A DNA stretch of 64,000 bases, from the NCBI RefSeq assembly GCF_002208135.1, contig NZ_CP021646.1, positions 2,482,001 to 2,546,000 on the forward strand, written 5' to 3'. This document shows positions 1 to 64,000 of the stretch, piece by piece (position 1 is the first letter of the stretch; every line of letters starts with the position of its first letter). A model generated the notes under the pieces. That model saw only the letters and a list, made by a program, of their open reading frames with translations. It was not told the origin of the DNA and ran no database searches. The DNA is from Pseudoalteromonas piscicida (GTDB lineage: Bacteria > Pseudomonadota > Gammaproteobacteria > Enterobacterales > Alteromonadaceae). A program made the position numbers and the translations under genes.

Positions 1-1046
1 ACCAAGTGCTACTCAAACTCAACTTGCACCAGGTTGTGGAAGACACACTGCGTGAGTCAGAGTTAATCACGCATTATTACGCGGATGTTTTACCTAATCC
101 AACTATAGCAAACGTCGAAGATGGCCTAGAGGTCTATCAACAACAACACTGTAAAGCAATTATCGCGCTTGGCGGTGGCTCAGTACTTGACACGGGCAAG
201 TTGATCGGAGCGCGAGTCGTCAAGCCAAACAAACCGGTGACTAAGCTCAAAGGGCTATTTAAAGTCATAAAACGCCTACCACCGAACATCGCGATCCCAA
301 CAACAGCTGGAACTGGCTCGGAGACTACCGTTGCTGCCGTCGTTAACGATCCCAGCAATCACGCCAAATATGCCGCGACTGATTTTTGTTTAGTGCCACA
401 CCATGCCGTGTTGTTACCGGAATTAACCACAAGTATGCCCGCACATATCACCGCGACTACGGCAATTGATGCACTAACCCACGCCATTGAGGCACTACTG
501 AGCATTAACTGTCTTAAGTTTAGCCGCGAACGTGCTCTTGAAGCCTGTAGAGCCATCTTTGAATATTTACCCAAAGCGCAACAAGACCCACAAAATCTAG
601 AAGCAAGAGCGCAGCTACTACTCGCTTCCCATTACGCAGGACAAGCTTTTACCAGAACCTCTGTCGGCTACGTACATGCAATCTCACACCAATTGAGCGC
701 TCAATATGGTACGCCGCACGGACTTGCCAATGCGGTGTTACTCATGCCCGTGCTAACCTGGTATGGCGACCGCATTAACCAACAACTTGCGCTAATTGCC
801 AAATATTGTGGGTTAACCTCATTAGACTATCCAGTCGAGCGCCAAGCGGATGATCTTTTAGAACACATTAAGCGCTTACTGCTTGATTTACATATCCAAA
901 CCACACTCAGCGAAGTAATACCAGATGATGCTGCATTACTTGCAGAACTCGCGTTAAAAGAAGCACATCCGGATTATCCGGTGCCCCATTTTATGGATCC
1001 CTGTGCCTGCCAGCGCATTATCAAAGGTATCGCTCCTACGCCTTAA
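1..1046 (+). CDS. Iron-containing alcohol dehydrogenase, 5' end outside window
   Basis: This is a group III (iron-type) NAD(P)-dependent alcohol dehydrogenase. The frame is open to the left edge, so the 346 visible residues lack roughly 40 N-terminal ones compared with the usual 385; the GTG at position 6 is internal, not a start. Visible family motifs are the glycine-rich GGGSVLDTGK near residue 56, the TTAGTGSE segment near 100, the metal-binding pattern AIDALTHAIE (Asp and His three apart) near 155, and two more histidine ligands in GYVHAISHQL and GTPHGLANA. The substrate cannot be told from sequence. A roughly 200-base gap separates it from the haem locus, so it is probably a separate transcription unit. 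Confidence 0.9.
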   Translation, partial: QVLLKLNLHQVVEDTLRESELITHYYADVLPNPTIANVEDGLEVYQQQHCKAIIALGGGSVLDTGKLIGARVVKPNKPVTKLKGLFKVIKRLPPNIAIPTTAGTGSETTVAAVVNDPSNHAKYAATDFCLVPHHAVLLPELTTSMPAHITATTAIDALTHAIEALLSINCLKFSRERALEACRAIFEYLPKAQQDPQNLEARAQLLLASHYAGQAFTRTSVGYVHAISHQLSAQYGTPHGLANAVLLMPVLTWYGDRINQQLALIAKYCGLTSLDYPVERQADDLLEHIKRLLLDLHIQTTLSEVIPDDAALLAELALKEAHPDYPVPHFMDPCACQRIIKGIAPTP

Positions 1047-1255
1047 TAAGCACTCCGTTTAGTGTTTGGAACCAAAGAAGTTTAAAATAAAGCTAAGTTT
1101 TTTCATGGCCTTACAATCAACTATTAAGTAAACGCACTAAAAACATAAAATCTATTAACGAACAGTTTAAAGCCAACAAACGCAAACAAAAACAATTCTC
1201 AATAACAATTTTTAATGCTAGTATGCGCGACTTTTGAAAAGCAAACTGGTGTATT

Positions 1256-1726
1256 TTGGAACGTTATTACTCAGAAGTATTAAGTTATATCGCTCGTTCA
1301 GTGGGGTGCAAAGATAAGGCTCAAAATATAGTCCAAGAAGCGTATACCCGAATACTAAGTTATAAAAACAGCAATCCAAAGCAGGATAACACGCAAGAGC
1401 GCGCACTATTTTTTAAAGCCGCGAAAAACATTGTGATTGATCAGTATCGCAAAAATCAGGGCATTGCGGAGCCCGACGACTTCGAATTAGTCGCGCCCAG
1501 ATTCTATGAACCAGAAGCAACGCTTGCGAACCAACAACAACTGGCATTACTTAATCGAAGTATCGACTCTTTACCTTTAAAAACCAAGCAAGCATTTGTG
1601 CTCTATAAATTTAAAAACTTAAACCAAACGCAAGTAGCTGAGCAAATGGGGATATCTGTCAGCATGGTCGAAAAACACTTAGCAACTGCCATGCTCGCTT
1701 GCCGTAACGCATTACAAAAACAATAA
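1256..1726 (+). CDS. ECF sigma-70 factor, FecI/HasI type
   Basis: A 156-residue ECF sigma factor. The N-terminal region 2 shows the NIVQEAYTRIL segment and the C-terminal region 4 a helix-turn-helix around LNQTQVAEQMGISVSMVEKHL, as in FecI. It would direct RNA polymerase to the downstream receptor gene when released by the FecR-like protein that follows ten bases later. The only workable start in this frame is TTG at 1256; no in-frame ATG or GTG lies just upstream, so translation may be weak. Order sigma factor, FecR, TonB receptor, haem oxygenase indicates cell-surface signalling in response to haem, as in HasI/HasS/HasR; the haem specificity is an inference from the haem oxygenase. Confidence 0.92.
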   Translation: MERYYSEVLSYIARSVGCKDKAQNIVQEAYTRILSYKNSNPKQDNTQERALFFKAAKNIVIDQYRKNQGIAEPDDFELVAPRFYEPEATLANQQQLALLNRSIDSLPLKTKQAFVLYKFKNLNQTQVAEQMGISVSMVEKHLATAMLACRNALQKQ

Positions 1727-1736
1727 GAGAATCGCA

Positions 1737-2702
1737 ATGGACCGTCATAATGTATCAATACAGCAGCAAGTAAACCGCTGGTTGGAACTTGAAAAACAAG
1801 GGCTGACGAAAGCGCAGCAGCAAGAACTAAATCGTTGGCTTGGTGAGAGCCACACGCACCAAGCAGCCTATCAAGAAAGTAAACAGGTTGAGCAACTGTT
1901 ATCGCAATTTTCAGAGCAAGACATTGCACAATTAGAGAATCCAGTTACACACTCTAAGCTTAAATCAAAGACAACTCATCGGTACTTCGCCATTGCAGCA
2001 TGCTTTGCACTTTTTGCGTTGAGTTTCTTTGGCTATCAAACTTGGTTCTTTCAAATTGACAACGACAACTTCCACGCCAGCTATCAGTCAACACGAGGCG
2101 AATTGCGCACTATCACACTGCCCGATAACTCTCTATTGACCTTAGATGCCAAAACTTCCCTCGCGATTGATTTTGATGGTAATCGGCGCAGTAATAAGCT
2201 ACTCAGTGGACGCGTATTGTTTGACGTTGCCAGTGACAAAAGCCGACCATTTGTTATTAGTGCCGGCAGCACAAAAATTACCGTATTAGGTACCCGCTTT
2301 TCTGTGGATAAAAAAGCCAATAGCATTCGCATTGTGGTGGACCATGGTCGTGTAAACGTGCAAAGCCAAAATCAGCAAATAGAACTGAGAAAAGGTCAAA
2401 TGGTGGTTGTGGATAGTGACGGCATAACTAAGACTGAGTTTGATCCAAACCTCAATCTCGTCGATGCATTTAAGCAAGGGCGACTCGTATTCGACAATGC
2501 ACCACTCAGTGAAGTATTTGAGGAGTTTAAACGACACCACGCAATAAGCTACACCTTAAGCACTCAATCAACTGAGCAATTGGTAATTTCGGGTACTTTT
2601 TTAGCATCAGAGCTCGAAAGCTTTTTAAACTTATTACCACACGCCCTGCCAGTAGAAGTTAAAGAGTCTAATAATCATATAGTTATAGCCAATTCTCGAT
2701 GA
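1737..2702 (+). CDS. FecR-family anti-sigma regulator
   Basis: A 321-residue inner-membrane anti-sigma factor. The cytoplasmic N-terminus holds the usual DUF4880-like helix (ending in the RWLGESHTHQAAYQ pattern) that binds the sigma factor, followed by one membrane segment near residues 83-100 (FAIAACFALFALSFFGY). The periplasmic part contains the FecR domain (TRGELRTITLPDNSLLTLD and FVISAGSTKITVLGTRF) and a C-terminal STN-like portion (VFDNAPLSEVFEEF). It would sense the N-terminal signalling domain of the TonB receptor and release the sigma factor encoded just upstream. Spacing to the sigma gene is ten bases, so the two are co-transcribed. Confidence 0.92.
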   Translation: MDRHNVSIQQQVNRWLELEKQGLTKAQQQELNRWLGESHTHQAAYQESKQVEQLLSQFSEQDIAQLENPVTHSKLKSKTTHRYFAIAACFALFALSFFGYQTWFFQIDNDNFHASYQSTRGELRTITLPDNSLLTLDAKTSLAIDFDGNRRSNKLLSGRVLFDVASDKSRPFVISAGSTKITVLGTRFSVDKKANSIRIVVDHGRVNVQSQNQQIELRKGQMVVVDSDGITKTEFDPNLNLVDAFKQGRLVFDNAPLSEVFEEFKRHHAISYTLSTQSTEQLVISGTFLASELESFLNLLPHALPVEVKESNNHIVIANSR

Positions 2703-2732
2703 CAAGATAAAAATATTCAGATTTTTATTGAG

Positions 2733-2757
2733 GAGTTCTCATTCTCATTCGTTTTCA
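2733..2757. promoter_or_regulatory. Possible Fur-like site before the haem receptor
   Basis: The top strand reads AGTTCTCATTCTCATTCG here; the complement carries two TGAGAA-type hexamers in tandem, reminiscent of Fur half sites (one 7-base half matches six of seven). The second half is poor, so this is only a weak candidate. Iron repression of a haem receptor would be expected. Confidence 0.25.
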
Positions 2758-2786
2758 TCTTAGGTAATTTATTTGGACGCATCACA

Positions 2787-5510
2787 ATGAGAACTCGCTC
2801 TGTTTTAAACACAAGACTCACTCCCTTAGCATTTGCACTCGGGCTTAGCCTGAGCCTGCCTGCAACCGCGCAGAGTCAAGTTGCTATATATCAATTTAAT
2901 CTCGCGCAGCAACCTATGAGTCATACCTTAACGCAGGTAGCTGAGGCTGCGAGTATGAATCTAATTGCCGATGCGAAACTATTAAATGGTCTGCAAGCCC
3001 CAGCACTTAAAGGAGAGGTAAGTTTAACCGAGGCGCTAGAGCTTACATTGAAAGGTAGTCCGCTAACGGCGAGTATTATCGACAATAACATCGTTATTAA
3101 AGCAGCGATTAGCGAGTTAACGCCAGCAAAAGGCCAATCCAATAAAACTCAGGATAAGCACAGCCAAACACCAAATCCGCAAGATAATATTGAAGTCATC
3201 ACAGTCAAAGGCGATAAACTCAATCTTAATCGTGAACAGATTGCTCGAACCAAGGGTTTATCTAACTCTGATATTTTCTCAACGTTTTCAGGTATAGAGG
3301 CAAACAATATTCGAAACGAAGCTGGTGCGCTTGATATCGGTATTCGTGGCGTCCAAGGCGAAGGACGAGTACCGATTTTCATCGATGGCAGTTTGCAATC
3401 AACGCACACAAACCGCGGCTATATGGGCTCGTCGGACAGAACCTATATCGATTCAAACCTGATAAGCTCGGTCAATGTTGAAAAAGGCGCATCGGCCAAA
3501 GCATCACCATTTGGCTCTGGCGCAATCGGCGGAACAGTCAATATCCGCACCTTAGGCACGCAAGATATTCTCCAAGACGGGAAGCGTTATGGCGCTTTGG
3601 TTAAGGTTAATACGCATAACAACAATAGAACACCTGAAGTACCGGAAAGCTTTGGCCTGCAAAGTTATTACGAGGTAAGCAACCACAATGACACGCTCGA
3701 TTTTGCAGGCGGTGGATTTACGCTAGCGACCGCCTACCAACAGGATAACTTACAAGCGGTGCTGGCTTACAGTAAGAAAAAGGTCGGTAACTACTTTGCC
3801 GGAAAAAATGGCTTTAACGATTTCGTTGAGTCTAAAGAGTACATTCGCTGGGTGCCTTCAACCGAGCATGGAAAAAAGTATGATGAAGTCACAGAAGTCA
3901 TTCTGATCCCACCACCCGTTAACCAAAATGGCGAAGTCGTCAACACAAGTTTTGAAAGTGACTCATACCTTGCCAAGCTGACTTACGAGTTTACTGACGA
4001 ACAATCAATAGAAGTAAATACACGCTTTCACAAACAAGAAGCCGGTGAAATGCTAGCTTCATATTGGTACAAACATAGGGCCGGCGATACAAAAATTTGG
4101 AAAGAGATTGACGAAAACGGCCAAGAGCAATGGCTGTCCGAAGAAATTCCTGAAGGCGTAGAAACTATGCCGCAGTGGGCTCCGGGCTCTGCTCTGGTCA
4201 ATAGTACTAGCGCGCTATACCGCTTTTTACCAAGTAATAACTCATTAGTCGACCTCAGTGTTAACGTTTGGCGTACCAGCGCGAGGTTACAACAGTACAA
4301 TGCCCTTGGCAGTAACCTAGGTGAAAATGCTGGGCAATACTTCCACCGTTTTAACAACAAACGCCACGGGGTAAGTGTATTTAATACCTCCGCATTATCG
4401 CTTGCAAATACGCCTGTGACATTGACGTACGGGCTATCTTGGCAGGCTGAAGAGTTGTCGCCTCATAGAGACTGGAAAAACAACTTTAAGCGCCCATGGC
4501 ACTCTGATGAGTTCAAATTAAAGTCAACTTCGCGACACGGTAAGCAAACAAAACGAGCGTTATTTGCCAATGCCAATATCGATCTTGCGCCAGTAGAGCT
4601 TGCACTGAACGTAAACCTTCACGACTCGGTAAATGAGGACTATCAAACAGGAGAAAAGCTTACATTTGATGCTAAAGCCGATGTGACCGTACAAGCAAAT
4701 TATCAACTGCTTGATAATACTCTCATTAAAGCCAAGTACAGCAACGCATATCGTATGCCAAACCTGTACGAAACAACGGTTTCTAATGAGGTGTTTTCCT
4801 ACTCCAGTGATTACCCGATCACCCCCGAAAAAACGAAATCGTATGATATTGGTTTTGAGAGTGATTTTAGCAACTTACTCAGTCACGGGGATAAGCTAAT
4901 TATCTCGGCGGAGTACTTCTACACTAATATTGAAAGTATGTTGGCTACGGGCTTCTTACCTAAACCCGACGCACCTTCATGGGATCAAAAGTTCACTTTT
5001 ACCAACTATGATAAGTTTGAACTTCCCGGCACGGAATTTGGTCTTCATTACCAAGGTGACTTATTTTACAGCAGGTTATCTTACACAAAGTACACTAAAG
5101 TCAAAATGTGTTCACGCTTAATGGCCGAGGCTGAAGGTGTCGATACTTGTAATGCGACCGGCTTTGCGGGGAGTTTAACACCACTTCGTGTGCCTCCTGA
5201 AAAAAGCTATATCGCAACGCTTGGTATGACACTCTTTAACAACACAATTGATACGGGTTTTACTTACAAAAAACATACTGAGAAACATCACCCGGGCGGT
5301 TTCTTGTCAGGTACTGGGGTAACTGCACTTGAGTATATTCCAGCAGGCTATCAGCTCGACTTTTACCTTGATTATATCTTTAGCGACAGCATCAAAGGCA
5401 ACCTAGCGATCACCAATTTAACTGACCAATATAAGGTTTCAACGGGTTCTATTGTTGCTATGCCTGAGCCAGGTCAAACCATTTCGATTGGCTTAGAACT
5501 CAAACTTTAA
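2787..5510 (+). CDS. TonB-dependent haem/haemoprotein receptor with STN signalling domain
   Basis: A 907-residue outer-membrane receptor. A signal peptide ends near residue 28 (ATAQSQ), an STN signalling domain follows (about 33-107, FNLAQQPMSHTLTQVAEAA), then a linker, a plug domain (GIEANNIRNEAGALDIGIRG, FIDGSLQS, ASAKASPFGSGAIGGTVNI) and a beta barrel ending in a typical IGLELKL strand. YRMPNLYE resembles the FRAP/NPNL region of haem receptors. The STN domain marks it as a transducer that signals to the FecR-like protein encoded upstream. The haem oxygenase downstream supports a haem or haemoglobin ligand, as in HasR. No haemophore gene is visible. Confidence 0.9.
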   Translation: MRTRSVLNTRLTPLAFALGLSLSLPATAQSQVAIYQFNLAQQPMSHTLTQVAEAASMNLIADAKLLNGLQAPALKGEVSLTEALELTLKGSPLTASIIDNNIVIKAAISELTPAKGQSNKTQDKHSQTPNPQDNIEVITVKGDKLNLNREQIARTKGLSNSDIFSTFSGIEANNIRNEAGALDIGIRGVQGEGRVPIFIDGSLQSTHTNRGYMGSSDRTYIDSNLISSVNVEKGASAKASPFGSGAIGGTVNIRTLGTQDILQDGKRYGALVKVNTHNNNRTPEVPESFGLQSYYEVSNHNDTLDFAGGGFTLATAYQQDNLQAVLAYSKKKVGNYFAGKNGFNDFVESKEYIRWVPSTEHGKKYDEVTEVILIPPPVNQNGEVVNTSFESDSYLAKLTYEFTDEQSIEVNTRFHKQEAGEMLASYWYKHRAGDTKIWKEIDENGQEQWLSEEIPEGVETMPQWAPGSALVNSTSALYRFLPSNNSLVDLSVNVWRTSARLQQYNALGSNLGENAGQYFHRFNNKRHGVSVFNTSALSLANTPVTLTYGLSWQAEELSPHRDWKNNFKRPWHSDEFKLKSTSRHGKQTKRALFANANIDLAPVELALNVNLHDSVNEDYQTGEKLTFDAKADVTVQANYQLLDNTLIKAKYSNAYRMPNLYETTVSNEVFSYSSDYPITPEKTKSYDIGFESDFSNLLSHGDKLIISAEYFYTNIESMLATGFLPKPDAPSWDQKFTFTNYDKFELPGTEFGLHYQGDLFYSRLSYTKYTKVKMCSRLMAEAEGVDTCNATGFAGSLTPLRVPPEKSYIATLGMTLFNNTIDTGFTYKKHTEKHHPGGFLSGTGVTALEYIPAGYQLDFYLDYIFSDSIKGNLAITNLTDQYKVSTGSIVAMPEPGQTISIGLELKL

Positions 5511-5520
5511 TAAACACTCA

Positions 5521-5556
5521 AGCGCTGTAGCTTTGCTTGAAGACAGCGCTATATTC
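5521..5556 (+). terminator. Hairpin between receptor and haem oxygenase
   Basis: AGCGCTGT (5521-5528) pairs perfectly with ACAGCGCT (5543-5550), followed by a T-rich stretch. It could reduce read-through from the receptor gene into the haem oxygenase gene. Confidence 0.5.
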
Positions 5557-5580
5557 TTTTTACATCACTTTGGAGCATCA

Positions 5581-6171
5581 ATGACTACCGTTACCTCTGC
5601 ACTTTCTCGAGCGCAAAACTTAAAACACGCTACTGCAGATACCCACGACAATGTAGACAAATCCATTATGGCGCAAGACCCTTTCGCCAACACACAAAGC
5701 TATCTCGAATTCTTGCGACTACAGTTTTATTTTTTAAAAGACGTAAGCGCCCTCTATGAACACCCAGAATTGTTAGCACTTATTCCTGATTTAGCCTCGC
5801 GTCGCCGTTTAGGGTTACTCGAACAAGACTTTATCGACCTTGAAACCGCCATCCCTGCTCCCTATTTAAGGCCAGAAGTAAGCAGCAACACCGATTTCGC
5901 ATCAGCGCTCGGTTGGCTATATGTGGTTGAGGGTTCAAAGGTAGGGGCAGCCATGCTTGGTAAACAAGTAGGGTCCAAGCTCAACTTTAATGCGCAGCAC
6001 GGCGCTCGATATCTAGCAGGCCCAGGTGCAGGTCGCGGCAGCGCTTGGCGAGAGCTAGTGCAAATCATAGACTCAATTGAACTAAGCGAACAGCAAGAAC
6101 AGGCGCTAATTGAAGGTGCTCGTCAGGCATTCACCCGTTTCCAAGCATTTCAGGCACACGTTTATTCATGA
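5581..6171 (+). CDS. Biliverdin-producing haem oxygenase (HemO/PigA-like)
   Basis: A 196-residue bacterial haem oxygenase that would open haem to biliverdin, CO and iron in the cytoplasm. The proximal haem-ligand histidine is probably that in ATADTHDNVDKSIM near residue 20, and the distal-helix glycine-rich segment is seen around YVVEGSKVGAAMLGKQVG. I chose ATG 5581 (MTTVTSALSR) because GGAG lies eight bases upstream; a TTG 48 bases earlier is open but has no binding site and falls in the hairpin. The stop overlaps the next gene by four bases (ATGA), so the two are translationally coupled. Position after a signalling-type TonB receptor suggests intracellular processing of imported haem. Confidence 0.92.
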   Translation: MTTVTSALSRAQNLKHATADTHDNVDKSIMAQDPFANTQSYLEFLRLQFYFLKDVSALYEHPELLALIPDLASRRRLGLLEQDFIDLETAIPAPYLRPEVSSNTDFASALGWLYVVEGSKVGAAMLGKQVGSKLNFNAQHGARYLAGPGAGRGSAWRELVQIIDSIELSEQQEQALIEGARQAFTRFQAFQAHVYS

Positions 6172-6560
6172 TGTTTAAAGCCGCCTTAGCCAATTATAAA
6201 AAAATAGCCCTACTGCTATGCGGATACCTATTTGTAGCCCTCGGTGTTATTGGTATTGTTTTGCCCGTCATGCCAACCACTGTATTTTTTATTCTGGCTT
6301 TGGCGTGCTTTTCAAAAGCTTCTCCTAAGCTGGCCTTGTGGCTGCTAAATCACCCAAGGTTCGGCGCTTCATTAACATTATGGAAGCAATATAAGGTTAT
6401 TCCACAGAAGGCCAAAATCATGGCAACAGTCGGCATGGCTGCAAGTTACGCTTTACTTATTTTGCTCTCCCCAGCGGCTTGGTTGGCCTGTGTAGTTGGC
6501 AGTATAAAGATCGCAGTGATATCTTATATATTTTCTAGACCATCTAAGGTGTGTAAATAG
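6168..6560 (+). CDS. YbaN-like DUF454 inner-membrane protein
   Basis: A 130-residue membrane protein of the DUF454/YbaN family, function unknown. It has hydrophobic segments near residues 11-45 and 85-120 and the family-typical GVIGIVLPVMPTTVFFILA and ACFSKASPKLALWLLNHPRFG. DUF454 genes often sit beside haem-uptake genes, and here it overlaps the haem oxygenase stop codon (ATGA), so it is likely part of the haem response. Confidence 0.88.
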   Translation: MMFKAALANYKKIALLLCGYLFVALGVIGIVLPVMPTTVFFILALACFSKASPKLALWLLNHPRFGASLTLWKQYKVIPQKAKIMATVGMAASYALLILLSPAAWLACVVGSIKIAVISYIFSRPSKVCK

Positions 6561-6579
6561 CAGTTGCCAGTTTACATTT

Positions 6580-8604
6580 TTACAATTTAAAGCGCTCAAC
6601 CAGTGTTGCTAGACGATGCGAGAAACTGCTGAGCGACTCACTACCTTTCGCTAAGCTTTGCATCGCTTGGGCATTGTCACTTGCGGTACTTTGAGCGTCT
6701 AACATCACTTGCTCAATTTGCTGGCAATCCTTCGCTTGGTGATCCGCCGCTTGGTTCACTTCTTCACTTAACTGCGTGACCTGTAAAATAGCATTGGCAA
6801 TTTCATCCATCGCACTGGCAAGTGCCTCGCTTTGTTTAACACACGAGGCAACATCACGTTGGCCGGAATTAATGGCCTCAGAGGCGGTATGTGTATCCTG
6901 TCTCAGTGCTGCGATCATTTGGTTAATTTCATTGGTCGACTCTTGCGTCCTAGACGCAAGCGTTCTCACCTCATCGGCGACTACCGCAAACCCTCTTCCC
7001 TGCTCACCTGCGCGGGCCGCTTCTATTGCTGCGTTTAACGCCAACAGATTGGTTTGCTCAGCGATAGAAACAATAGTGTCTAAGATACTGCCGATGTTCT
7101 CGCTATGTGTAGTCAACTTAGTCATACTCTCTACCGCTTCACTCATGCGCGTGCTAAGGGATAGGATATGTTCTTTGTTGTCTTGCGTGTATTTACTGAC
7201 CTCGGTTTTATGCTGGTTAGCGGTATGGATGCTCGCGAGGCTCTCAGAAGAGCGCTCAGAGACAGCTAGAGCACTTGCTGAAATACTCTGTGCTAAGCGA
7301 TTGGCATTATCCATGCGGCGCATTTGCTCCGTCGCATTATTGGCAATTTGTTTGCTTTCGCTCAATGATGATTCCGATAGCTCTTCTAATTCATGGACTT
7401 GGTTGTTAATTGACTCCAATAGAGCACGTAAATTGTCTTTAACCTGATTAATATTATCAATTAACTGACCAAATTCATCATCACTGCGCTTGCTCATTTG
7501 CTTAGAAAAATCTCCAGCAGCGAGGTATTTTAGCATTTTATTCACCGCAGCCAACGGCCCAAGCATTGCCCGACGGGTTGAGACCGAGATAAACGCGGCT
7601 AATGCAATAAACACAATCACCAATAAAATGGCTGTATTTTGCGCTCGCTCGATAAGGGTTTCAGCATTATTTTGAGAACGATTAAATGCTGTATTGGCGC
7701 TTTGCTGCATTTTCTCAAGCTCGGTTAAAATGGCAAACGCAAGCTGCTCAGACTGCTTGTATAACATCGCCGCTTGTTGCTGCTGATGCAGTTTCTCTTG
7801 TACCGCAATATAAAGATGACCTGGCTCACCCAGCTTTTCTCTGAGCTTAGTCATGCCCTCACTAAACTGGTTTAACAAATCATCTGCATCCATGCCATAG
7901 GCTTGGCGCTTCAAAAACGTTAAGTTATTTTCAATATTATCTAACAAGAACAGCATGTCTTGCTGATGTTGCTCTACTTGCTCGAGGGTTAATCCGCTGA
8001 TCCGCTGACTGTTGTTTTCCAAGGTAAACAACATGTCGTCAATACGAACGCCAGTGCCGACCATTTCTTCCAACTGCCGTGTTTTGTCTGTCTCGATTAA
8101 CTCTAGGTCCAGCATGGCATTGCTGGCCTGTTCTTTATCCTGTTTAAGTGCTTGATATTGCGATTGGATCCGTTGCTGTGCTTGTACAACATCTGCCTTT
8201 GCCTGCAACATTTGTTCTGCGGCACGACTGAGCTGCTCACCCAGCGCCAGAGTTTGCTTTAATGGTGTGACAAATTCAGGCATGGCTTGCGTCAATGACG
8301 TTAAGTGTTGCTGACGCTCAACATACAGTTGCTGCTGTGTGGTAAATTGCTGTCGAGCCCGATTAATATCTTGCTCGCTTTCGAGGGTATAAGCTTGGGA
8401 AATCAATTTGCTGAGCTTAAGCTGCTCAAGTTGCAAGGCGTCAGCACTGCGCTGAATAGGCAAAGTGACTTGCCCCATATTTTGATTAGCTGACTTTATT
8501 TGCGCCAATGCTAAATAGGCAAGCACGCACGCAAGTAACAGCAGCACGCCTAATGCACTAAAGCCTAAAGTAATTTTTTGTTTTATTGTTAGTTTACTTA
8601 GCAT
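6580..8604 (-). CDS. Methyl-accepting chemotaxis protein
   Basis: A 674-residue chemoreceptor. There is an N-terminal membrane segment (about 8-33), a long helical periplasmic region rich in Gln and Leu (about 35-315), a second membrane segment near 325-343 ([16 protein letters not shown]), a HAMP domain, and a signalling domain whose hairpin tip carries the conserved [22 protein letters not shown]. The ligand is not evident; the sensor region is of the long four-helix type. It converges on the haem operon with a 19-base gap. No chemotaxis kinase genes are nearby, so it is an orphan receptor gene. Confidence 0.93.
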
Positions 8605-8813
8605 AATGTCATTGCTCTATTTTGAGTAAACAAACTATGTTACAAACGAGATAAAAAACCAAGTAAATACTCTAAAAATTACCAACATACCTTTTAAAAA
8701 GGTAGCTAAGAACTGACAACTTTGCTTACTCTTTATTAGTTAAATTAATAATCAATACAACAAGCTGTTTTTGAACGTACGAAAAAGTCTATTGTAAGTT
8801 ACGAACAAAACGG

Positions 8814-8853
8814 AAAACAGCAAGCTTACCTACCGTATAACTTGCTGTTTTTT
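8814..8853. terminator. Bidirectional-looking hairpin terminator
   Basis: AAAACAGCAAG (8814-8824) pairs perfectly with CTTGCTGTTTT (8841-8851) around a 16-base loop, with a T run on the top strand and a U run of four on the bottom strand. It lies just past the end of the LeoA-like gene, whose transcript it should end. Confidence 0.7.
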
Positions 8854-8889
8854 ATAATATTACTGACTTTGGAGGTTTGTTAAATAACT

Positions 8890-10581
8890 TCACTGTTTCA
8901 GTGCATAAAACTCATCTTCGATAACTTTTCCTTCTCTTCGCCAACCGGCAAACGTTTCTTGGCGCGCTTTACTCTCCTCAATATTTTGATTTAACTCTTT
9001 CAATTTGCTAGTTAATTCAATATAGGATGCAAAGAACTTTTCTTTAAATTCATCAGAGTTTATAAGCTCCAATAGCTCTTTTCTTTGATTTTCAAAATTC
9101 TCCACCGTTTCTTTGACCGCTTGATCAAACTCTTCTTGCTTTTTATAGCGATCATAACTGTCCCATGCCTCTATAGCTATGCCAACAAAGGCGAGCGCTC
9201 CATTCACACCTTTCGCTAAATTAGCCGCACCCCAAGGCTTAAACTTCAATGCTTGACCAATATCAAAACCGATAGTTTTTGCGACTGAAACAAGTCCATC
9301 TCGGGTTGCCAGTATGGTTTGGTTGTTAATTAAGCCACCGTTTAACGCGTGATTAATCCCTTTTTTTCCCAGATTTCTTATGGTTGTATTGAAATGACTT
9401 ACTTCTCCGTCAAAGCTAGCATGCATCTTCTCAACACTTAAGGTGATAGCACCAATTTGTCTGTCAAACTCCCCCTGCAGCTTTTGATTAAGTACAATTC
9501 CCTCAGAACCAATTTCACGTTCACAAAAATCCCCAAAAGTTTCTATACTGCACCCTTTAGCCTGCATAATAAGATCTGTGAAGTGACTTGTTACAAACTC
9601 GCTTAAGTTGACCTTTGCAATGGTTATCTGTTGTTCGGTCTGTGCTAATTGATCCTTAAGCCGACTATGCAATTGATTCAGTTTGTCCATTTCTTGGCTA
9701 ACAACTTCATCTGTTTCTATGGCGATAGGCAACTGTTTGTGAAGCACATCACTAATGATGCTAGTACGCATGTCGTAATCAAGTTCATCTACACCGCCGC
9801 ATGCACGAATTTTATTAGTTGTGGCTTGCTGTAAGGTTGAAATATGTGACAATGTCTTAAACTCGTCCATATTGTGTAACCAATAGTCTATTCCCTGATC
9901 GAAAGGATTAGCCGCAACTGCAACTATTGATAAAGAGGCCTTTTCTTGCTCGCTTAAATCAATCATATCATTAAGGCGGTTCGCAATATTCTCTTGTTTT
10001 ATCGCCAAGTTTGCTTGGTAATCTTCCTCATCTTCAACATCAGCGACTTCATCAAACCGGCTCAGTACAAAGATTGTGCGTGGTAATAAGTTTAGTGAAC
10101 GAAACAACCATTGTAGGTCTTCTTTATGGCTTTCTTTAATCGGATTTGTTGAATTCATTACATAAAGTACCAAATGCGCTTCGCTTACGTGCTTTTTGGT
10201 AAGATCTTTATACTTTTCCAGCATTTTAGTGTCGGAATTAACTTTCTCTTTGAAGCCAAAGAGTCCTGGAGTATCTATTAATACAAAGTCACTGCTCACT
10301 TCATACACTTTCACCTCGTTAGATGACTCTTGGTGACTTATCTTCATCGTGGACTTATCAAGCTTTTCCATCCAAGCCGCCGCAATAGAGGTTTTACCTT
10401 CTGAAAAGCCCCCTACAAGCGCTACTTTGAGTTTATCACCCTCAATACTCTTTAAGTTGTTTTGTAATTTACTGATAAATGAAGGGTCAATTTCAATGCC
10501 GATTTCTTTTCCCTTTTCTAAAAACGCCTTTAATCGTTCGAGTAACTTAATCTCTTTAAAGCTACTAAGCGTGTTCTTCAT
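8890..10581 (-). CDS. LeoA/HP0731-family dynamin-like GTPase (Eleos-type defence)
   Basis: A 563-residue bacterial dynamin-like GTPase. Walker A is GGFSEGKTS at residues 57-65, G3 is DTPG at 103-106, and the specificity loop reads LSRFDEVAD. The C-terminal half is helical with a hydrophobic paddle-like stretch around GVNGALAFVGIAIEAW. The GGFSEGKTSIAAAW motif is characteristic of LeoA, known from enterotoxigenic E. coli. I start at ATG 10581 because GAGGAG lies six bases upstream; an ATG 21 bases earlier is also open. It overlaps the preceding GTPase gene by 17 bases. LeoA with a LeoBC-type partner is, as I recall, the composition of the Eleos antiphage system, so a defence role is likely but inferred. 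Confidence 0.85.
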   Translation of the reverse strand: MKNTLSSFKEIKLLERLKAFLEKGKEIGIEIDPSFISKLQNNLKSIEGDKLKVALVGGFSEGKTSIAAAWMEKLDKSTMKISHQESSNEVKVYEVSSDFVLIDTPGLFGFKEKVNSDTKMLEKYKDLTKKHVSEAHLVLYVMNSTNPIKESHKEDLQWLFRSLNLLPRTIFVLSRFDEVADVEDEEDYQANLAIKQENIANRLNDMIDLSEQEKASLSIVAVAANPFDQGIDYWLHNMDEFKTLSHISTLQQATTNKIRACGGVDELDYDMRTSIISDVLHKQLPIAIETDEVVSQEMDKLNQLHSRLKDQLAQTEQQITIAKVNLSEFVTSHFTDLIMQAKGCSIETFGDFCEREIGSEGIVLNQKLQGEFDRQIGAITLSVEKMHASFDGEVSHFNTTIRNLGKKGINHALNGGLINNQTILATRDGLVSVAKTIGFDIGQALKFKPWGAANLAKGVNGALAFVGIAIEAWDSYDRYKKQEEFDQAVKETVENFENQRKELLELINSDEFKEKFFASYIELTSKLKELNQNIEESKARQETFAGWRREGKVIEDEFYALKQ

Positions 10582-12997
10582 GAAAAGCTCCTCTATATTC
10601 AATATTTTCTATTTCTCTAGAAAGCAATTTTAGCGATTTATTAGAGCGCTCTAGCAGGGCGCTTGTCTTAATCATTTGCTCAACAGGTATTCTCAGTTCT
10701 CGATCAAGTTCATTAATTGAACTATTCATTTCCGTTTTGGCGTTATCTATACTTTTTTGCAGGGCTTTTTTAAGTTCATTCTCAATACTATTTAAATTCG
10801 TATCTAATGATTTCCGTTGCTCTGACATTTTAAAATCTGTGCTAAAAAAGCTCCAAACCCCTTTAGTAAAAGCAATAACACCTGATAATATGGCCGCACC
10901 AGTAATCCATAAACTGGCACCAGCAGTAAAAGGCGCCATTGCAGCCGCAATTAAAGCGCCAACAAGGGCTGATTTATTAATACCGCTATCCAAATCAATG
11001 TTGATCTTAATATCTGCGCCTAGCTTAGTACTGCCGAGTGTACCTAAAGTTGCTAACAAATCCTGGCTTAACTCACTAAAGCGTTTAAATATGTCCTCGA
11101 TAGCAGTTTCAAAACTCTGTACTACCTCCTCCATTACATAAGGTAACTGGTTTTGTATTTCTTCAACACACTCCTTAGTGAACTTCTCTAGAGCCTCTTT
11201 AAATTCGTCATTACTTATGTCCCTGTCTATTTTTTCATACAATCGTTTTCTAACTTTTTGTATCTCTTTTCGAATTTGCTCCTGTCCCTTTCCTTGAAGT
11301 TGTGATTTTAAGATTCCGTAGCTAGTTTGGAGTTGGTGGCGAGCACTTTCACTATTCGCCTGTATGCCATCAGCGGCCACCGTGTATTTCTTCTCAATTT
11401 CGTCTAGGCGATTTGTCGACCCATCTAAAACTTCTTTAACCTTGTTAAAATTGGCTTTGGTAATTTTATTTTGACTATCTAACAACAAGTTACTTTTTAG
11501 CATCTCAATAAATGCGCTTAATCTAGATTGTTCTAGCAGCTCTTGTTCCGAAAAGTCTTCGAGGAACTTATCTCTTCGCTTTGACATTTGTGAATTTGGT
11601 AGGAGACAATCTGCCGAGGCTACAAACGCAGGTAATGCGGTTAATGAAAAAGACCCTTGATAGTTTTCTTTCAGCTGCTCACGAACTTTTTCATCCATTT
11701 CTGCCAAACTTGCTTGCTCATCCCCGGACAAAAGAACTTTGTTTTTTAGCGTATACTTGGGGTTTGTAATTTTCTTGTTAAAGACAGACCACACCTCGGT
11801 CTGAGCACCCAAGTGCTGTTTGATTTTTTCTAGAGTACCTTTTCGCTCATTCTCGCCTGTCTGTGGAGGCGCAGCTTTATTCGTGACATAAAACACAGCA
11901 TGCGCTGCCTGCACGGCCTTTTCAATTTCCTCAAGTACAAGGCCTTCTTTACCTTCAATCCCTGGTACATCAAGAAGGTTAAAATGTTGCAACCCGATGT
12001 TGAAGCTATAGCGTTGTGTTTTTCGTGTAAAGTCAGCGCGGCCATCACCAATTATCTCACCATCAGCGTAACGCTCTAGCTCAAGTAAATTGTCGTTAAT
12101 TTCTTTAGTAACCGATTCTAATTGCTGTTTTACCGCTAAACGTGTTTGCTCTGCAAGGCGCTTAGCTCGCTCCAAAGATTCACTAGACGCTTCAAATTGG
12201 CTTATTAACTTTGCACTTTTTTCGTCGTGTAACTTTGAAACTGCAATGAAACTCTCCTGATGCAGAGCTAATTTTTGTTTACTAGTTGCCAGTAGTTCCT
12301 CTATCCTAGGAAGCTTTTTAAGCTCTTGTATAAATGTTTGCTCTTCTGGTAGTTTCTTAAATAAGAGGACAATTTTTTGCCATAATGAAGCCGAAGCTTT
12401 CTTTTCAAGAATCAGCTGCTGTAAATTCGCTATTTCATTTTTTAATACTAAAAGCTCTTGTTCCCTTGCTTGATATTCTTTTTCAAAGTGTTGTTGTTCA
12501 ATATTGAATTCATCTTTAGATGTTTCAAAATCTTTAACGAGTTTGGATTGCTCGTTATCAAAATCGTGCGTTAATGAGCTCAGTTGCTGCTGAAGTTGAT
12601 CGAAGTCCCTATCTAAAGAGACGAGCTCTGCTTCAATATTAGGTAAAGCAGCGACACTTTGCTCATAAGACAGTTTTGACGTTTTAAATTTCTCGCGCCT
12701 TTTCGATTTGCTTGACTCACTTAACAGTATCCGTAATGTTTCAATCAGCGTCGATTTTCCAGCTCCGGTTTCACCATAAAATGCGATGGTGAACGTACTC
12801 CATTCTGAATTTGTTTCAAGTTCATCTAGTTTACTCTTTAAACTACCTTGCATCTTTGCAATTTTATCTCTCGCATCTCCCTGCGCCTTATTGAGCTCAC
12901 CATCTGATGTTTCTGATGATAAACTTGCTACTATTTTCAACAATTCAGAATTGATTATGTTGTAAATATCTCTAGGATTTTCAATTGTTAAATTCAT
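10565..12997 (-). CDS. LeoBC-like large dynamin-family GTPase with coiled-coil insertion
   Basis: An 810-residue dynamin-like protein. Walker A GETGAGKST is at residues 75-83 and G3 DVPG at 343-346, and an FNKK pattern is near 410. Between G1 and G3 lies an insertion of about 200 residues (about 115-310) rich in Glu, Gln, Leu and Lys that looks like an antiparallel coiled coil, interrupted near 205-213 by a hydrophobic patch. Another hydrophobic stretch near 700-735 (ALVGALIAAAMAPFTAGA and GAAILSGVIAF) could insert in membrane. ATG 12997 is preferred because AAGGA stands just upstream; an open TTG lies 33 bases earlier. It is first in a two-gene unit with the LeoA-like GTPase. Dynamin pairs of this kind act on membranes; antiphage function is inferred from the Eleos system. 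Confidence 0.82.
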   Translation of the reverse strand: MNLTIENPRDIYNIINSELLKIVASLSSETSDGELNKAQGDARDKIAKMQGSLKSKLDELETNSEWSTFTIAFYGETGAGKSTLIETLRILLSESSKSKRREKFKTSKLSYEQSVAALPNIEAELVSLDRDFDQLQQQLSSLTHDFDNEQSKLVKDFETSKDEFNIEQQHFEKEYQAREQELLVLKNEIANLQQLILEKKASASLWQKIVLLFKKLPEEQTFIQELKKLPRIEELLATSKQKLALHQESFIAVSKLHDEKSAKLISQFEASSESLERAKRLAEQTRLAVKQQLESVTKEINDNLLELERYADGEIIGDGRADFTRKTQRYSFNIGLQHFNLLDVPGIEGKEGLVLEEIEKAVQAAHAVFYVTNKAAPPQTGENERKGTLEKIKQHLGAQTEVWSVFNKKITNPKYTLKNKVLLSGDEQASLAEMDEKVREQLKENYQGSFSLTALPAFVASADCLLPNSQMSKRRDKFLEDFSEQELLEQSRLSAFIEMLKSNLLLDSQNKITKANFNKVKEVLDGSTNRLDEIEKKYTVAADGIQANSESARHQLQTSYGILKSQLQGKGQEQIRKEIQKVRKRLYEKIDRDISNDEFKEALEKFTKECVEEIQNQLPYVMEEVVQSFETAIEDIFKRFSELSQDLLATLGTLGSTKLGADIKINIDLDSGINKSALVGALIAAAMAPFTAGASLWITGAAILSGVIAFTKGVWSFFSTDFKMSEQRKSLDTNLNSIENELKKALQKSIDNAKTEMNSSINELDRELRIPVEQMIKTSALLERSNKSLKLLSREIENIEYRGAFHEEHA

Positions 12998-13080
12998 ATT
13001 TTCCTTACACTTTTCACTATGGCTCGACAACCAAAAGCCCCTCTCTTTTATTAAATAAATATATCTAAGTCACTAAACGC

Positions 13081-13296
13081 TCACGAACTGAAGTTAAATT
13101 TTTCCAAGCGTTCAAGAGTTATAGGAAACACCACGTTTCTGTGGATTACACTTATTTTGCTCATATTCCAGCTTCCGCTCCTTTCCTCTGAAGATTTAAT
13201 TTTTAGAAGCTGGCAATCATTGAGTAAGTTAAAATAGTTTTCTTGTCCAACACGTCCTTTAACCAGCAGGCTTTTGATGTCTTGTGTGGTTATCAC
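13081..13296 (-). CDS. Small uncharacterised protein upstream of the dynamin pair
   Basis: A 71-codon frame beginning MITTQDIKSL, in the same direction as the GTPase genes and ending 83 bases before the first of them. The start is GTG without a convincing ribosome binding site. No signal peptide, membrane segment or known motif is visible; the composition (Ile, Lys, Ser, Asn rich) fits the GTPase genes. It could be a small partner of the system, a remnant, or chance. I do not recognise it. Confidence 0.35.
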   Translation of the reverse strand: MITTQDIKSLLVKGRVGQENYFNLLNDCQLLKIKSSEERSGSWNMSKISVIHRNVVFPITLERLEKFNFSS

Positions 13297-13629
13297 ATAA
13301 ACTTTTTCTAAAAGAGGTTTACTTGCTGGTTTATCGCATATAAGGATTCCGTCGAAGCTTTTAACTTGTCGCTACCACAATCAATATAAGTTTTTCATCG
13401 CACTTTCTTTGCTGTTACGCAAGCGAATACTAACTCAAATGGAAGAGTAATTGACATTACAGGTAATTACATTGACTTTCATCAAGTTAACATAAAAAAC
13501 CAACCATAACATAAACAAAAAAATTACAAAGTCACAACAAAATCTTAATCTACTCGCGTACACTTTATTTTGATCTTATTTTTAGCGATCATAGCAGTTA
13601 GAAGATGTATTATTTAAGAGCATAACAAG
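13297..13629. other. Intergenic region between dynamin pair and HugZ-like gene
   Basis: A 333-base AT-rich stretch between divergent genes, so it should hold promoters for both. The only structure I see is an interrupted palindrome TGATC (13571-13575) and GATCA (13587-13591) about 40 bases before the HugZ-like start. It is too loose to assign to a regulator. Confidence 0.4.
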
Positions 13630-14082
13630 ATGAGAGAAACCGCAATCAACGAAGCAAAGGCCTTATGCCGAAGCCATAAGAGCGTATTTTTATCTACCTT
13701 CTCTAACAATCAAAAGGGTTTTCCTTTTTCTTCTATCGCTCAATATGTTTTTCTCGAAGATAATCACTTTTACTTCTTTATTAGTGATATCGCCCAGCAC
13801 ACCAAGAATTTAGCCAAGCACCCGGCACTTTCGTTTATGGTGCTTGGTGATGGTGCGGTTGAAGATGTTGAAAATGCGCGAGTTACCGTTCTTGGGCATG
13901 CTCACAAACTGCCAAGAGCGGACAGCGAAAGCCTGATTAAAAAATTCGTAATGAAGCACAAAAAAGCACAGCAATATGCCATGCTAGGTGATTTTCACCT
14001 ATGGCGAATTGAAGTGGCTAGGGTTCGATATGTAGGCGGCTTTGGTCGTGCATTTTGGCTAGAAAAGCAGGAATGGTACTAA
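13630..14082 (+). CDS. HugZ/HutZ-like pyridoxamine 5'-phosphate oxidase-family protein
   Basis: A 150-residue split-barrel flavin/haem-binding family protein. The N-terminal AKALCRSHKSVFLSTFS and the central HFYFFISDIAQHTKNLAKHP match the PNPOx-like fold, and the C-terminal DFHLWRIEVARVRYVGGFGRAFW resembles HugZ/HutZ, which bind and degrade haem in Gram-negative bacteria. It stands alone and not in the haem operon at 1-6.5 kb, giving the organism a second possible haem-handling enzyme. Related proteins without haem activity exist, so the function is tentative. Its stop overlaps the convergent acetyltransferase gene by four bases. Confidence 0.8.
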   Translation: MRETAINEAKALCRSHKSVFLSTFSNNQKGFPFSSIAQYVFLEDNHFYFFISDIAQHTKNLAKHPALSFMVLGDGAVEDVENARVTVLGHAHKLPRADSESLIKKFVMKHKKAQQYAMLGDFHLWRIEVARVRYVGGFGRAFWLEKQEWY

Positions 14083-14495
14083 ACTGCAAAAGCGTGTTCA
14101 TACTCGCTTTCTCGTCCATGCGGTTGCGATTGATTGGTCATGTCAGACAAGGTTTTGCGCCAGAAGCCGCACGAGCTTTCAATCTTATCTTGCATACGCA
14201 CTTTCCAACGGCCTTTGTATACCGACCAAATGTGTGTCATAAACTCAGTGGCGTAACGCTTTCTGCGCTCGGCAGGAATAATATACAGCGCACAAACTTC
14301 AAACTCTCGGCGGTTTGAAATACCAATAACGGTAAAGCCAACCAGCTTGCCATCTGCATAAAAAAGGTAAGCGATATTGGTTGCACTACACAGTTCAAAC
14401 GAGCACACTTGCTTTTGATAATGGCTCGCTTCTAGCAAATGTGTAAAAGTCTGCTCGCTGTATTTATCAACTCGAATTAACTCTAGTTCAACCAC
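14079..14495 (-). CDS. GNAT-family N-acetyltransferase-like protein
   Basis: A 138-residue protein with a GNAT-like layout: strand pair LIAYLFYADGKLVGFTVIGI-like region near 45-60, then EVCALYIIPAERRKRYATEF near 66-85, which corresponds to the acetyl-CoA pyrophosphate-binding turn (here ERRKRYA instead of the usual Q/RxxGxG/A). The C-terminal part (SCGFWRKTL) also fits the fold. The substrate is unknown. The A-site glycine is replaced, so activity is less sure. It ends inside the tail of the convergent HugZ-like gene. Confidence 0.65.
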   Translation of the reverse strand: MVELELIRVDKYSEQTFTHLLEASHYQKQVCSFELCSATNIAYLFYADGKLVGFTVIGISNRREFEVCALYIIPAERRKRYATEFMTHIWSVYKGRWKVRMQDKIESSCGFWRKTLSDMTNQSQPHGRESEYEHAFAV

Positions 14496-14821
14496 TTTTT
14501 TAATCTCTCGCTTGGTGTACGGTTGATCATGCTTAAAGTTTGTGGGCGAATTGTGAAGTTTTTAGATTAAATTTCATAGTTCACGTTAACGAATCCTCAG
14601 TTGCCATAACATGGCAAGGTAAAACTACTTATCTGGAGAGGTTACAAATTCCAAACAAAGATAAATATTCAAATATTGCGAAGTTGATGTAATTGACGCA
14701 CAAAAACTGGCATAACAAAAAATCCCGCTACGATAACATTCTTTTACAACTCTATTTTGTTCCTAAGTTAGTATATTTTGTAACCTCTACTTCTTTGATT
14801 CACTTTTGAAAGGATTTTACT
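14496..14821. other. Intergenic region upstream of lipoprotein gene
   Basis: A 326-base AT-rich stretch between divergent genes. It must contain both promoters, but I cannot point to a good -35/-10 pair or to any repeat. GAAAGGA at 14807-14813 is the ribosome binding site of the lipoprotein gene. Confidence 0.5.
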
Positions 14822-16276
14822 ATGCGTTTAGGATTAACTATTGCAGTTGCAACTATTATCCTACTAACTGGTTGCGGTGGCTCTTCAACTGACTCACAAG
14901 ACCAAGCACCACCACCCAAAACGGTCACGCCACCACCCACTCCCACAGAAAACAAACTCAATATCACGGCACTGGATCAAAACAATCATGTTTACTCGAG
15001 CGACTTGGGTTACACCACGACTTTGGAGCGCGTCTTCAATTTAAAAGACGACAAACTATTAGTGCTCGGAGAAACATCAAGTGTTGAAGAACTCGGTAAT
15101 AAAGCAGGTTTTTATGCGATCACGAACCTAGATGGTCAAACTTATCAATATGAACAAACGCAAGAAGGGTTTGTTGATGCCTGTGTTTTTGACTCAGGAG
15201 AATACGTCATAGGTCGATTTAAACGTGAAGATACCGATCAGTTCAGTGTACAACTTGAACGCTACGATGGCTCTGGTACTTTGCTACAAAGTGCTGAAAT
15301 GAAGGCGTTATCAATGGACGTTAAATATGATATCCCAGCTGATAAGAGTGCTTGGCTTAAAAAGCCATTCACTATTATTCCGACAGACAATCCATTGAGT
15401 GAAATACCATACGCGCAAACTAGCATTACATGGTGGCGCTTTAACAATGTAAAATTCTCCTGCCATGACAACAACTTGTACGTCAGTTATAACAACGGAG
15501 GTCAAAAGATTGCGAAATACGACGTAAACTTCCAACTTAAGTGGCAAAAGCTGATCGATATTCGTTACTGGGCTAACAGTTCGCGTGCGTCTGAAGCAAT
15601 TGAAATGGCGCTCTCTGAGAACGGATTTTTATACACAGTGCAAAATATTAGTACCGATGCAATTCCTGCCTACAATCATAAGTTTTCGACCAACCATGCG
15701 ATACCCGATAACACAGAGCAAAGTGCGATGCACATGATTGTAAAAACCTTTAATGTAGACGGTGAACAACTCAATGAACAATTTATCAGTGACACTGACT
15801 CATCGTTAGTTGAGGATGTTCAAGTACATCAAGACAGTGTATTTGTTGGTGTATCGGCACGCCGCAGCAAAACGGGTAAAACAAGATATTCAAGCGAATG
15901 GGATATTGGCTTAGTAAAAGTTTACCATGGTGAAAAGGCTGCCGAGCGTTATTGGTATGACTTAGATAAAGAAGATGTGCTACGTGGACTAAAGATCAGC
16001 AACGGCACATTATTTGTGTACGGCCATACAGGTAGTGTACAAGTGGACACAAATAGCTGGGTTGAACATAGTAAAGCGTTTATTGGGAAAATCAATCTTG
16101 AAAACCTAGCCGATATTGCTGTTGAAACCACTAGCACAGCACGTTCCGCCAGTTTCCAAGATTTAACCATTCAAAATGGCGTGTTAAGCGCTGTGGGACT
16201 TGAGAATGCGCCCATGACACATTCTACTGATATCTCTATGGCGGGTTTGTTCATTAAAAAAACACTCGACGATTAG
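14822..16276 (+). CDS. Secreted lipoprotein of unknown function
   Basis: A 484-residue lipoprotein. The signal sequence ends in the lipobox LLTGC (Cys near residue 18), followed by a disordered GGSSTDSQDQ and proline-threonine linker to about residue 43. The rest is beta-rich with repeated short blocks such as KFSCHDNNLYVSYNNG, SENGFLYTVQNI, VHQDSVFVGVSA, KISNGTLFVYGHTG and TIQNGVLSAVGLEN, each like a blade of a beta-propeller. No catalytic motif is visible. It stands alone and ends in a strong terminator. I do not recognise a named family. Confidence 0.8.
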   Translation: MRLGLTIAVATIILLTGCGGSSTDSQDQAPPPKTVTPPPTPTENKLNITALDQNNHVYSSDLGYTTTLERVFNLKDDKLLVLGETSSVEELGNKAGFYAITNLDGQTYQYEQTQEGFVDACVFDSGEYVIGRFKREDTDQFSVQLERYDGSGTLLQSAEMKALSMDVKYDIPADKSAWLKKPFTIIPTDNPLSEIPYAQTSITWWRFNNVKFSCHDNNLYVSYNNGGQKIAKYDVNFQLKWQKLIDIRYWANSSRASEAIEMALSENGFLYTVQNISTDAIPAYNHKFSTNHAIPDNTEQSAMHMIVKTFNVDGEQLNEQFISDTDSSLVEDVQVHQDSVFVGVSARRSKTGKTRYSSEWDIGLVKVYHGEKAAERYWYDLDKEDVLRGLKISNGTLFVYGHTGSVQVDTNSWVEHSKAFIGKINLENLADIAVETTSTARSASFQDLTIQNGVLSAVGLENAPMTHSTDISMAGLFIKKTLDD

Positions 16277-16283
16277 ACCTGCC

Positions 16284-16315
16284 AAGTGGTGATAACGACC
16301 AAGTTATCACCACTT
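16284..16315. terminator. Perfect bidirectional terminator
   Basis: AAGTGGTGATAAC (16284-16296) and GTTATCACCACTT (16303-16315) form a perfect 13-base stem with a six-base loop, exactly between the convergent lipoprotein and histidine kinase genes, which end 8 bases before and 5 bases after it. Confidence 0.85.
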
Positions 16316-16319
16316 ATTA

Positions 16320-17591
16320 TTAACGCGAAAGCAAAGTAACCACAGCTTGAGCCCCTTTATTGTCCGGTAAATTCGCTAAATGCAACTCCCCTTGCTGATT
16401 ACGAATAAGCTCCCTGCTCAACACCAAACCGATACCTGAGCCATTTGGTTTAGTGGAATAAAATGGTACAAAAAGGTTATCTGGATTGGCGATTCCAGCG
16501 CCGTTATCTTCTAGGGTAAAGCGCCAATTTTTTGGTTTATCTAGGATTAGCGTTATGCCATCATTTCCCGCAGATTGATTTGCTTGCTCAGCATTATTGA
16601 CAAGGTTGATCATAGCCTGCGTTAGCTGAGCTTCATCACAATAAACCAAGCCTTTATTAAGCGCCTTTATCTCAACACCGGGAAATAAAGCTTGCCAGCG
16701 CGATACCAGCAACTCTACCTCAATGCTTTGCATATCAACGGGTGGAAGCTGCGCAACTTGTGCGTAGTTTGCAACAAATTGCTGTAAATGAGCAGCACGG
16801 CTTTCTATTACCCCGAGCATAGTTTGCTGCATCTCAGGTGAAATAATATTGCTATCTTGTTGTAGAGATTGCGCCATTGAGTAGACCGGAGTTAAGGTGT
16901 TTCGCACCTCATGATTGAGCACCGATAGTAGCTTTTGCCATACCTGCTTTTCATTATCTCGCAGCGCTTGCTCCACCGAAAAAAACACCAATAATTGATA
17001 GACCCGCTGCCCCCGATATAGTTTATGAGCTGCAATGCTAAATCGAGAGATGTGCTGCGTATGCTGCCATTGTTCATCCACATACTGAAGCCCCAGTGCT
17101 TTCACATGTGCACCGTGTACCACCTGCTCTGGATACACGGTATTCATGGCATGATTGGCAAAATACACATGATGATGCGCATCAATTACCACTATTGGCA
17201 GGGTGAGTTCGCTAATAAAATTAAATACAAAAGCTTCATTCTGACCATATTCTTGACGCTTTTGCTGTAATCGCTTGGCAGCTTCTTTGAGCTCGGCCTT
17301 GAGCAATTCAACCCGACCCTTGCGGTATTGCGCTAACTGCCATACACCAAACTCTTCATTGGTCACACCGTCCAATTGGACAGCCAAATTTTCAAGCACC
17401 TGCATTACTGCCCGATAGCCGTAACTCAGTGCGAATACAGAAGGGAGCATCACACCGAGCAACAAAGTGATTGCACTTAACAGCGTAAGCTTAAAATAGT
17501 AGATCATCCCAAGCGCGAGCATAGCAAGTGTAATTATAGGTATCGCAAAGCCAACAAGTAACTTGTGCTCAAGTGATGTCAGCTTAGCCAT
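16320..17591 (-). CDS. Sensor histidine kinase, NtrY-like, of exporter operon
   Basis: A 423-residue membrane histidine kinase. Two membrane segments lie near residues 12-60 (LLVGFAIPIITLAMLALGMI and LLSAITLLLGVMLPSVFALSYG). A PAS-like region follows (LPIVVIDAHHHVYFANHAM), then the phosphoacceptor H-box LNHEVRNTLTPVYSMAQSL, N-box INLVNNAEQANQSA, G1 DNGAGI and G2 GSGIGLVLSRELI. Start ATG 17591 overlaps the regulator stop by eight bases and has AAAGG nine bases upstream; an ATG 27 bases earlier is open too. It would phosphorylate the NtrC-type regulator encoded just before it. A decayed paralogue of its C-terminal half is found at 61.1-61.7 kb. Confidence 0.9.
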   Translation of the reverse strand: MAKLTSLEHKLLVGFAIPIITLAMLALGMIYYFKLTLLSAITLLLGVMLPSVFALSYGYRAVMQVLENLAVQLDGVTNEEFGVWQLAQYRKGRVELLKAELKEAAKRLQQKRQEYGQNEAFVFNFISELTLPIVVIDAHHHVYFANHAMNTVYPEQVVHGAHVKALGLQYVDEQWQHTQHISRFSIAAHKLYRGQRVYQLLVFFSVEQALRDNEKQVWQKLLSVLNHEVRNTLTPVYSMAQSLQQDSNIISPEMQQTMLGVIESRAAHLQQFVANYAQVAQLPPVDMQSIEVELLVSRWQALFPGVEIKALNKGLVYCDEAQLTQAMINLVNNAEQANQSAGNDGITLILDKPKNWRFTLEDNGAGIANPDNLFVPFYSTKPNGSGIGLVLSRELIRNQQGELHLANLPDNKGAQAVVTLLSR

Positions 17592-18918
17592 CAAGCTCTG
17601 CCTTTGGGCTAATATCATGCTTTTCTAGGCGTCGATAAATTGCAGATTTACTCAAGCCCAAAAACTCTCCAGCGGCCACTACATTGCCATCAAAATGGCG
17701 GATCGCTCTTGCAATCATGCGTTTTTCGGCTTCTTCAAGGCTCAAAAGTGGGATCTCTTGCTCTGGTACACCTTCCTCAAGCTCAATATCATCCGCAGTT
17801 ATCTCAGGCTGAAGTCCTAAGATCACCGCACGTTCAATGACATGAGATAGCTCACGAATATTACCAGGCCAGCTGTAACTCAATAATTTGTCTAGCGCCT
17901 CTGCAGTTAGCGTGCGCTCCCGCCCGGTATCATTACCATGGCGCCTAGTGTGCTTTGCTAAAAAATGGGCTGCTAAGCTTGGAAGCTCTGCTGATCTCGC
18001 TCTGAGTGGCGGTACCTTTAGCACCACCGTATTTAAGCGATAAAGTAAGTCCTGACGAAACTGCCCAGCGTTAATCGCTTCTGACAAATCCGTATTAGTG
18101 GCAGACACGATCCGCGCATTACTGCGGCGCGTTTCAGAATCTCCCACAACTTCATATTCACCCGTTTCGAGCACGCGTAATAGCTTGCCCTGAAGTGGCA
18201 GCGGCAAGCTGCCGATTTCATCTAAAAACAAAGTGCCATTTTCAGCCATTTCAAACCGTCCAGTACGGCTTGCTTTTGCATCGGTGAATGCGCCTTTGCG
18301 ATGGCCAAATAACTCACTTTCAAATAATTCCGTTGGAATAGCTGCCATATTTACGCTCACAAAAGCGTGCTCAGAACGACCGCTATTATCATGAATATAT
18401 TTAGCCAACTGACTTTTTCCGCAGCCATTTTCTCCCAAAATAAGTACGTTGGCATTGGTTTTTGCAACGCGCTGAGCTTGCTGAAATAACTGAGAGGTGG
18501 TGTTATTGTCTGTGCTTGGATGATGTGATGATGATAGCGTTTCATCACTTTTGGTGTAGCGTCTGACGGTGTTCAGCAGTCGCTGGTTTTGCCAAGGTTT
18601 TTCGATTAGGTCACATGCGCCCAACTGCATTGCTTGGACCGCAAGTTCAACCTTGGCCCACGCAGTAATAACAACTACGGGCACACTCATTTGCGCTTGT
18701 CTCAGCCAACTAAGAAATTGCAGCCCTTCTTTTCCTGAGGTTGTATCTCTATTGAAGTTCATATCAAGCAAAATAAGCGCAACGGGCTGCTGCGATAGCA
18801 TAGCTTTGGCCTCATCTGGGTGTGCGGCTTCAAGACTCATAAAACCATGACTTTGTAGCACTATGGTGGCTGACATTCGCACGTCAGGGTTGTCGTCGAT
18901 GATTAAAACTGGCGTCAT
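17584..18918 (-). CDS. NtrC-family sigma-54-dependent response regulator
   Basis: A 444-residue regulator: receiver domain (DD near residue 9-10 in VLIIDDNPDV, phosphoacceptor Asp in LILLDMNFNRDTTSG near 54, Lys in DLIEKPWQN), AAA+ domain (Walker A GENGCGKS, Walker B LFLDEIG) and a Fis-type helix-turn-helix (NVVAAGEFLGLSKSAIYRRL). The sigma-54 contact loop reads GAFTDA rather than GAFTGA, a variant seen in other members. ATG 18918 has AGGA upstream. The obvious target is the sigma-54 promoter before the adaptor gene of this same operon at 23.4 kb, giving positive autoregulation. It follows the permease gene after a hairpin. Confidence 0.93.
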   Translation of the reverse strand: MTPVLIIDDNPDVRMSATIVLQSHGFMSLEAAHPDEAKAMLSQQPVALILLDMNFNRDTTSGKEGLQFLSWLRQAQMSVPVVVITAWAKVELAVQAMQLGACDLIEKPWQNQRLLNTVRRYTKSDETLSSSHHPSTDNNTTSQLFQQAQRVAKTNANVLILGENGCGKSQLAKYIHDNSGRSEHAFVSVNMAAIPTELFESELFGHRKGAFTDAKASRTGRFEMAENGTLFLDEIGSLPLPLQGKLLRVLETGEYEVVGDSETRRSNARIVSATNTDLSEAINAGQFRQDLLYRLNTVVLKVPPLRARSAELPSLAAHFLAKHTRRHGNDTGRERTLTAEALDKLLSYSWPGNIRELSHVIERAVILGLQPEITADDIELEEGVPEQEIPLLSLEEAEKRMIARAIRHFDGNVVAAGEFLGLSKSAIYRRLEKHDISPKAELDG

Positions 18919-18937
18919 CACTTCCTACTTATATTTT

Positions 18938-18957
18938 GTTTGGGCTTACGCCCAAAC
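18938..18957. repeat. Hairpin between permease and regulator genes
   Basis: GTTTGGGC (18938-18945) pairs perfectly with GCCCAAAC (18950-18957) around a four-base loop. It lies between the permease stop and the regulator ribosome binding site, without a U tract in the direction of transcription. It may stabilise the upstream mRNA part and lower expression of the regulator and kinase. Confidence 0.55.
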
Positions 18958-18958
18958 T

Positions 18959-21385
18959 TTAATGTTTTAATGCACGCATTGGTGTCGAGTTTATTAACTG
19001 TTTCATTGGGTAAATCGCCGTAGCTAACGCAAAAGCCAACATGGTAACAATCACCACAAGCAACCAGCTAGATTTTGCCAACAACCAATCTGACGAAACA
19101 CTCATATAAAATCCCGCAACAACCATAATGGCAGCCGACATAGCCACTAGCAAGGGCGCGATGGTATCTGACAATAACAACCGATATAAGCGGTGTCTTT
19201 TGGCACCAAGTGCCATTCGCATCCCAAACTCGTAGCGTCTTTGTTGAAAGCTATAGTTAAGCACGCCATAAATGCCCACCCCAGATAACAACAAAGAAAA
19301 ACCACAAAGCGCAAAGCTTAACAGTAAAGTCAGGCGCTCCAAATAGGTAATGCTCTGATATGTCTTTGTTAAGTTTGAAAAACGCCATATTCCCGCCTGA
19401 CCATTCACGGTGCTGATGGCATTTTGGATCTGAGCGCGAGTAAGTGATGCCCCTTGTTCCATTTCTATCATAAATGGATAACCCAAAGGTAGCGCAGGTA
19501 GCCAAACAGTTTTACCTTGAAGCTCATGATGACGTTTAGGGTGATTGAAGTTTTTTGAAATACCTACGATTTCAGCAGGTGCATCTGGGTTAAAAATAAA
19601 ATACGTTTCACCAATCACATCACCGCCCGGTTTTAACGCCTGTGCCGCAGCTAAAGAAACAATAGCCTCTTCCTTATCGCCTCGAATTGCAGCTTCACTA
19701 AAAGTGCGTCCTGCAACGAGCTCAAGCCCAGTTAAGGCAAAATAATCCGGTCCCACGTTACCTCGAACCATGCTCGGTGTCCATTCACCCGCCATATCCT
19801 GCATAGCAACCACAGGGACATCGCTTTGTAATGGACTTTCTCCATGAGCGACGCCTAACACGCCCGGAATGTTAGTCAGCGCAAGTTGGAATCCTTCGAT
19901 ATTCGCGTAACGCGCGGGAAATGGAGTGGGGTCTGCGGGAATATGTAGCATCACGCTATACATATTGTCCAGCTTTGTTCCGAGCGGTCTAAGCAAGGTA
20001 TCGGCGCTTTTACACAGCACTAAGGTCGCCCCAAGTACCAGCACAGTGGTAAAAAACAGCTGTACCGCAACCAGTGTTTTTGTCGTCGTTGAGCGTATCG
20101 CTTTTACGCTGCCCTTTCCAGACGACTGCATGCTTTGTTTAAGTTGGCTGAAATCAATCATGCGGGAGGTTATAAACGCAAACAGTAAAGCCAATATCAG
20201 TACGGTTAGGATAGCACTGAGCAGCACTGTGGTATCTAAGGTTAAAGTGTCAATCAGCGGCAAATAGCCACTGGTGAGCGATTTAACTAACCTCAGCTCC
20301 CACGCGGCGATAAATAACCCCACCAGCACAGCGCCTGACACCAATAACAGCGCTTCTAGCAAAATTCCACGAAACAACAGCTTACGCTTCGCGCCGAGCA
20401 TAGCTTGTAAGGCCAGTTGCTGCTGGATAGTGTGAGCTCGAGAGATAAACAAATTACTCACATTAAAAATTGCGATGAGTACCAAGCATGCCACACTCAA
20501 CAACACGATAATGGCAAGCTTGCCATGTCCAGCGAGCTCTACGTCACGATATGAACGTACTATAGGCTCAATATCGAGTAACTCTTCGTCGGCCGATTTC
20601 CATTCGCTTTGGTGCACTTGAGCATTTTGATATAGCTGCTCTGCTAGGGTATCCTGATCACTATCGGTGGGTAATATAGCCAGTAACTTCAAGTTATTTA
20701 GTCTGCTACTCCATGGATGATATTCGCCGCGCTGATCACCAAAAAATCGCTCATCTTCAGAAAAACTAAGCCACAGCGCCCCATTTCCTTCACTTAAAAA
20801 GTAAGGATCTACGTGCGTACGCGCAGCAACACCGACGATGGTGTACAGTCTGCCAACAATCCGCAGACTCTCCCCAAGCACGTTGTCATCACCATTGAAG
20901 TATTGTTGCCAAATTTTATAGGAGATAATGATCTCTGGGTTTTTCTGGCTAATGCTTTTCGTCGGCGTTAGATATCGCCCCAGCGCTAGCGGCATTTTCA
21001 CCATACTAAAATAATCCGAACTTGCAAAAGTCAGCGTAAGCTTTGGCTTGCCAGCTAGATTTTCAACCACATCGGAAAAGCTACTGATCAAAGCTCGTTT
21101 TTCATACATGGAGGGGGTCTGATACCAGTTCAGCATGTTTTGAAAGCTCTGCAGCCCTTCAGATGCCCTATCTTGATATACGTTTTTTTGTTCTACCACC
21201 ACAAATCGTGATTCATCTTCAATCTCAAGCGGCTTAATAAAAAAGCCACTAAACAGACTCAATGCGACAAAAAAGCAGCTTAACGCGAGTGCCAACGTCA
21301 GTACTAATGTGATACAAAAATTCGGCACCTGAACCAAACTTTTGATTGCAAGCCCAAGTTGACGCCGCAGTTGCAAAAACCCCAT
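18959..21385 (-). CDS. ABC transporter permease, MacB/FtsX type
   Basis: An 808-residue permease with two FtsX cores. Membrane segments are seen near residues 15-40 (ITLVLTLALALSCFFVALSL), three around 275-420, one near 430-455 (LVAVQLFFTTVLVLGA) and three in the last 130 residues; large periplasmic MacB-PCD domains lie between. Both FtsX domains carry the family turn (LQAMLGAKRKLLFR and FGMRMALGAKRHRLYR). Start ATG 21385 overlaps the ATPase stop (TAATG) with GGAGGTG six bases upstream. It works with the ATPase and HlyD adaptor encoded upstream, probably exporting a peptide or small molecule from the periplasm through an outer-membrane channel encoded elsewhere. Confidence 0.93.
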   Translation of the reverse strand: MGFLQLRRQLGLAIKSLVQVPNFCITLVLTLALALSCFFVALSLFSGFFIKPLEIEDESRFVVVEQKNVYQDRASEGLQSFQNMLNWYQTPSMYEKRALISSFSDVVENLAGKPKLTLTFASSDYFSMVKMPLALGRYLTPTKSISQKNPEIIISYKIWQQYFNGDDNVLGESLRIVGRLYTIVGVAARTHVDPYFLSEGNGALWLSFSEDERFFGDQRGEYHPWSSRLNNLKLLAILPTDSDQDTLAEQLYQNAQVHQSEWKSADEELLDIEPIVRSYRDVELAGHGKLAIIVLLSVACLVLIAIFNVSNLFISRAHTIQQQLALQAMLGAKRKLLFRGILLEALLLVSGAVLVGLFIAAWELRLVKSLTSGYLPLIDTLTLDTTVLLSAILTVLILALLFAFITSRMIDFSQLKQSMQSSGKGSVKAIRSTTTKTLVAVQLFFTTVLVLGATLVLCKSADTLLRPLGTKLDNMYSVMLHIPADPTPFPARYANIEGFQLALTNIPGVLGVAHGESPLQSDVPVVAMQDMAGEWTPSMVRGNVGPDYFALTGLELVAGRTFSEAAIRGDKEEAIVSLAAAQALKPGGDVIGETYFIFNPDAPAEIVGISKNFNHPKRHHELQGKTVWLPALPLGYPFMIEMEQGASLTRAQIQNAISTVNGQAGIWRFSNLTKTYQSITYLERLTLLLSFALCGFSLLLSGVGIYGVLNYSFQQRRYEFGMRMALGAKRHRLYRLLLSDTIAPLLVAMSAAIMVVAGFYMSVSSDWLLAKSSWLLVVIVTMLAFALATAIYPMKQLINSTPMRALKH

Positions 21386-22107
21386 TACACCACCTCCGCA
21401 GCGCAAATATCACGTTTTGCAACGCTTGATGAAACCTGTACACCATCTAAAAGCTGAATTTGCCGCTTGGCATAACCTGCATAGCGAATATCGTGCGTCA
21501 CCATGCAAATGGTTGTGCCTTGACTATTCAACTCCCCCAGCAAGGCCATCACCGCATCACCATTTTTAGAGTCTAGGTTTCCAGTTGGTTCATCGACTAA
21601 TAAGATACTTGGCTCGCCTGCAAGCGCACGCGCAATAGCCACTCGCTGCTGCTGTCCACCAGATAGTTGGTTTGGTTTATGTTTTGCTCGGTGGGACATT
21701 TCAACTTGCTTGAGTGCGCCCATCACGCGGCGTTCAATTTCGTCAGTCGCAAGCGCAGGCTCTCGATATTGAAGCGGTAAAGCCACGTTATCAAATACCG
21801 TTAACCCATCCAGTAGATTAAATGACTGAAAGACAAAACCGATATGCAAATTACGCAGCTCTGCTTGAGTGTCTGCGTCTAGCGTACTGGTTTCTATACC
21901 TTGAATATGATAACTGCCTGACGTGATGTCATCTAACAGTCCAAGAATGCTCAATAAAGTGGATTTTCCCGATCCTGATGGACCGGTTATTGCGACGTAA
22001 TCGCCCTTTTTAATTTCAAGGCTAATGTTACTAATGGCGTGGGTTTCAACATCCTCGCCAAAGAACACTTTGCTCACTTGATGTAATGCCAAAATTGTCT
22101 TGTCCAT
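21385..22107 (-). CDS. ABC transporter ATPase, MacB/LolD type
   Basis: A 240-residue ATPase with Walker [10 protein letters not shown] near residues 39-47, Q-loop [14 protein letters not shown], signature LSGGQQQR, Walker [13 protein letters not shown] and the switch histidine in CMVTHD. It is of the MacB/LolD subfamily that powers FtsX-fold mechanotransmission exporters. It is the second gene of the operon, 11 bases after the adaptor gene, and overlaps the permease gene by the TAATG arrangement. Confidence 0.95.
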
Positions 22108-22118
22108 TTGTTCTTCCT

Positions 22119-23372
22119 TTACCGATTGAGTGATTTAATTGTTATTTTTTCTAGGTGCTGGTAGTCAGACATCTCTGACACCACCACTTGCTCACCGGAT
22201 AAACCGCCTTCGAGTACTTCTATGGCATTGCCGGCTAGTTTACCAAACTTGAAACTTTTTTTGATAAGCATGTTGTTTTGTTTATCTAAAACAAATAATT
22301 GAGTCTGAGATTGTGGAGTTGCACGTGGCGGCTTAATAAGTGAAAGTGCGGTCGTCTTTTTTGCTGTAAAAATTTGCCCTTCAACAGTCAAAAGTGGACG
22401 AGCATTACTTGGCAGCTCTCCAAGTAATGTGAGCTCTATCGCAATACGCCCGTCTTGTACGATGGGCACAATGCGGCTGACCTTAGCCTCCACCTGACCA
22501 ACAAAAGTATCTACTACAGCTCGTTGACCTAAGATAATCTCGCTTGCTTCTCGCTCTGGCACCAGTAAGTCGGCTACCAAAGTTCGCTCACTGCCCACCA
22601 CAGCTAGCGCCTGCCCGCGTGTAATTGCTTGACCTTGACTGACATGTACTTGCTGCAACATGCCGCTGATCCCCGCTGTGACTTGTAATTGCTCCACCGC
22701 TTGAAGCGCAACCTGATAGCTCAGCTCATATTCTTTTAATAGCTCTAGCTCGATCTCAATTCTTTGCTTATGCAATGCACTGGTTTGGCTAAGTTGCTGC
22801 TGAGCGAGCTTTACCCGCTCGCTTAACTGGGCGACCGTTAAGATTGAGCGCTGGTGATCTAAGCTTGAAACTATACCTTGGGTGACTAATTGGCGCTCAG
22901 CCTGCTCTCGTAGTCTGGCGTTTTCAAGCTCACTGCTGAGTAAGGTATTTTGTCCTTTCAATACCAGTAACTCACTTTCTTGGCTTAGCCTCAATGCTTC
23001 AACATTGGCTTTTTGCCTAGCGAGTACCAGTCTTTCTCTATGTAGTTGCTGAGTTAACTCAGGATTGGTTAACTGTAAAATAACAGTGTCTGGTTCTACC
23101 CTGCTGCCTGGAAGATGCAGTACAGTTTCAACTTGAGCTGCAAATGCGGTCGTGATCTCTCTGCTGATCTTAGAGCGTAACCGACCATAGCCTTTAACAC
23201 TAAACTGTATTGGCCCGGATTGGATGGTGGCAAACTTGAGTGTTCCAACATCTAGCTGGCGATTGTTCGGCAAGAACAACATACCAAAGAGTATAATTAG
23301 GGTGACAGTCGCAATTAGTCGCCATCTAAAGGTCTTGGTAGGTGGTTTTGTCAGAGTCGTTTTTATATCCAT
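22119..23372 (-). CDS. HlyD/MacA-family periplasmic adaptor
   Basis: A 417-residue membrane fusion protein: one N-terminal membrane anchor (about 18-36, WRLIATVTLIILFGMLFLP), a lipoyl half-motif (TTAFAAQVETVLHLPGSRVE), a coiled-coil hairpin (about 110-215), the second lipoyl half (QVTAGISGMLQQVHVSQGQ) and beta-barrel domains. It bridges the MacB-type permease to an outer-membrane channel. First gene of a five-gene operon with ATPase, permease, regulator and kinase; a sigma-54 promoter stands about 33-46 bases upstream of the ATG. A degenerate paralogue is at 60.4-61.0 kb. Confidence 0.92.
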   Translation of the reverse strand: MDIKTTLTKPPTKTFRWRLIATVTLIILFGMLFLPNNRQLDVGTLKFATIQSGPIQFSVKGYGRLRSKISREITTAFAAQVETVLHLPGSRVEPDTVILQLTNPELTQQLHRERLVLARQKANVEALRLSQESELLVLKGQNTLLSSELENARLREQAERQLVTQGIVSSLDHQRSILTVAQLSERVKLAQQQLSQTSALHKQRIEIELELLKEYELSYQVALQAVEQLQVTAGISGMLQQVHVSQGQAITRGQALAVVGSERTLVADLLVPEREASEIILGQRAVVDTFVGQVEAKVSRIVPIVQDGRIAIELTLLGELPSNARPLLTVEGQIFTAKKTTALSLIKPPRATPQSQTQLFVLDKQNNMLIKKSFKFGKLAGNAIEVLEGGLSGEQVVVSEMSDYQHLEKITIKSLNR

Positions 23373-23400
23373 CGCTTCACCGTATTAATTTTTTATACGT

Positions 23401-23420
23401 AAAAGCGACATCCATGCCAA
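23401..23420 (-). promoter_or_regulatory. Sigma-54 (-24/-12) promoter of exporter operon
   Basis: On the bottom strand the sequence TTGGCATGGATGTCGCTTTT carries GG (23418-23417) and GC (23406-23405) with exactly ten bases between, matching TGGCAc-N5-TtGCt at most positions. The adaptor start codon is about 33 bases after the GC. The operon encodes an NtrC-type activator, which makes the assignment coherent. Confidence 0.75.
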
Positions 23421-23542
23421 ACTTAACCCATTGATTTATTGATCTTTTTTATTTTTTATTTGTGTTTCTTTCCCATCAATGGGACTGTAGCAGAGCTTTT
23501 CTGGGAATTTTTGAAGTAAATAATGAATTGGAAGTCTAGAAA

Positions 23543-23557
23543 GTAACTATTAGTTAC
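23543..23557. promoter_or_regulatory. Palindrome, candidate upstream activator site
   Basis: GTAACTATTAGTTAC is a perfect 7-1-7 inverted repeat about 130 bases upstream of the sigma-54 promoter, the usual distance for an NtrC-family binding site. It could equally serve an unknown regulator of the neighbouring small gene, whose 3' end lies 80 bases away. Confidence 0.45.
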
Positions 23558-23637
23558 GCTTTAACTTGATCATAATTAAAAGGTGTGCAACCCATGAACG
23601 CTGCACACCTATGGTAGGTCGCGAGGTTTACAGCAAA

Positions 23638-23865
23638 CTAGAGTGTCTTCCAGACCAGAATGTTATCATCTCGTCTAACACAACGTTGCACGACGTCGCC
23701 GATATAGTGTTTTGCGCCTTCAGAGAATTCTTTATCTGCGTAGTAGCAAAACTTTGTAGAGTCGTATGTTTTTGCTTGTTTTTTATTAACTTCAACAGTA
23801 CTCGCTTCAGAAGCAATTGTAATAACAGGTGCTAATAGTAAAACTGAAAAAATATACTTTATCAT
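23638..23865 (-). CDS. Small secreted DUF1496-like protein
   Basis: A 75-residue protein with a signal peptide (IKYIFSVLLLAPVITIASEA) and the DUF1496 pattern FCYYADKEFSEGAKHYIGD followed by a second Cys near the end (VQRCVRR), so probably one disulfide in the periplasm. AAGGAAAT precedes the ATG at good distance. Function of the family is unknown. It converges on nothing and seems to be a single-gene unit. Confidence 0.78.
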   Translation of the reverse strand: MIKYIFSVLLLAPVITIASEASTVEVNKKQAKTYDSTKFCYYADKEFSEGAKHYIGDVVQRCVRRDDNILVWKTL

Positions 23866-24184
23866 TTTAATTTCCTTTTATTCAGCCCTCAAAGCCTATG
23901 GGGATGTTTCATTTACATGTTACAACGGGTATATCAACCTCAACAGCCTCGCTCTTATTACATTTCAATCTGCTCAGAAATTATCTAAATCAACCTAAAG
24001 GCAATAAAAGCTAACTAGTTTTAAATCGTACCCATTTCAATTCCAATGTCAATTATTTAACACCAACTCACCGAATTCTAAAACTCTCCAGAAGTCCTTA
24101 AGTACGATGCCAATCATATTAACACTGACCCGATTGAACTATATTTGACGTCTATATACGTGGAGGTATCCTTAGACTCCAATA
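23866..24184. other. Intergenic region without recognised features
   Basis: A 319-base AT-rich stretch upstream of the small DUF1496-like gene and downstream of the coiled-coil membrane protein gene. It should hold the promoter of the former. I see no repeat, RNA gene or convincing terminator. Confidence 0.5.
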
Positions 24185-25285
24185 CTATAATCGCCAAATC
24201 GCTTTAAAGGTTTTGCTCGCTAAATAGAAAAATAACAGCGGCATCAATACTAACTTCAGCACCAATAGTGATACCACATTTAAGAAGTCGATGAAGAGTG
24301 ACTCAGCAGCGTCGAGCATATCGTTAATACCACTAGAAACCGCTTTAATTGCTCGGCTTAGCGTCCCCTCATTGCTACCGTGAAGCTGCTCATTAAGCTT
24401 TTCGATTGCTTGTTGATGTTGATCTTTTTCTCTATTGATAAGCGCTATTTGAGTATCGAGTTTTGTTTTATCGCTGGCCAATCGCTGTTGCTTTTCAATC
24501 AGTGGCTTAGCCTCCTCACTTTTGGTAAATGTGAGCCACTCGGATAAACTTCGGTGTGCTTGAGCCACTTCAATATCACGCTCCAGCGCGGTAATTTCAG
24601 CATTTAGCTCGGTAGCTTCACCATGAAGTCGGATCTGTTGTTTCGTCAATAGCGCTATTTGCTCATTGTGGCTTTGCTTTTGGCTGGCGATTTGGGCCTT
24701 TATTTTTGCACTTTGCGTGCTGGTCTTTGTTGCTTGAGATTGAAAGAGGTCAACACTGCTCGACACCACTTCACTTTGTTTATTTATTTCTTGGTCCAGT
24801 AAGAGTTGGCTAGTGAGACCTGTTGATAGAATTACAAAGGGAACCACAAAACGGATCAGTAGCATCGTGGCTAAAATTTTAGTTCTAACCGTTTGCCAAA
24901 GCCCTAGATAGCAACACACGAAATATCCAATCACGGTGACACTAAAAGTGACACTGAATAATACGTGACTAGAGATGGTATAAAGAATTCGCTGTATGAA
25001 CAAAGAGCCAATGGCGAGTTGCATCACATCAGAAATATATTCAGCTAAATCATTGATAGGATCGAGTAGCTGCGCAGGCTGAATGCTTGCAACACCAATC
25101 CCAACCTCCGCAGATTGCAGCAAAGAAATAGCACCATTTACTGTGCGTGCTGAGGCATAGACAAGCGAAGACTGTAGTAGCGCATCATCAATAAAGGTCA
25201 TCATGGCAGTATTGAAAGCAGACGACCAACTTAATACCACCAAGATAGTAAGTAATACAAATTTGCCGATTTTAGCCCAGTTCAT
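24185..25285 (-). CDS. Membrane protein with central coiled coil, unknown function
   Basis: A 366-residue protein not recognised as a named family. It has an N-terminal membrane segment (8-25), two more in about 105-165 (VLFSVTFSVTVIGYFVCCYL and MLLIRFVVPFVILSTG), a long hydrophilic coiled coil of about 140 residues (about 175-310, rich in Gln, Glu, Lys) and a C-terminal pair of hydrophobic segments (VVSLLVLKLVLMPLLFFYLA). The coiled coil is probably periplasmic. It stands 76 bases after the MBL-fold gene in the same direction and might share its transcript. Confidence 0.75.
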   Translation of the reverse strand: MNWAKIGKFVLLTILVVLSWSSAFNTAMMTFIDDALLQSSLVYASARTVNGAISLLQSAEVGIGVASIQPAQLLDPINDLAEYISDVMQLAIGSLFIQRILYTISSHVLFSVTFSVTVIGYFVCCYLGLWQTVRTKILATMLLIRFVVPFVILSTGLTSQLLLDQEINKQSEVVSSSVDLFQSQATKTSTQSAKIKAQIASQKQSHNEQIALLTKQQIRLHGEATELNAEITALERDIEVAQAHRSLSEWLTFTKSEEAKPLIEKQQRLASDKTKLDTQIALINREKDQHQQAIEKLNEQLHGSNEGTLSRAIKAVSSGINDMLDAAESLFIDFLNVVSLLVLKLVLMPLLFFYLASKTFKAIWRL

Positions 25286-25361
25286 CTACATACACACCTC
25301 GAATGCTAAAGGTTCAGTATTGACGAATAAAGCTTAACTAACACTGAGTTTATTTGCGATT

Positions 25362-26153
25362 TTATGGATAATGGGCTAGCACAGATACTGTCTGCTCAAT
25401 AAAACGGGTAAGCGCCCGCTCTGGAAGAAAGGGTTGTCGCCCTTCAAGATTAAACTGTGCTAATAAGCGCTTGATCTCCACATCGTTCTTTATTTGCTCA
25501 ACCGACTTACCCGCCTGACTCAAAATCTTAACCCGCTCAACCCAAGCGAATGTTTGAATCCTATGTTGTTCGAGTTCACTTTTCGATGCAGATTTGCCAT
25601 GACCTGGCACAATCAGCGTATTTTGATCGCCAATCGACAAAATCAAATCGACCGCTTTATTAAAACCCGTTAAGCCCCCAGCATAAAATGTGGGATGCCA
25701 GTTTGTGGTGTAAATGTCTCCGGTAAACAAAATATTGCTCGTGGGATGATAGAAGATGTTGTCATTGGCGGTATGTGAAACGGCTTGAGTATGCTTTATC
25801 ACCCCAAGCTCCTTTAACCCTTGCGGGCTCTCAATAAGTGTAAAACCTTGCTGTTGGAAAAAAGCATTACCACCTGTGTGATCCGAATGACTATGCGTAT
25901 TTAGCAGGTATTTTTTCTCGGTCTGAAAGCTATTCTGTATCAAATCATTGAGCTTTGGCAGATCTGTATCTTCAGCTGTGGGGTCAATGATCACCACTCC
26001 CCTTTTCGTTGCAAAGATCCCAATGTTTGTGCCATAACTTTTATCTCTAACGACTTTTGCTGTGTCAGATTGATAAAGCACTTCAAACTCACCGCTATAA
26101 GTTGGCTGAGCAACAATTAAACCAAATAACATTAACGCCATTACTGACCGCAT
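25362..26153 (-). CDS. Secreted MBL-fold metallohydrolase
   Basis: A 263-residue metallo-beta-lactamase-fold protein with a signal peptide (MRSVMALMLFGLIVAQPTYS). The zinc motif HSHSDHTGG stands near residue 87, followed by a histidine in AVSHTANDN, the bridging Asp in LFTGDIYTTN, and the last His in IVPGHGK. The general layout resembles the quinoprotein-relay SoxH-like and class B families rather than a clear antibiotic resistance enzyme; the substrate is unknown. It is read away from nothing obvious and lies between hrpB and the coiled-coil membrane protein. Confidence 0.87.
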   Translation of the reverse strand: MRSVMALMLFGLIVAQPTYSGEFEVLYQSDTAKVVRDKSYGTNIGIFATKRGVVIIDPTAEDTDLPKLNDLIQNSFQTEKKYLLNTHSHSDHTGGNAFFQQQGFTLIESPQGLKELGVIKHTQAVSHTANDNIFYHPTSNILFTGDIYTTNWHPTFYAGGLTGFNKAVDLILSIGDQNTLIVPGHGKSASKSELEQHRIQTFAWVERVKILSQAGKSVEQIKNDVEIKRLLAQFNLEGRQPFLPERALTRFIEQTVSVLAHYP

Positions 26154-26232
26154 TAGACACTCCTTTCTACATTAGACTGTTCACGTTATAGCCATTATGA
26201 TTTCTTTACAAGCCTACTGTTCCAACAGCCTA

Positions 26233-28740
26233 CTATCCTCTAGGCTTTATGGATCGGCCGGGTTTTTCCTCAAGCGGTTTATCTGGCCATCGGTGTTTTG
26301 GATATCGACCACGCATCTCTTTGGCCACCTCAAAATAAGAAGTTTGCCAAAAGTTGCTCAAATCACTGGTAGTTTGAATTGGTCTTTTCGCTGGAGATAA
26401 CAGCTCAAATCGCACAGGGACTTGACCGTTGGCGAGTGTTGGCGACGTCAATTGACCAAACATTTCTTGCAAAACCACAGAGACCGTTGGACCTTGGTGC
26501 TCATCATAGCGGATCGCAACTCGCTTATCGCTTGGCGTAATATAAAATTCAGGTGCCTGCGCTTCAAGTTGCTGTTGCTGCTCCCAAGTGAGTGTCGCTT
26601 GAAGCAGGTTAAATATATCCAGTTGCTTCAGTTGTTTGATGCTGTTTACGCCCGTCAAATAGGGTAACAACCAAGTATCAAGCTGTTCTATCAAAATTGC
26701 CTCAGATAGCTGTGGGAAGCTATCCAGCTGCTCACTTAACCATTTAGCTCGAGCGAGCCAAGCGTAACTTTTTGCGGACCAATTGAGCAGACCAAGCCCT
26801 TCCGATGTGAGAATATCCTTCACACATTGGGCAAACGCTTCTTTGGGGATCTGACTCAGGTTTTGCTCTTTTAATACTAGAGCATGATATTTAACTTGTT
26901 GCCGGCCCTGAATCGCTTCTTTTTTACTATCCAGTTGATACTGCACTGCCTCACTCAAGTATGGCGCTAGTTGCTCAAGTAATGTGCCCTTTTCGATTAC
27001 GCAGCTTAGAAATACCAAGCCATCCTTATTTTTGCCATCCACATCACAAACAATCAAATAAGCCTGACCTTGCAACGGATCGCCATCCCGTAACGTCACG
27101 CCCCGACCATTAGCAAGCAAGTAGCGGTTATCCCCTAAAGGACGCTTTTGTGCAGCTCTGTCAGGAAAGGCATGAAGCAATAAAGTAGGCACTAAGGTTT
27201 GAATATTTGTGAGGGTGATTGCTTCACTGCTGAGCGTAACTCCTAGCTTGTGTGCGAATGATTTGGCCAACTTTACGGCCTGCTCTGCAGCGGCTCTGTG
27301 TAAGCGATATGCTTTGACGGCACTAGTACGGTCATGAACAAATTCAATCAATGCCAATACGCGCTCACATACATCACTAGTGTTGGCTTGCACTAAAATA
27401 TCTCGCTCACTCAATATTGCCGCCAAAAAACAAGCAAGTTGTTGCTCAATTGGCGTCTCACACTGCAGCAGCATGGTTGCGAGACGAGGCGAGACTCCTA
27501 GTTGTAGGGCGCGCTGTCCGGCAGTTAATATTTTATTATGCGCATCGACCAAGCTAAGCGAATGATTCAATTGACAGGCCACCGAAAAATGTTGCATCGG
27601 TGGCTGTGTTAGCCAATTCGCGTCTTTGTATTGTGTCACTCCCCACGCACTGAGCTCTAACGCTAAGTCAGAAAGGTCGGTGGTGGTTATTTCTTCTGGC
27701 TGAAAGTCACTTAAATTATGATGCTCACTTTCGCGCCAAAGGCGTAAACAATGACCCGCTTGTAAACGACCCGCACGCCCAGCACGTTGTGTTGCTGATG
27801 CCTTTGAGATCATCACCGTATCGAGCCGCGACAAACCACTTTTAACGTCATAGTTCAAGCGTTTTTCAAGGCCAGAATCTATAACCATAGTGATCCCTGC
27901 GATGGTCAAACTGGTCTCAGCAATATTGGTCGCAAAAATAACACGTCTTGATGCGCTGGCACTTTTACTGAGTACCTTTTCTTGCTCAGATAAGGGTAAT
28001 CCGCCGTACAAAGGCAGAAACTCAATATTACTTTGTTCAAGCACTTGGCAAGCCTCAATGCAGCGTTGAATATCCGCCTGTCCGGGTAGAAACACCAGTA
28101 CATCGCCATCGCTTTGCAGAGTGAAAGCTTGGCGCAGCGCACTTAATACATGCTCCGCCAAGTAACGACTCGCTTTACCGACATATTCAATTTCAACAGG
28201 ATAGGTTTTACCTGGGCAAGATAACTTTGGTGCGCCATCCAGATAATTCGATAATAGTTCAGTGTCTATGGTGGCGGACATCACTAGCAATTTGAGGTCG
28301 TCACGATATGCTTGTTGCACTTCAAACGCGAGCATTAAGGCTAAATCCGCATGAATAGAACGCTCATGGAATTCATCGAAAATAATAAGTGCAACATCAC
28401 TGAGTTCAGGATCCGCTTGAAGACGGCGCGTCAACACGCCTTCGGTGACGATTTCCAAGCGGGTGTTGGATGAAACACGTTGCTCGTTTCGAATTTGATA
28501 ACCGACTCGCTCACCGACCGATTCGCCCAGTTGTTTGGCCAAATAGATCGCGATAGATTTTGCTGCCACACGACGTGGCTCAAGCATAATTATTTTTTTA
28601 CCGGAAAAAATATCAGCTTGCAGTAAACGCAGCGGCACTAAGGTCGATTTACCTGCGCCGGGCTCGGCCTGTAAGACCAAACGGTTATCATTGGTTAAGG
28701 TGGAAATAATCTTGGGGATGAAGGCTTCAATCGGCAGCAA
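26233..28740 (-). CDS. hrpB: ATP-dependent RNA helicase HrpB
   Basis: An 835-residue DEAH-box helicase. Walker A AEPGAGKST is near residues 25-33, the box II variant DEFHERS near 122, motif III SATID, motif V/VI FATNIAETSLTI and QRAGRAGR. The C-terminal HrpB-specific domain is complete and ends with a basic proline-arginine tail (RGRYPKHRWPDKPLEE). HrpB is a widespread proteobacterial helicase of uncertain physiological role, separate from the mRNA-processing HrpA. Single-gene unit. Confidence 0.95.
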   Translation of the reverse strand: MLPIEAFIPKIISTLTNDNRLVLQAEPGAGKSTLVPLRLLQADIFSGKKIIMLEPRRVAAKSIAIYLAKQLGESVGERVGYQIRNEQRVSSNTRLEIVTEGVLTRRLQADPELSDVALIIFDEFHERSIHADLALMLAFEVQQAYRDDLKLLVMSATIDTELLSNYLDGAPKLSCPGKTYPVEIEYVGKASRYLAEHVLSALRQAFTLQSDGDVLVFLPGQADIQRCIEACQVLEQSNIEFLPLYGGLPLSEQEKVLSKSASASRRVIFATNIAETSLTIAGITMVIDSGLEKRLNYDVKSGLSRLDTVMISKASATQRAGRAGRLQAGHCLRLWRESEHHNLSDFQPEEITTTDLSDLALELSAWGVTQYKDANWLTQPPMQHFSVACQLNHSLSLVDAHNKILTAGQRALQLGVSPRLATMLLQCETPIEQQLACFLAAILSERDILVQANTSDVCERVLALIEFVHDRTSAVKAYRLHRAAAEQAVKLAKSFAHKLGVTLSSEAITLTNIQTLVPTLLLHAFPDRAAQKRPLGDNRYLLANGRGVTLRDGDPLQGQAYLIVCDVDGKNKDGLVFLSCVIEKGTLLEQLAPYLSEAVQYQLDSKKEAIQGRQQVKYHALVLKEQNLSQIPKEAFAQCVKDILTSEGLGLLNWSAKSYAWLARAKWLSEQLDSFPQLSEAILIEQLDTWLLPYLTGVNSIKQLKQLDIFNLLQATLTWEQQQQLEAQAPEFYITPSDKRVAIRYDEHQGPTVSVVLQEMFGQLTSPTLANGQVPVRFELLSPAKRPIQTTSDLSNFWQTSYFEVAKEMRGRYPKHRWPDKPLEEKPGRSIKPRG

Positions 28741-28768
28741 AACTATAACGCTTTATTATTCTATCTTG

Positions 28769-28929
28769 CTCAATATGATACACCTAAACATACTTAGGAG
28801 GCAGGGAAATCTTATCGATAATCAGGCAAAAATCTTGCTATTTATTTGTTCAAAATAATAAATTCTTAACACCGTTAGCGTCAGATTTAACCGCTCAAAT
28901 TGAGCAAGTATTAAGTCAAGTTGGTATTA
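28769..28929. repeat. Dispersed repeat, copy A
   Basis: This 160-base non-coding block is similar over most of its length to the block at 52656-52822: shared pieces include GGCAAAAATNTTGCTATTTA, TTGTTC, TAAATTNTTAAC, the CTCAAATTGA region and the end GTTGGTATTAG. The right end runs into the diguanylate cyclase gene and supplies its stop codon (bottom strand CTAATACC). It looks like a short MITE-like or palindromic unit, here the more diverged copy. Confidence 0.65.
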
Positions 28930-30777
28930 GATAAGATCAGACAGATTTGACCACGTTTTTAATTTACCAGCTTGTAAGTAAGCGCGTAAATTTTGCACCA
29001 TGTGCTCTGCTGGACTTTGCACTTCCTCGTCTCCAGTGTGAACACCAACCCAAGCGTTACGATGAGACTCTTTCGCAAGATATAAACCACCGTCGGCTAA
29101 CTCCAACACATGCTCCCAGCTAAGCTTATCTGGTTGCGTTGGATCAAACGGGAATGGAGCAAAACCAATTGAGCAAGTACAGTTGATAGTTTGATCGTTC
29201 ACCACAAATGGATAGCTCTCCACTTGGCGACGGATCCGCTCTGTCACTTCGTGCGCAACCGATCTATCCATATCCGGCATCACCAGTAAAAACTCTTCCC
29301 CACCCCAACGAACTAAAATATCTGATTCACGAGTGCATTGCTTAAGGATTTCAGCAAAGTCTTGTAACACAATGTCTCCTGCGGCGTGACCAAAGCTGTC
29401 GTTGATATTTTTAAAGTGATCGATATCAATAATCACAAAAATTAGGTCTGAATTCTGCTGTACTTCAGGTGCTTTCCACCTATGTTTATATACTTCAATG
29501 GTGCCATCAATGACGCTAAAAAAATGATGTCGATTATTAAGCCCAGTCAAGCTGTCGGTGAAACTGAGTGTTTGCAACCGCTTGTTTCGCTCCGCTAACT
29601 CCTCAGTGCGTTGCGCAACCTGACTTTCTAACAGCTTGGTATAACGGCGATTTTGCCATCGCCAATAAAAAACCAGCGCTAAGGTAAACGCAAGCAAGGC
29701 TATCAATAACCAACGCTGCTGGCTTAGTCTTGCATTTTCTATCTGCTGCTGATGCGCCATAATCTGCTTTGCCTGCTGGGCGTTATCTCGTTCAAGCTTA
29801 TTAAGCGCCTGTTTTTGTTGAGCAAGTGAATACTGCGCTTCTAGCTTAAGCAGTTTGTTATTACGCTTTTGTAAATTCAGCGACTGCTCGGTGACGGCAT
29901 AGCGCTTTAAATAACGATGTGCTTGCTGATAATCTCCAAGTTGGGCATAGGCTGAGGCAAGTATCCATTGCAACTGAGATTGAAAAAGCAAAAAACGGGT
30001 GCCCAAAGTATCTCTCAGTCCAACCTGAGCTAAATCAATTGCAGTTGCAAAATCGCCGCTTTGTAGCGCTACTCTGGCATGTTGCACGGCTGAAATAATG
30101 CGCATTCTTTGATTTTGTACCGAATAGCCTGAGCTTTCCAACTCATCAAGGATCCGTTTAGCCTGCATGTACTCTCCAAGCTGTAAATGAGCCCAAGAAC
30201 GCGTGAGTTTTAATTGTGCTAGCGTCTCCTGTCGAATACCTGAAACTTCAGGTACTAAAGAAGATTTCAGCGCTAAGCGGTAAGCCCCTTTATCCATATT
30301 TAGGCGCGACTGCCATAAACTAATATCAGCTTTTATTTGAGTATTATCATCAATTTTTTCTGCCAGTAATGACGCTTTATCTAAATAGCGCTGCGCTAAC
30401 TCATAGCTCTCCAAGTCTATATCAAGATGAGCAATGGCGAGGTAGGTATTCGCCTTCAAGAGATTATTATTATCCGCTTCGGCCAACTGCAACGCTTGTT
30501 GATGCAAGTCTAGACCATCCTCAAAATCACCAAAGTGCTGAACGATACTGCCTTCTAAAAGTAATGCTTTGATTTGCAGAGGTTTATTACCTTGCGCGCG
30601 CGCTTGTTCTCGAAGCGATCTAATTTCTGGCAATAAAGATAAATCATAATCTTGTTCTGCCGACATTTGTAGCGCATTCAAGTTACGCTGGATCTGTTCT
30701 GACGGTTCGTAGGTAAAGCCACTAAATGCAGTCAGAGAAATAACCAATATGCAAAGCACGACAACGACTGACTGCAT
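28927..30777 (-). CDS. Diguanylate cyclase with TPR sensor region
   Basis: A 616-residue membrane protein. A signal peptide or anchor (1-20) is followed by about 320 residues of TPR-like helices (for example LKANTYLAIAHLDIDLESYE and YAQLGDYQQAHRYLKRY), a membrane segment near 355 (WLLIALLAFTLALVFYW), a coiled linker and a GGDEF domain (FTDSLTGLNNRHHFF, DIDHFKNINDSFGHAAGD, active site RWGGEEFLLV). An intact GGEEF site predicts cyclic-di-GMP synthesis. Its start overlaps the stop of the solute-binding protein gene (TAATG), so the two are coupled and probably form a ligand-responsive signalling pair across the periplasm. Confidence 0.92.
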   Translation of the reverse strand: MQSVVVVLCILVISLTAFSGFTYEPSEQIQRNLNALQMSAEQDYDLSLLPEIRSLREQARAQGNKPLQIKALLLEGSIVQHFGDFEDGLDLHQQALQLAEADNNNLLKANTYLAIAHLDIDLESYELAQRYLDKASLLAEKIDDNTQIKADISLWQSRLNMDKGAYRLALKSSLVPEVSGIRQETLAQLKLTRSWAHLQLGEYMQAKRILDELESSGYSVQNQRMRIISAVQHARVALQSGDFATAIDLAQVGLRDTLGTRFLLFQSQLQWILASAYAQLGDYQQAHRYLKRYAVTEQSLNLQKRNNKLLKLEAQYSLAQQKQALNKLERDNAQQAKQIMAHQQQIENARLSQQRWLLIALLAFTLALVFYWRWQNRRYTKLLESQVAQRTEELAERNKRLQTLSFTDSLTGLNNRHHFFSVIDGTIEVYKHRWKAPEVQQNSDLIFVIIDIDHFKNINDSFGHAAGDIVLQDFAEILKQCTRESDILVRWGGEEFLLVMPDMDRSVAHEVTERIRRQVESYPFVVNDQTINCTCSIGFAPFPFDPTQPDKLSWEHVLELADGGLYLAKESHRNAWVGVHTGDEEVQSPAEHMVQNLRAYLQAGKLKTWSNLSDLI

Positions 30778-31661
30778 TAGCCTCCTCCCACCAACATTTC
30801 AGCATTAGCAATCTGCCAATCCGCCACTTTTTTATTAATAAAACCAGATTCCGTCAACGCTTTTTTTATCACACCTCGTCGTTTAAGGATCTTCAAACCG
30901 CGATTGAGGGCCGCAAAGATTTGCGCGCCTTCGGGATGATTTTTACTGACGACAAAATGCCGAGAGTCTGGCAAGACAACCTTAATATTTTCGATTGGAA
31001 CATATTCCTTACCTTCAAAATTTAAAGTTAAAGAATCACTCACGCTAAAATTAATCAACATGGTATCGACCACATCGCTTTCTACCATAGCCAACATGGT
31101 TTCCCACGGGCCAATAAAGCTCACCGTGTGTAAGTCTGTATTCATCAACGCACGCCAATCCACCTCCCATTGTGGATTAGACACCACATTCAGCTGCCTA
31201 AGTTGTGAAAGCGGCGTCTGCTGCAGTGCAACATTACGCTTGGTAACGTAAAGCCCAGCTTCGTAGTCCCCTACTTCAACAATCGGATCTGAGATAAATA
31301 ATGAGCCGCGATAGTCTACGATATTTTCATGCCAAACACTGCGGGCAAGAATTAGGCTCTCTCCAGCGATAAGATCAGAAAACTCTAGAATATTGACCGA
31401 AGGTTTTGGGTTAAACATGACTTTACGTGTTTCACCACCAAGAAACAGGGCCTGCTGTAATAGCACCATTTCGATGATTTCAATGTGGGAACCTTTAGTG
31501 GTAGGATAAAAAGAGTCGACATCTAAGACGTCACGGCCAGCAAGAAAATGCTCATAGCGCTGACTGAAGTTTTCGCTACTGATAATATCAACAACTAATT
31601 GATTGCTCCCCCAACAGAGATTAGAAATAAAAAAGAGTGAAAACAGCCACTTCATCTTCAT
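30777..31661 (-). CDS. Periplasmic solute-binding protein family 3-like sensor
   Basis: A 294-residue secreted protein (signal peptide MKMKWLFSLFFISNLCWG) with the fold pattern of family 3 solute-binding proteins: VVDIISSENFS at the start, the hinge and lobe 2 region LNVVSNPQW, SFIGPWETMLAMVESDVVDTMLINFSVS, and the end HFVVSKNHPEGAQIFAALNRGL followed by ILKRRGVIKKAL. There is no transporter gene nearby. It ends one base inside the diguanylate cyclase gene, so it most likely senses a ligand for that enzyme rather than feeding an importer. Confidence 0.82.
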   Translation of the reverse strand: MKMKWLFSLFFISNLCWGSNQLVVDIISSENFSQRYEHFLAGRDVLDVDSFYPTTKGSHIEIIEMVLLQQALFLGGETRKVMFNPKPSVNILEFSDLIAGESLILARSVWHENIVDYRGSLFISDPIVEVGDYEAGLYVTKRNVALQQTPLSQLRQLNVVSNPQWEVDWRALMNTDLHTVSFIGPWETMLAMVESDVVDTMLINFSVSDSLTLNFEGKEYVPIENIKVVLPDSRHFVVSKNHPEGAQIFAALNRGLKILKRRGVIKKALTESGFINKKVADWQIANAEMLVGGG

Positions 31662-31811
31662 TGTTGAGTAAAGCCCTATTATTAACAGTTATTCAAATCA
31701 GTATACTTGAATTTAGGGGTAACTGTTAACTACAAAACAACATGTTCTAATGAATTTGGATTTGAAATTTACCAATTCACATATAAACGCGCTAACTCAG
31801 GGTCTAAAGGC

Positions 31812-31858
31812 AAAAAAAGCCCAGCTTAACTTAATTCAAGAGCAAGTTAAGCTGAGCT
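31812..31858 (-). terminator. Terminator of the metA-metH operon
   Basis: On the bottom strand an 11-base perfect stem CAGCTTAACTT/AAGTTAAGCTG, extended by AGC/GCT around a mismatch, with an 11-base loop, is followed by seven U (31812-31818). It stands a few bases past the methionine synthase stop. Confidence 0.88.
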
Positions 31859-31870
31859 CCAATTCAGCTA

Positions 31871-34498
31871 TTATGCAGATTCATACCCCAAGTTAGGACC
31901 AAGCCAACGCTCCGCTTCTTCTAACGACATCCCTTGACGCCCAGCATAGTCTTCTACTTGATCTTTTTGAATACTCGCAACGGCAAAGTACTTAGAATCT
32001 GGATGTGAGAAATACCAACCCGATACCGCCGCTCCCGGCCACATGGCGTATGAGCTAGTCAGCTTCATACCGATACGGTTTTCGACATCTAACAGCTGCC
32101 AAATTTTTTGTTTCTCGGTGTGTTCAGGGCACGCAGGATACCCTGGCGCTGGACGGATCCCTTGATAATTTTCACGGATAAGTTCTTCGTTACTTAGCGC
32201 TTCATCCGCCGCAAATCCCCAGTGCACCTTACGCACTTGCTCATGCAAGTATTCAGCAAATGCCTCGGCTAAGCGATCTGCAACTGCCTTAATCATAATC
32301 TTGTTGTAGTCATCTTGCTTGGCATCAAATGCGTCTGCTAAGTCATCTTCTTCAAGACCACCAGTGACGGCAAATGCACCGAAATAATCGGGTGTGCCTT
32401 TAGGTGCAATATAATCCGACAAACAATAGTTAGGGAAATCGGTTTTTTCGGTTTGCTGACGCAGCTGACATGACGTAACCAAGACTTCGCTGCGCGACTC
32501 ATCGGTATAAATTTCAATATCATCACCCACGCGGTTAGCTGGGAACAATCCAATCACACCTAGTGGCTGTAAAGTGCCCTCTTGTTCTAACTGATCTAAC
32601 ATAGCATTGGCATCATGAAACAGTTTTTGCGCCTCTTCACCAACCACTTCGTCTTGTAGAATACGTGGATATTTACCGGCCAATGACCAAGTCATAAAAA
32701 ATGGCGTCCAGTCGATATAATCGCGCAGAGTTTTGATGCTCACGTCTTTAAACTCGGTGATCCCCAACTTATTTGGCACCGGTGGCATGTAGCTCTGCCA
32801 ATCAAGTTTTACCGCATTGTCGCGAGCACGCGCCAAGGTAACCGGTTTTGAACGTGGCTTTTTACGCGCCTGCTGCTCCCGTACTTTGACGTATTCGTCT
32901 GCGGTTTTTGCTAAAAACTCAGGCTTCTGGGTTTTACTTAGCAGGCTAGATACCACACCAACCGCACGACTGGCGTTATTGACGTAGATCACACCTTTGT
33001 CGTACTGAGGTTCAATTTTAACCGCCGTATGCGCTTTCGATGTGGTTGCGCCACCAATGAGTAGAGGGATGTCAAAGCCGCGACGTGTCATTTCTTTAGC
33101 TACATGCACCATTTCGTCAAGGGATGGCGTAATAAGACCAGACAGACCAATGACATCAGCGTTTTCGTCAATGGCCGTTTGCAGAATTTTCTCTGCTGGC
33201 ACCATCACACCCAAGTCCACGACTTCGTAGTTGTTACATTGCAGTACCACGCCCACGATGTTTTTGCCAATGTCGTGTACATCGCCCTTAACCGTGGCCA
33301 TGATCACTTTACCGTTACTAGAGCCTTCTTCTTTTTCGGCCTCAATGTAAGGGTCAAGGTAGGCAACCGCGCGCTTCATCACTCGAGCAGATTTTACCAC
33401 TTGAGGCAGGAACATTTTACCCGCGCCAAACAAGTCGCCAACCACGTTCATACCATCCATCAATGGCCCTTCAATCACTTGAATAGGCTTATCAAACTGT
33501 TGGCGACAGGCTTCGGTATCTTCGTCGATAAACTCGGTGATCCCTTTAACTAAGGCGTGCTCCAAGCGTTTTTCAACTGGCCAAGAACGCCACTCTAAGT
33601 CTTCCTGTTTCTCGGCTTGCGCCATGCCCGAATACTTAGGGGCTATCTCGACTAATCGCTCGCCAGCACCGGCGTCGGTATTGAGGATCACATCCTCAAC
33701 GGCATCACGGAGCTCCTTTGGAATATCGTCATACACGGCTAGTTGACCAGCATTGACGATCCCCATATCCATACCCGCTTTAATCGCATGGTAAAGAAAC
33801 ACCGAATGGATAGCCTCACGCACAGGGTTATTACCGCGAAATGAGAAGGATACGTTAGACACCCCGCCCGACACTTTACAGTGCGGTAGGTTTTGCTTAA
33901 TTCGACGGGTGCCCTCGATAAATTCAACGGCGTAGTTATCGTGTTCTTCGATACCCGTTGCGACCGCGAAAATATTGGGGTCAAAAATAATGTCTTCTGG
34001 CGGAAACCCGAGCTCGTCAACCAAGATTTTGTAAGAACGCTGACAGATCTCAAACTTTCGTTCTGCGGTTTCCGCTTGACCAACTTCATCAAATGCCATC
34101 ACCACCACAGCAGCACCAAAGCGCTTGATGATTTTGGCTTGGTGGATAAAGGGTGCCTCACCCTCCTTCAACGAGATTGAGTTTACAATGGCTTTACCTT
34201 GAATACATTTCAGGCCCGCTTCAATAACTTCCCATTTAGACGAGTCAACCATAATGGGGACTTTAGAAATATCTGGCTCAGAAGCAATCAGGTTAAGAAA
34301 CTTCACCATCGCAGCTTTTGAGTCCAACATGGCTTCATCCATGTTGATATCGATCACCTGCGCGCCGCTTTCAACCTGCTCTCTGGCAACATCCAGCGCG
34401 GTTTCGTAATCTTCTTCTAAAATTAAGCGCTTAAATTTTGCCGATCCCGTTACATTGGTACGTTCACCGACATTGGTAAATACTGCTGTTTGTGTCAT
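31871..34498 (-). CDS. metH: Methionine synthase, cobalamin-dependent, C-terminal subunit (split MetH)
   Basis: An 875-residue protein holding the last three modules of MetH. The methyltetrahydrofolate (pterin-binding) domain starts at [20 protein letters not shown]; the cap and cobalamin domains carry GDVHDIGKN (cobalt-ligand His) near residue 405 and [13 protein letters not shown] and GGATTSKAH; the reactivation domain carries [12 protein letters not shown] and the [18 protein letters not shown] region. It transfers methyl from methyltetrahydrofolate via cobalamin to homocysteine bound by the separate subunit encoded nine bases upstream. The usual single chain of about 1,230 residues is here divided exactly between the homocysteine and pterin modules, with a proper start (MTQTAVF) on the second part. 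Confidence 0.95.
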
Positions 34499-34507
34499 GG
34501 TGAATTC

Positions 34508-35587
34508 CTAATTTAAGTTGCACGCTTCAAGGCCAGCCAAGCGCATCCGCACTTCAATATCTGGCAACACTCGTGGCGTGGTATTCGCAAGGCCATTGGC
34601 AAAAGCGCGAATATGCTCTGGTGTTGTACCACAACAGCCGCCAACAATATTGATAAATCCTTCGTTACCCCAATCGATAATTTCTTGCGCCATTTCCTCG
34701 GCTTCTAAGTCGTATTCACCAAACTCGTTTGGAAGACCCGCATTTGGGTGTACGGAAGTAAAGGTCTCACAAACGCGTGACAGCTCTTCTACATATTGTC
34801 TTAATAAATCTGGGCCCAGCGCACAATTGAGCCCTATGGAAATTGGCTTAATATGGCGAATGGAGTTATAAAACGCCTCTGTGGTTTGCCCTGACAGCGT
34901 GCGTCCTGAAGCATCGGTGATAGTGCCCGAGATCATAACAGGCAGAGTGACACCCGCTTGCTCAAATGCTTCTTCTACACCGTAAGAGGCGGCTTTGGCG
35001 TTGAGCGTATCAAAAATCGTCTCAATCAAAATAAGGTGAGCTCCGCCCTCAATAAGTGCAAGCGTTGACTCGACGTAGGCTGCAACCAATTTATCAAAAG
35101 TGATATTGCGAAAGCCTGGGTCATTGACATCTGGAGAAATCGAACAAGTTTTTGACGTCGGACCAAGTACACCCGCCACATAGCGAGGCTTGCTAGGATC
35201 TTTGGCGGTAAATTCATCACATACCGCACGTGCAAGCTTCGCCGATTCGAGATTAATCTCTCGGCTTAGGCTTGCCATGTCATAATCTTCCATCGAGATG
35301 GTGGTGGCATTAAAAGTATTGGTTTCAATGATATCCGCGCCAGCGGCTAGATAATCACGATGGATCTGTTTGATTATCTCAGGCTGCGTCAAACTTAGCA
35401 GATCGTTGTTGCCTTTGATAAGGACATGCCAATCTTTAAAGCGCTCGCCACGATAGTCTTCTTCTTCTAATTTGTGCTTTTGGATCATGGTTCCCATTGC
35501 ACCATCTAAGATCAGAATCCGTTGCTGCATTGCTTGCTTAAGCTGCTCTGCAATTTGCTCACCGTTTACGGCTACATTATTCGGCAT
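34508..35587 (-). CDS. metH: Methionine synthase homocysteine-binding subunit (split MetH N-terminus)
   Basis: A 359-residue homocysteine S-methyltransferase module. It opens with [20 protein letters not shown] and contains the zinc-binding cysteines in IGLNCALGP and [11 protein letters not shown], so the homocysteine site is intact. It ends at the linker where the pterin domain would begin in full-length MetH. It overlaps the metA gene by 11 bases upstream and is followed after nine bases by the large subunit gene. The two halves together account for all MetH modules, so I regard this as a stable split and not a frameshift: there is a normal stop, a spacer and a new start. Confidence 0.94.
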
Positions 35588-36524
35588 AGTTGTTAGTCCT
35601 TACATCTTGGCTAACTAAGTTAATATCATAAGGTGTGGTTTGGTAAACATAGTAATTTAACCAGTTTGAGAATAACAAAAATGCATGGCTTTGCCATGTC
35701 TTAGATGGACGTTTGCTGGTGTCATTCTCAGGAAAATAGTTCTCAGGCTGCGGTGCGTTGGCCATTTTTTCACGATCGCGAAGATATTCTTTTTGTAGCG
35801 TATCCGCGTCGTATTCAGGATGACCAGTAATATATACTTGGCTACCTGAGTGATTTTTAATTAAGTAAGCGCCCACTTTTTCAGAGCCCGCTAATACCAC
35901 TAAGTCTTTACACGCGTTAATTTTATCGATGTCGATGTGGCCATAGCGTGAGTGTGGCACCAAAAACTCATCATCAAAACCGCGAGTGAGCGCCCCGTGG
36001 TCAAAATAACAGTGGTGCTTAAATACGCCACACAGTTTGTCATTTTTGAGCGCTCGCTTTAAGCCATAATGGTGATACAAACCGGCATGTGCGGCCCAAC
36101 ATGAAAACAGAGTTGAAGTAACATGGTGCTCAGCCCAATCAAAAAACGCCTGTAATTCCTGCCAATACACCACATCGTCATATTCAAGATGCGCCAGCGG
36201 CGCGCCGGTGACGATCAAAGCATCATAGTTTTGATCTTTCACATCCGAAAAATAGCGGTAAAACATATCTAGATGCTGCTCTGAGTTTTCAGAGCTGCGG
36301 TGTGTATCTAATCGCAACAAATCAACATTCACCTGCAAAGGGGTATTTGCCAGTAATCGGATAAATTGCACCTCAGTCTCCACCTTATTCGGCATCAAGT
36401 TTAATATCGCGAGCCGCATTGGGCGGATCTCTTGAGTTGATGCACGACTTTGTGGCATCACGAACACATTTTCATGACGCAATTGGGCAATGGCTGGGAG
36501 TTCGTCGGTGACGGTGATTGGCAT
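35577..36524 (-). CDS. metA: Homoserine O-succinyltransferase MetA
   Basis: A 315-residue enzyme committing homoserine to methionine synthesis by O-acylation. The catalytic Cys is in [16 protein letters not shown] near residue 142 and the His/Glu of the dyad in YITGHPEYD. It aligns with E. coli MetA without gaps through the first 110 residues. The residue that decides acyl donor (Gly in succinyl, Glu in acetyl enzymes) is here Ala in GAPLAHLE; a small residue favours succinyl-CoA. First gene of the metA-metH-metH operon, under Met boxes at 36.58 kb. Confidence 0.95.
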
Positions 36525-36578
36525 GCGCTGCTCCAGACTAATCGAATGGCATTATTATGGACAAAAACTAGAAAATTT

Positions 36579-36602
36579 CAACCTCTAGATGTATGGACGT
36601 CT
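36579..36602. promoter_or_regulatory. Tandem Met boxes (MetJ operator)
   Basis: Three consecutive 8-mers read CAACCTCT, AGATGTAT, GGACGTCT; the consensus is AGACGTCT, matched at seven, six and about five positions. They lie 55-78 bases upstream of metA, the expected place for repression by MetJ with S-adenosylmethionine. Confidence 0.72.
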
Positions 36603-36701
36603 AAATATTTGTGGTAATAATTTGATGCCTTACCTCTCACTGATTATTTCAATTTATGTATACTTGTCACCATATTAATAAACACAAGAAACTTGAGATT
36701 T

Positions 36702-37592
36702 ATGATTGGGATTGGGGAAGCCGCAGCGATTGCGGCGGCTGGGGTGTGGGCTGGCTCAACTATACTGTACAAACGATTTAGCCATCATCTTAGTCCATTT
36801 GAGTTGAACGTCAGCAAAGGCGTCATCGCTTCTGCTTTGATGATCTTGTGTTTGTTCATCGCAGGTGATGCTATGTACCCGACTTTACTCTCGAGCTGGA
36901 GCTGGCTGATAGCCAGTGGGGTACTGGGCATAGCGATTGGTGACAGCGCCTACTTTGCCGCACTTAGAAATATAGGTCCTGCTCGCACTTTGGTTATTGA
37001 AAGTCTTGCACCTGCCATCGCGGGGATCTTAAACATTGTGCTCCTTGGTGTTTATCTAAGCGCATCCGCTTGGCTCGGCATTGCAGTGACGACCGTTGGT
37101 GTAATGCTGGCGATTAAGCCAAGTAGAAGCCAGCCGGTATTAGACAAAAAACATTATCTCTTGGGAGTCTGCTTTGCACTCACGGCAGCCATTTGCCAAG
37201 CTGCGGGTATGGTACTTTCCAAAGGTGCGCTAAATAACGAAAGCATTAGTAGTTTGTGGGCGGCACTTATCCGCTTGGGGTCCGGCACCCTATTTGTGGC
37301 CTTTATTGTTGTTTATTTGAAATCACAAAGCCTGTTTAAAGCACTCACACTTAAACAAATCGACGGTAAAAACTGGTTATTCGTTGCAGTGTTTTTTGGC
37401 ACCTTTATTGGGCTTTGGCTACAGTTGATTTCCGTTAATCATACTGACCCCGCTATCGCACAAACCATCTTTGCAACGGCACCGCTCATGGTGATGACGA
37501 TTGGACTACTGCGCAGAGAAGCTATTACTAAGTCTATGATGTTTGGAGGCCTAATTGCTTTGGCTGGAGTATTTTTATTGCTGAAAGGATAG
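36702..37592 (+). CDS. EamA/DMT-family transporter
   Basis: A 296-residue inner-membrane protein with about ten membrane segments in two EamA repeats (first GVWAGSTILYKRFSHHLSPFELN, second ICQAAGMVLSKGALNNES). The substrate is not predictable; relatives export metabolites or amino acids. ATG 36702 (MIGIGEAAAI) is preferred to the TTG nine bases upstream. It is divergent from the methionine operon and shares the region with the Met boxes, which raises but does not prove a link to methionine metabolism. Confidence 0.88.
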   Translation: MIGIGEAAAIAAAGVWAGSTILYKRFSHHLSPFELNVSKGVIASALMILCLFIAGDAMYPTLLSSWSWLIASGVLGIAIGDSAYFAALRNIGPARTLVIESLAPAIAGILNIVLLGVYLSASAWLGIAVTTVGVMLAIKPSRSQPVLDKKHYLLGVCFALTAAICQAAGMVLSKGALNNESISSLWAALIRLGSGTLFVAFIVVYLKSQSLFKALTLKQIDGKNWLFVAVFFGTFIGLWLQLISVNHTDPAIAQTIFATAPLMVMTIGLLRREAITKSMMFGGLIALAGVFLLLKG

Positions 37593-37626
37593 CCAATATC
37601 ACACTTAATACGTGTGAATATTGGCT
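37591..37626. terminator. Hairpin between convergent genes
   Basis: AGCCAATATCACAC (37591-37604) and GTGTGAATATTGGCT (37612-37626) pair with one bulged base around a seven-base loop. It includes the transporter stop codon and stands just before the end of the convergent secreted-protein gene. No long T run follows. Confidence 0.6.
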
Positions 37627-37637
37627 TGGATGTGGGG

Positions 37638-38369
37638 TTAATTTGCTACCGAAATAGAAACTGTCGCTGGCGCGCTTGTAATATCGTAAAGGTTGTTACC
37701 CTTAATGCGATATTGGAACGAATCCTGACCAATAAACCCAGCTTTAGGTGTATAGGTAATGGAGTAGTCACTGTTCACAGATACTGTACCGTTAGCGGGT
37801 GAGCTAAAAATCTCAACACCATAATAATATGGTACGCCACTATCGTTATCTTTAACGTACACATCAACTGATTGATCAGCAAAGGTTTGTGCCGAGTCAT
37901 CATTCGGATACACATCGTAATTACCACCAAATGCTTGGTCTAAGCTAACTCTGATCTCTCCCCACTCCGATGTTTCTCCAGCAGGATTAACAACGCGAAA
38001 AGAAATCGTATCTATCTTTTGGTTACCGTTGTCTTCGCCTGAAAAATAAAGCACCTTACCCTTAAATTTAACCCAACGTCTGTCTAATGTGTTGTATGCA
38101 ACCGCCTGACCGTACGTAGTGTATGTTTTGTCATAGAAGCCAATTTGATCGTAGCTTTTGCCACTATCCAATTGAATACGCAGGTCACTATTTGGATAAC
38201 TAGGATCAGTCACGTTGCCATCGGCAAAGATATTAAATTCCTCTTGAATATTTAATCCAGCATTGTACTCAAATATGGCTTTATCAAGCTGAGGAGCTGC
38301 ACTGACTAATGGTGCAAATAACGCTACACTGACGCTGAGTGACTTTAGCCACATTGTATTTAACTTCAT
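37638..38369 (-). CDS. Secreted Ig/cadherin-like domain protein
   Basis: A 243-residue secreted protein with a signal peptide ending near residue 25 (PLVSAAPQ). The last 80 residues show the pattern of bacterial cadherin-like or tandem-95 repeats (SPANGTVSVNSDYSITYTPK followed by GFIGQDSFQYRI). The N-terminal part is an unrecognised beta-rich domain. No enzyme motif. Such modules occur in extracellular adhesins; this one is short and has no visible anchor. GGAAATAAGAA precedes the ATG. Confidence 0.75.
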   Translation of the reverse strand: MKLNTMWLKSLSVSVALFAPLVSAAPQLDKAIFEYNAGLNIQEEFNIFADGNVTDPSYPNSDLRIQLDSGKSYDQIGFYDKTYTTYGQAVAYNTLDRRWVKFKGKVLYFSGEDNGNQKIDTISFRVVNPAGETSEWGEIRVSLDQAFGGNYDVYPNDDSAQTFADQSVDVYVKDNDSGVPYYYGVEIFSSPANGTVSVNSDYSITYTPKAGFIGQDSFQYRIKGNNLYDITSAPATVSISVAN

Positions 38370-38621
38370 TTCTTATTTCCTTATGAATTGATTTCCAGCC
38401 CCTTCAACCGGGCCTTAATTAGTAACAAGACCATACCAAAAAACACATTAAGATAACAACATTAATAAATTACAACTTACTCGTACTGATAACTTTAAAC
38501 AATAGCTGCTAAATAGTTATAAAATACGCGAAGCCGAAAGCCTGAGATTTATTAAAAGCAAACACGACTTTTTGTTACCACTATATTAATATGTGAAAAT
38601 ATTGTATTTAAATTGATATTT

Positions 38622-40238
38622 ATGCCTTTGCTTACTTTGTTTTTCGCATTACTGTTCGTTACGTTACCAACGTATGGTTCAAACTGCCCAGATAGCAATA
38701 ACACTAACCTCACAAGCCATATTTTGTCTTGTAAGCAACATCTTGAAACGCTTGAACCCAACGGTGTCCAAGCTTTTGATACACATCTTGAGCTTGTTAG
38801 CTTGTATCGTCGAGCGGGTGACATAAAGCTCAGCAATCAAATACTGGATGAGTTGATGGCATGGAAGTTAACCACACTCCAACGCTTTCAGGTGTTAAGA
38901 CAAAGTGGTATTAATCGTTATCGCCAGCGCAATTATATTCAAGCGCTGGAGAGCTTCCACGAAGCGCAAACCCTTGCGGCTAAGTTGCAACAAAACGAAC
39001 TCCTGGGTAAATCGGCAAACGATTTAGCTAATGCTTATCAAGCACTCGGAGATTTAGACACCGCCCTTACGTTATTTTTAGAGAGCTACCAAATAGCGAA
39101 AGCAACCAATGACCTGCAGAGACAAGCGATCACGCTTAACAATTTAGGCAATGTGTCAAGGGATATTAACCAGTTGGATGATGCCATCCTCTCGTTTCGA
39201 CAAGCCCATGCACTCCACCAGCAAGCTGGCGACCAAGTCAAAGCGAACCACACCTTGCTAAGCATCGCGGAAGTATTCTACAAAAAGCGTGAATACAACA
39301 AAGCAACTGAAATCATTGAAGATTTACTTCAACCTTTGACACAAAGCGGTGCCTATACTCAATTGTCTCGAGCCTATTTATTATTGGCCGAAATTGCCAT
39401 TGCTCAAAATCATATCGCTCAGGCACAACAGCAACTTGCTTCATTCAAACGTACTCGGCAACTAATCCAACACGGTAAAGTTGATCAGCGAGCACTACTT
39501 ATTGAAGCCAAACTCAAGCAGCTTGAGGGCGATAACCTAACTGCACAAACGTTACTTAAACAGGGGCTTGAAGCACATAATCAGCAAAATAGTCAGCTTA
39601 CCGAGTTATTTTACATTGCCTTATTACAGTCCCAACTACAAACACACGCTTACAAAGAAGCGGTAGAGACCGCACAACGTTATAATGACATGCTCAAAAG
39701 TAGTCGTGTACAAAGTGAAAACCTTTATCAATTTCGCCTTCAAAGAGCTAACGTCTTGGCCGCGCCTAAGCGCCAAACAGAGACAAATATTGTGTCTCAT
39801 ATATTCATCGGGCTTATCGCATTTTTAGCAGGTGTGCTGGTTACTTACTGCTTTGTTCGCTATACCGCCCGCACAGGTACTCATGGAGTGCACGGTAAAC
39901 ATACGAGCATTGACGAACAGGCCGCTAGGCAATTGATGGTTGAGGTAATGACACTCACTTTGACGCTTTGGGAGCAAAGTAGTGGCAAAACTCGTGTCGA
40001 ATTAGCTGAAGAAAGCAAAGTGTGGAAAGTGAATATCGATGATGGCCGCTTACGAGTGCGTACTCTTGAACGCTATCTAAATATCAAAACGCTGCCCAAA
40101 AAGCCGCGTATTCGAAATATTGTTACCACGGCACAATATGTACTCACTCAATGCCAGGACGCTAATTTCGATACTGCACCTCTTTCTCAAAAAGTTGCAC
40201 AACTGGAACAAATCTTAGCATGCTCCAACGCTGCTTGA
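38622..40238 (+). CDS. TPR membrane protein with conserved C-terminal domain
   Basis: A 538-residue protein with a signal peptide (LLTLFFALLFVTLPTYGS), about 370 residues of tetratricopeptide-like helices (for example LLGKSANDLANAYQALGDLD and QAITLNNLGNVSRDINQLDD), one membrane segment near 390-410 (FIGLIAFLAGVLVTYCFVRY) and a C-terminal cytoplasmic domain of about 110 residues (LTLTLWEQSSGKTRVELAEE and LRVRTLERYLNIKTLPKKPR). Similar tails occur after TPR sensor regions in other marine gammaproteobacteria, function unknown to me. It may be a sensor. ATG 38622 has a poor ribosome binding site; an open TTG lies nine bases before. Confidence 0.75.
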   Translation: MPLLTLFFALLFVTLPTYGSNCPDSNNTNLTSHILSCKQHLETLEPNGVQAFDTHLELVSLYRRAGDIKLSNQILDELMAWKLTTLQRFQVLRQSGINRYRQRNYIQALESFHEAQTLAAKLQQNELLGKSANDLANAYQALGDLDTALTLFLESYQIAKATNDLQRQAITLNNLGNVSRDINQLDDAILSFRQAHALHQQAGDQVKANHTLLSIAEVFYKKREYNKATEIIEDLLQPLTQSGAYTQLSRAYLLLAEIAIAQNHIAQAQQQLASFKRTRQLIQHGKVDQRALLIEAKLKQLEGDNLTAQTLLKQGLEAHNQQNSQLTELFYIALLQSQLQTHAYKEAVETAQRYNDMLKSSRVQSENLYQFRLQRANVLAAPKRQTETNIVSHIFIGLIAFLAGVLVTYCFVRYTARTGTHGVHGKHTSIDEQAARQLMVEVMTLTLTLWEQSSGKTRVELAEESKVWKVNIDDGRLRVRTLERYLNIKTLPKKPRIRNIVTTAQYVLTQCQDANFDTAPLSQKVAQLEQILACSNAA

Positions 40239-40249
40239 TGTCTACAATA

Positions 40250-40270
40250 AAGGGGGCTTTCGCCCCTTCT
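40250..40270. terminator. Hairpin terminator between convergent genes
   Basis: GGGGC (40253-40257) pairs with GCCCC (40262-40266) around TTTC, extended by AG/TT pairs, between the convergent TPR gene and the Cys-rich secreted protein gene. Confidence 0.65.
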
Positions 40271-40741
40271 CTAGTTAACCGTAGCGGTCTCACATAAATA
40301 GCATGCTAAAGTCACGCCCATACCGGCCTCATATTCTTGGTGATGGCGATCTCCTTTGAATTCAAAAGGCCCTTCGAAGCGTGGATACACGGTCATATCA
40401 GGCTTTAAGCTATTACTAAAGCCTTTCATATTTTGATGTAGAGATTGACACATTTTATTACCCATATCATAAGCAAGTCGCCAATCATCAAACTGGCCAC
40501 AATCTAGTTGTGGTGTAGTGCGACCAGAAATACTCTGCTTAGGACTCGTACAAACGTTACTTCCTTCACTGTGTAAATATTTAAAGGTTCCAGCAGTTAA
40601 TGCCATTTTACCTAACAAAATCGTTTGTCTCTTTGGACACTTCGCACCATCTGCAACTTCGAGCTGCGCCATCATTTCTGGGCTATGGGCTTGTACAAAG
40701 CTTGCAATCAAAGTTGCACCTATTGCTATTACTAGTCTCAT
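40271..40741 (-). CDS. Small Cys-rich secreted protein, unknown
   Basis: A 156-residue protein with a signal peptide ending at AQA near residue 19. The mature part has seven cysteines (in AKCPKR, SNVCTSP, LDCGQF, KMCQSL, LACYLCET), probably disulfide-bonded in the periplasm or outside. GGAGAC precedes the ATG. It is divergent from the secreted-protein cluster at 41 kb and shares its regulatory region, which contains inverted repeats. I do not recognise a family. Confidence 0.7.
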   Translation of the reverse strand: MRLVIAIGATLIASFVQAHSPEMMAQLEVADGAKCPKRQTILLGKMALTAGTFKYLHSEGSNVCTSPKQSISGRTTPQLDCGQFDDWRLAYDMGNKMCQSLHQNMKGFSNSLKPDMTVYPRFEGPFEFKGDRHHQEYEAGMGVTLACYLCETATVN

Positions 40742-41092
40742 AACTGTCTCCTTATTTGTTATGACGACGTTATCGAGTTAAGGCTCCAATAACGGCGATA
40801 GCGAAATCCTGCCTCAAGCTCAATTTGATTGCAGCAAAAGTTACGGGGCAATTGGGTAAGTTTGGGTAAAAATCATAGTAGGCTTCTGATATTTCTATTT
40901 TTATTTTTCACACCTTGATACCGAAACTTGCCTAATTCAATGCGGTCGTTAAATACCAAGGATTTTACCCAAGTTGACCCTAACTGGCCCTACAACCTCC
41001 TATTCAATCGTTGAAAAAGTTTCCAACATCACAAGGCAAGTTAACAATGCATGAGGCATGTTGACTTTGCACAACGATGAAGGAATAGAAAA
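40742..41092. promoter_or_regulatory. Divergent control region with repeated GGGTAA-type motif
   Basis: A 351-base gap between divergent secreted-protein genes. GGGTAAGTTTGGGTAAAAATC (40854-40874, split for reading as GGGTAAGTTT plus GGGTAAAAATC) recurs in inverted form at 40961-40980 (GATTTTACCCAAGTTGACCC), differing at four places and one gap. A third related piece, GAAACTTGCCTAATTC, lies at 40923-40938. Such spaced copies suggest binding of an oligomeric regulator. AAGGAAT near 41079 is the ribosome binding site of the next gene. Confidence 0.5.
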
Positions 41093-42694
41093 ATGAAACA
41101 GAGAAATTTCACCCCAAAGTTAGTCAGCCTAGCTACCAGCACTTTGTTACTAGGTACTATTTCGCTGCAAGCCGCAGAAGAATATGGAGAAATGGCACCC
41201 TCTCAAGTAAGCCCAGAAGCGTGGCAGGCCATTTCAAAATGGTCTCAAGACCGTGTTTCCTTGCTTGAATATATCTCCGACAACGACGAAGAATATGAGT
41301 TAGACCGCTATGTCGATAGCTTGATCCGCGACTATCGAGATGGGGAGATGCTAAGCCAAGCAAAAGCATTAGATCAAAACGTATTATCAGCATGGGAAAA
41401 TGCTTTTACCGAGCAAGCGCCTGAAGATAACTTTTTCTTTACTCGATACCTTATTCAATTTAAACCGACGGTATTCGAAAAATGGACGCAACAGCAAAAA
41501 GTGCCAACGCTCAGCCAGCATTTAGAGCTAAATGCACCACAGCTTTACAGTACTTGGCATAAGGAATACGCATCACCTAAACGTAAAGGGCTCTCGGTAC
41601 TTGAATACGATAGGACGCTACCGTCAGATATTCTTGCCGAATTAAAAGAATTGCTGACTAAAAAACCTATCTTCGGGCCTAAGTCACAATGCTCATGTCA
41701 GATGGTGACCCCTTCAACCAGCACAGGCCAAGTGGTCACTAACTACCCATCAACCCAAACGCCTTGGAGCACATCCACCAGCGATGGTAGTGGTTTTTCA
41801 AAGCACCATGCTTATGTCAATACCTCAGCCTACGGTGCCTTCCACTCAGCTAAGGGCAAACGCTGGTCAAAAAATAAAGCGCTCAGTTTCGACAACACCT
41901 CAGCCCATAACTCGACAGAGTTCCACGTCAAAATGTTGTGTGCAGACACTGGGGGATTTGCATGTAATCAAAGCAATGCCTGTTCGGGCAATTTAGAAGT
42001 CAGAGGCACTTATTCAGCTCGCTACCACGTAACCGGGCAAGCTAAAAAAATCTGGTCAAAAGGGACCAACTCACATGCAACGGACGGCGCAAAATTTGCG
42101 GTCGATTTGCCAGGAGCTGCACCTGAAGTCATCTTGTTTAATAAAGCCGGTGGCGCAGCCATGGGATACAACACCACATGGAATTTAAACTCCACCATTG
42201 GAGTCGTCAAAGCCGCACTTGGTATTACTTCTGCAATCGTCAATGGCAACCCTGGCAGCTTGCTTGACGGTCAATTGGCCGATGCGCTCATCACCAACTT
42301 GGCAGGCATGATCACACGTTCGGGTAATCAAGCCAGTGTTACCACCACAATGCGCGCACGCTTTGATTCGTCCGACGTCAGCCCGTTCTTATTGCAACCC
42401 AATGAGGTGTATCACTTTACCCTCGATTCAAAAGGTCGGGTGCAAGCCAGAGGCTACGGTGGTTATTCGGACAGTCATTACGAATATGGTAGCTCAGGCG
42501 CGGTGATGTATGCGGCAAATCACTTTACCTGTGGCAGCAATGTGAATGCTCCAGCACCAACAGGGTTATGGTTTTATTCGTCACAATCTGGTCCTGATAG
42601 CGACGCGTCGTTACGTAGCGACGTTGAAAACTGGCTCTCTGTACAGCTCAACAAACCCGTTAATGCTGGCCAACGCCAAGGCATCATTCACTAG
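41093..42694 (+). CDS. Secreted protein of unknown function, first of cluster
   Basis: A 533-residue protein with a signal peptide ending near residue 27 (ISLQAAEEY). The N-terminal 170 residues are acidic and helical; then comes a two-cysteine turn (SQCSCQMVTP) and a Ser/Thr/Asn-rich beta region with paired cysteines (MLCADTGGFACNQSNACSG) and a last Cys in HFTCGSN. No catalytic motif is visible. It is followed after 50 bases by another secreted protein and then a metallophosphoesterase, all in the same direction, so the three probably form an operon of exported proteins. I do not recognise the family. Confidence 0.75.
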   Translation: MKQRNFTPKLVSLATSTLLLGTISLQAAEEYGEMAPSQVSPEAWQAISKWSQDRVSLLEYISDNDEEYELDRYVDSLIRDYRDGEMLSQAKALDQNVLSAWENAFTEQAPEDNFFFTRYLIQFKPTVFEKWTQQQKVPTLSQHLELNAPQLYSTWHKEYASPKRKGLSVLEYDRTLPSDILAELKELLTKKPIFGPKSQCSCQMVTPSTSTGQVVTNYPSTQTPWSTSTSDGSGFSKHHAYVNTSAYGAFHSAKGKRWSKNKALSFDNTSAHNSTEFHVKMLCADTGGFACNQSNACSGNLEVRGTYSARYHVTGQAKKIWSKGTNSHATDGAKFAVDLPGAAPEVILFNKAGGAAMGYNTTWNLNSTIGVVKAALGITSAIVNGNPGSLLDGQLADALITNLAGMITRSGNQASVTTTMRARFDSSDVSPFLLQPNEVYHFTLDSKGRVQARGYGGYSDSHYEYGSSGAVMYAANHFTCGSNVNAPAPTGLWFYSSQSGPDSDASLRSDVENWLSVQLNKPVNAGQRQGIIH

Positions 42695-42744
42695 GTTTTT
42701 GTTAAGGGTGGCTATGTGCTGCCCTACTCCAATAAGGAAAGATT

Positions 42745-44732
42745 ATGAATAAGTTCATCGCCACCACGCTTACCTGCTGGGCTTTGTCTTTGAGTGTTAA
42801 CGCCTCAGCAGAGTCAGAGCACTACGATACATCAACCCTACCGTTATTATTTCACGCAGGACAACAAGGTTATCAAGCGCTTTCACCTTGGTATTCTTTT
42901 CAATATCAGGACCAAAGGATCACCTTACAAACATGCGCAGAAGATGCCTGCAAACAAACGTTGCAATTTCCCCAATTAGAGCAAACCGCACCATTCAATA
43001 GCGAGACGTATGAGCCCAGCTATCAAGGTGAAGCTGGAAACATGAAAAAGTTAGAGAGTTACTCTCAACTCCAACTCGGTTATCTAAAAGAAAACAGACT
43101 CTATGCCAGCGGCAATCAGCGGCGCTTACTGTTCACGTTACAACTCGCGTCGGGTCAAGCTGAGTTACCCTTTGTATTTAATGATAACTATGACGAATCT
43201 CTGACAAAAGATAAGTCATCCCTTACTCGAAGTTCAGCCTCCTGTGCCAAAGCCTGTAATACCACTTGGCAAGCATTTAGCGTGGATAAATCTGGACAAT
43301 ATAGTCCGGCTATTTTTGTTCGAGATGAAACCGGAAATTGGCTTATTCAAAGTACTCGCGACGCCATTCGCATTGAACTTACCACCTTAATCGGACAATA
43401 TCAGCCGCCGGCGCTACGTCATCACCATAATGACACTACACAGTCTAGCTATTCATTGAATGACGATAGTTTAATTGTTACTCGCCAAGCTGATAGCGTA
43501 TCTCGCCACATCCTTAATCAAACTCAGGTTGTGGGTCTAAGTGATAAGCATTGGTTGCTGCTTCAAAATACCGACCTCACCCTCACGGATACCAACTCAA
43601 ATATACAAGCCAAGCGTCCAATCGCACAACTTGAGCTATCACGCTTACTGGCAAGTTATTTTGATAACGATCGCTTATATCTATTGGGGCTATCACCTAG
43701 AGACGCTGTGATTAAACCATCGCAGCAAACGATTATGACGCAGTATCCAAAGCTTCATGAAGACGTCCTCGTTGCCACCTCTCTACTAGAATTGGATTTA
43801 GGGCTACAGGTTATTTCGGCCACAAGGGTATTTATTCCTGACACTGAATTTGCTGATATTCGCATTACTCGCAATACTTGGGGAATATTGGTGAGCTCCG
43901 GCGAAGTTTCGACACGTTCAACAACACATACATATGAAAGTAATCAATCGGCATCGGCAATGTCTGGCTGCCCGATGATAGCCAATGGCTATGGTTATGG
44001 CCTGCTATGCTGGAAGGCATTAAATAACCCAACACTCACCTATACTCCCAATGCCGCAAGCACAATGATCCCAACGACGGTGGTTGACAACACAACGCCA
44101 AATCTAATGAATCAATTAGAAAATAATCAATATGGGATCATTTTTAAAAATGGGGCAACACCAACCGATCCGGGTGGAGTGTGGACTCATCCAGATAATG
44201 TTGCCACCAGTAAGGAAGATTTAGGATTGGCTGTGGCCATGTACCATTATCGCTGGGGCTCACCTGTGGCAGCGAATATCGTCTACCCATCAGGAAGCCC
44301 CGCACATCCAGTGATGTTTAGAAAGGTTGAGTATCAAGCGGCGAATAGCAGCAATTTGCCACATAATGTTTGTAATCATTTTGCTGCCAGCTCAGGTTAT
44401 CCAGAGTATCAGGCGGCTGATGCTTGTATGACACAGCCAAGTTTTGGCCTATTTAGCCTCGAAGATCTTACCTTCGACCGTTGGCAAGGGGGAATTATTA
44501 TCCGAACCAAACAGTCAGCGGGCAGGATAATTCTTGGTTTCCTTGGTATACCAACTTTGTTGGCGATCCACCGGTAACAGAAATCTTTGAACAGGCCTCA
44601 AGTGCTGAAATGCTTGCACGATTGCAATTTAACCTAGCGCAGTTTGGTAAAATCAACCAAGACACCTATGTTAACGGCACGCGCTTTAGCCAAGACACAG
44701 TCACCGGCTTCTACCGCTGCAAACACCAATAA
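42745..44732 (+). pseudogene. Secreted protein of unknown function, frame broken near 44490
   Basis: The first frame (42745-44577) encodes a signal peptide (WALSLSVNASA) and about 580 residues without known motif. At 44488-44492 the run GGGGG ends the natural frame: with a sixth G the sequence continues as WQGGNYYPNQTVSGQDNSWF into the frame that stops at 44732, giving 662 residues with a C-terminal Cys (FYRCKHQ). Without it the chain ends in an unrelated LGIPTLLAIHR. The same G5 fault occurs in two other genes here, so a sequencing error is likely and the gene may be intact. Cysteine pairs such as QTCAEDACKQ and ASCAKACN suggest an exported, disulfide-bonded protein. Confidence 0.7.
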
Positions 44733-44823
44733 TCAGGTGAGAATAAGGATATTCGTATTCGAGACTCGCAAATTGTTAACAATGCATTAAACTTCATTCA
44801 ACTGTTCAAAAAGGAATGAAGTC

Positions 44824-46269
44824 ATGCGCATCATCATCGCCATTGCGACGCTCAATTTAATTGCTTGTAGCAGCACGTTTGCAGTCCAACAAGCGAATAC
44901 CAAAGTATTAGGCGCTTACTCAATGTTCGCGCCTTCCACTACTGAAGCCCCAAATATCTACGCGCGCGTCGTTGTTGACGGCGTGCTTAGCGACGCCAAT
45001 CAATGCCCAAGCTTGCTCTTTGGTAAAAAATCCATGCCGATGCAGTTGCGAGCAATGCGTCCGAACCAAACACATTTTCCGGTCTCAGTATGCGAAGCAA
45101 AAATCTCCCCAAACACGGCTTATACCGTCAGTGATAGTCAATTCTCGTTAGCGCCAGTGACATTCGATCCGAATAAAATTGCGGTTTTTGGCGATACCGG
45201 CTGTAAATCATCAGTTTGCGAAAACAATACTGCCGCCGAGCCGTTTAAAACCCTTACAGAGCAAGGGGCAAAGCAACAACCACAATTGTTGCTGCATATG
45301 GGGGATTTCAACTATCGAGGTACCGGAGGTGCGATTTCCGGTGATACCTATGCTTATGACGCAGGCGATGGTGGATATGGCGGTACTAGCTGCGGTCTCA
45401 ACGATACCTACTACAGTCAAAACGCGTTAAATAGCCCAAGACCAGATACATGGAGCAACTGGCAAGCCGACTTTTTTGTCGCAACAACGGATCTTTCAGC
45501 AACCGCACCATGGATTTTTGCACGAGGCAATCATGAACTTTGTAGCCGCGCAGGAATTGGCTGGTTTTACTTTTTTGGCCCGGGAGCCAATCTTCCTGAT
45601 GCCATTGACCAACAGCAATGTCCATCACAGGGGGATTATAATCAACCGCCGCAATCTGCAAGCGCTCATATCATTGTCCAAAACTCCTATACCATCAACT
45701 TAAAACCGCTCAGTGTTTGGGTAATGGATAGCGCCAATGCCTGTGATGCCAGTGCAGACAATGGCCTAACAAAAGTCTACCAACAACAATATCAACGACT
45801 CAATGTCAGAAGCGAACTACTCAAAGCCAAACCCATGTGGATTATGAGCCACAGACCCATCTGGGGCGTTGAAGACCCGACAACCAAAGACACACTAAAC
45901 GTGATGTTGCAAACCGCGCTGAAGAACACTAGACAAGGTAAGTTGCCTGGTCACGTGACTTTATCACTTGCAGGACATATGCATATTTATCAATCTTCAA
46001 CCTTTGCCGCGAGTACCGCACGCCCTCCGCAAATCGTTGTCGGTAATAGCGGCGTCAGCCTTAGTGATACCAATGCCTTTAGCGAATTTGACTATGCACT
46101 TGATAGCCAAAATGCCCTCGTTAATGAGCAAGGTAAATTTGGTTTTTTATCAATAAAGCTTGGCAAAGATGGTGCGTGGCAAGGAGAGTTTTTGGATGAA
46201 AGTGGTGCCGCTTTTTTAACCTGCAGCAGCGACACTACAGATAAGCAAGCGGTATGTCGCGCGAAGTAA
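44824..46269 (+). CDS. Secreted calcineurin-like metallophosphoesterase
   Basis: A 481-residue exported phosphoesterase. A signal peptide covers about residues 1-20 (a Cys in LIACSS could be lipidated). All five metal motifs are seen: FGDTGC near 120, HMGDFNY near 158, RGNHELC near 237, MSHRPIW near 340 and AGHMHIY near 382. It would hydrolyse phosphomono- or diesters outside the cytoplasm. An N-terminal domain of about 110 residues resembles the leading domain of related secreted phosphatases. It follows two unrecognised secreted-protein genes, and AAAGGAATGAAGTC precedes the start. Confidence 0.88.
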   Translation: MRIIIAIATLNLIACSSTFAVQQANTKVLGAYSMFAPSTTEAPNIYARVVVDGVLSDANQCPSLLFGKKSMPMQLRAMRPNQTHFPVSVCEAKISPNTAYTVSDSQFSLAPVTFDPNKIAVFGDTGCKSSVCENNTAAEPFKTLTEQGAKQQPQLLLHMGDFNYRGTGGAISGDTYAYDAGDGGYGGTSCGLNDTYYSQNALNSPRPDTWSNWQADFFVATTDLSATAPWIFARGNHELCSRAGIGWFYFFGPGANLPDAIDQQQCPSQGDYNQPPQSASAHIIVQNSYTINLKPLSVWVMDSANACDASADNGLTKVYQQQYQRLNVRSELLKAKPMWIMSHRPIWGVEDPTTKDTLNVMLQTALKNTRQGKLPGHVTLSLAGHMHIYQSSTFAASTARPPQIVVGNSGVSLSDTNAFSEFDYALDSQNALVNEQGKFGFLSIKLGKDGAWQGEFLDESGAAFLTCSSDTTDKQAVCRAK

Positions 46270-46285
46270 GCGCGACTCTTACATC

Positions 46286-46680
46286 CTATTCACTGACAAC
46301 TTGAGTTACTCGCCTTGTACCGCCCTGTTTTTGATACCAGGCGAGTAGCACCACGGTAGCAGCAACAACTGCAACCCCAAATCTAAAATCTAAAATCTAA
46401 AATCTAAAATCTAAAATCCACGGTAAAGTGTTCAACGACCCATCCGGTCAACGCAGCTCCACCCGCAATCCCGGTAATTAACCAAGTTAAGGCTTCAGTA
46501 AGTAAGCGTTTGGGTACGCTTTGCTCAACAAGCCCCATGGCAATGATCATGGTTGGAGCAAACGCTAGTCCCGAAATAAACATCACTATCGCCAAGCCAT
46601 AAACGTGCTTAACACTGAGTAATAGCACGCTCGCGATCAATCAGAATATCGCAAAACGCACCGCATACGAATTATTAAAC
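46286..46680 (-). pseudogene. MFS transporter remnant with in-frame stop and heptamer expansion
   Basis: On the bottom strand the last part of a major facilitator protein is readable: RFNNSYAVRFAIF, then an in-frame TGA, then LIASVLLLSVKHVYGLAIVM and AGGAALTGWVVEHFTVDFRF. There a TTTAGAT repeat intervenes; with a single unit the frame would run on as DFRFGVAVVAATVVLLAWYQ to a stop at 46286-46288. The present five units bring a TAG into frame. The N-terminal nine or so membrane segments are missing. A decayed gene beyond doubt. Confidence 0.75.
46381..46415. repeat. Tandem heptanucleotide repeat (ATCTAAA, five copies)
   Basis: Five perfect direct copies of a 7-base unit, flanked by partial copies. 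It lies inside the last membrane segment of the decayed MFS gene. On the bottom strand, two or more units always create an in-frame TAG, so only the one-unit state can code through. Confidence 0.92.
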
Positions 46681-46728
46681 CGTATTATGTTAGCTTAGGT
46701 TTTACTTAATCAGTAACAACGCGCCGAA

Positions 46729-47265
46729 TCATTCGAACTGTTCTAGCGTATGCATAAGACTAAACGGATGTTGAAAAAACTCGGCTTGGTAGGTTTTATT
46801 GCGAACACTTTCTGGTAGCTGGTTAAACTCCAGCTCCGTTTCAACATAATCGAAATAAACGCTGGAGCTTACCGTGTTTAGCGCATTCACGAACCTTAAG
46901 ACTCCCGACTGCTTTTGCACCGCTAAATTCGCGGCAACAAGTCTGGCGAATTCGCCATATTCTTCGGCTTCACATTCCCTTTTTTGGTGAATATAAAAAT
47001 AAGATAAAACGACACCTCGCTGCTGCGAGGTAATATTAAGACTGCGTAATTGCTCTTCTGTAATAGCACGCTCACTTTCGCATGCCGCTTCTCTATCACC
47101 CAGTTGTGTTACGCTATTTAACAGCTCGCTAAGGAGCGCCTTTTGAACTGGTTCAAGTTGTTCGACTGGATATTCAATAGTCGGCGTAAGATCTACTGAC
47201 ATTGTTTCAGCGTTAGTTTGCGGCGCAAACGCAAACAATATCAAAACTAATAGCAGGGGTTTCAC
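46729..47265 (-). CDS. Small exported protein, paralogue of next gene
   Basis: A 178-residue protein with a signal peptide ending near residue 19 (PQTNAET), start GTG with AAGGA nine bases upstream. The body is helical. Its block ITEEQLRSLNITSQQRGVVL followed by HQKRECEAEEYGEFARLVAANLAVQK matches ITAKQMDALNIDKKHYVTVL and NKSRCELAEYEHFLRSLAVNLVAQK of the neighbour at 47.5 kb, with both cysteines kept (EAACES and RECEAE). The pair arose by tandem duplication. No known family recognised. Confidence 0.72.
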   Translation of the reverse strand: MKPLLLVLILFAFAPQTNAETMSVDLTPTIEYPVEQLEPVQKALLSELLNSVTQLGDREAACESERAITEEQLRSLNITSQQRGVVLSYFYIHQKRECEAEEYGEFARLVAANLAVQKQSGVLRFVNALNTVSSSVYFDYVETELEFNQLPESVRNKTYQAEFFQHPFSLMHTLEQFE

Positions 47266-47487
47266 AAATATTCCTTATTTGACGGTATAACCCGCAAGCG
47301 TATAGGCTTTGAAATAAATTAAAGTAAAGCGTGTAGTTAATTGATTCACGCAGTCATAAGGCCATTTAATAGAAGAATGCATTGTACGCCACCGAACTGT
47401 ATTGGCGCAGCAGCAAGCAGTAGCTGCGCCAGTTGGAATGAAACCACTTTTAGAAAAAGTAATAAAAGCTGTAGTTCACCATGCGAT

Positions 47488-48063
47488 TTATTCCGCTACA
47501 TCGTCAAGCGTATCAAATAACCTGAAATTTTTCTTTAAATAGTCAGCGTTAAGAGCTGCTTCTCGAACTTGTTCAGGTAAGAGGTTAAACTCAGCTTTAA
47601 ATTCCCTAAAATCTCCATAAAGGCGAGATGATAGAATATTCATGGAATTTATCAGCCCAATGCTTTTTGGATCTTTTTGAGCGACCAAATTGACAGCAAG
47701 CGACCTTAAAAAATGCTCATACTCAGCTAATTCACACCTACTCTTGTTTAAACTATCGACGTAAAATAACACGGTTACATAATGCTTTTTGTCTATGTTC
47801 AAAGCATCCATTTGCTTTGCAGTAATTGTATTGTCGACAGCCCTACAACTCATTCTTCTCTTATGTAAAGAATTATAGCTTGATAACAATTCAATCATCA
47901 TGATTTGCTCACTCGACTTCAAATCAAATTTACTCTGCAAAGAAGAGAATTCGGATTCACTTAGCGGTAGCTTGTTATATATTTCAGTGTAAGCCTCTGA
48001 AGCCTTTACATTAAAAATGCTTATCGCAGCTGCTGCAACTATACCTAGTACTAAATGTTTCAT
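47488..48063 (-). CDS. Small exported protein, paralogue of previous gene
   Basis: A 191-residue protein with a signal peptide (LVLGIVAAAAISIFNVKASE). It shares order and spacing of conserved blocks and two cysteines (RMSCRAV and KSRCELAEY) with the protein at 46.7 kb, so the two are paralogues of one unrecognised helical family. ATG 48063 overlaps the stop of the preceding small gene as ATGA, so it is translationally coupled to it. Four codons further upstream another ATG is open. Confidence 0.75.
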   Translation of the reverse strand: MKHLVLGIVAAAAISIFNVKASEAYTEIYNKLPLSESEFSSLQSKFDLKSSEQIMMIELLSSYNSLHKRRMSCRAVDNTITAKQMDALNIDKKHYVTVLFYVDSLNKSRCELAEYEHFLRSLAVNLVAQKDPKSIGLINSMNILSSRLYGDFREFKAEFNLLPEQVREAALNADYLKKNFRLFDTLDDVAE

Positions 48064-48398
48064 TGCACTTTGCACCCCTTAGCTACCGCTTTCCAAAATT
48101 GCTTTTCTTTATTATCAGCAACTTTCCAAGATGTGGTAGCAGCAATAGTGAACAACGCACTTCTTGGGATTAAAGCTGCACCATTCATTGCATTTGAAAA
48201 TTGAATAAAATCGGTCGAAGCAAGGTTGATTGTACTTACTGCAGCGTTATTACTCACAAAGATTGTGGTAATCTGACTTGCTGCAACAGCAGTTGTTAAC
48301 ATACTGCCTAAATCTTCGATATCTTTAATTTGTGCAATTGCTTGTTTAGAACGCTCAGAGAATTCCAAGCCCTTTATTTCCGGACATTTCGTAATCAC
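48060..48398 (-). CDS. Small protein with conflicting start region, possibly frameshifted
   Basis: The long frame (112 codons) begins with a GTG that lies inside a complete Shine-Dalgarno sequence AAGGAGGTGAT, which therefore cannot serve it. That site is ideally placed for the ATG at 48387, but the ATG is in another frame and meets a stop after ten codons. Removing one base in the AAAGGG stretch would join it smoothly as MSGNKGLEFSERSKQAIAQI. So there is probably a one-base insertion (real or a read error). The body has a hydrophobic stretch (MLTTAVAASQITTIFVSNNA) and a C-terminal KGCKVQ. Function unknown; coupled to the exported protein that follows. Confidence 0.55.
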   Translation of the reverse strand: MITKCPEIKGLEFSERSKQAIAQIKDIEDLGSMLTTAVAASQITTIFVSNNAAVSTINLASTDFIQFSNAMNGAALIPRSALFTIAATTSWKVADNKEKQFWKAVAKGCKVQ

Positions 48399-48464
48399 CT
48401 CCTTGATTTAGAATGATAAAGATAACACTTTTAAATGAACTTAAAGTTAATAAAATAGTTTATA

Positions 48465-48488
48465 AAGCGTGGCTCACTAGCCACGCTT
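48465..48488 (-). terminator. Terminator of the siderophore receptor gene
   Basis: AAGCGTGGCT (48465-48474) and AGCCACGCTT (48479-48488) make a perfect ten-base stem with loop CACT, 17 bases beyond the receptor stop, followed in the direction of transcription by TATAAACTATTTT. Confidence 0.82.
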
Positions 48489-48505
48489 CGTTAGTTTACA
48501 GTCTG

Positions 48506-50640
48506 CTAAAAATCATAGCTAAAACTTAAGCTGTAATTTCTCGGCGCACCATAGCGATACTGATCAAAAAAGCCAATTTGGCTGTAGTACTTTTCATCGA
48601 AGAGGTTTTCTACGTTGAGCTGTAGCGCCATATTGTCTGCCAGAGCGTAGTTTGCCATCAAGCTAACCAGTGCATAAGCATCTTGCTCTAGCCTATCGTT
48701 GCCCGTTACTGAATAAGTGTCATCCTGCCAGTTCACGCCACCGCCAATCGTCAACTCAGGTAAAGCATTCACAAATTGGTAAGTCGTATACAACTTAAAT
48801 TGCTTTCTTGGATTATCCGTATTCACTTCAACGCCGTTGGCATCTTCTGCTTTGTATTGTGAATAACCCAAATGCACATCAAAACCGTCAGTTAACTGAC
48901 CCACCACTTCAAATTCGAAGCCTTTACTGGTTGTGCCTTCAGCAGCATATTGCGCGACTGCATTTACCGACCCAGGAACTATGTATCCAACATCATCTTG
49001 AGCTAGGTTATCTTGTTCGATTTGGAAAATCGCCAATGTTGTTTGCAGCGTGTCGTCTAGATAGGTACTTTTTAGCCCCACTTCGTATGATTTTCCTTTG
49101 ATTGGATCAAGGAAATCACCATTACGGTCTTGGGCATTTTGCGGCTGGAATATTTCAGTGTAACTTGCATACACTCGCTGCGTTGTCGACAAGTCGTACA
49201 AGGCACCAGCGTAAGGTATAAATACGCCATTGTCGCCAAAATCAGTGATGACGCCATAGCTTTCGCCTTCGCGCTGCCAGCTCGATAAACGACCACCCGC
49301 TATTACTTTAAGTTCATCGCTAAGATTTAGCCTTGTTGCGGCGTAAAACCCTTTTTGCTCGGTATCCATATCTTGAGCAACTGAGGTTTCTGTGCCCCAC
49401 GTCGGCTCAGGAAAATTACCATCCCACTCGTAAAAATTGCCAACTGGCAAAAAGGCATTATCGAGCGTAGCGAAAGTGAGTGTATCGGCACTCTGCTCAC
49501 TGTAAAGCGCGCCAGTTACGAATTCATGCTCACGACCGGCGAGTTGATAAAAACCTTTAAGCTGGATATCAAAGCTGTCTTGGTTACTTTCACCTGTACT
49601 TTTATAGGGCCAAGACGCTAAGCCCTCACCTGTTGTTTTATCCAACATGCCGAATAAATACAGCAGCTCTGTATCTTGCTCGTATTTCAGTTTGTTGTAA
49701 TTGGCAACCAGTTCCCAGCCATTTGCAAAGTTGTGGCTAAAGTTCACAAAAGCATTGGTGCCAGTAGTTTGCCACTCTGTCCAATTTGCAGCTGTGGTTT
49801 TTTCGACTTCCCAGTCTGTTTTACTTCCATCGGTAAAGAAAGTAGGTAATGCCCCCAAGTTGGACTGGTAGGGTCGTTACGCTGATAGCTAGCACCAACG
49901 CGGATCGTCGAATGCGTGCTTAAATCCGCTTCTAGTACTCCATAAAGCACGGTACTTTCGTCAGAAAAGAGATCTAAATACGAGTCACCTTCTTCATACT
50001 TCGCCACCACACGTCCACGCACACTGCCATCGTTAGTTAATCCATTGGCAACGTCCACCACCACTTCTTTATTGTTCCAGCTCCCCAAAGAGACACTAGC
50101 AAAACCTGTGAGGTCGGTGCTATTTGCATGTTTGCGTACTAGGTTAATAGAAGCTGAAGGATCGCCCGCGCCGGTCAATAACCCCGTTGCACCACGCACA
50201 AACTCCACGCGCTCGTATATCGCAACATCCGCGATGGTTTCACCAGAATCACCCGCCAAACTCCATGACAAAGGAACGCCGTCAATTTGATAATTGGTAA
50301 TGTCAAAGCCACGTGACTGCAACGTATTACGAACATTATCAACTTCTTTCGCTGACACCCCAATCGCATTTAACACTGTGTCGGTCAACGTATCGAGCTT
50401 TTGCTCTTTGATCCGTGCAGCGGTAATAACGCTAACAGATTGCGGCGTCTCAAGAAGAGATAACCCTAAACCAGTTGCGGTGTCTATCACTTCATTGACG
50501 GTGTATTTTCCCGTCACAACTATTTTTTCAATTTCTTCATTATCTTGCTGTGCTGCTTGCACCTGTAATGCTGACGTGCCGAGCGCTGCCATAACAGCAA
50601 ATGAGAGCGTTTTGAGAGGCAGAGTGTTCACTGGGTTCAT
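48506..50640 (-). pseudogene. TonB-dependent siderophore receptor (FhuE/FpvA-like), frame broken at a G5 run
   Basis: Two frames make one receptor. The first, from ATG 50640 (MNPVNTLPLKTLSF), has a signal peptide, a TonB box-like KIVVTGKY and the plug with LLETPQSVSVITAARI and FVRGATGLLTGAGDPSASIN. The second encodes the barrel up to the terminal YGAPRNYSLSFSYDF. They meet at C5 on the top strand, 49852-49856: one more G on the coding strand gives SPTWGALPTFFTDGSKTDW and a continuous 711-residue protein, the normal length. The family imports ferric siderophores. A Fur box stands 40-50 bases before the start. Frame loss is probably a sequencing error shared with two other genes here, or phase variation. 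Confidence 0.85.
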
Positions 50641-50677
50641 CCTAATATTGTAAAAATTGAAACGATAATAATGCAGA

Positions 50678-50692
50678 TGATAACCATTAGCA
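50678..50692. promoter_or_regulatory. Fur box upstream of siderophore receptor
   Basis: TGATAACCATTAGCA on the top strand matches the 7-1-7 Fur consensus TGATAATNATTATCA at 12 of 14 informative positions. It lies 38 bases before the receptor start, in the intergenic region shared with the divergent PepSY gene. Confidence 0.75.
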
Positions 50693-50958
50693 ATAACATT
50701 AAGATGAATTACAACCAGTTTCGCGCCCGATTTAAGGAACGTTCCCAAAAACAGTAACCAACTAATTTAAAACAACTTTCCTATAAATAAAACAAGCAGT
50801 ATAAACCGCTAAACAAATAAAACATGCCATTTAACGCACATCCAAATGAATATAATTGCCATTTACACTTTTAAAAAGATATACTTTATTTACATTTTTG
50901 CGCAAATACTCCCTTAGCTTTAATTTGTCGCCGTCATTCAAAGAACTAGGAACACATA

Positions 50959-52113
50959 ATGGCAAAGAAAATAAGCAACAAGTTTTGGTTTCAGTTGCAT
51001 GGTTGGTTTTCACTGCCAATATGGCTACTGTTTTGCTTTATTTGTATCACAGGTACCATTTCCGTTTTCAGCCATGAACTTACATGGCTTACCAACCCTG
51101 ACTCTCGAGCACATAACCCCAGTCAGGTAAGTGAGATGTCAGCGGGCTCAGTGTTACGCGCGTTTAAGGATGAGTACCCAAGTGCAGATGTCATGGGGCT
51201 CAATGTGAGAGAGCCCTATTTGACCTATGTGGTGATGTTTACCGACGTCGACAAACCCTATGCGCTTGCATACGTAAACCAGTACACAGGGGCTGTTCAG
51301 GAAATAAATGACGGCAATACGTTTATTAACTTTATGCGTTCACTACATGGCTGGCTGCTATTTCCATGGCAAAACGGCTACAGTGTTGGTTATTATTTGG
51401 TGGCGTTTATGTCACTGATCCTATTGGGCGCGTTGATCACCGGTCTGGTGGTATACAAAAAGTTTTGGTTAGCGTTTTTTCAGTTTAAGCTACGTAAATC
51501 ACAAGGAGGTCGTACCCTTGCCGCTGACATCCATAAACTCAGTGGAGTATGGTCGCTTTGGTTTATGACCGTAATGAGCCTCACCGGACTGTGGTATTTA
51601 ACGCAAGCGGTGCTGTGGCATACTGGTGTTGAACTCGAACATCATGAAACATTAAATTCAGCGGATATACCCAACTCAACAATAAACGCAAATGCAGTAG
51701 AGACCAGTGTTGACCTAGCGCTCGATGAAATTCAACAGCAGTACAGTGACTTTCGTCCAAGTTACATCATGCTACCTGAGCATAACCGCGATACGCTCAA
51801 AATCAGTGGCGCAAACGACTACGTACTCTATGACGATTACAGCATTAATATTGCCTACAACACTTGGAATGATACAGTCGTTCATCATGCAAACCCTGAT
51901 TCAATGACAGGCTTACAAACGGTTATGCACATCACAGATCCACTGCACTACGGCACCATTGGAGGGATCTGGACCAAAGTCATCTGGTTTATTTTTGGCT
52001 GTATTTTATCCGGGATGTCAGTTACCGGATTTATCATGTATCAGCTTCGGACCAAACGCGCGCGTAGCCAAGAACGGAGCAATGCAAGACAACTAAAGGC
52101 ACAACAAGGGTAA
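50959..52113 (+). CDS. PepSY-associated transmembrane protein (putative ferric-siderophore reductase)
   Basis: A 384-residue inner-membrane protein with four membrane segments: about 18-40 (IWLLFCFICITGTISVFSHE), 145-170 (YYLVAFMSLILLGALITGLV), 195-215 (VWSLWFMTVMSLTGLWYL) and 335-360 (FIFGCILSGMSVTGFIMYQL), with PepSY-type periplasmic parts between. Conserved histidines (FQLHGWFS, SLHGWLL, DIHKLSG) may bind haem. Relatives next to TonB receptors are thought to reduce ferric siderophores; that role is inferred from the divergent receptor gene. It is followed after six bases by a small protein gene. Confidence 0.85.
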   Translation: MAKKISNKFWFQLHGWFSLPIWLLFCFICITGTISVFSHELTWLTNPDSRAHNPSQVSEMSAGSVLRAFKDEYPSADVMGLNVREPYLTYVVMFTDVDKPYALAYVNQYTGAVQEINDGNTFINFMRSLHGWLLFPWQNGYSVGYYLVAFMSLILLGALITGLVVYKKFWLAFFQFKLRKSQGGRTLAADIHKLSGVWSLWFMTVMSLTGLWYLTQAVLWHTGVELEHHETLNSADIPNSTINANAVETSVDLALDEIQQQYSDFRPSYIMLPEHNRDTLKISGANDYVLYDDYSINIAYNTWNDTVVHHANPDSMTGLQTVMHITDPLHYGTIGGIWTKVIWFIFGCILSGMSVTGFIMYQLRTKRARSQERSNARQLKAQQG

Positions 52114-52119
52114 GTCGCC

Positions 52120-52593
52120 ATGAATGCAGTCAAACGCTTTATACAACACAATAAATATTGGTTAAATGCCCTATTACTGGTGTTGCCAGCTTGGTTTTAT
52201 TATCAATCATTACATCCAGAGTTCCCCGCCTCATTGGCGGAGCAAACACTTGGAGAGTACAGCATCACGCCGATGCCTTTTGACGACAAGCCGCCATACA
52301 TCCACGATGACTTATACGTCAAAGACTTCTTATTGCTATTTAATAAAGGCGATGTCGATTCTGTGCGCCAAGGCTATCTCAATATCGGCCCCTACGCGAT
52401 GCCATTTGCACAGCTTATGGAGCATGATCTCGGGATCCTTCACGGCACAAAGCATGGTCAACATGTACATGCTTTAGCAAAGAAAACATTATCAAAAGAC
52501 GACAGGATTTGGCTGACGATCGAAACTTGGCAAGGCGAAGTCGTCGTCATGAATTGGCTGCTGCCAGAGTATTTAATCAAAGAAAGTACATAG
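52120..52593 (+). CDS. Small membrane-anchored protein after PepSY gene
   Basis: A 157-residue protein with one membrane segment near residues 12-28 (WLNALLLVLPAWFYYQSL) and a periplasmic part without known motif apart from three histidines near GTKHGQHVHAL, a possible metal site. It starts six bases after the PepSY gene, so the two form an operon and probably act together in iron acquisition. Unrecognised family. Confidence 0.75.
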   Translation: MNAVKRFIQHNKYWLNALLLVLPAWFYYQSLHPEFPASLAEQTLGEYSITPMPFDDKPPYIHDDLYVKDFLLLFNKGDVDSVRQGYLNIGPYAMPFAQLMEHDLGILHGTKHGQHVHALAKKTLSKDDRIWLTIETWQGEVVVMNWLLPEYLIKEST

Positions 52594-52596
52594 CAA

Positions 52597-52616
52597 AGGG
52601 GCATCTCGCCCCTACT
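52597..52616 (+). terminator. Hairpin after PepSY operon
   Basis: AGGGGC (52597-52602) pairs with GCCCCT (52608-52613) around a five-base loop directly after the stop codon of the small membrane protein. The tail is only moderately T-rich. Confidence 0.6.
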
Positions 52617-52655
52617 CGATTTGAATTACACTTAGGACTCAATGGAAATCAGGAT

Positions 52656-52822
52656 ATTATACCAGTTGTATTAAGTAAATGATCTATCTTGAAGCGGGGA
52701 AATAGCTTTAGTAGCAAGGCAAAAATTTTGCTATTTAGTTGTTCTAAATGAGAAATTTTTAACGAAGCTAATATACTATTTCACCCTTCAAATTGATTAG
52801 AGAGTTAATTCAATTGGTATTA
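52656..52822. repeat. Dispersed repeat, copy B with terminal inverted ends
   Basis: About 167 non-coding bases related to the block at 28769-28929. The left end ATACCAGTTGTATTAA is an imperfect inverted copy of the right end TTAATTCAATTGGTAT, and the middle is locally palindromic (GCAAAAATTTTGC). The right end supplies the stop codon of the gamma-glutamyltranspeptidase gene. The shape is that of a miniature inverted-repeat element. Confidence 0.7.
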
Positions 52823-54568
52823 GTACCCCACCGCAGCGCTGTCGGCTCGCCTTGGATCTGAGGAGCCAAATAGACCTTTATCGGTAAGCATGATCGACTG
52901 GGTTGAGCCCATCGCATTCTGCTCTGAAAGTGTGTGTCCTTTGTTTTCAAGTAGACGTCGAGTATCCACATTTAAGCTACGTTCAATACGAATTTCATCT
53001 GGTAACCATTGGTGGTGAATACGCGGAGCCACGGTTGCTTCAGCGACGTTCAAGCCATGATCAATAACATTCATTATGATTTGCAGCGTGGTGGTGATAA
53101 TGCGTGAGCCTCCGGGGCTACCCGTTACCAAAAAGGGTTTACCCTCTTTCATTACAATCGTAGGTGTCATCGAACTCAGCGGGCGCTTCTTGCCTTCAAC
53201 AGCGTTAGCTTCGCCACCAACCAAGCCAAAACCGTTTGGTGTGCCGGGCTTTGCCGAGAAATCATCCATTTCATTGTTAAGTAGAATACCAGTGCCAGCC
53301 GCGACAATACCTGAGCCATAGCTAAAGTTAAGCGTGTAAGTGTTACTCACTGCATTGCCCCACTTATCAACCACAGAATAATGCGTGGTTTGATTACTCT
53401 CATAAGGTAATAATTTACCGGGCTTAATCTCGCCGCTTGGCGTCGCTTTGTCTGCGTTTATTTGCTTACTACGCTGTTTTGCATATTGCTTATCCACCAG
53501 TGCTTTAACGGGTACATCGTAGAAATCGGGGTCGCCCAAATATTCACTGCGGTCAGCATATGCACGTTTCATGACTTCAGCCATTAAATGGACGGTAGCA
53601 GCGCTATTATGCCCAAGCTCACCAATAGGATATTGCTCCAGCATATTCAGCATTTCTATGATATGCACACCACCCGATGAAGGTGGTGGCATAGAAACTA
53701 TCTCATAGCCACGATATGTGCCTTTTACCGGCTCTCGCTCCACCGCTTTATAGTTTTTTAAGTCATCTAGCGACATAATGCCACCAGCCGCTTCTACCGC
53801 CGCAACAATTTTCTTTGCTGTCTCGCCCTCATAAAAGCCCGCGCTGCCTTTTTCGGCAACGAGTTCCAAAGAATGAGCCAAGTCAGTCTGCACCAGCCAT
53901 TCATTTGGCTTGTAGCTGCTACCATCTTTTTTATAAAACACAGCCTTAGATGCCGGCACACCGAGCATTCGTTTTTTGATATAGCTATGAGAAAGCGAAT
54001 TAGCTAAATCAGAGGTCACTTTTATGCCGTCACTTGCTAATTTAATTGCAGGCTGAATAACTTGGTTAAGTGTCATGGTGCCGTATTTTTCGAGTGCTAA
54101 CTCCATCCCCATAACCGTTCCGGGAACGCCCACGGCAAGGCCGTGCTGAAGGCTTAACTTTGGGTTTACTTCACCATTTTCATCAATAAAAATATCTTTG
54201 TGCGCACGGCTAGGCGCCATTTCGCGATAATCAATCGCAACGGTTTTATTCTCTTTTGCCAGATGCACTAGCATAAAGCCACCGCCGCCGATATTTCCGG
54301 CCCTTGGCAAAGTCACGGCAAGACTAAAACCTACTGCAACAGCCGCATCAACGGCATTGCCACCTTGCTTTAAAATCTCTACCCCAACCTGGCTGGCAAG
54401 TGCTTCTTGGCTTGATACCATGCCGTGTTCAGCCCATATTGGCTGTGCTGTGGCTTTAGAACTAAATATTGGTGACTCGTCAGCTTGCGCCGTGTTACCA
54501 AGCGCAACACCCACGCTCAAGGAAACAGAGCAAGACCACACCAAGGCTATTAATTTACGCATCTTCAT
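52820..54568 (-). CDS. ggt: Gamma-glutamyltranspeptidase
   Basis: A 582-residue periplasmic enzyme, made as a proenzyme that cleaves itself at a threonine to large and small subunits. The cleavage and catalytic Thr is in NQTTHYSVVDKWGNAVSNTY near residue 395. Other signs are the signal peptide (1-29, ALGNTAQA), GNIGGGGFMLVHL, PPPSSGGVHIIEML, and the oxyanion pair in TGSPGGSRI. It hydrolyses glutathione and other gamma-glutamyl compounds. Single gene; its stop codon lies in a dispersed repeat. Confidence 0.95.
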   Translation of the reverse strand: MKMRKLIALVWSCSVSLSVGVALGNTAQADESPIFSSKATAQPIWAEHGMVSSQEALASQVGVEILKQGGNAVDAAVAVGFSLAVTLPRAGNIGGGGFMLVHLAKENKTVAIDYREMAPSRAHKDIFIDENGEVNPKLSLQHGLAVGVPGTVMGMELALEKYGTMTLNQVIQPAIKLASDGIKVTSDLANSLSHSYIKKRMLGVPASKAVFYKKDGSSYKPNEWLVQTDLAHSLELVAEKGSAGFYEGETAKKIVAAVEAAGGIMSLDDLKNYKAVEREPVKGTYRGYEIVSMPPPSSGGVHIIEMLNMLEQYPIGELGHNSAATVHLMAEVMKRAYADRSEYLGDPDFYDVPVKALVDKQYAKQRSKQINADKATPSGEIKPGKLLPYESNQTTHYSVVDKWGNAVSNTYTLNFSYGSGIVAAGTGILLNNEMDDFSAKPGTPNGFGLVGGEANAVEGKKRPLSSMTPTIVMKEGKPFLVTGSPGGSRIITTTLQIIMNVIDHGLNVAEATVAPRIHHQWLPDEIRIERSLNVDTRRLLENKGHTLSEQNAMGSTQSIMLTDKGLFGSSDPRRADSAAVGY

Positions 54569-54866
54569 CCCGCTTTTTAATTATTCTCATGGTGCAGTGT
54601 TGCATGAATAAAAAGACCAAACAATGTCGATGCGTTGGGCGACCGACATTGCAAATATACGTCACACCATAGTTGCTAAACTCGCGGCTAGAGAGCAGCT
54701 TGTCGTCCAACATTGAAGTTACAAAAGGTTGAAATAAGGTAATTTCATAAAACAAGAAATTTAACCTTTCAAAAACATATTTGACAAATATTTTATATTG
54801 GGTACAGTCAATAATGTAGTTTATTTTCTGTACGACAATTAAAGCTTTCACAATAAGGAAAATAAG
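54569..54866. promoter_or_regulatory. Upstream region of the double-glycine peptide genes
   Basis: TTGACA (54781-54786) and TACAGT (54803-54808) with a 16-base spacer form a plausible sigma-70 promoter about 55 bases before the first peptide gene. Further upstream CAATGTCG (54623-54630) and CGACATTG (54645-54652) form an eight-base hairpin of unknown meaning, possibly an operator for the divergent transpeptidase gene or the peptides. Confidence 0.5.
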
Positions 54867-55049
54867 ATGAAGTTAACGCTAACAAAAAGAAACATAAAAC
54901 AACTTAACCGCACTGCAGGCTTGGAAAAATCCCAAACACCGAACGTCGCAGGTGGTTATGTAACAGCAGGTTGCGACAGAGAAATAACCGAGTTATGCAA
55001 CACAAAAGCATTTGGTTCTTGCTATAACTGCGGTTCCCTGCGCTGTTAA
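54867..55049 (+). CDS. Small Cys-rich peptide with double-glycine leader, 1
   Basis: A 60-residue peptide. The N-terminal 20 residues (MKLTLTKRNIKQLNRTAGLE) are basic and resemble leader sequences of ribosomally made natural products; SQTPNVAGG then ends in a double glycine at residues 29-30. The remaining 30 residues start YVTAGCDREI and carry five cysteines, the last at the C-terminus. AAGGAAAAT lies seven bases before the ATG. The next gene encodes a similar peptide 31 bases later, and a strong terminator closes the pair. Interpretation as a bacteriocin-like or modified peptide precursor is inference: no maturation or export enzyme is adjacent, but a C39-type exporter could be elsewhere. 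Confidence 0.75.
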   Translation: MKLTLTKRNIKQLNRTAGLEKSQTPNVAGGYVTAGCDREITELCNTKAFGSCYNCGSLRC

Positions 55050-55080
55050 TACGCTTTCTATAACCCAAAGGAAATGAAAA

Positions 55081-55293
55081 ATGAAAATTAAATTGAATAA
55101 AAAGCCGCTTAAAAACTTAAATAATGCTCAAGCAATTACGCCGCAAGCGACTCCTCAAATTGGTGGTGGTGTAAACCGTTTGACAGAGTTAGATTGTGTG
55201 CCGACTAACCGCCACGATTGCCGTACAGGTGCTATCTCTTGTTACGGTGATCACGATTGTGCATTCACTAATAGACAGTATATGTGCGATTAA
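55081..55293 (+). CDS. Small Cys-rich peptide with double-glycine leader, 2
   Basis: A 70-residue peptide whose leader MKIKLNKKPLKNLNNAQAIT parallels that of the preceding gene, with TPQIGGG ending at residues 28-30 in the place of TPNVAGG. The putative core (VNRLTELDCVPTNRHDC onwards) has five cysteines at DC, DC, SC, DC and MC, spaced differently from peptide 1, and ends MCD. So leaders are conserved and cores diverged, the usual sign of processed peptide families. AAAGGAAATG precedes the ATG. Function unknown. Confidence 0.75.
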   Translation: MKIKLNKKPLKNLNNAQAITPQATPQIGGGVNRLTELDCVPTNRHDCRTGAISCYGDHDCAFTNRQYMCD

Positions 55294-55300
55294 TCCTTTT

Positions 55301-55324
55301 TAGGCCCGTACTCGGGCCTATTTT
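55301..55324 (+). terminator. Strong intrinsic terminator of peptide operon
   Basis: TAGGCCCG (55301-55308) and CGGGCCTA (55313-55320) form a perfect eight-base stem with loop TACT followed by TTTT, eight bases after the second peptide stop codon. Confidence 0.9.
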
Positions 55325-55338
55325 GAAGTCTCACCTGA

Positions 55339-55956
55339 TTAAAACACCAATCCTAGCTCACGCAACTCGCGCTCAGCCTGAGCCGCATTAAAGAACTGAA
55401 TGCCATGTAACCCAACCTGCTTTGCTCCTTCAACGTTCACTAATACATCATCGAGAAAAACACAGTCACCTGCCTCCAGTTGGTAGCGCTCCAGTAAGTG
55501 AGTAAAAATAGCTTTGCCGGGCTTCATACAACCAAGCTCGGCAGAGATAGTTTCACCATCAAAGTGTTGCCAGAAAGTATGACGTGCTTTTAGGTGGCTC
55601 ACAATCTCGTGCACATTATCGGTTAGGGCATAAGCGCTATATCCAGCCGTCTTTAGGCGCTGCATAAGTGAAAGCGTACCATACAGTGGGATCAATGATT
55701 CTTTGATATAGAAGAACAGTTCGTCAGCTTGATCAGAGGTTAAGTGACAGATTCGCATAAAAGCCTGCTTAGTTTCTGCTTCAGTCAGTTCACCTCGGTT
55801 GATAGCAAACCAAATCTCGCTGTGGAACAGCTGCTTGGCTAGACTCTCAACATCGCAGTGATTACCAAAGGTAAGCCGGACTATCTCCTCTGGCGACCAC
55901 CTGACAAATACGTTACCCACGTCAAAAATGACGTGCTTAATATTACAAGTTGCCAT
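55339..55956 (-). CDS. HAD-superfamily hydrolase, YihX-like
   Basis: A 205-residue phosphatase-like HAD protein. Motif I is VIFDVGNVFVRW near residue 9, with the second Asp replaced by Asn-neighbouring Gly as in YihX (FDLGNV). Motif II is ALTDN near 115, the Lys is in GCMKPGKAIF near 145 and motif IV is VFLDDVLVNVEGA near 168. Relatives act on sugar phosphates such as glucose 1-phosphate. Single gene, convergent with the peptide operon. Confidence 0.88.
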   Translation of the reverse strand: MATCNIKHVIFDVGNVFVRWSPEEIVRLTFGNHCDVESLAKQLFHSEIWFAINRGELTEAETKQAFMRICHLTSDQADELFFYIKESLIPLYGTLSLMQRLKTAGYSAYALTDNVHEIVSHLKARHTFWQHFDGETISAELGCMKPGKAIFTHLLERYQLEAGDCVFLDDVLVNVEGAKQVGLHGIQFFNAAQAERELRELGLVF

Positions 55957-56052
55957 CCTTGAACCTCTTTAGTTAATTTAAATATGAGCGTTTATTATGC
56001 ATATCTTTATCACTTACGCACGGCTAATTCGTTTAACTGCAATGAAATAAAA

Positions 56053-56979
56053 TCAATCATGCATTCGTTGTAAATACTCGCTAAAAAAGGTGAGAAATAC
56101 TTTGACTTGCCGAGGTTGAAACTGTCTAGTTGGATAAATCGCTTGCAGTGCAACTTTGTCTGAGTCCGTTGGACTAAATCCCAATGTTTGAGTTGGCAAC
56201 AATTCCACCAATCGTCCCGCTTTAATATCTTTGTGCACATCCAGCCACGACTTGATGGTGATCCCAAGCCCTTGAACCGCCCAGTTCCGTAGCACTTCTC
56301 CGTCTGAACTCACCAAACAGGTAGGCACGGTTTCAATGATGGTTGCTTGTGTGTCTCTATCGAGAAAATACCAATCGTTTAGTGCCTGCCCCGCTCTTTC
56401 CAGTACTAAACAGCGATGTTGCTGTAATGCTTGATAGCAATCTGGTGTACCATACTGTTCGAGATAGTTTGGGGCGGCCACCAGCATTCTGCGGTTGTTT
56501 AACAGAGGCCTAGATATCAAGCTGCTATCATTTAAATTACCATAACGAATGGCGATGTCAGTGCCAGACTCAACTAATTTGACTAAACCTTCGCCTAAGC
56601 TCAAGTTAACCACTACCTGTGGATGCAGCGTGGCAAACTCCGCAACGGCGGGAACCACGTACTGACGACCAAAGTCTGAACTTGCTGCAATTTTGAGTGT
56701 GCCTCTCAAGTCAGGATCGGCATCTTGCAGTAGCGCTTCTGCCGCCGCAACCTCCTCAATAACTCGCACACATCCCTGGTAAAACCGTTCTCCCGCTTCT
56801 GTCAGTTTGATACTTCTGGTGTTTCGAGTCAGTAAACGGGTTTTATAATACGCTTCAAGTGCATTGATCCGTGCGGTCATGCTCGCTGGAGAAAGCCCTA
56901 ATACTCGCCCTGCCGCAGCCAAGCCATCAGAGCGCACCACTTGAACAAAAAGCGCCATATCGTCTGCTTTGCTTTTCAT
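56053..56979 (-). CDS. LysR-family transcriptional regulator
   Basis: A 308-residue regulator with N-terminal winged helix (LFVQVVRSDGLAAAGRVLGL then ASMTARINALEAYYKTRLL) and a substrate-binding domain (GTLKIAASSDFGRQYVVPAV). It belongs to the CrgA/DsdC-like branch typical for regulators of oxidoreductase genes. It is divergent from the VOC and ene-reductase operon, with a 112-base shared region, so it probably controls that operon. Confidence 0.92.
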   Translation of the reverse strand: MKSKADDMALFVQVVRSDGLAAAGRVLGLSPASMTARINALEAYYKTRLLTRNTRSIKLTEAGERFYQGCVRVIEEVAAAEALLQDADPDLRGTLKIAASSDFGRQYVVPAVAEFATLHPQVVVNLSLGEGLVKLVESGTDIAIRYGNLNDSSLISRPLLNNRRMLVAAPNYLEQYGTPDCYQALQQHRCLVLERAGQALNDWYFLDRDTQATIIETVPTCLVSSDGEVLRNWAVQGLGITIKSWLDVHKDIKAGRLVELLPTQTLGFSPTDSDKVALQAIYPTRQFQPRQVKVFLTFFSEYLQRMHD

Positions 56980-57091
56980 TATTCACCTTTTATGAAAAGT
57001 AATTTTATATAAAAGCCAATTATCAAATATTAATAAACAAATAGACTGTTCTCAACGCATAAATCGCTAACACCAATGGAGGTAACACACC

Positions 57092-57511
57092 ATGCAGTTA
57101 GATCACTTTTTGTTTAGAGCACATGACATGGCAAAAATGGCGACCTTTTTTGAGCAGGTGCTTAGGCTTAAAGAAGGCTTACGTCCACCTTTTCCATTTC
57201 CAGGAAAGTGGTTCTGTGGCGACCAACAACAACCTTTCATTCATCTGCTTGAACAATCTCCACATACCCAAGCACAGGCTGAATACCTTGGCTCTGTGCA
57301 AACCGCAAGCATGGGTACTAGCAACATAGATCATATTGCATTTCGTGGTGACGATTACCCTGGGTTAATCGCCCGACTAGAGCATTTTGGCGTTCGCTAT
57401 GTGGAACGAGATGTCCCCGTTAACAATGAGCATCAGGTTTTTATCTTTGCACCTGAATCTCTAAAAATTGAAGTGCTGTTTCCACGCCACATCAACTCAC
57501 TTGTCCAATAA
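57092..57511 (+). CDS. VOC-family (glyoxalase-fold) protein
   Basis: A 139-residue VOC protein with two beta-alpha-beta-beta-beta units: LDHFLFRAHDMAKMATFFEQ and NIDHIAFRGDDYPGLIARLE, ending SLKIEVLFPRH. Metal ligands His and Glu fit the positions of dioxygenase and glyoxalase relatives. GGAGGT precedes the ATG. Substrate unknown. First gene of an operon followed at 13 bases by an ene-reductase. Confidence 0.88.
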   Translation: MQLDHFLFRAHDMAKMATFFEQVLRLKEGLRPPFPFPGKWFCGDQQQPFIHLLEQSPHTQAQAEYLGSVQTASMGTSNIDHIAFRGDDYPGLIARLEHFGVRYVERDVPVNNEHQVFIFAPESLKIEVLFPRHINSLVQ

Positions 57512-57524
57512 TTAGGAGAATACT

Positions 57525-58646
57525 ATGTCTGATCCATTGTTATTTACGCAGAAAAAAATCGGTAATTTAATCTTACCAAACCGCATTTTGATGGCACCAA
57601 TGACCCGCTCTCGAACAACACAACCGGGAGATATTCCAAACCAGTTGATGGCAAAGTACTACGCCCAACGCGCTTCGGCAGGGCTTATCATTAGTGAAGC
57701 CACACAAATCTCTTGTCAGGGCAAAGGATATTCATTTACTCCCGGAATTTATACAGCTTCGCAGGTTGCCGGATGGAAGGAAATCACCCATGCAGTAAAT
57801 CAAAAAGGTGGTCGTATTTTCTGTCAGCTTTGGCATGTCGGTCGTATGTCTCACTCTACTTTTCATGAAGATGGCCAACCCGTCGCCCCCTCAGCACTCG
57901 CGCCCGACGCACAAGTGTGGGTGGTCAATGAAAAAGGAGTAGGTGAAATGGTCGATTGCCCGACACCACGCGCGCTGGCAACCCAAGAAATACAGAGCAT
58001 AGTCGAAGATTATGTTCATGCGGCTGAAAATGCCATGATGGCAGGGTTTAATGGCGTTGAGATCCACGCTGGTAACGGCTATTTAATTGATCAGTTTTTA
58101 CGCCGCAGCTCTAATCAACGTCATGATCAATATGGTGGTTCGAAGGAAAACCGAATTCGCTTTGCGGTTGAAGTTATCACCGCGATTAGCCAAGCAATTG
58201 GGCCTGAAAAAGTAGGGATCCGATTAGCACCTTTTATTACTCAACGTGGCATGCAAGACGAAGAGGCCATTGATACTATCTTGCTCGCCGCGGAGCACTT
58301 TAACCGCCTAGGCATTGCCTATGTGCACTTAGCTGAAGCAGACTGGGATGATGCGCCGGTCGTGACGGAGAGTTTTAGGCAAGCACTAAGAAGAAAATTT
58401 CACGGCGCCATTATTGTGGCGGGAAATTACGAGCCAGAGCAAGCCGAAGCCCTTATTGAACAAGGCCTAGTCGACTTTGTGGCTTTTGGTCGCAAATTTA
58501 TCTCCAACCCAGATCTCGTATACCGTCTGAGTCATCAATTACCTTTGAGTCCAATCAACCCTGATGCGCCTTTATTTGGTGGTAGCGAGCGGGGCTACAC
58601 CGACTATGCAGATTTTCAACAATTAAGAGCAAAAGGTGCAATATGA
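57525..58646 (+). CDS. Old yellow enzyme-type alkene reductase (NemA-like)
   Basis: A 373-residue FMN-dependent ene-reductase: LILPNRILMAPMTRSRTTQP at the start, CQLWHVGRMSH, the VEIHAGNGYLIDQFLRRSSNQ signature near 185 and phosphate-binding VAFGRKFISNPDL near the end. It reduces activated double bonds or nitro compounds with NAD(P)H. It lies in an operon controlled probably by the divergent LysR regulator, and its stop overlaps the next start (ATGA). Confidence 0.94.
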   Translation: MSDPLLFTQKKIGNLILPNRILMAPMTRSRTTQPGDIPNQLMAKYYAQRASAGLIISEATQISCQGKGYSFTPGIYTASQVAGWKEITHAVNQKGGRIFCQLWHVGRMSHSTFHEDGQPVAPSALAPDAQVWVVNEKGVGEMVDCPTPRALATQEIQSIVEDYVHAAENAMMAGFNGVEIHAGNGYLIDQFLRRSSNQRHDQYGGSKENRIRFAVEVITAISQAIGPEKVGIRLAPFITQRGMQDEEAIDTILLAAEHFNRLGIAYVHLAEADWDDAPVVTESFRQALRRKFHGAIIVAGNYEPEQAEALIEQGLVDFVAFGRKFISNPDLVYRLSHQLPLSPINPDAPLFGGSERGYTDYADFQQLRAKGAI

Positions 58647-59194
58647 AACCATTATTACTGAACTTATCCCTAGCCTCTATGGCATTACTCGGTGCAACCA
58701 ATGCAATCTCAGCACCTGAGTTTACACTAGAAAGCCCAGATCTTGTCGCCGAAAAATCTATTCGACCATTTCAATACTGGGATCAATTTGGCTGCGAGGG
58801 AAACAGCACACGGCCAACCTTAGTTTGGTCAAATGCACCTAAACAAACCAAGAGCTTTGCGGTGACATTTTATGATCAAGACGCGCCAACCGGCAGCGGA
58901 TTTTGGCACTGGCAAGTGTATAACCTGCCCAAAGACACGACTAGGCTCGCAGAAACTTTACCAAGCCAAGCCATTGAAGGTAATACGGATTTAGGAAAGC
59001 CTGGGTACTTTGGCCCGTGCCCGCCTATTGGTCGCAAGCATAAATACACCTTTATCGTGCATGCGCTAGATGTTGTTACACTCCCCGTGCCAGCTGGTGC
59101 AACGGCACCACTTACTGGATTTTTTATCCACCAGCATAGCTTAGCGCAGGCAACACTTTCTGTGTATGCAGGCCCAAGAGCCGCAGGAGAATAA
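58643..59194 (+). CDS. YbhB/YbcL-type phosphatidylethanolamine-binding-like protein, secreted
   Basis: A 183-residue exported PEBP-family protein: signal peptide to about residue 24 (ATNAISA), the ligand pocket motifs DQDAPTGSGFWHWQVYNLP and GPCPPIGRKHKYTFIVHALD. Families YbhB/YbcL have unknown physiological ligands. It overlaps the ene-reductase gene by four bases and is followed after two bases by the deacetylase-like gene. Confidence 0.9.
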   Translation: MKPLLLNLSLASMALLGATNAISAPEFTLESPDLVAEKSIRPFQYWDQFGCEGNSTRPTLVWSNAPKQTKSFAVTFYDQDAPTGSGFWHWQVYNLPKDTTRLAETLPSQAIEGNTDLGKPGYFGPCPPIGRKHKYTFIVHALDVVTLPVPAGATAPLTGFFIHQHSLAQATLSVYAGPRAAGE

Positions 59195-59196
59195 CC

Positions 59197-60135
59197 ATGC
59201 GTACCACGTTGACCACAAGTATTCGAGCACTACTAACAGCAACCGCCCTGCTTGCAGGCACAGCCCACGGCGCTGAAGTAGAGTCTGGCAATTACTGGCC
59301 TGATGATGCTCAATTGGTGATCTCTATCTCCATGCAGTTTGAAGCAACCGCACAAGACCCAAGCGATCCGGGGCCATTTCCTCAGCAAGAAGCAGGCTAC
59401 CCCGACACCGTCGCTCCTACTTGGTATCAGTATGGCATGAATGAAGGGATCCCAAGATTGCTTAAGCTTTGGGACAAGCACAACATCAAAGTGACATCCC
59501 ACATGGTAGGAAAAGCTGCAGAGCTCAATCCTGAACTTGCCAAAATGGTGGCTCAAAAGGGGCATGAGATTTCAGGTCATGGACAAAACTGGACACCACA
59601 ATACTCGATGACACCCGAAGCAGAACGAGCATCTTATATTCACAGTGCAGACGTGCTTGAAAAGATCACAGGGCAAAGACCACAAGGCTTTAATGCGTTT
59701 TGGATGCGCCACTCTGAGCAAACATTAACTATTTTGCAATCCCTTGGCTTTGTCTATCATATTGATGACTTATCTCGGGATGAGCCTTCGTTTACCCCGG
59801 TTAATGGCAAACCCTTCGTGGTGGTGCCTTATACCTTTAGAAATAACGATATCGTGCGCTATGGCGGCAGTTCCGCAATGACAGCAAAAGCCTATTTGCA
59901 AGAGTTAAAGGACGAATTTGATGTGCTTTATGAAGAAGGAAAATCCCAGCGCCGTATGATGTCTATCAGTGCACACGACAGGCTCGCAGGCAGCCCAGCT
60001 CAGGTAAAAGCACTTGATGACTTTATTCGTTACGCTAAATCACATCCAAAGGTAAAGTTTATGCGCAAAATCGACATTGCTAACTGGACCTTAAAACAGC
60101 AAGACGTACCAACCAACCCAGAACGTGTGTTTTAA
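59197..60135 (+). CDS. Secreted polysaccharide deacetylase-like (PuuE/allantoinase branch) protein
   Basis: A 312-residue protein with a signal peptide (to about residue 26, AGTAHGAEV) and the NodB-like barrel of the PuuE branch: VTSHMVGKAAELNPELAKMV, KGHEISGHGQNWTPQYSMTP, and GFNAFWMRHSEQTLTILQSLG. The usual catalytic FDDG is replaced by ISISMQFEATA, so zinc-dependent deacetylation is doubtful; the PuuE branch has similar replacements and hydrolyses cyclic amides. Last gene of the LysR-controlled operon. Confidence 0.85.
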   Translation: MRTTLTTSIRALLTATALLAGTAHGAEVESGNYWPDDAQLVISISMQFEATAQDPSDPGPFPQQEAGYPDTVAPTWYQYGMNEGIPRLLKLWDKHNIKVTSHMVGKAAELNPELAKMVAQKGHEISGHGQNWTPQYSMTPEAERASYIHSADVLEKITGQRPQGFNAFWMRHSEQTLTILQSLGFVYHIDDLSRDEPSFTPVNGKPFVVVPYTFRNNDIVRYGGSSAMTAKAYLQELKDEFDVLYEEGKSQRRMMSISAHDRLAGSPAQVKALDDFIRYAKSHPKVKFMRKIDIANWTLKQQDVPTNPERVF

Positions 60136-60156
60136 CAAATAATAACGTTGCAATTC

Positions 60157-60183
60157 ATAGGCTCTATTGATGAGCCTATTTTC
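60157..60183 (+). terminator. Intrinsic terminator of the VOC-deacetylase operon
   Basis: ATAGGCTC (60157-60164) pairs with GAGCCTAT (60172-60179) around seven bases, followed by TTTTC. Confidence 0.8.
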
Positions 60184-60309
60184 TTCTGCGCACTTGCAAA
60201 TACAATCGAGCTTCCCAAAACCACAATTTTTATTTTCGAAACCGCAAAAAGCACTCCTTTCCTGCAGTTAGATAAGATCAAAAGTTCAATAATTTCAGTG
60301 AATTAAATT

Positions 60310-60326
60310 TTGGCATGCGACTTGTT
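60310..60326 (+). promoter_or_regulatory. Degenerate sigma-54 promoter of the exporter remnant
   Basis: TTGGCATGCGACTTGTT keeps the -24 element TGGCATG of the intact exporter operon (23.4 kb) and the spacing, but the -12 GC has become GT. It stands 46-60 bases before the decayed adaptor gene. A relic promoter is the simplest reading. Confidence 0.5.
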
Positions 60327-60370
60327 ATCTACTGAGTAATAACAACCTTAATTCCACCAGAGATATCAAC

Positions 60371-61735
60371 ATGGATATACAAGTCGAACATAAAAAGCGC
60401 AACAAGGTTAAACTGGTTGTGGGCTGTTGGCGGAACCGTTTTCGCCGTAGTTATTATATGGCTGCTAATACAACCCTCAGCGCAGGCATCTTTGCCTATG
60501 GCAAAAACATGGATTGCGGAGGTACAGCAAGGGGATTTAGAGGTCAGTGTATCTGGATATGGTCAGCTTAAACCGAAAACGCCGCGTTTGATAAGTGCCG
60601 CAAGCGATGCCACGGTTGAAGAAATTGTGTTACGCCCTGGTGCACAAGTTAACCCCGACAGCATCATCATGAGGCTACAAGATGCAAATTTGGCCTACTC
60701 TTTAAAAGATGCCAAACGCAGTTTGGCGCAATTGCAAGACCACTATCTACAGCTCGATATCAATCAACAAAGAGAACTGCTGTCTCATCAGGCGGATCTG
60801 GAAATTCTGAGATCTGAGTTAGAAAGTGCCGAGCTGGAGGTTAGCGCTCAAGGAGAATTGGTTGAAGATGGAGTTGTTTCTAAACTCGACTACCAACGCG
60901 CGGTACTTACCCATCGCCAGCTTAAGCGTCACATTAATATTGAACAACAGCGAATATCACAATTACAGACCTTACACAAAGCCAACCTACAGCTTGCGCA
61001 GTCGAATATTGATGCCAGAAATTGGCGCTTTAACCACCCTACTCTAGGTGATGAATGGCAGCTTCGCTATAGCGAACTTACCATTGCAGGCATGCAGGCA
61101 CACTTGGTGATCCTGACCGATGTGCAAGCGGTTGTCAGTCAAGTTCAGCGCGACGCTTGGCAAAAAATGATTAGAATACTCAGCCACGAGATTCATAATT
61201 CTCTCTCGCCGATTTTGAACAAGCGCTTGGCGTAATTGTGCAGCGCAGCGATGGCCTGATGTCCTTTGTTAATCGCTATGCAAGCGCTGCAAAACAGCAT
61301 CAACTTCATATAGAAGCGATATCCATAAATGACTTACTAACGCCGCTCGTAGGGCTTTTCGACAATCGCGTGAGATTAACCATTGCACAGGACTTTACGC
61401 TGCAAATTGATCAAAGCTTACTTGAGCAAGCACTTGTAAATCTGATTAAAAATGCCTTGGAAGCTGGAGGTGAGAGCAGTGCTGTTTGCGTCAACGCATA
61501 TCACAATCATAAATTTACAGGTATTGAAGTACTCGATGATGGTCATGGAATATAGAATGCAGACAACCTATTCGTACCTTTTTATACCACCAAAACAACG
61601 GGTAAAGGGGTTGGTCTCATCTTAGCTAAAAATATCGTTGAACAGCATAACGGAAAACTGAGCTTAACCAATCGTAAGGATGCACAGGGCGCAATTGCTC
61701 ATATTCAGCTTCCACTGATGGCAGCGAATAGGTGA
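60371..61735 (+). pseudogene. Chimeric remnant: HlyD adaptor N-terminus fused to histidine kinase C-terminus
   Basis: The first 570 bases encode a degenerate HlyD adaptor (start MDIQVEHKKRNKVKLVV, one-base shift near 60.42 kb, then VFAVVIIWLLIQPSAQ, VSVSGYGQLKPKTPRL and the coiled coil to LAQSNIDA). At about 61,018 it switches without gap to the catalytic half of a kinase (RNWRFNHPTLGDEWQLRY, IRILSHEIHNSLSPI). A short deletion and frame change follows at 61.21 kb, then FEQALGVIVQRSDGLMSFVN, N-box LVNLIKNALEAGG, DDGHGI, an in-frame TAG at 61,553, and FVPFYTTKTTGKGVGLILAK. The same gene types begin and end the operon at 16-23 kb, so ATPase, permease and regulator genes were lost between them. 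Confidence 0.85.
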
Positions 61736-61891
61736 ATGTTCACTGCCACTTCTAGGCGACATTTATTCAGACATGTTAAGCATCGCAATCAACTGACGGC
61801 CAGCAGCAATGGTATTGGTTTCACCACTATAGATGTTGTCGCATTCTTTCGATTCAAACTTTGCTTTAGTCCAAACAAGCAATAATACGTG

Positions 61892-62971
61892 TTAACCGAT
61901 TAACTTTGATCCCTCGTAAAAGTGCTGCCGATGCTCCAGATAACGCATCCACACTCTATCCATTTGCGACTGATATAGTTTTGCGCCATGTTTGTAATCT
62001 ATGCCGTGCAACAGCAGCATATCCGCAAGTTGCATGCTGCTGGTCATGGCGTGCAACATGCCTTGCGAAGAGAGTGGATCAAAGCTCATGCTCGCATCAC
62101 CTACCGCATACCAGTCTTTTGCTGCGCAACTATCCAAACGGGCCGAATTTGCACTTACCATTGGATGCAGGTGTGCTGTTTCTATATTCACCAAGTCCAC
62201 TAAGGTGTTAAATCCCCTCACCTGCTTTACTTTGGCTAAAAAATCTCGAGCGTTGGTGATGTTGCACTTTTTGATCGCATCAGCGCAAGCCTGCCAAGAA
62301 AACACCCGAGGCTGCATATTGGGGTCGAGTGAAGAGCATGCCGCGCTCGGCGCACTATACCACCAGCCATTTTCTTCATCGCTTATTACTGCAAACTGTT
62401 TCGTAGTGGCAACCTCTGCGGTAAGCCACAGTGCCATTTGCTTATCAAACTGTTGTAGTTTTGCACCGAGTCGCCTCGCCAGATGACAGGCGCGACCGGT
62501 GGCATCAATAAGCAGTGTTGTTGTGATAGACATGTCAGTGTCGCAACCTTCAACCCTAACTTGCCAACTTGATTGTGTTTGCACCACATCAGTAAGCTTT
62601 GTGGACGATAGCAAAGGAATACCACGAAGCACTAATTGATCACGAAGCTGCTGTTCAAAATGCTGCCGATGAATGTGCCACCCCAAACCATCGGGGTTTT
62701 TAACGTTATCCACTATGGTAGGCGATTCACTGCCCCAAAACGAAATCATACCGTGGCAAGTGAGATGTTCAGGGCTTTGTAGTAAGTGTAACAAGTTAAG
62801 CTTTTTGAGAATTCTAGACGCCGCTGGCGGTAAACACTCGCCCACTTTGTCTTTAGCTGCGGCGAGCTTATCGACTACTATCACCTGATAGTGAGGATGC
62901 AAAGCAAGTGCAGCAATGCATCCCGCAATACCCGCACCTACAATCACAATATCCGATTTCCTTTCAGCCAT
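61892..62971 (-). CDS. LodB-like FAD-dependent oxidoreductase (quinone cofactor maturation)
   Basis: A 359-residue flavoprotein of the tryptophan-halogenase-like group. The dinucleotide-binding motif IVIVGAGIAGCIAAL is at the N-terminus, then CLPPAASRIL near 48, ATGRACHLARRLGAK near 160, and the second FAD motif WYAVGDASMSFDPLSSQGM near 290. LodB and GoxB are needed to form the cysteine tryptophylquinone of their oxidase partners; here the oxidase gene lies eight bases upstream in the same direction, so that role is very likely. After the stop the same frame stays open for 40 codons (to 61,769), ending TIAAGRQLIAMLNMSE; its meaning is unclear. Confidence 0.9.
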   Translation of the reverse strand: MAERKSDIVIVGAGIAGCIAALALHPHYQVIVVDKLAAAKDKVGECLPPAASRILKKLNLLHLLQSPEHLTCHGMISFWGSESPTIVDNVKNPDGLGWHIHRQHFEQQLRDQLVLRGIPLLSSTKLTDVVQTQSSWQVRVEGCDTDMSITTTLLIDATGRACHLARRLGAKLQQFDKQMALWLTAEVATTKQFAVISDEENGWWYSAPSAACSSLDPNMQPRVFSWQACADAIKKCNITNARDFLAKVKQVRGFNTLVDLVNIETAHLHPMVSANSARLDSCAAKDWYAVGDASMSFDPLSSQGMLHAMTSSMQLADMLLLHGIDYKHGAKLYQSQMDRVWMRYLEHRQHFYEGSKLIG

Positions 62972-62979
62972 ATTAGCCC

Positions 62980-64000
62980 TTATTGTTTGCGATTCCGGCG
63001 ATGTGCTTTGTCGGTTTGTGACAAATCAGGGCGACAATCTCGCTTGCTTTCATTACGACTTGCTGTCAACAGTTTTTCCGCTTTGGCTGGTGTTAATCCC
63101 ACTTGCATGGTGGTTGGAAAACCAGTTACGCCTTTTTCTGTCTTCGGTAACACCACCGCCAATTGACCAAACCCAGTGATCATACTGTTGATCTGCTCAA
63201 TATAGTTGGTTGAAGGGCCTATCGGTAAATCGTTTAGCCACAGCTCCCTGTCATTAAATGCTGCTTGTCGCTCTGCAAATGGCTTAGTTTCATCGACTAC
63301 CCGGTGATAATTTTGCTCGCTAAGCATATTATTTGGCACTCGTGCAGGCCAAAAGGTCGGTAAATAAGGGTCGTACGCTTCATTGTAGCCATCGCGACAA
63401 CTCGCGGTGTCGGTTTGCCAAGGAATGGCCATCCAACGCGTAATGCCACCAGCAACCTGCCCCGTTTTTAATGGGCCGCTTGAATGCAGCGCGATTTCTG
63501 ATGTCATTTCCACGCCATAATTGGTGCCGTGGGTCGGTGCAGTATCTTCTGCATGCTTAAGACGGAAAGCCTCGCTATACATGCCCGCTGTACGCATTGG
63601 CCAAGTCATTTCACATCCAGGGTGGAAAGCATCCGCTAAACAGAACTCCATCGCCGCCTTAGTTAACATCTCAGGCTGCTCAGCAACTGGTATTTCATCA
63701 ATGCTGGTTGGGGGCGATAACAAGGGTCGTAATCAGAATCAAACTCGCCATTCGACCACTGCTGTAACATATTCAACTGAATTTCTGTGAGGGTAACAAA
63801 CTGCCTTGGCGAGTCATCGGCATCTACACTCATCGCATCGCCATACAACCAAGGCCACAACTGCGGTGCGGTAGCGGCAAATTGAGGATCCCAACTGTGT
63901 TTTTCATCCGCCGTGGTGACTTTTTCTACCTGTCTAAAGTTATTAAAGAGATTACGTCTTGCTTCTTGCCATGTGCGTGAGTTGTCATTTAAACGGCTGA
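62980..64000 (-). pseudogene. LodA/GoxA-family CTQ-dependent oxidase, partial, frame broken at a C5/G5 run
   Basis: The C-terminal third of a LodA-type oxidase; the start lies beyond the window. The cofactor residues are present: Cys in DAFHPGCEMTWPMR and Trp in MAIPWQTDTASC, exactly 65 residues apart, as between Cys516 and Trp581 of the Marinomonas enzyme (from memory). The frame breaks at the G5 run 63710-63714 of the top strand: one more C on the coding strand joins DSDYDPCYRP to PTSIDEIPVAEQP. The family oxidises lysine, glycine or other amines and releases hydrogen peroxide with antibacterial effect. Followed after eight bases by the LodB-like gene. Loss of frame is probably a read error. 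Confidence 0.88.

Follow-up and report, generated by a model that had tools for sequence, protein, structure and literature searches.

Among lanthipeptide enzymes whose natural substrates are scattered and number in the tens, the best known is of class II (ProcM/SyncM). In marine picocyanobacteria its products are the prochlorosins, with as many as 83 putative precursors in a single strain (PMC10783134) and 79–83 precursors per strain in the available text of two reports (PMC9872173, PMC10783134). As given in the accessible parts of the literature, one synthetase serves precursors that share a leader but differ in their cores, and many are encoded at a distance from the enzyme gene (PMC10783134, PMC9872173, PMC7268733). 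One mining study was restricted, according to the part of its text available, to seven genes up- or downstream of a LanC-domain gene (PMC7268733).

Class I lanthipeptides have been described from Pseudoalteromonas and Thalassomonas, in sources that were available in part. PciA of P. citrea has been expressed as a class I lanthipeptide and its gene cluster shown (PMC9993889), pseudorosins A–C come from P. flavipulchra S16 (PMC12819058), and a class I cluster is reported in P. viridis (PMC11015633). The title of a 2023 paper on Pseudoalteromonas class I lanthipeptides names a dethiolation activity of PsfB. The precursors of thalassomonasins A/B and of the viridisins are placed inside the gene cluster in the accessible text, which gives the thalassomonasin leaders a length of 29 residues (PMC11433236).

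The two genes considered here, pep1 and pep2, lie in a 64,000-nucleotide stretch of the Pseudoalteromonas piscicida genome (the window, meaning the whole of the DNA analysed). They are very likely class I lanthipeptide precursors that are matured in trans by remote LanB and LanC enzymes. It is also probable, though less firmly so, that one LanB and one LanC serve dozens of unlike, genome-dispersed precursors in a prochlorosin-like manner, that about half of the Pseudoalteromonas species sampled, as well as Thalassomonas, have such a system, and that the cores are held by purifying selection (two were tested). Most such precursors would then be missed by cluster-based mining.

The family shares its genera and its LanB/LanC type with the published class I lanthipeptides, and its leaders have 28–31 residues against the 29 given for the thalassomonasins. 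Whereas the thalassomonasin and viridisin precursors are in-cluster in the available text, the window pair lies 1.52 Mb from LanB along contig C1 (taken as circular) and is one of 15 dispersed loci. By eye, the pep1 and pep2 cores are unlike the LanB-neighbouring cores of P. flavipulchra. In strain NCIMB 2033 of that species, three leader ORFs with Cys lie no more than 10 kb from LanB, and a guess is that these may be the pseudorosin genes. A literature search for dispersed class I precursors in Pseudoalteromonas and Thalassomonas found no report, and a prior report is possible. Published work already covers LanB-linked lanthipeptides from these genera, of which the dispersed organisation with class I enzymes would be a variant. 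The suggestion in the original prediction that the family might be undescribed is therefore to be narrowed: judging by the accessible text of the published work, it is not wholly undescribed.

The likeness to prochlorosins lies in the many dispersed precursors per enzyme, both in the P. piscicida genome (17 matches, 15 loci, one LanB) and in a second genome, G176. In contrast to the bifunctional class II LanM of the prochlorosins, LanB and LanC are separate here; prochlorosin leaders are of the Nif11 type, whereas the pep1 and pep2 leaders gave no Pfam match and hence none to Nif11. Also unlike the prochlorosins, the family is found with a C39-ABC exporter and an HlyD partner, in Gammaproteobacteria. 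A GG leader and a C39-ABC plus HlyD exporter are features of the class II microcins, or double-glycine peptides. The pair resembles these in its GG leaders and in the C39-ABC exporter of its genome (export being predicted) but differs in that leader presence follows LanB and not C39.

The pep1/pep2 pair and its leader family

The features of the pair are as follows.

54781–54808, +: promoter-like TTGACA-16-TACAGT, no more frequent than expected by chance (2 seen against 2.1)
54855–54860, +: AAGGAA ribosome-binding site of pep1, read in the sequence
54867–55049, +: pep1 precursor gene, 60 aa, a leader-family member by profile searches
54867–54956, +: leader of pep1 (30 aa), with TPNVAGG at its end; matches the LanB-neighbouring leader profile at E 2.8e-9
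54957–55046, +: pep1 core, 30 aa, 5 Cys; pN/pS 0.023
55068–55073, +: AAGGAA ribosome-binding site of pep2, read in the sequence
55081–55293, +: pep2 precursor gene, 70 aa
55081–55170, +: leader of pep2 (30 aa), with TPQIGGG at its end; matches the LanB-neighbouring leader profile at E 1.5e-8
55171–55290, +: pep2 core, 40 aa, 5 Cys; pN/pS 0.031
55301–55320, +: 8-bp GC-rich hairpin 3′ of pep2, followed by TTTT, a possible weak terminator

The two small cysteine-rich ORFs proposed at 54867–55324 are indeed present there, with GG leaders and five Cys in each core, next to several Ser/Thr. They lie on the same strand with a gap of 31 bases. On one side stands a gamma-glutamyltransferase (GGT) gene (52820–54568, −) and on the other a HAD-hydrolase gene (55339–55956, −). 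No maturase gene adjoins the pair, and the absence of an adjacent modification enzyme or C39 exporter was correctly noted at the outset, the LanB, LanC and C39 genes of the genome being about 1.5 Mb away. The promoter that had been assigned to the pair does not rise above chance. The strong terminator is borne out in part: the hairpin is strong, the folded stretch 55285–55335 reaching −17.1 kcal/mol (z −3.9), but only four T stand behind it and a terminator scan around the pair called none. Neither peptide matched Pfam. NCBIfam held nothing relevant for them, the sole pep1 match (E 0.15) being a transporter protein that was disregarded, and Rfam gave nothing useful on the region.

With pep2 as the query, the 5.3-Mb genome yields 12 matches at E≤10, pep2 itself counted. 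A profile of 12 leaders, the window leaders among them, gives 20 matches at E≤10, of which 17 are at E≤0.001. Counting matches separated by more than 5 kb as distinct loci, the 17 occupy 15, all on contig C1, and just two of the matches lie within 10 kb of LanB. The alike leaders and diverged cores that had been pointed out in the pair thus recur through the genome: the leaders follow the consensus MKLxLxKKxIKxLS...TPxVAGG and the cores are unlike one another. Judged by eye, 12 of the 17 look intact, each with at least three core Cys behind a GG leader. Of the other five, L026 has a stop within the leader, the core of L014 appears frame-shifted, L027, near LanB, has a core without Cys, and L028 and L029 are without the GG end. 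A degenerate DNA pattern for the leader gave zero matches in the same genome, and protein profiles were used instead.

A protein search with the leader family returned 51 proteins at E≤1. Many are nameless; those with readable names are mostly hypothetical proteins of Pseudoalteromonas, with one from Thalassomonas, and a single homologue is labelled ‘Bacteriocin’ in UniRef. The protein nearest to pep2 is a 70-aa protein of Pseudoalteromonas sp. CO348. When 36 precursors were examined for a common upstream control motif, AAGGAA emerged, present within 200 bp upstream in 26 of them against a shuffle maximum of 18. As this is the ribosome-binding signal, common regulation of the 36 is not demonstrated by the search.

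Co-occurrence of the leader with LanB

Among 108 genomes of the genus, the leader (E≤0.001) is found in 51 and PF04738 in 51, and these are the identical genomes; 57 have neither (Fisher’s exact p 4.7e-32, relatedness of the genomes being ignored). In a sample of 118 genomes from the family, the leader (E≤0.01) occurs in 15 and PF14028 in 19, including all 15. The LanB frame measures 1040–1128 aa in 14 of the 15 leader-positive genomes and is in two short pieces in G040, while the leader-less genomes with PF14028 (G037, G044, G082 and G116) have frames of just 325–454 aa. The sole leader match of G040, like that of G042, contains a stop. In the order sample (295 genomes), the leader is present in four, and PF04738 in the same four plus G333, where a partial match falls in an 832-aa frame; LanB is split across two contigs in G312. 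Leader and LanB are both present and both absent within single genera of the family sample, the genus of the window included, which speaks against explaining the co-occurrence by a single shared ancestor alone. The counts are non-independent because the genomes are related.

The proposal of processed precursors relying on enzymes encoded elsewhere is supported by this pattern, the leader tracking LanB in every sample searched. The lack of homologous leaders that had been named as a refutation did not occur, since such leaders are present in many related genomes. Linked maturases and C39 transporters, likewise suggested as a check, are found in genomes with few copies of the leader: in G017, G063, G042, G110 and G096 the precursors adjoin LanC-, LanB-, HlyD- and C39-ABC-like genes. 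Pfam domains bear out all four assignments in G017 and those of LanC, LanB and C39 in G096.

Copy number is high in much of the genus. There are at least 1312 leader matches across the 51 genomes, from 1 to at least 74 per genome with a median of at least 21, and at least 29 of the 51 genomes carry 20 or more; for some genomes of the genus and order samples the counts per genome are lower bounds. G176 has 62 leader matches at 47 loci and one LanB. Eighteen of these matches are on its contig C1 and 44 on C2; the closest to LanB is about 29 kb off, with none within 28 kb. More than one PF04738 entry was seen in four of the 51 genomes, as a second full copy in G137 and G191 and as weak extras in G147 and G165.

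At LanB loci of named genomes, at least one leader is found in the flank (up to 10 kb, shorter in some) in 26 of 38 cases. From such LanB-neighbouring leaders of other genomes, 26 (E≤1e-6, fitting a regular expression) were reduced to 23 distinct ones, and their profile was run against the 1405 ORFs of the window. It picks out only pep1 and pep2, the next-best ORF having an E of 1.3; this test is mildly dependent, because the profile that found those leaders (A3) had the window leaders among its 30 rows.

These distributions bear on whether LanB acts on the pair at all. GG leaders, five Cys in each core and a C39-HlyD exporter in the genome would also suit unmodified double-glycine peptides of the class II microcin type, cut and exported by C39 and folded through disulfides, with LanB serving its neighbours only, and a C39 match is indeed present in all 15 leader-positive genomes of the family sample. 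However, C39 occurs in 89 of the 118 genomes of that sample and the leader in 15, every one with LanB, so that the exporter does not account for the distribution of the leader. The leaders of remote and LanB-neighbouring precursors form one family. Furthermore, 12 of the 38 named LanB loci are without a precursor in the flank examined (flanks being clipped in some), and if the peptides were unmodified such LanBs would have no substrates. Five Cys per core would also be ill-suited to pure disulfide folding. Unmodified peptides are therefore considered improbable.

Remote enzymes, exporter and proposed maturation

The single full-length LanB of the genome is encoded at C1:4057788–4060916 (L079:4788–7916, −). 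Its domain match (PF04738 and PF14028) spans C1:4057812–4060799 in an open frame of 1045 aa. LanC adjoins it at C1:4060926–4062131 (L079:7926–9131, −). At C1:4062362 a precursor with Cys is oriented divergently from LanC; the precursor near LanB at C1:4055240 has no Cys. This LanB shares 95–96% identity with the LanBs of Pseudoalteromonas sp. HM-SA03 and P. flavipulchra (96% in the best segment for strain NCIMB 2033). In the PDB set it matches 9g04 (5.8e-55; a thiopeptide-type bacteriocin biosynthesis protein), 5ehk and NisB; 9g04 and 5ehk are presumably MadB and MibB. LanC matches 8byk and NisC with WCYG, CHG and AHG aligned, the Cys and Cys-His positions of NisC aligning with WCYG and CHG. 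WCYG and CHG would provide the metal ligands of the cyclase.

A C39-ABC exporter with an HlyD partner is encoded at C1:4070697–4074097 (L134), about 9 kb past LanC. The C39-ABC protein, encoded at C1:4070697–4072835, matches 4ry2, an ABC-type bacteriocin transporter (1.4e-107) that we take to be PCAT1. Compared with the LanB-linked pair of G017, C39 is 66% and HlyD 44% identical. In G018 (L137), LanB, LanC, C39 and HlyD are contiguous, whereas in the P. piscicida genome other genes lie in between. Beside LanC there is also a 130-aa ORF (L079:9614–10006, −), the second half of which resembles the C-terminal end of the C39-ABC exporter. This resemblance suggests that a rearrangement parted the exporter from LanB and LanC.

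The export route first considered for the pair was an HlyD/MacB exporter within the window. The MacB-type exporter, named by eye at about 18959–23372, is not needed and was set aside, since the genome has a C39 exporter related by homology to those linked to LanB. Another C39-ABC gene, again with an HlyD partner, is found at L135:4008–7480 (G000:C1:4096008–4099480), with a leader-like ORF without GG nearby at C1:4100636; it is perhaps a separate peptide export system.

From these gene contents a maturation route may be proposed, in which the leader acts as a tag that very probably directs both peptides to one distant set of ring-forming enzymes. The conserved 30-residue leader would be recognised by the genome's only LanB, which would dehydrate Ser/Thr of the core. 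LanC would then join Cys thiols to the dehydrated residues to form (methyl)lanthionine rings. Together with HlyD, the C39-peptidase ABC exporter would cleave after GG and export the core. The same LanB/LanC set would serve at least 12, and perhaps up to 17, scattered precursors in this genome, and dozens in many relatives. The product would most plausibly be a secreted antagonistic or signalling peptide.

The exact final modification could differ from rings because of the dethiolation activity named in the PsfB title. If LanB acted and no ring formed, the product would be linear, for instance dehydrated or Cys-dethiolated. That 2023 title, which concerns a dehydratase, is the point in favour of such an outcome. 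However, a LanC with metal-site motifs adjoins LanB in this genome, and a review describes the Thalassomonas relatives as ring peptides in the portion available (PMC11433236). A linear product is accordingly judged quite unlikely, and ring-bearing lanthipeptides are preferred.

Core composition, selection and significance

From 106 sequences, 59 of them obtained via a regular expression, 69 non-redundant cores were retained (<60% identity, ≥15 aa). Their median composition is 32 aa with 4 Cys and 5 Ser/Thr, and 65 of the 69 have at least two Cys. Relative to full shuffles, Ser/Thr is enriched three residues before Cys (81 vs 45.5) and five before (76 vs 42.5). The strongest spacing is downstream, C-x-Ser/Thr, with Ser/Thr two after Cys (91 vs 47.3). 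Depletion is seen two before Cys (29 vs 47.2), directly after it (27 vs 48.9) and five to seven after. The enrichments at −3, −5 and +2 persist in shuffles with Cys held fixed, with z of 4.3, 5.0 and 8.0, values that overstate independence because the cores are related to one another. No excess of Ser/Thr upstream over downstream of Cys exceeds the Cys-fixed shuffles (288 vs 230, p 0.49). The spacing suits small rings and is compatible with them, without proving them.

Genes matching pep2 (E≤1e-15) are present in 13 of the 108 genus genomes, that of the window included. Next to the 12 other pep2-like loci, where alone pep1 was sought, it was found in five. Selection was estimated in six of the 13 genomes, the rest differing in length, being without pep1 nearby or not having been extracted. 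From summed pairwise counts, pN/pS is 0.023 in the core and 0.155 in the leader of pep1, and 0.031 in the core and 0.022 in the leader of pep2. For the pep1 core this corresponds to 5 replacement against 60 synonymous summed differences, the sequences being short and the changes few. Both cores are under strong purifying selection, and their low pN/pS points to fixed products and not to fast-changing ones. In more distant copies, the pep2 core pattern DC-PTNR-DC..TG..SC...DC-FTNR...CD is kept in four of five, three of these being identical, and is partial in the fifth (L144). The GGT-pair-HAD order is kept in five close genomes; in the more distant G212, the stretch examined shows a pep2 relative next to GGT but neither pep1 nor HAD. 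It is scarcely credible that both genes are decaying remnants, without a role today, of an earlier expansion of precursors. Signs of such decay might be the broken-looking L014 and L026 and internal stops in two of the 13 pep2-like genes, but core pN/pS of 0.02–0.03 among six genomes, intact frames and kept synteny speak against it.

If the class I reading of the family is true, it would supply a LanB/LanC pair from nature that accepts a very broad range of substrates, and would allow one to test directly how a leader alone can direct unlike cores. It would also mean that many peptides of common marine bacteria, probably secreted, have so far gone unseen (at least 1312 matches in 51 genomes). 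The dispersed organisation suggests that mining limited to LanC neighbourhoods undercounts such families.

Three other features of the window may be recorded. At 48506–50748 (−), a TonB-dependent receptor is in two overlapping frames, with the plug at 49744–50748 and the barrel at 48506–49858; the split is a frameshift in the gene or in the assembly. Short ORFs at 60417–61555 (+) read by eye as part of an HlyD-type protein that continues into parts of a histidine kinase; the first has no Pfam match and the second a partial HATPase match. They are possibly a deletion remnant. At 61892–63723 (−), a flavoprotein with Trp_halogenase and FAD_binding_3 matches adjoins an ORF with a LodA_C domain, the two resembling an amino-acid oxidase pair.
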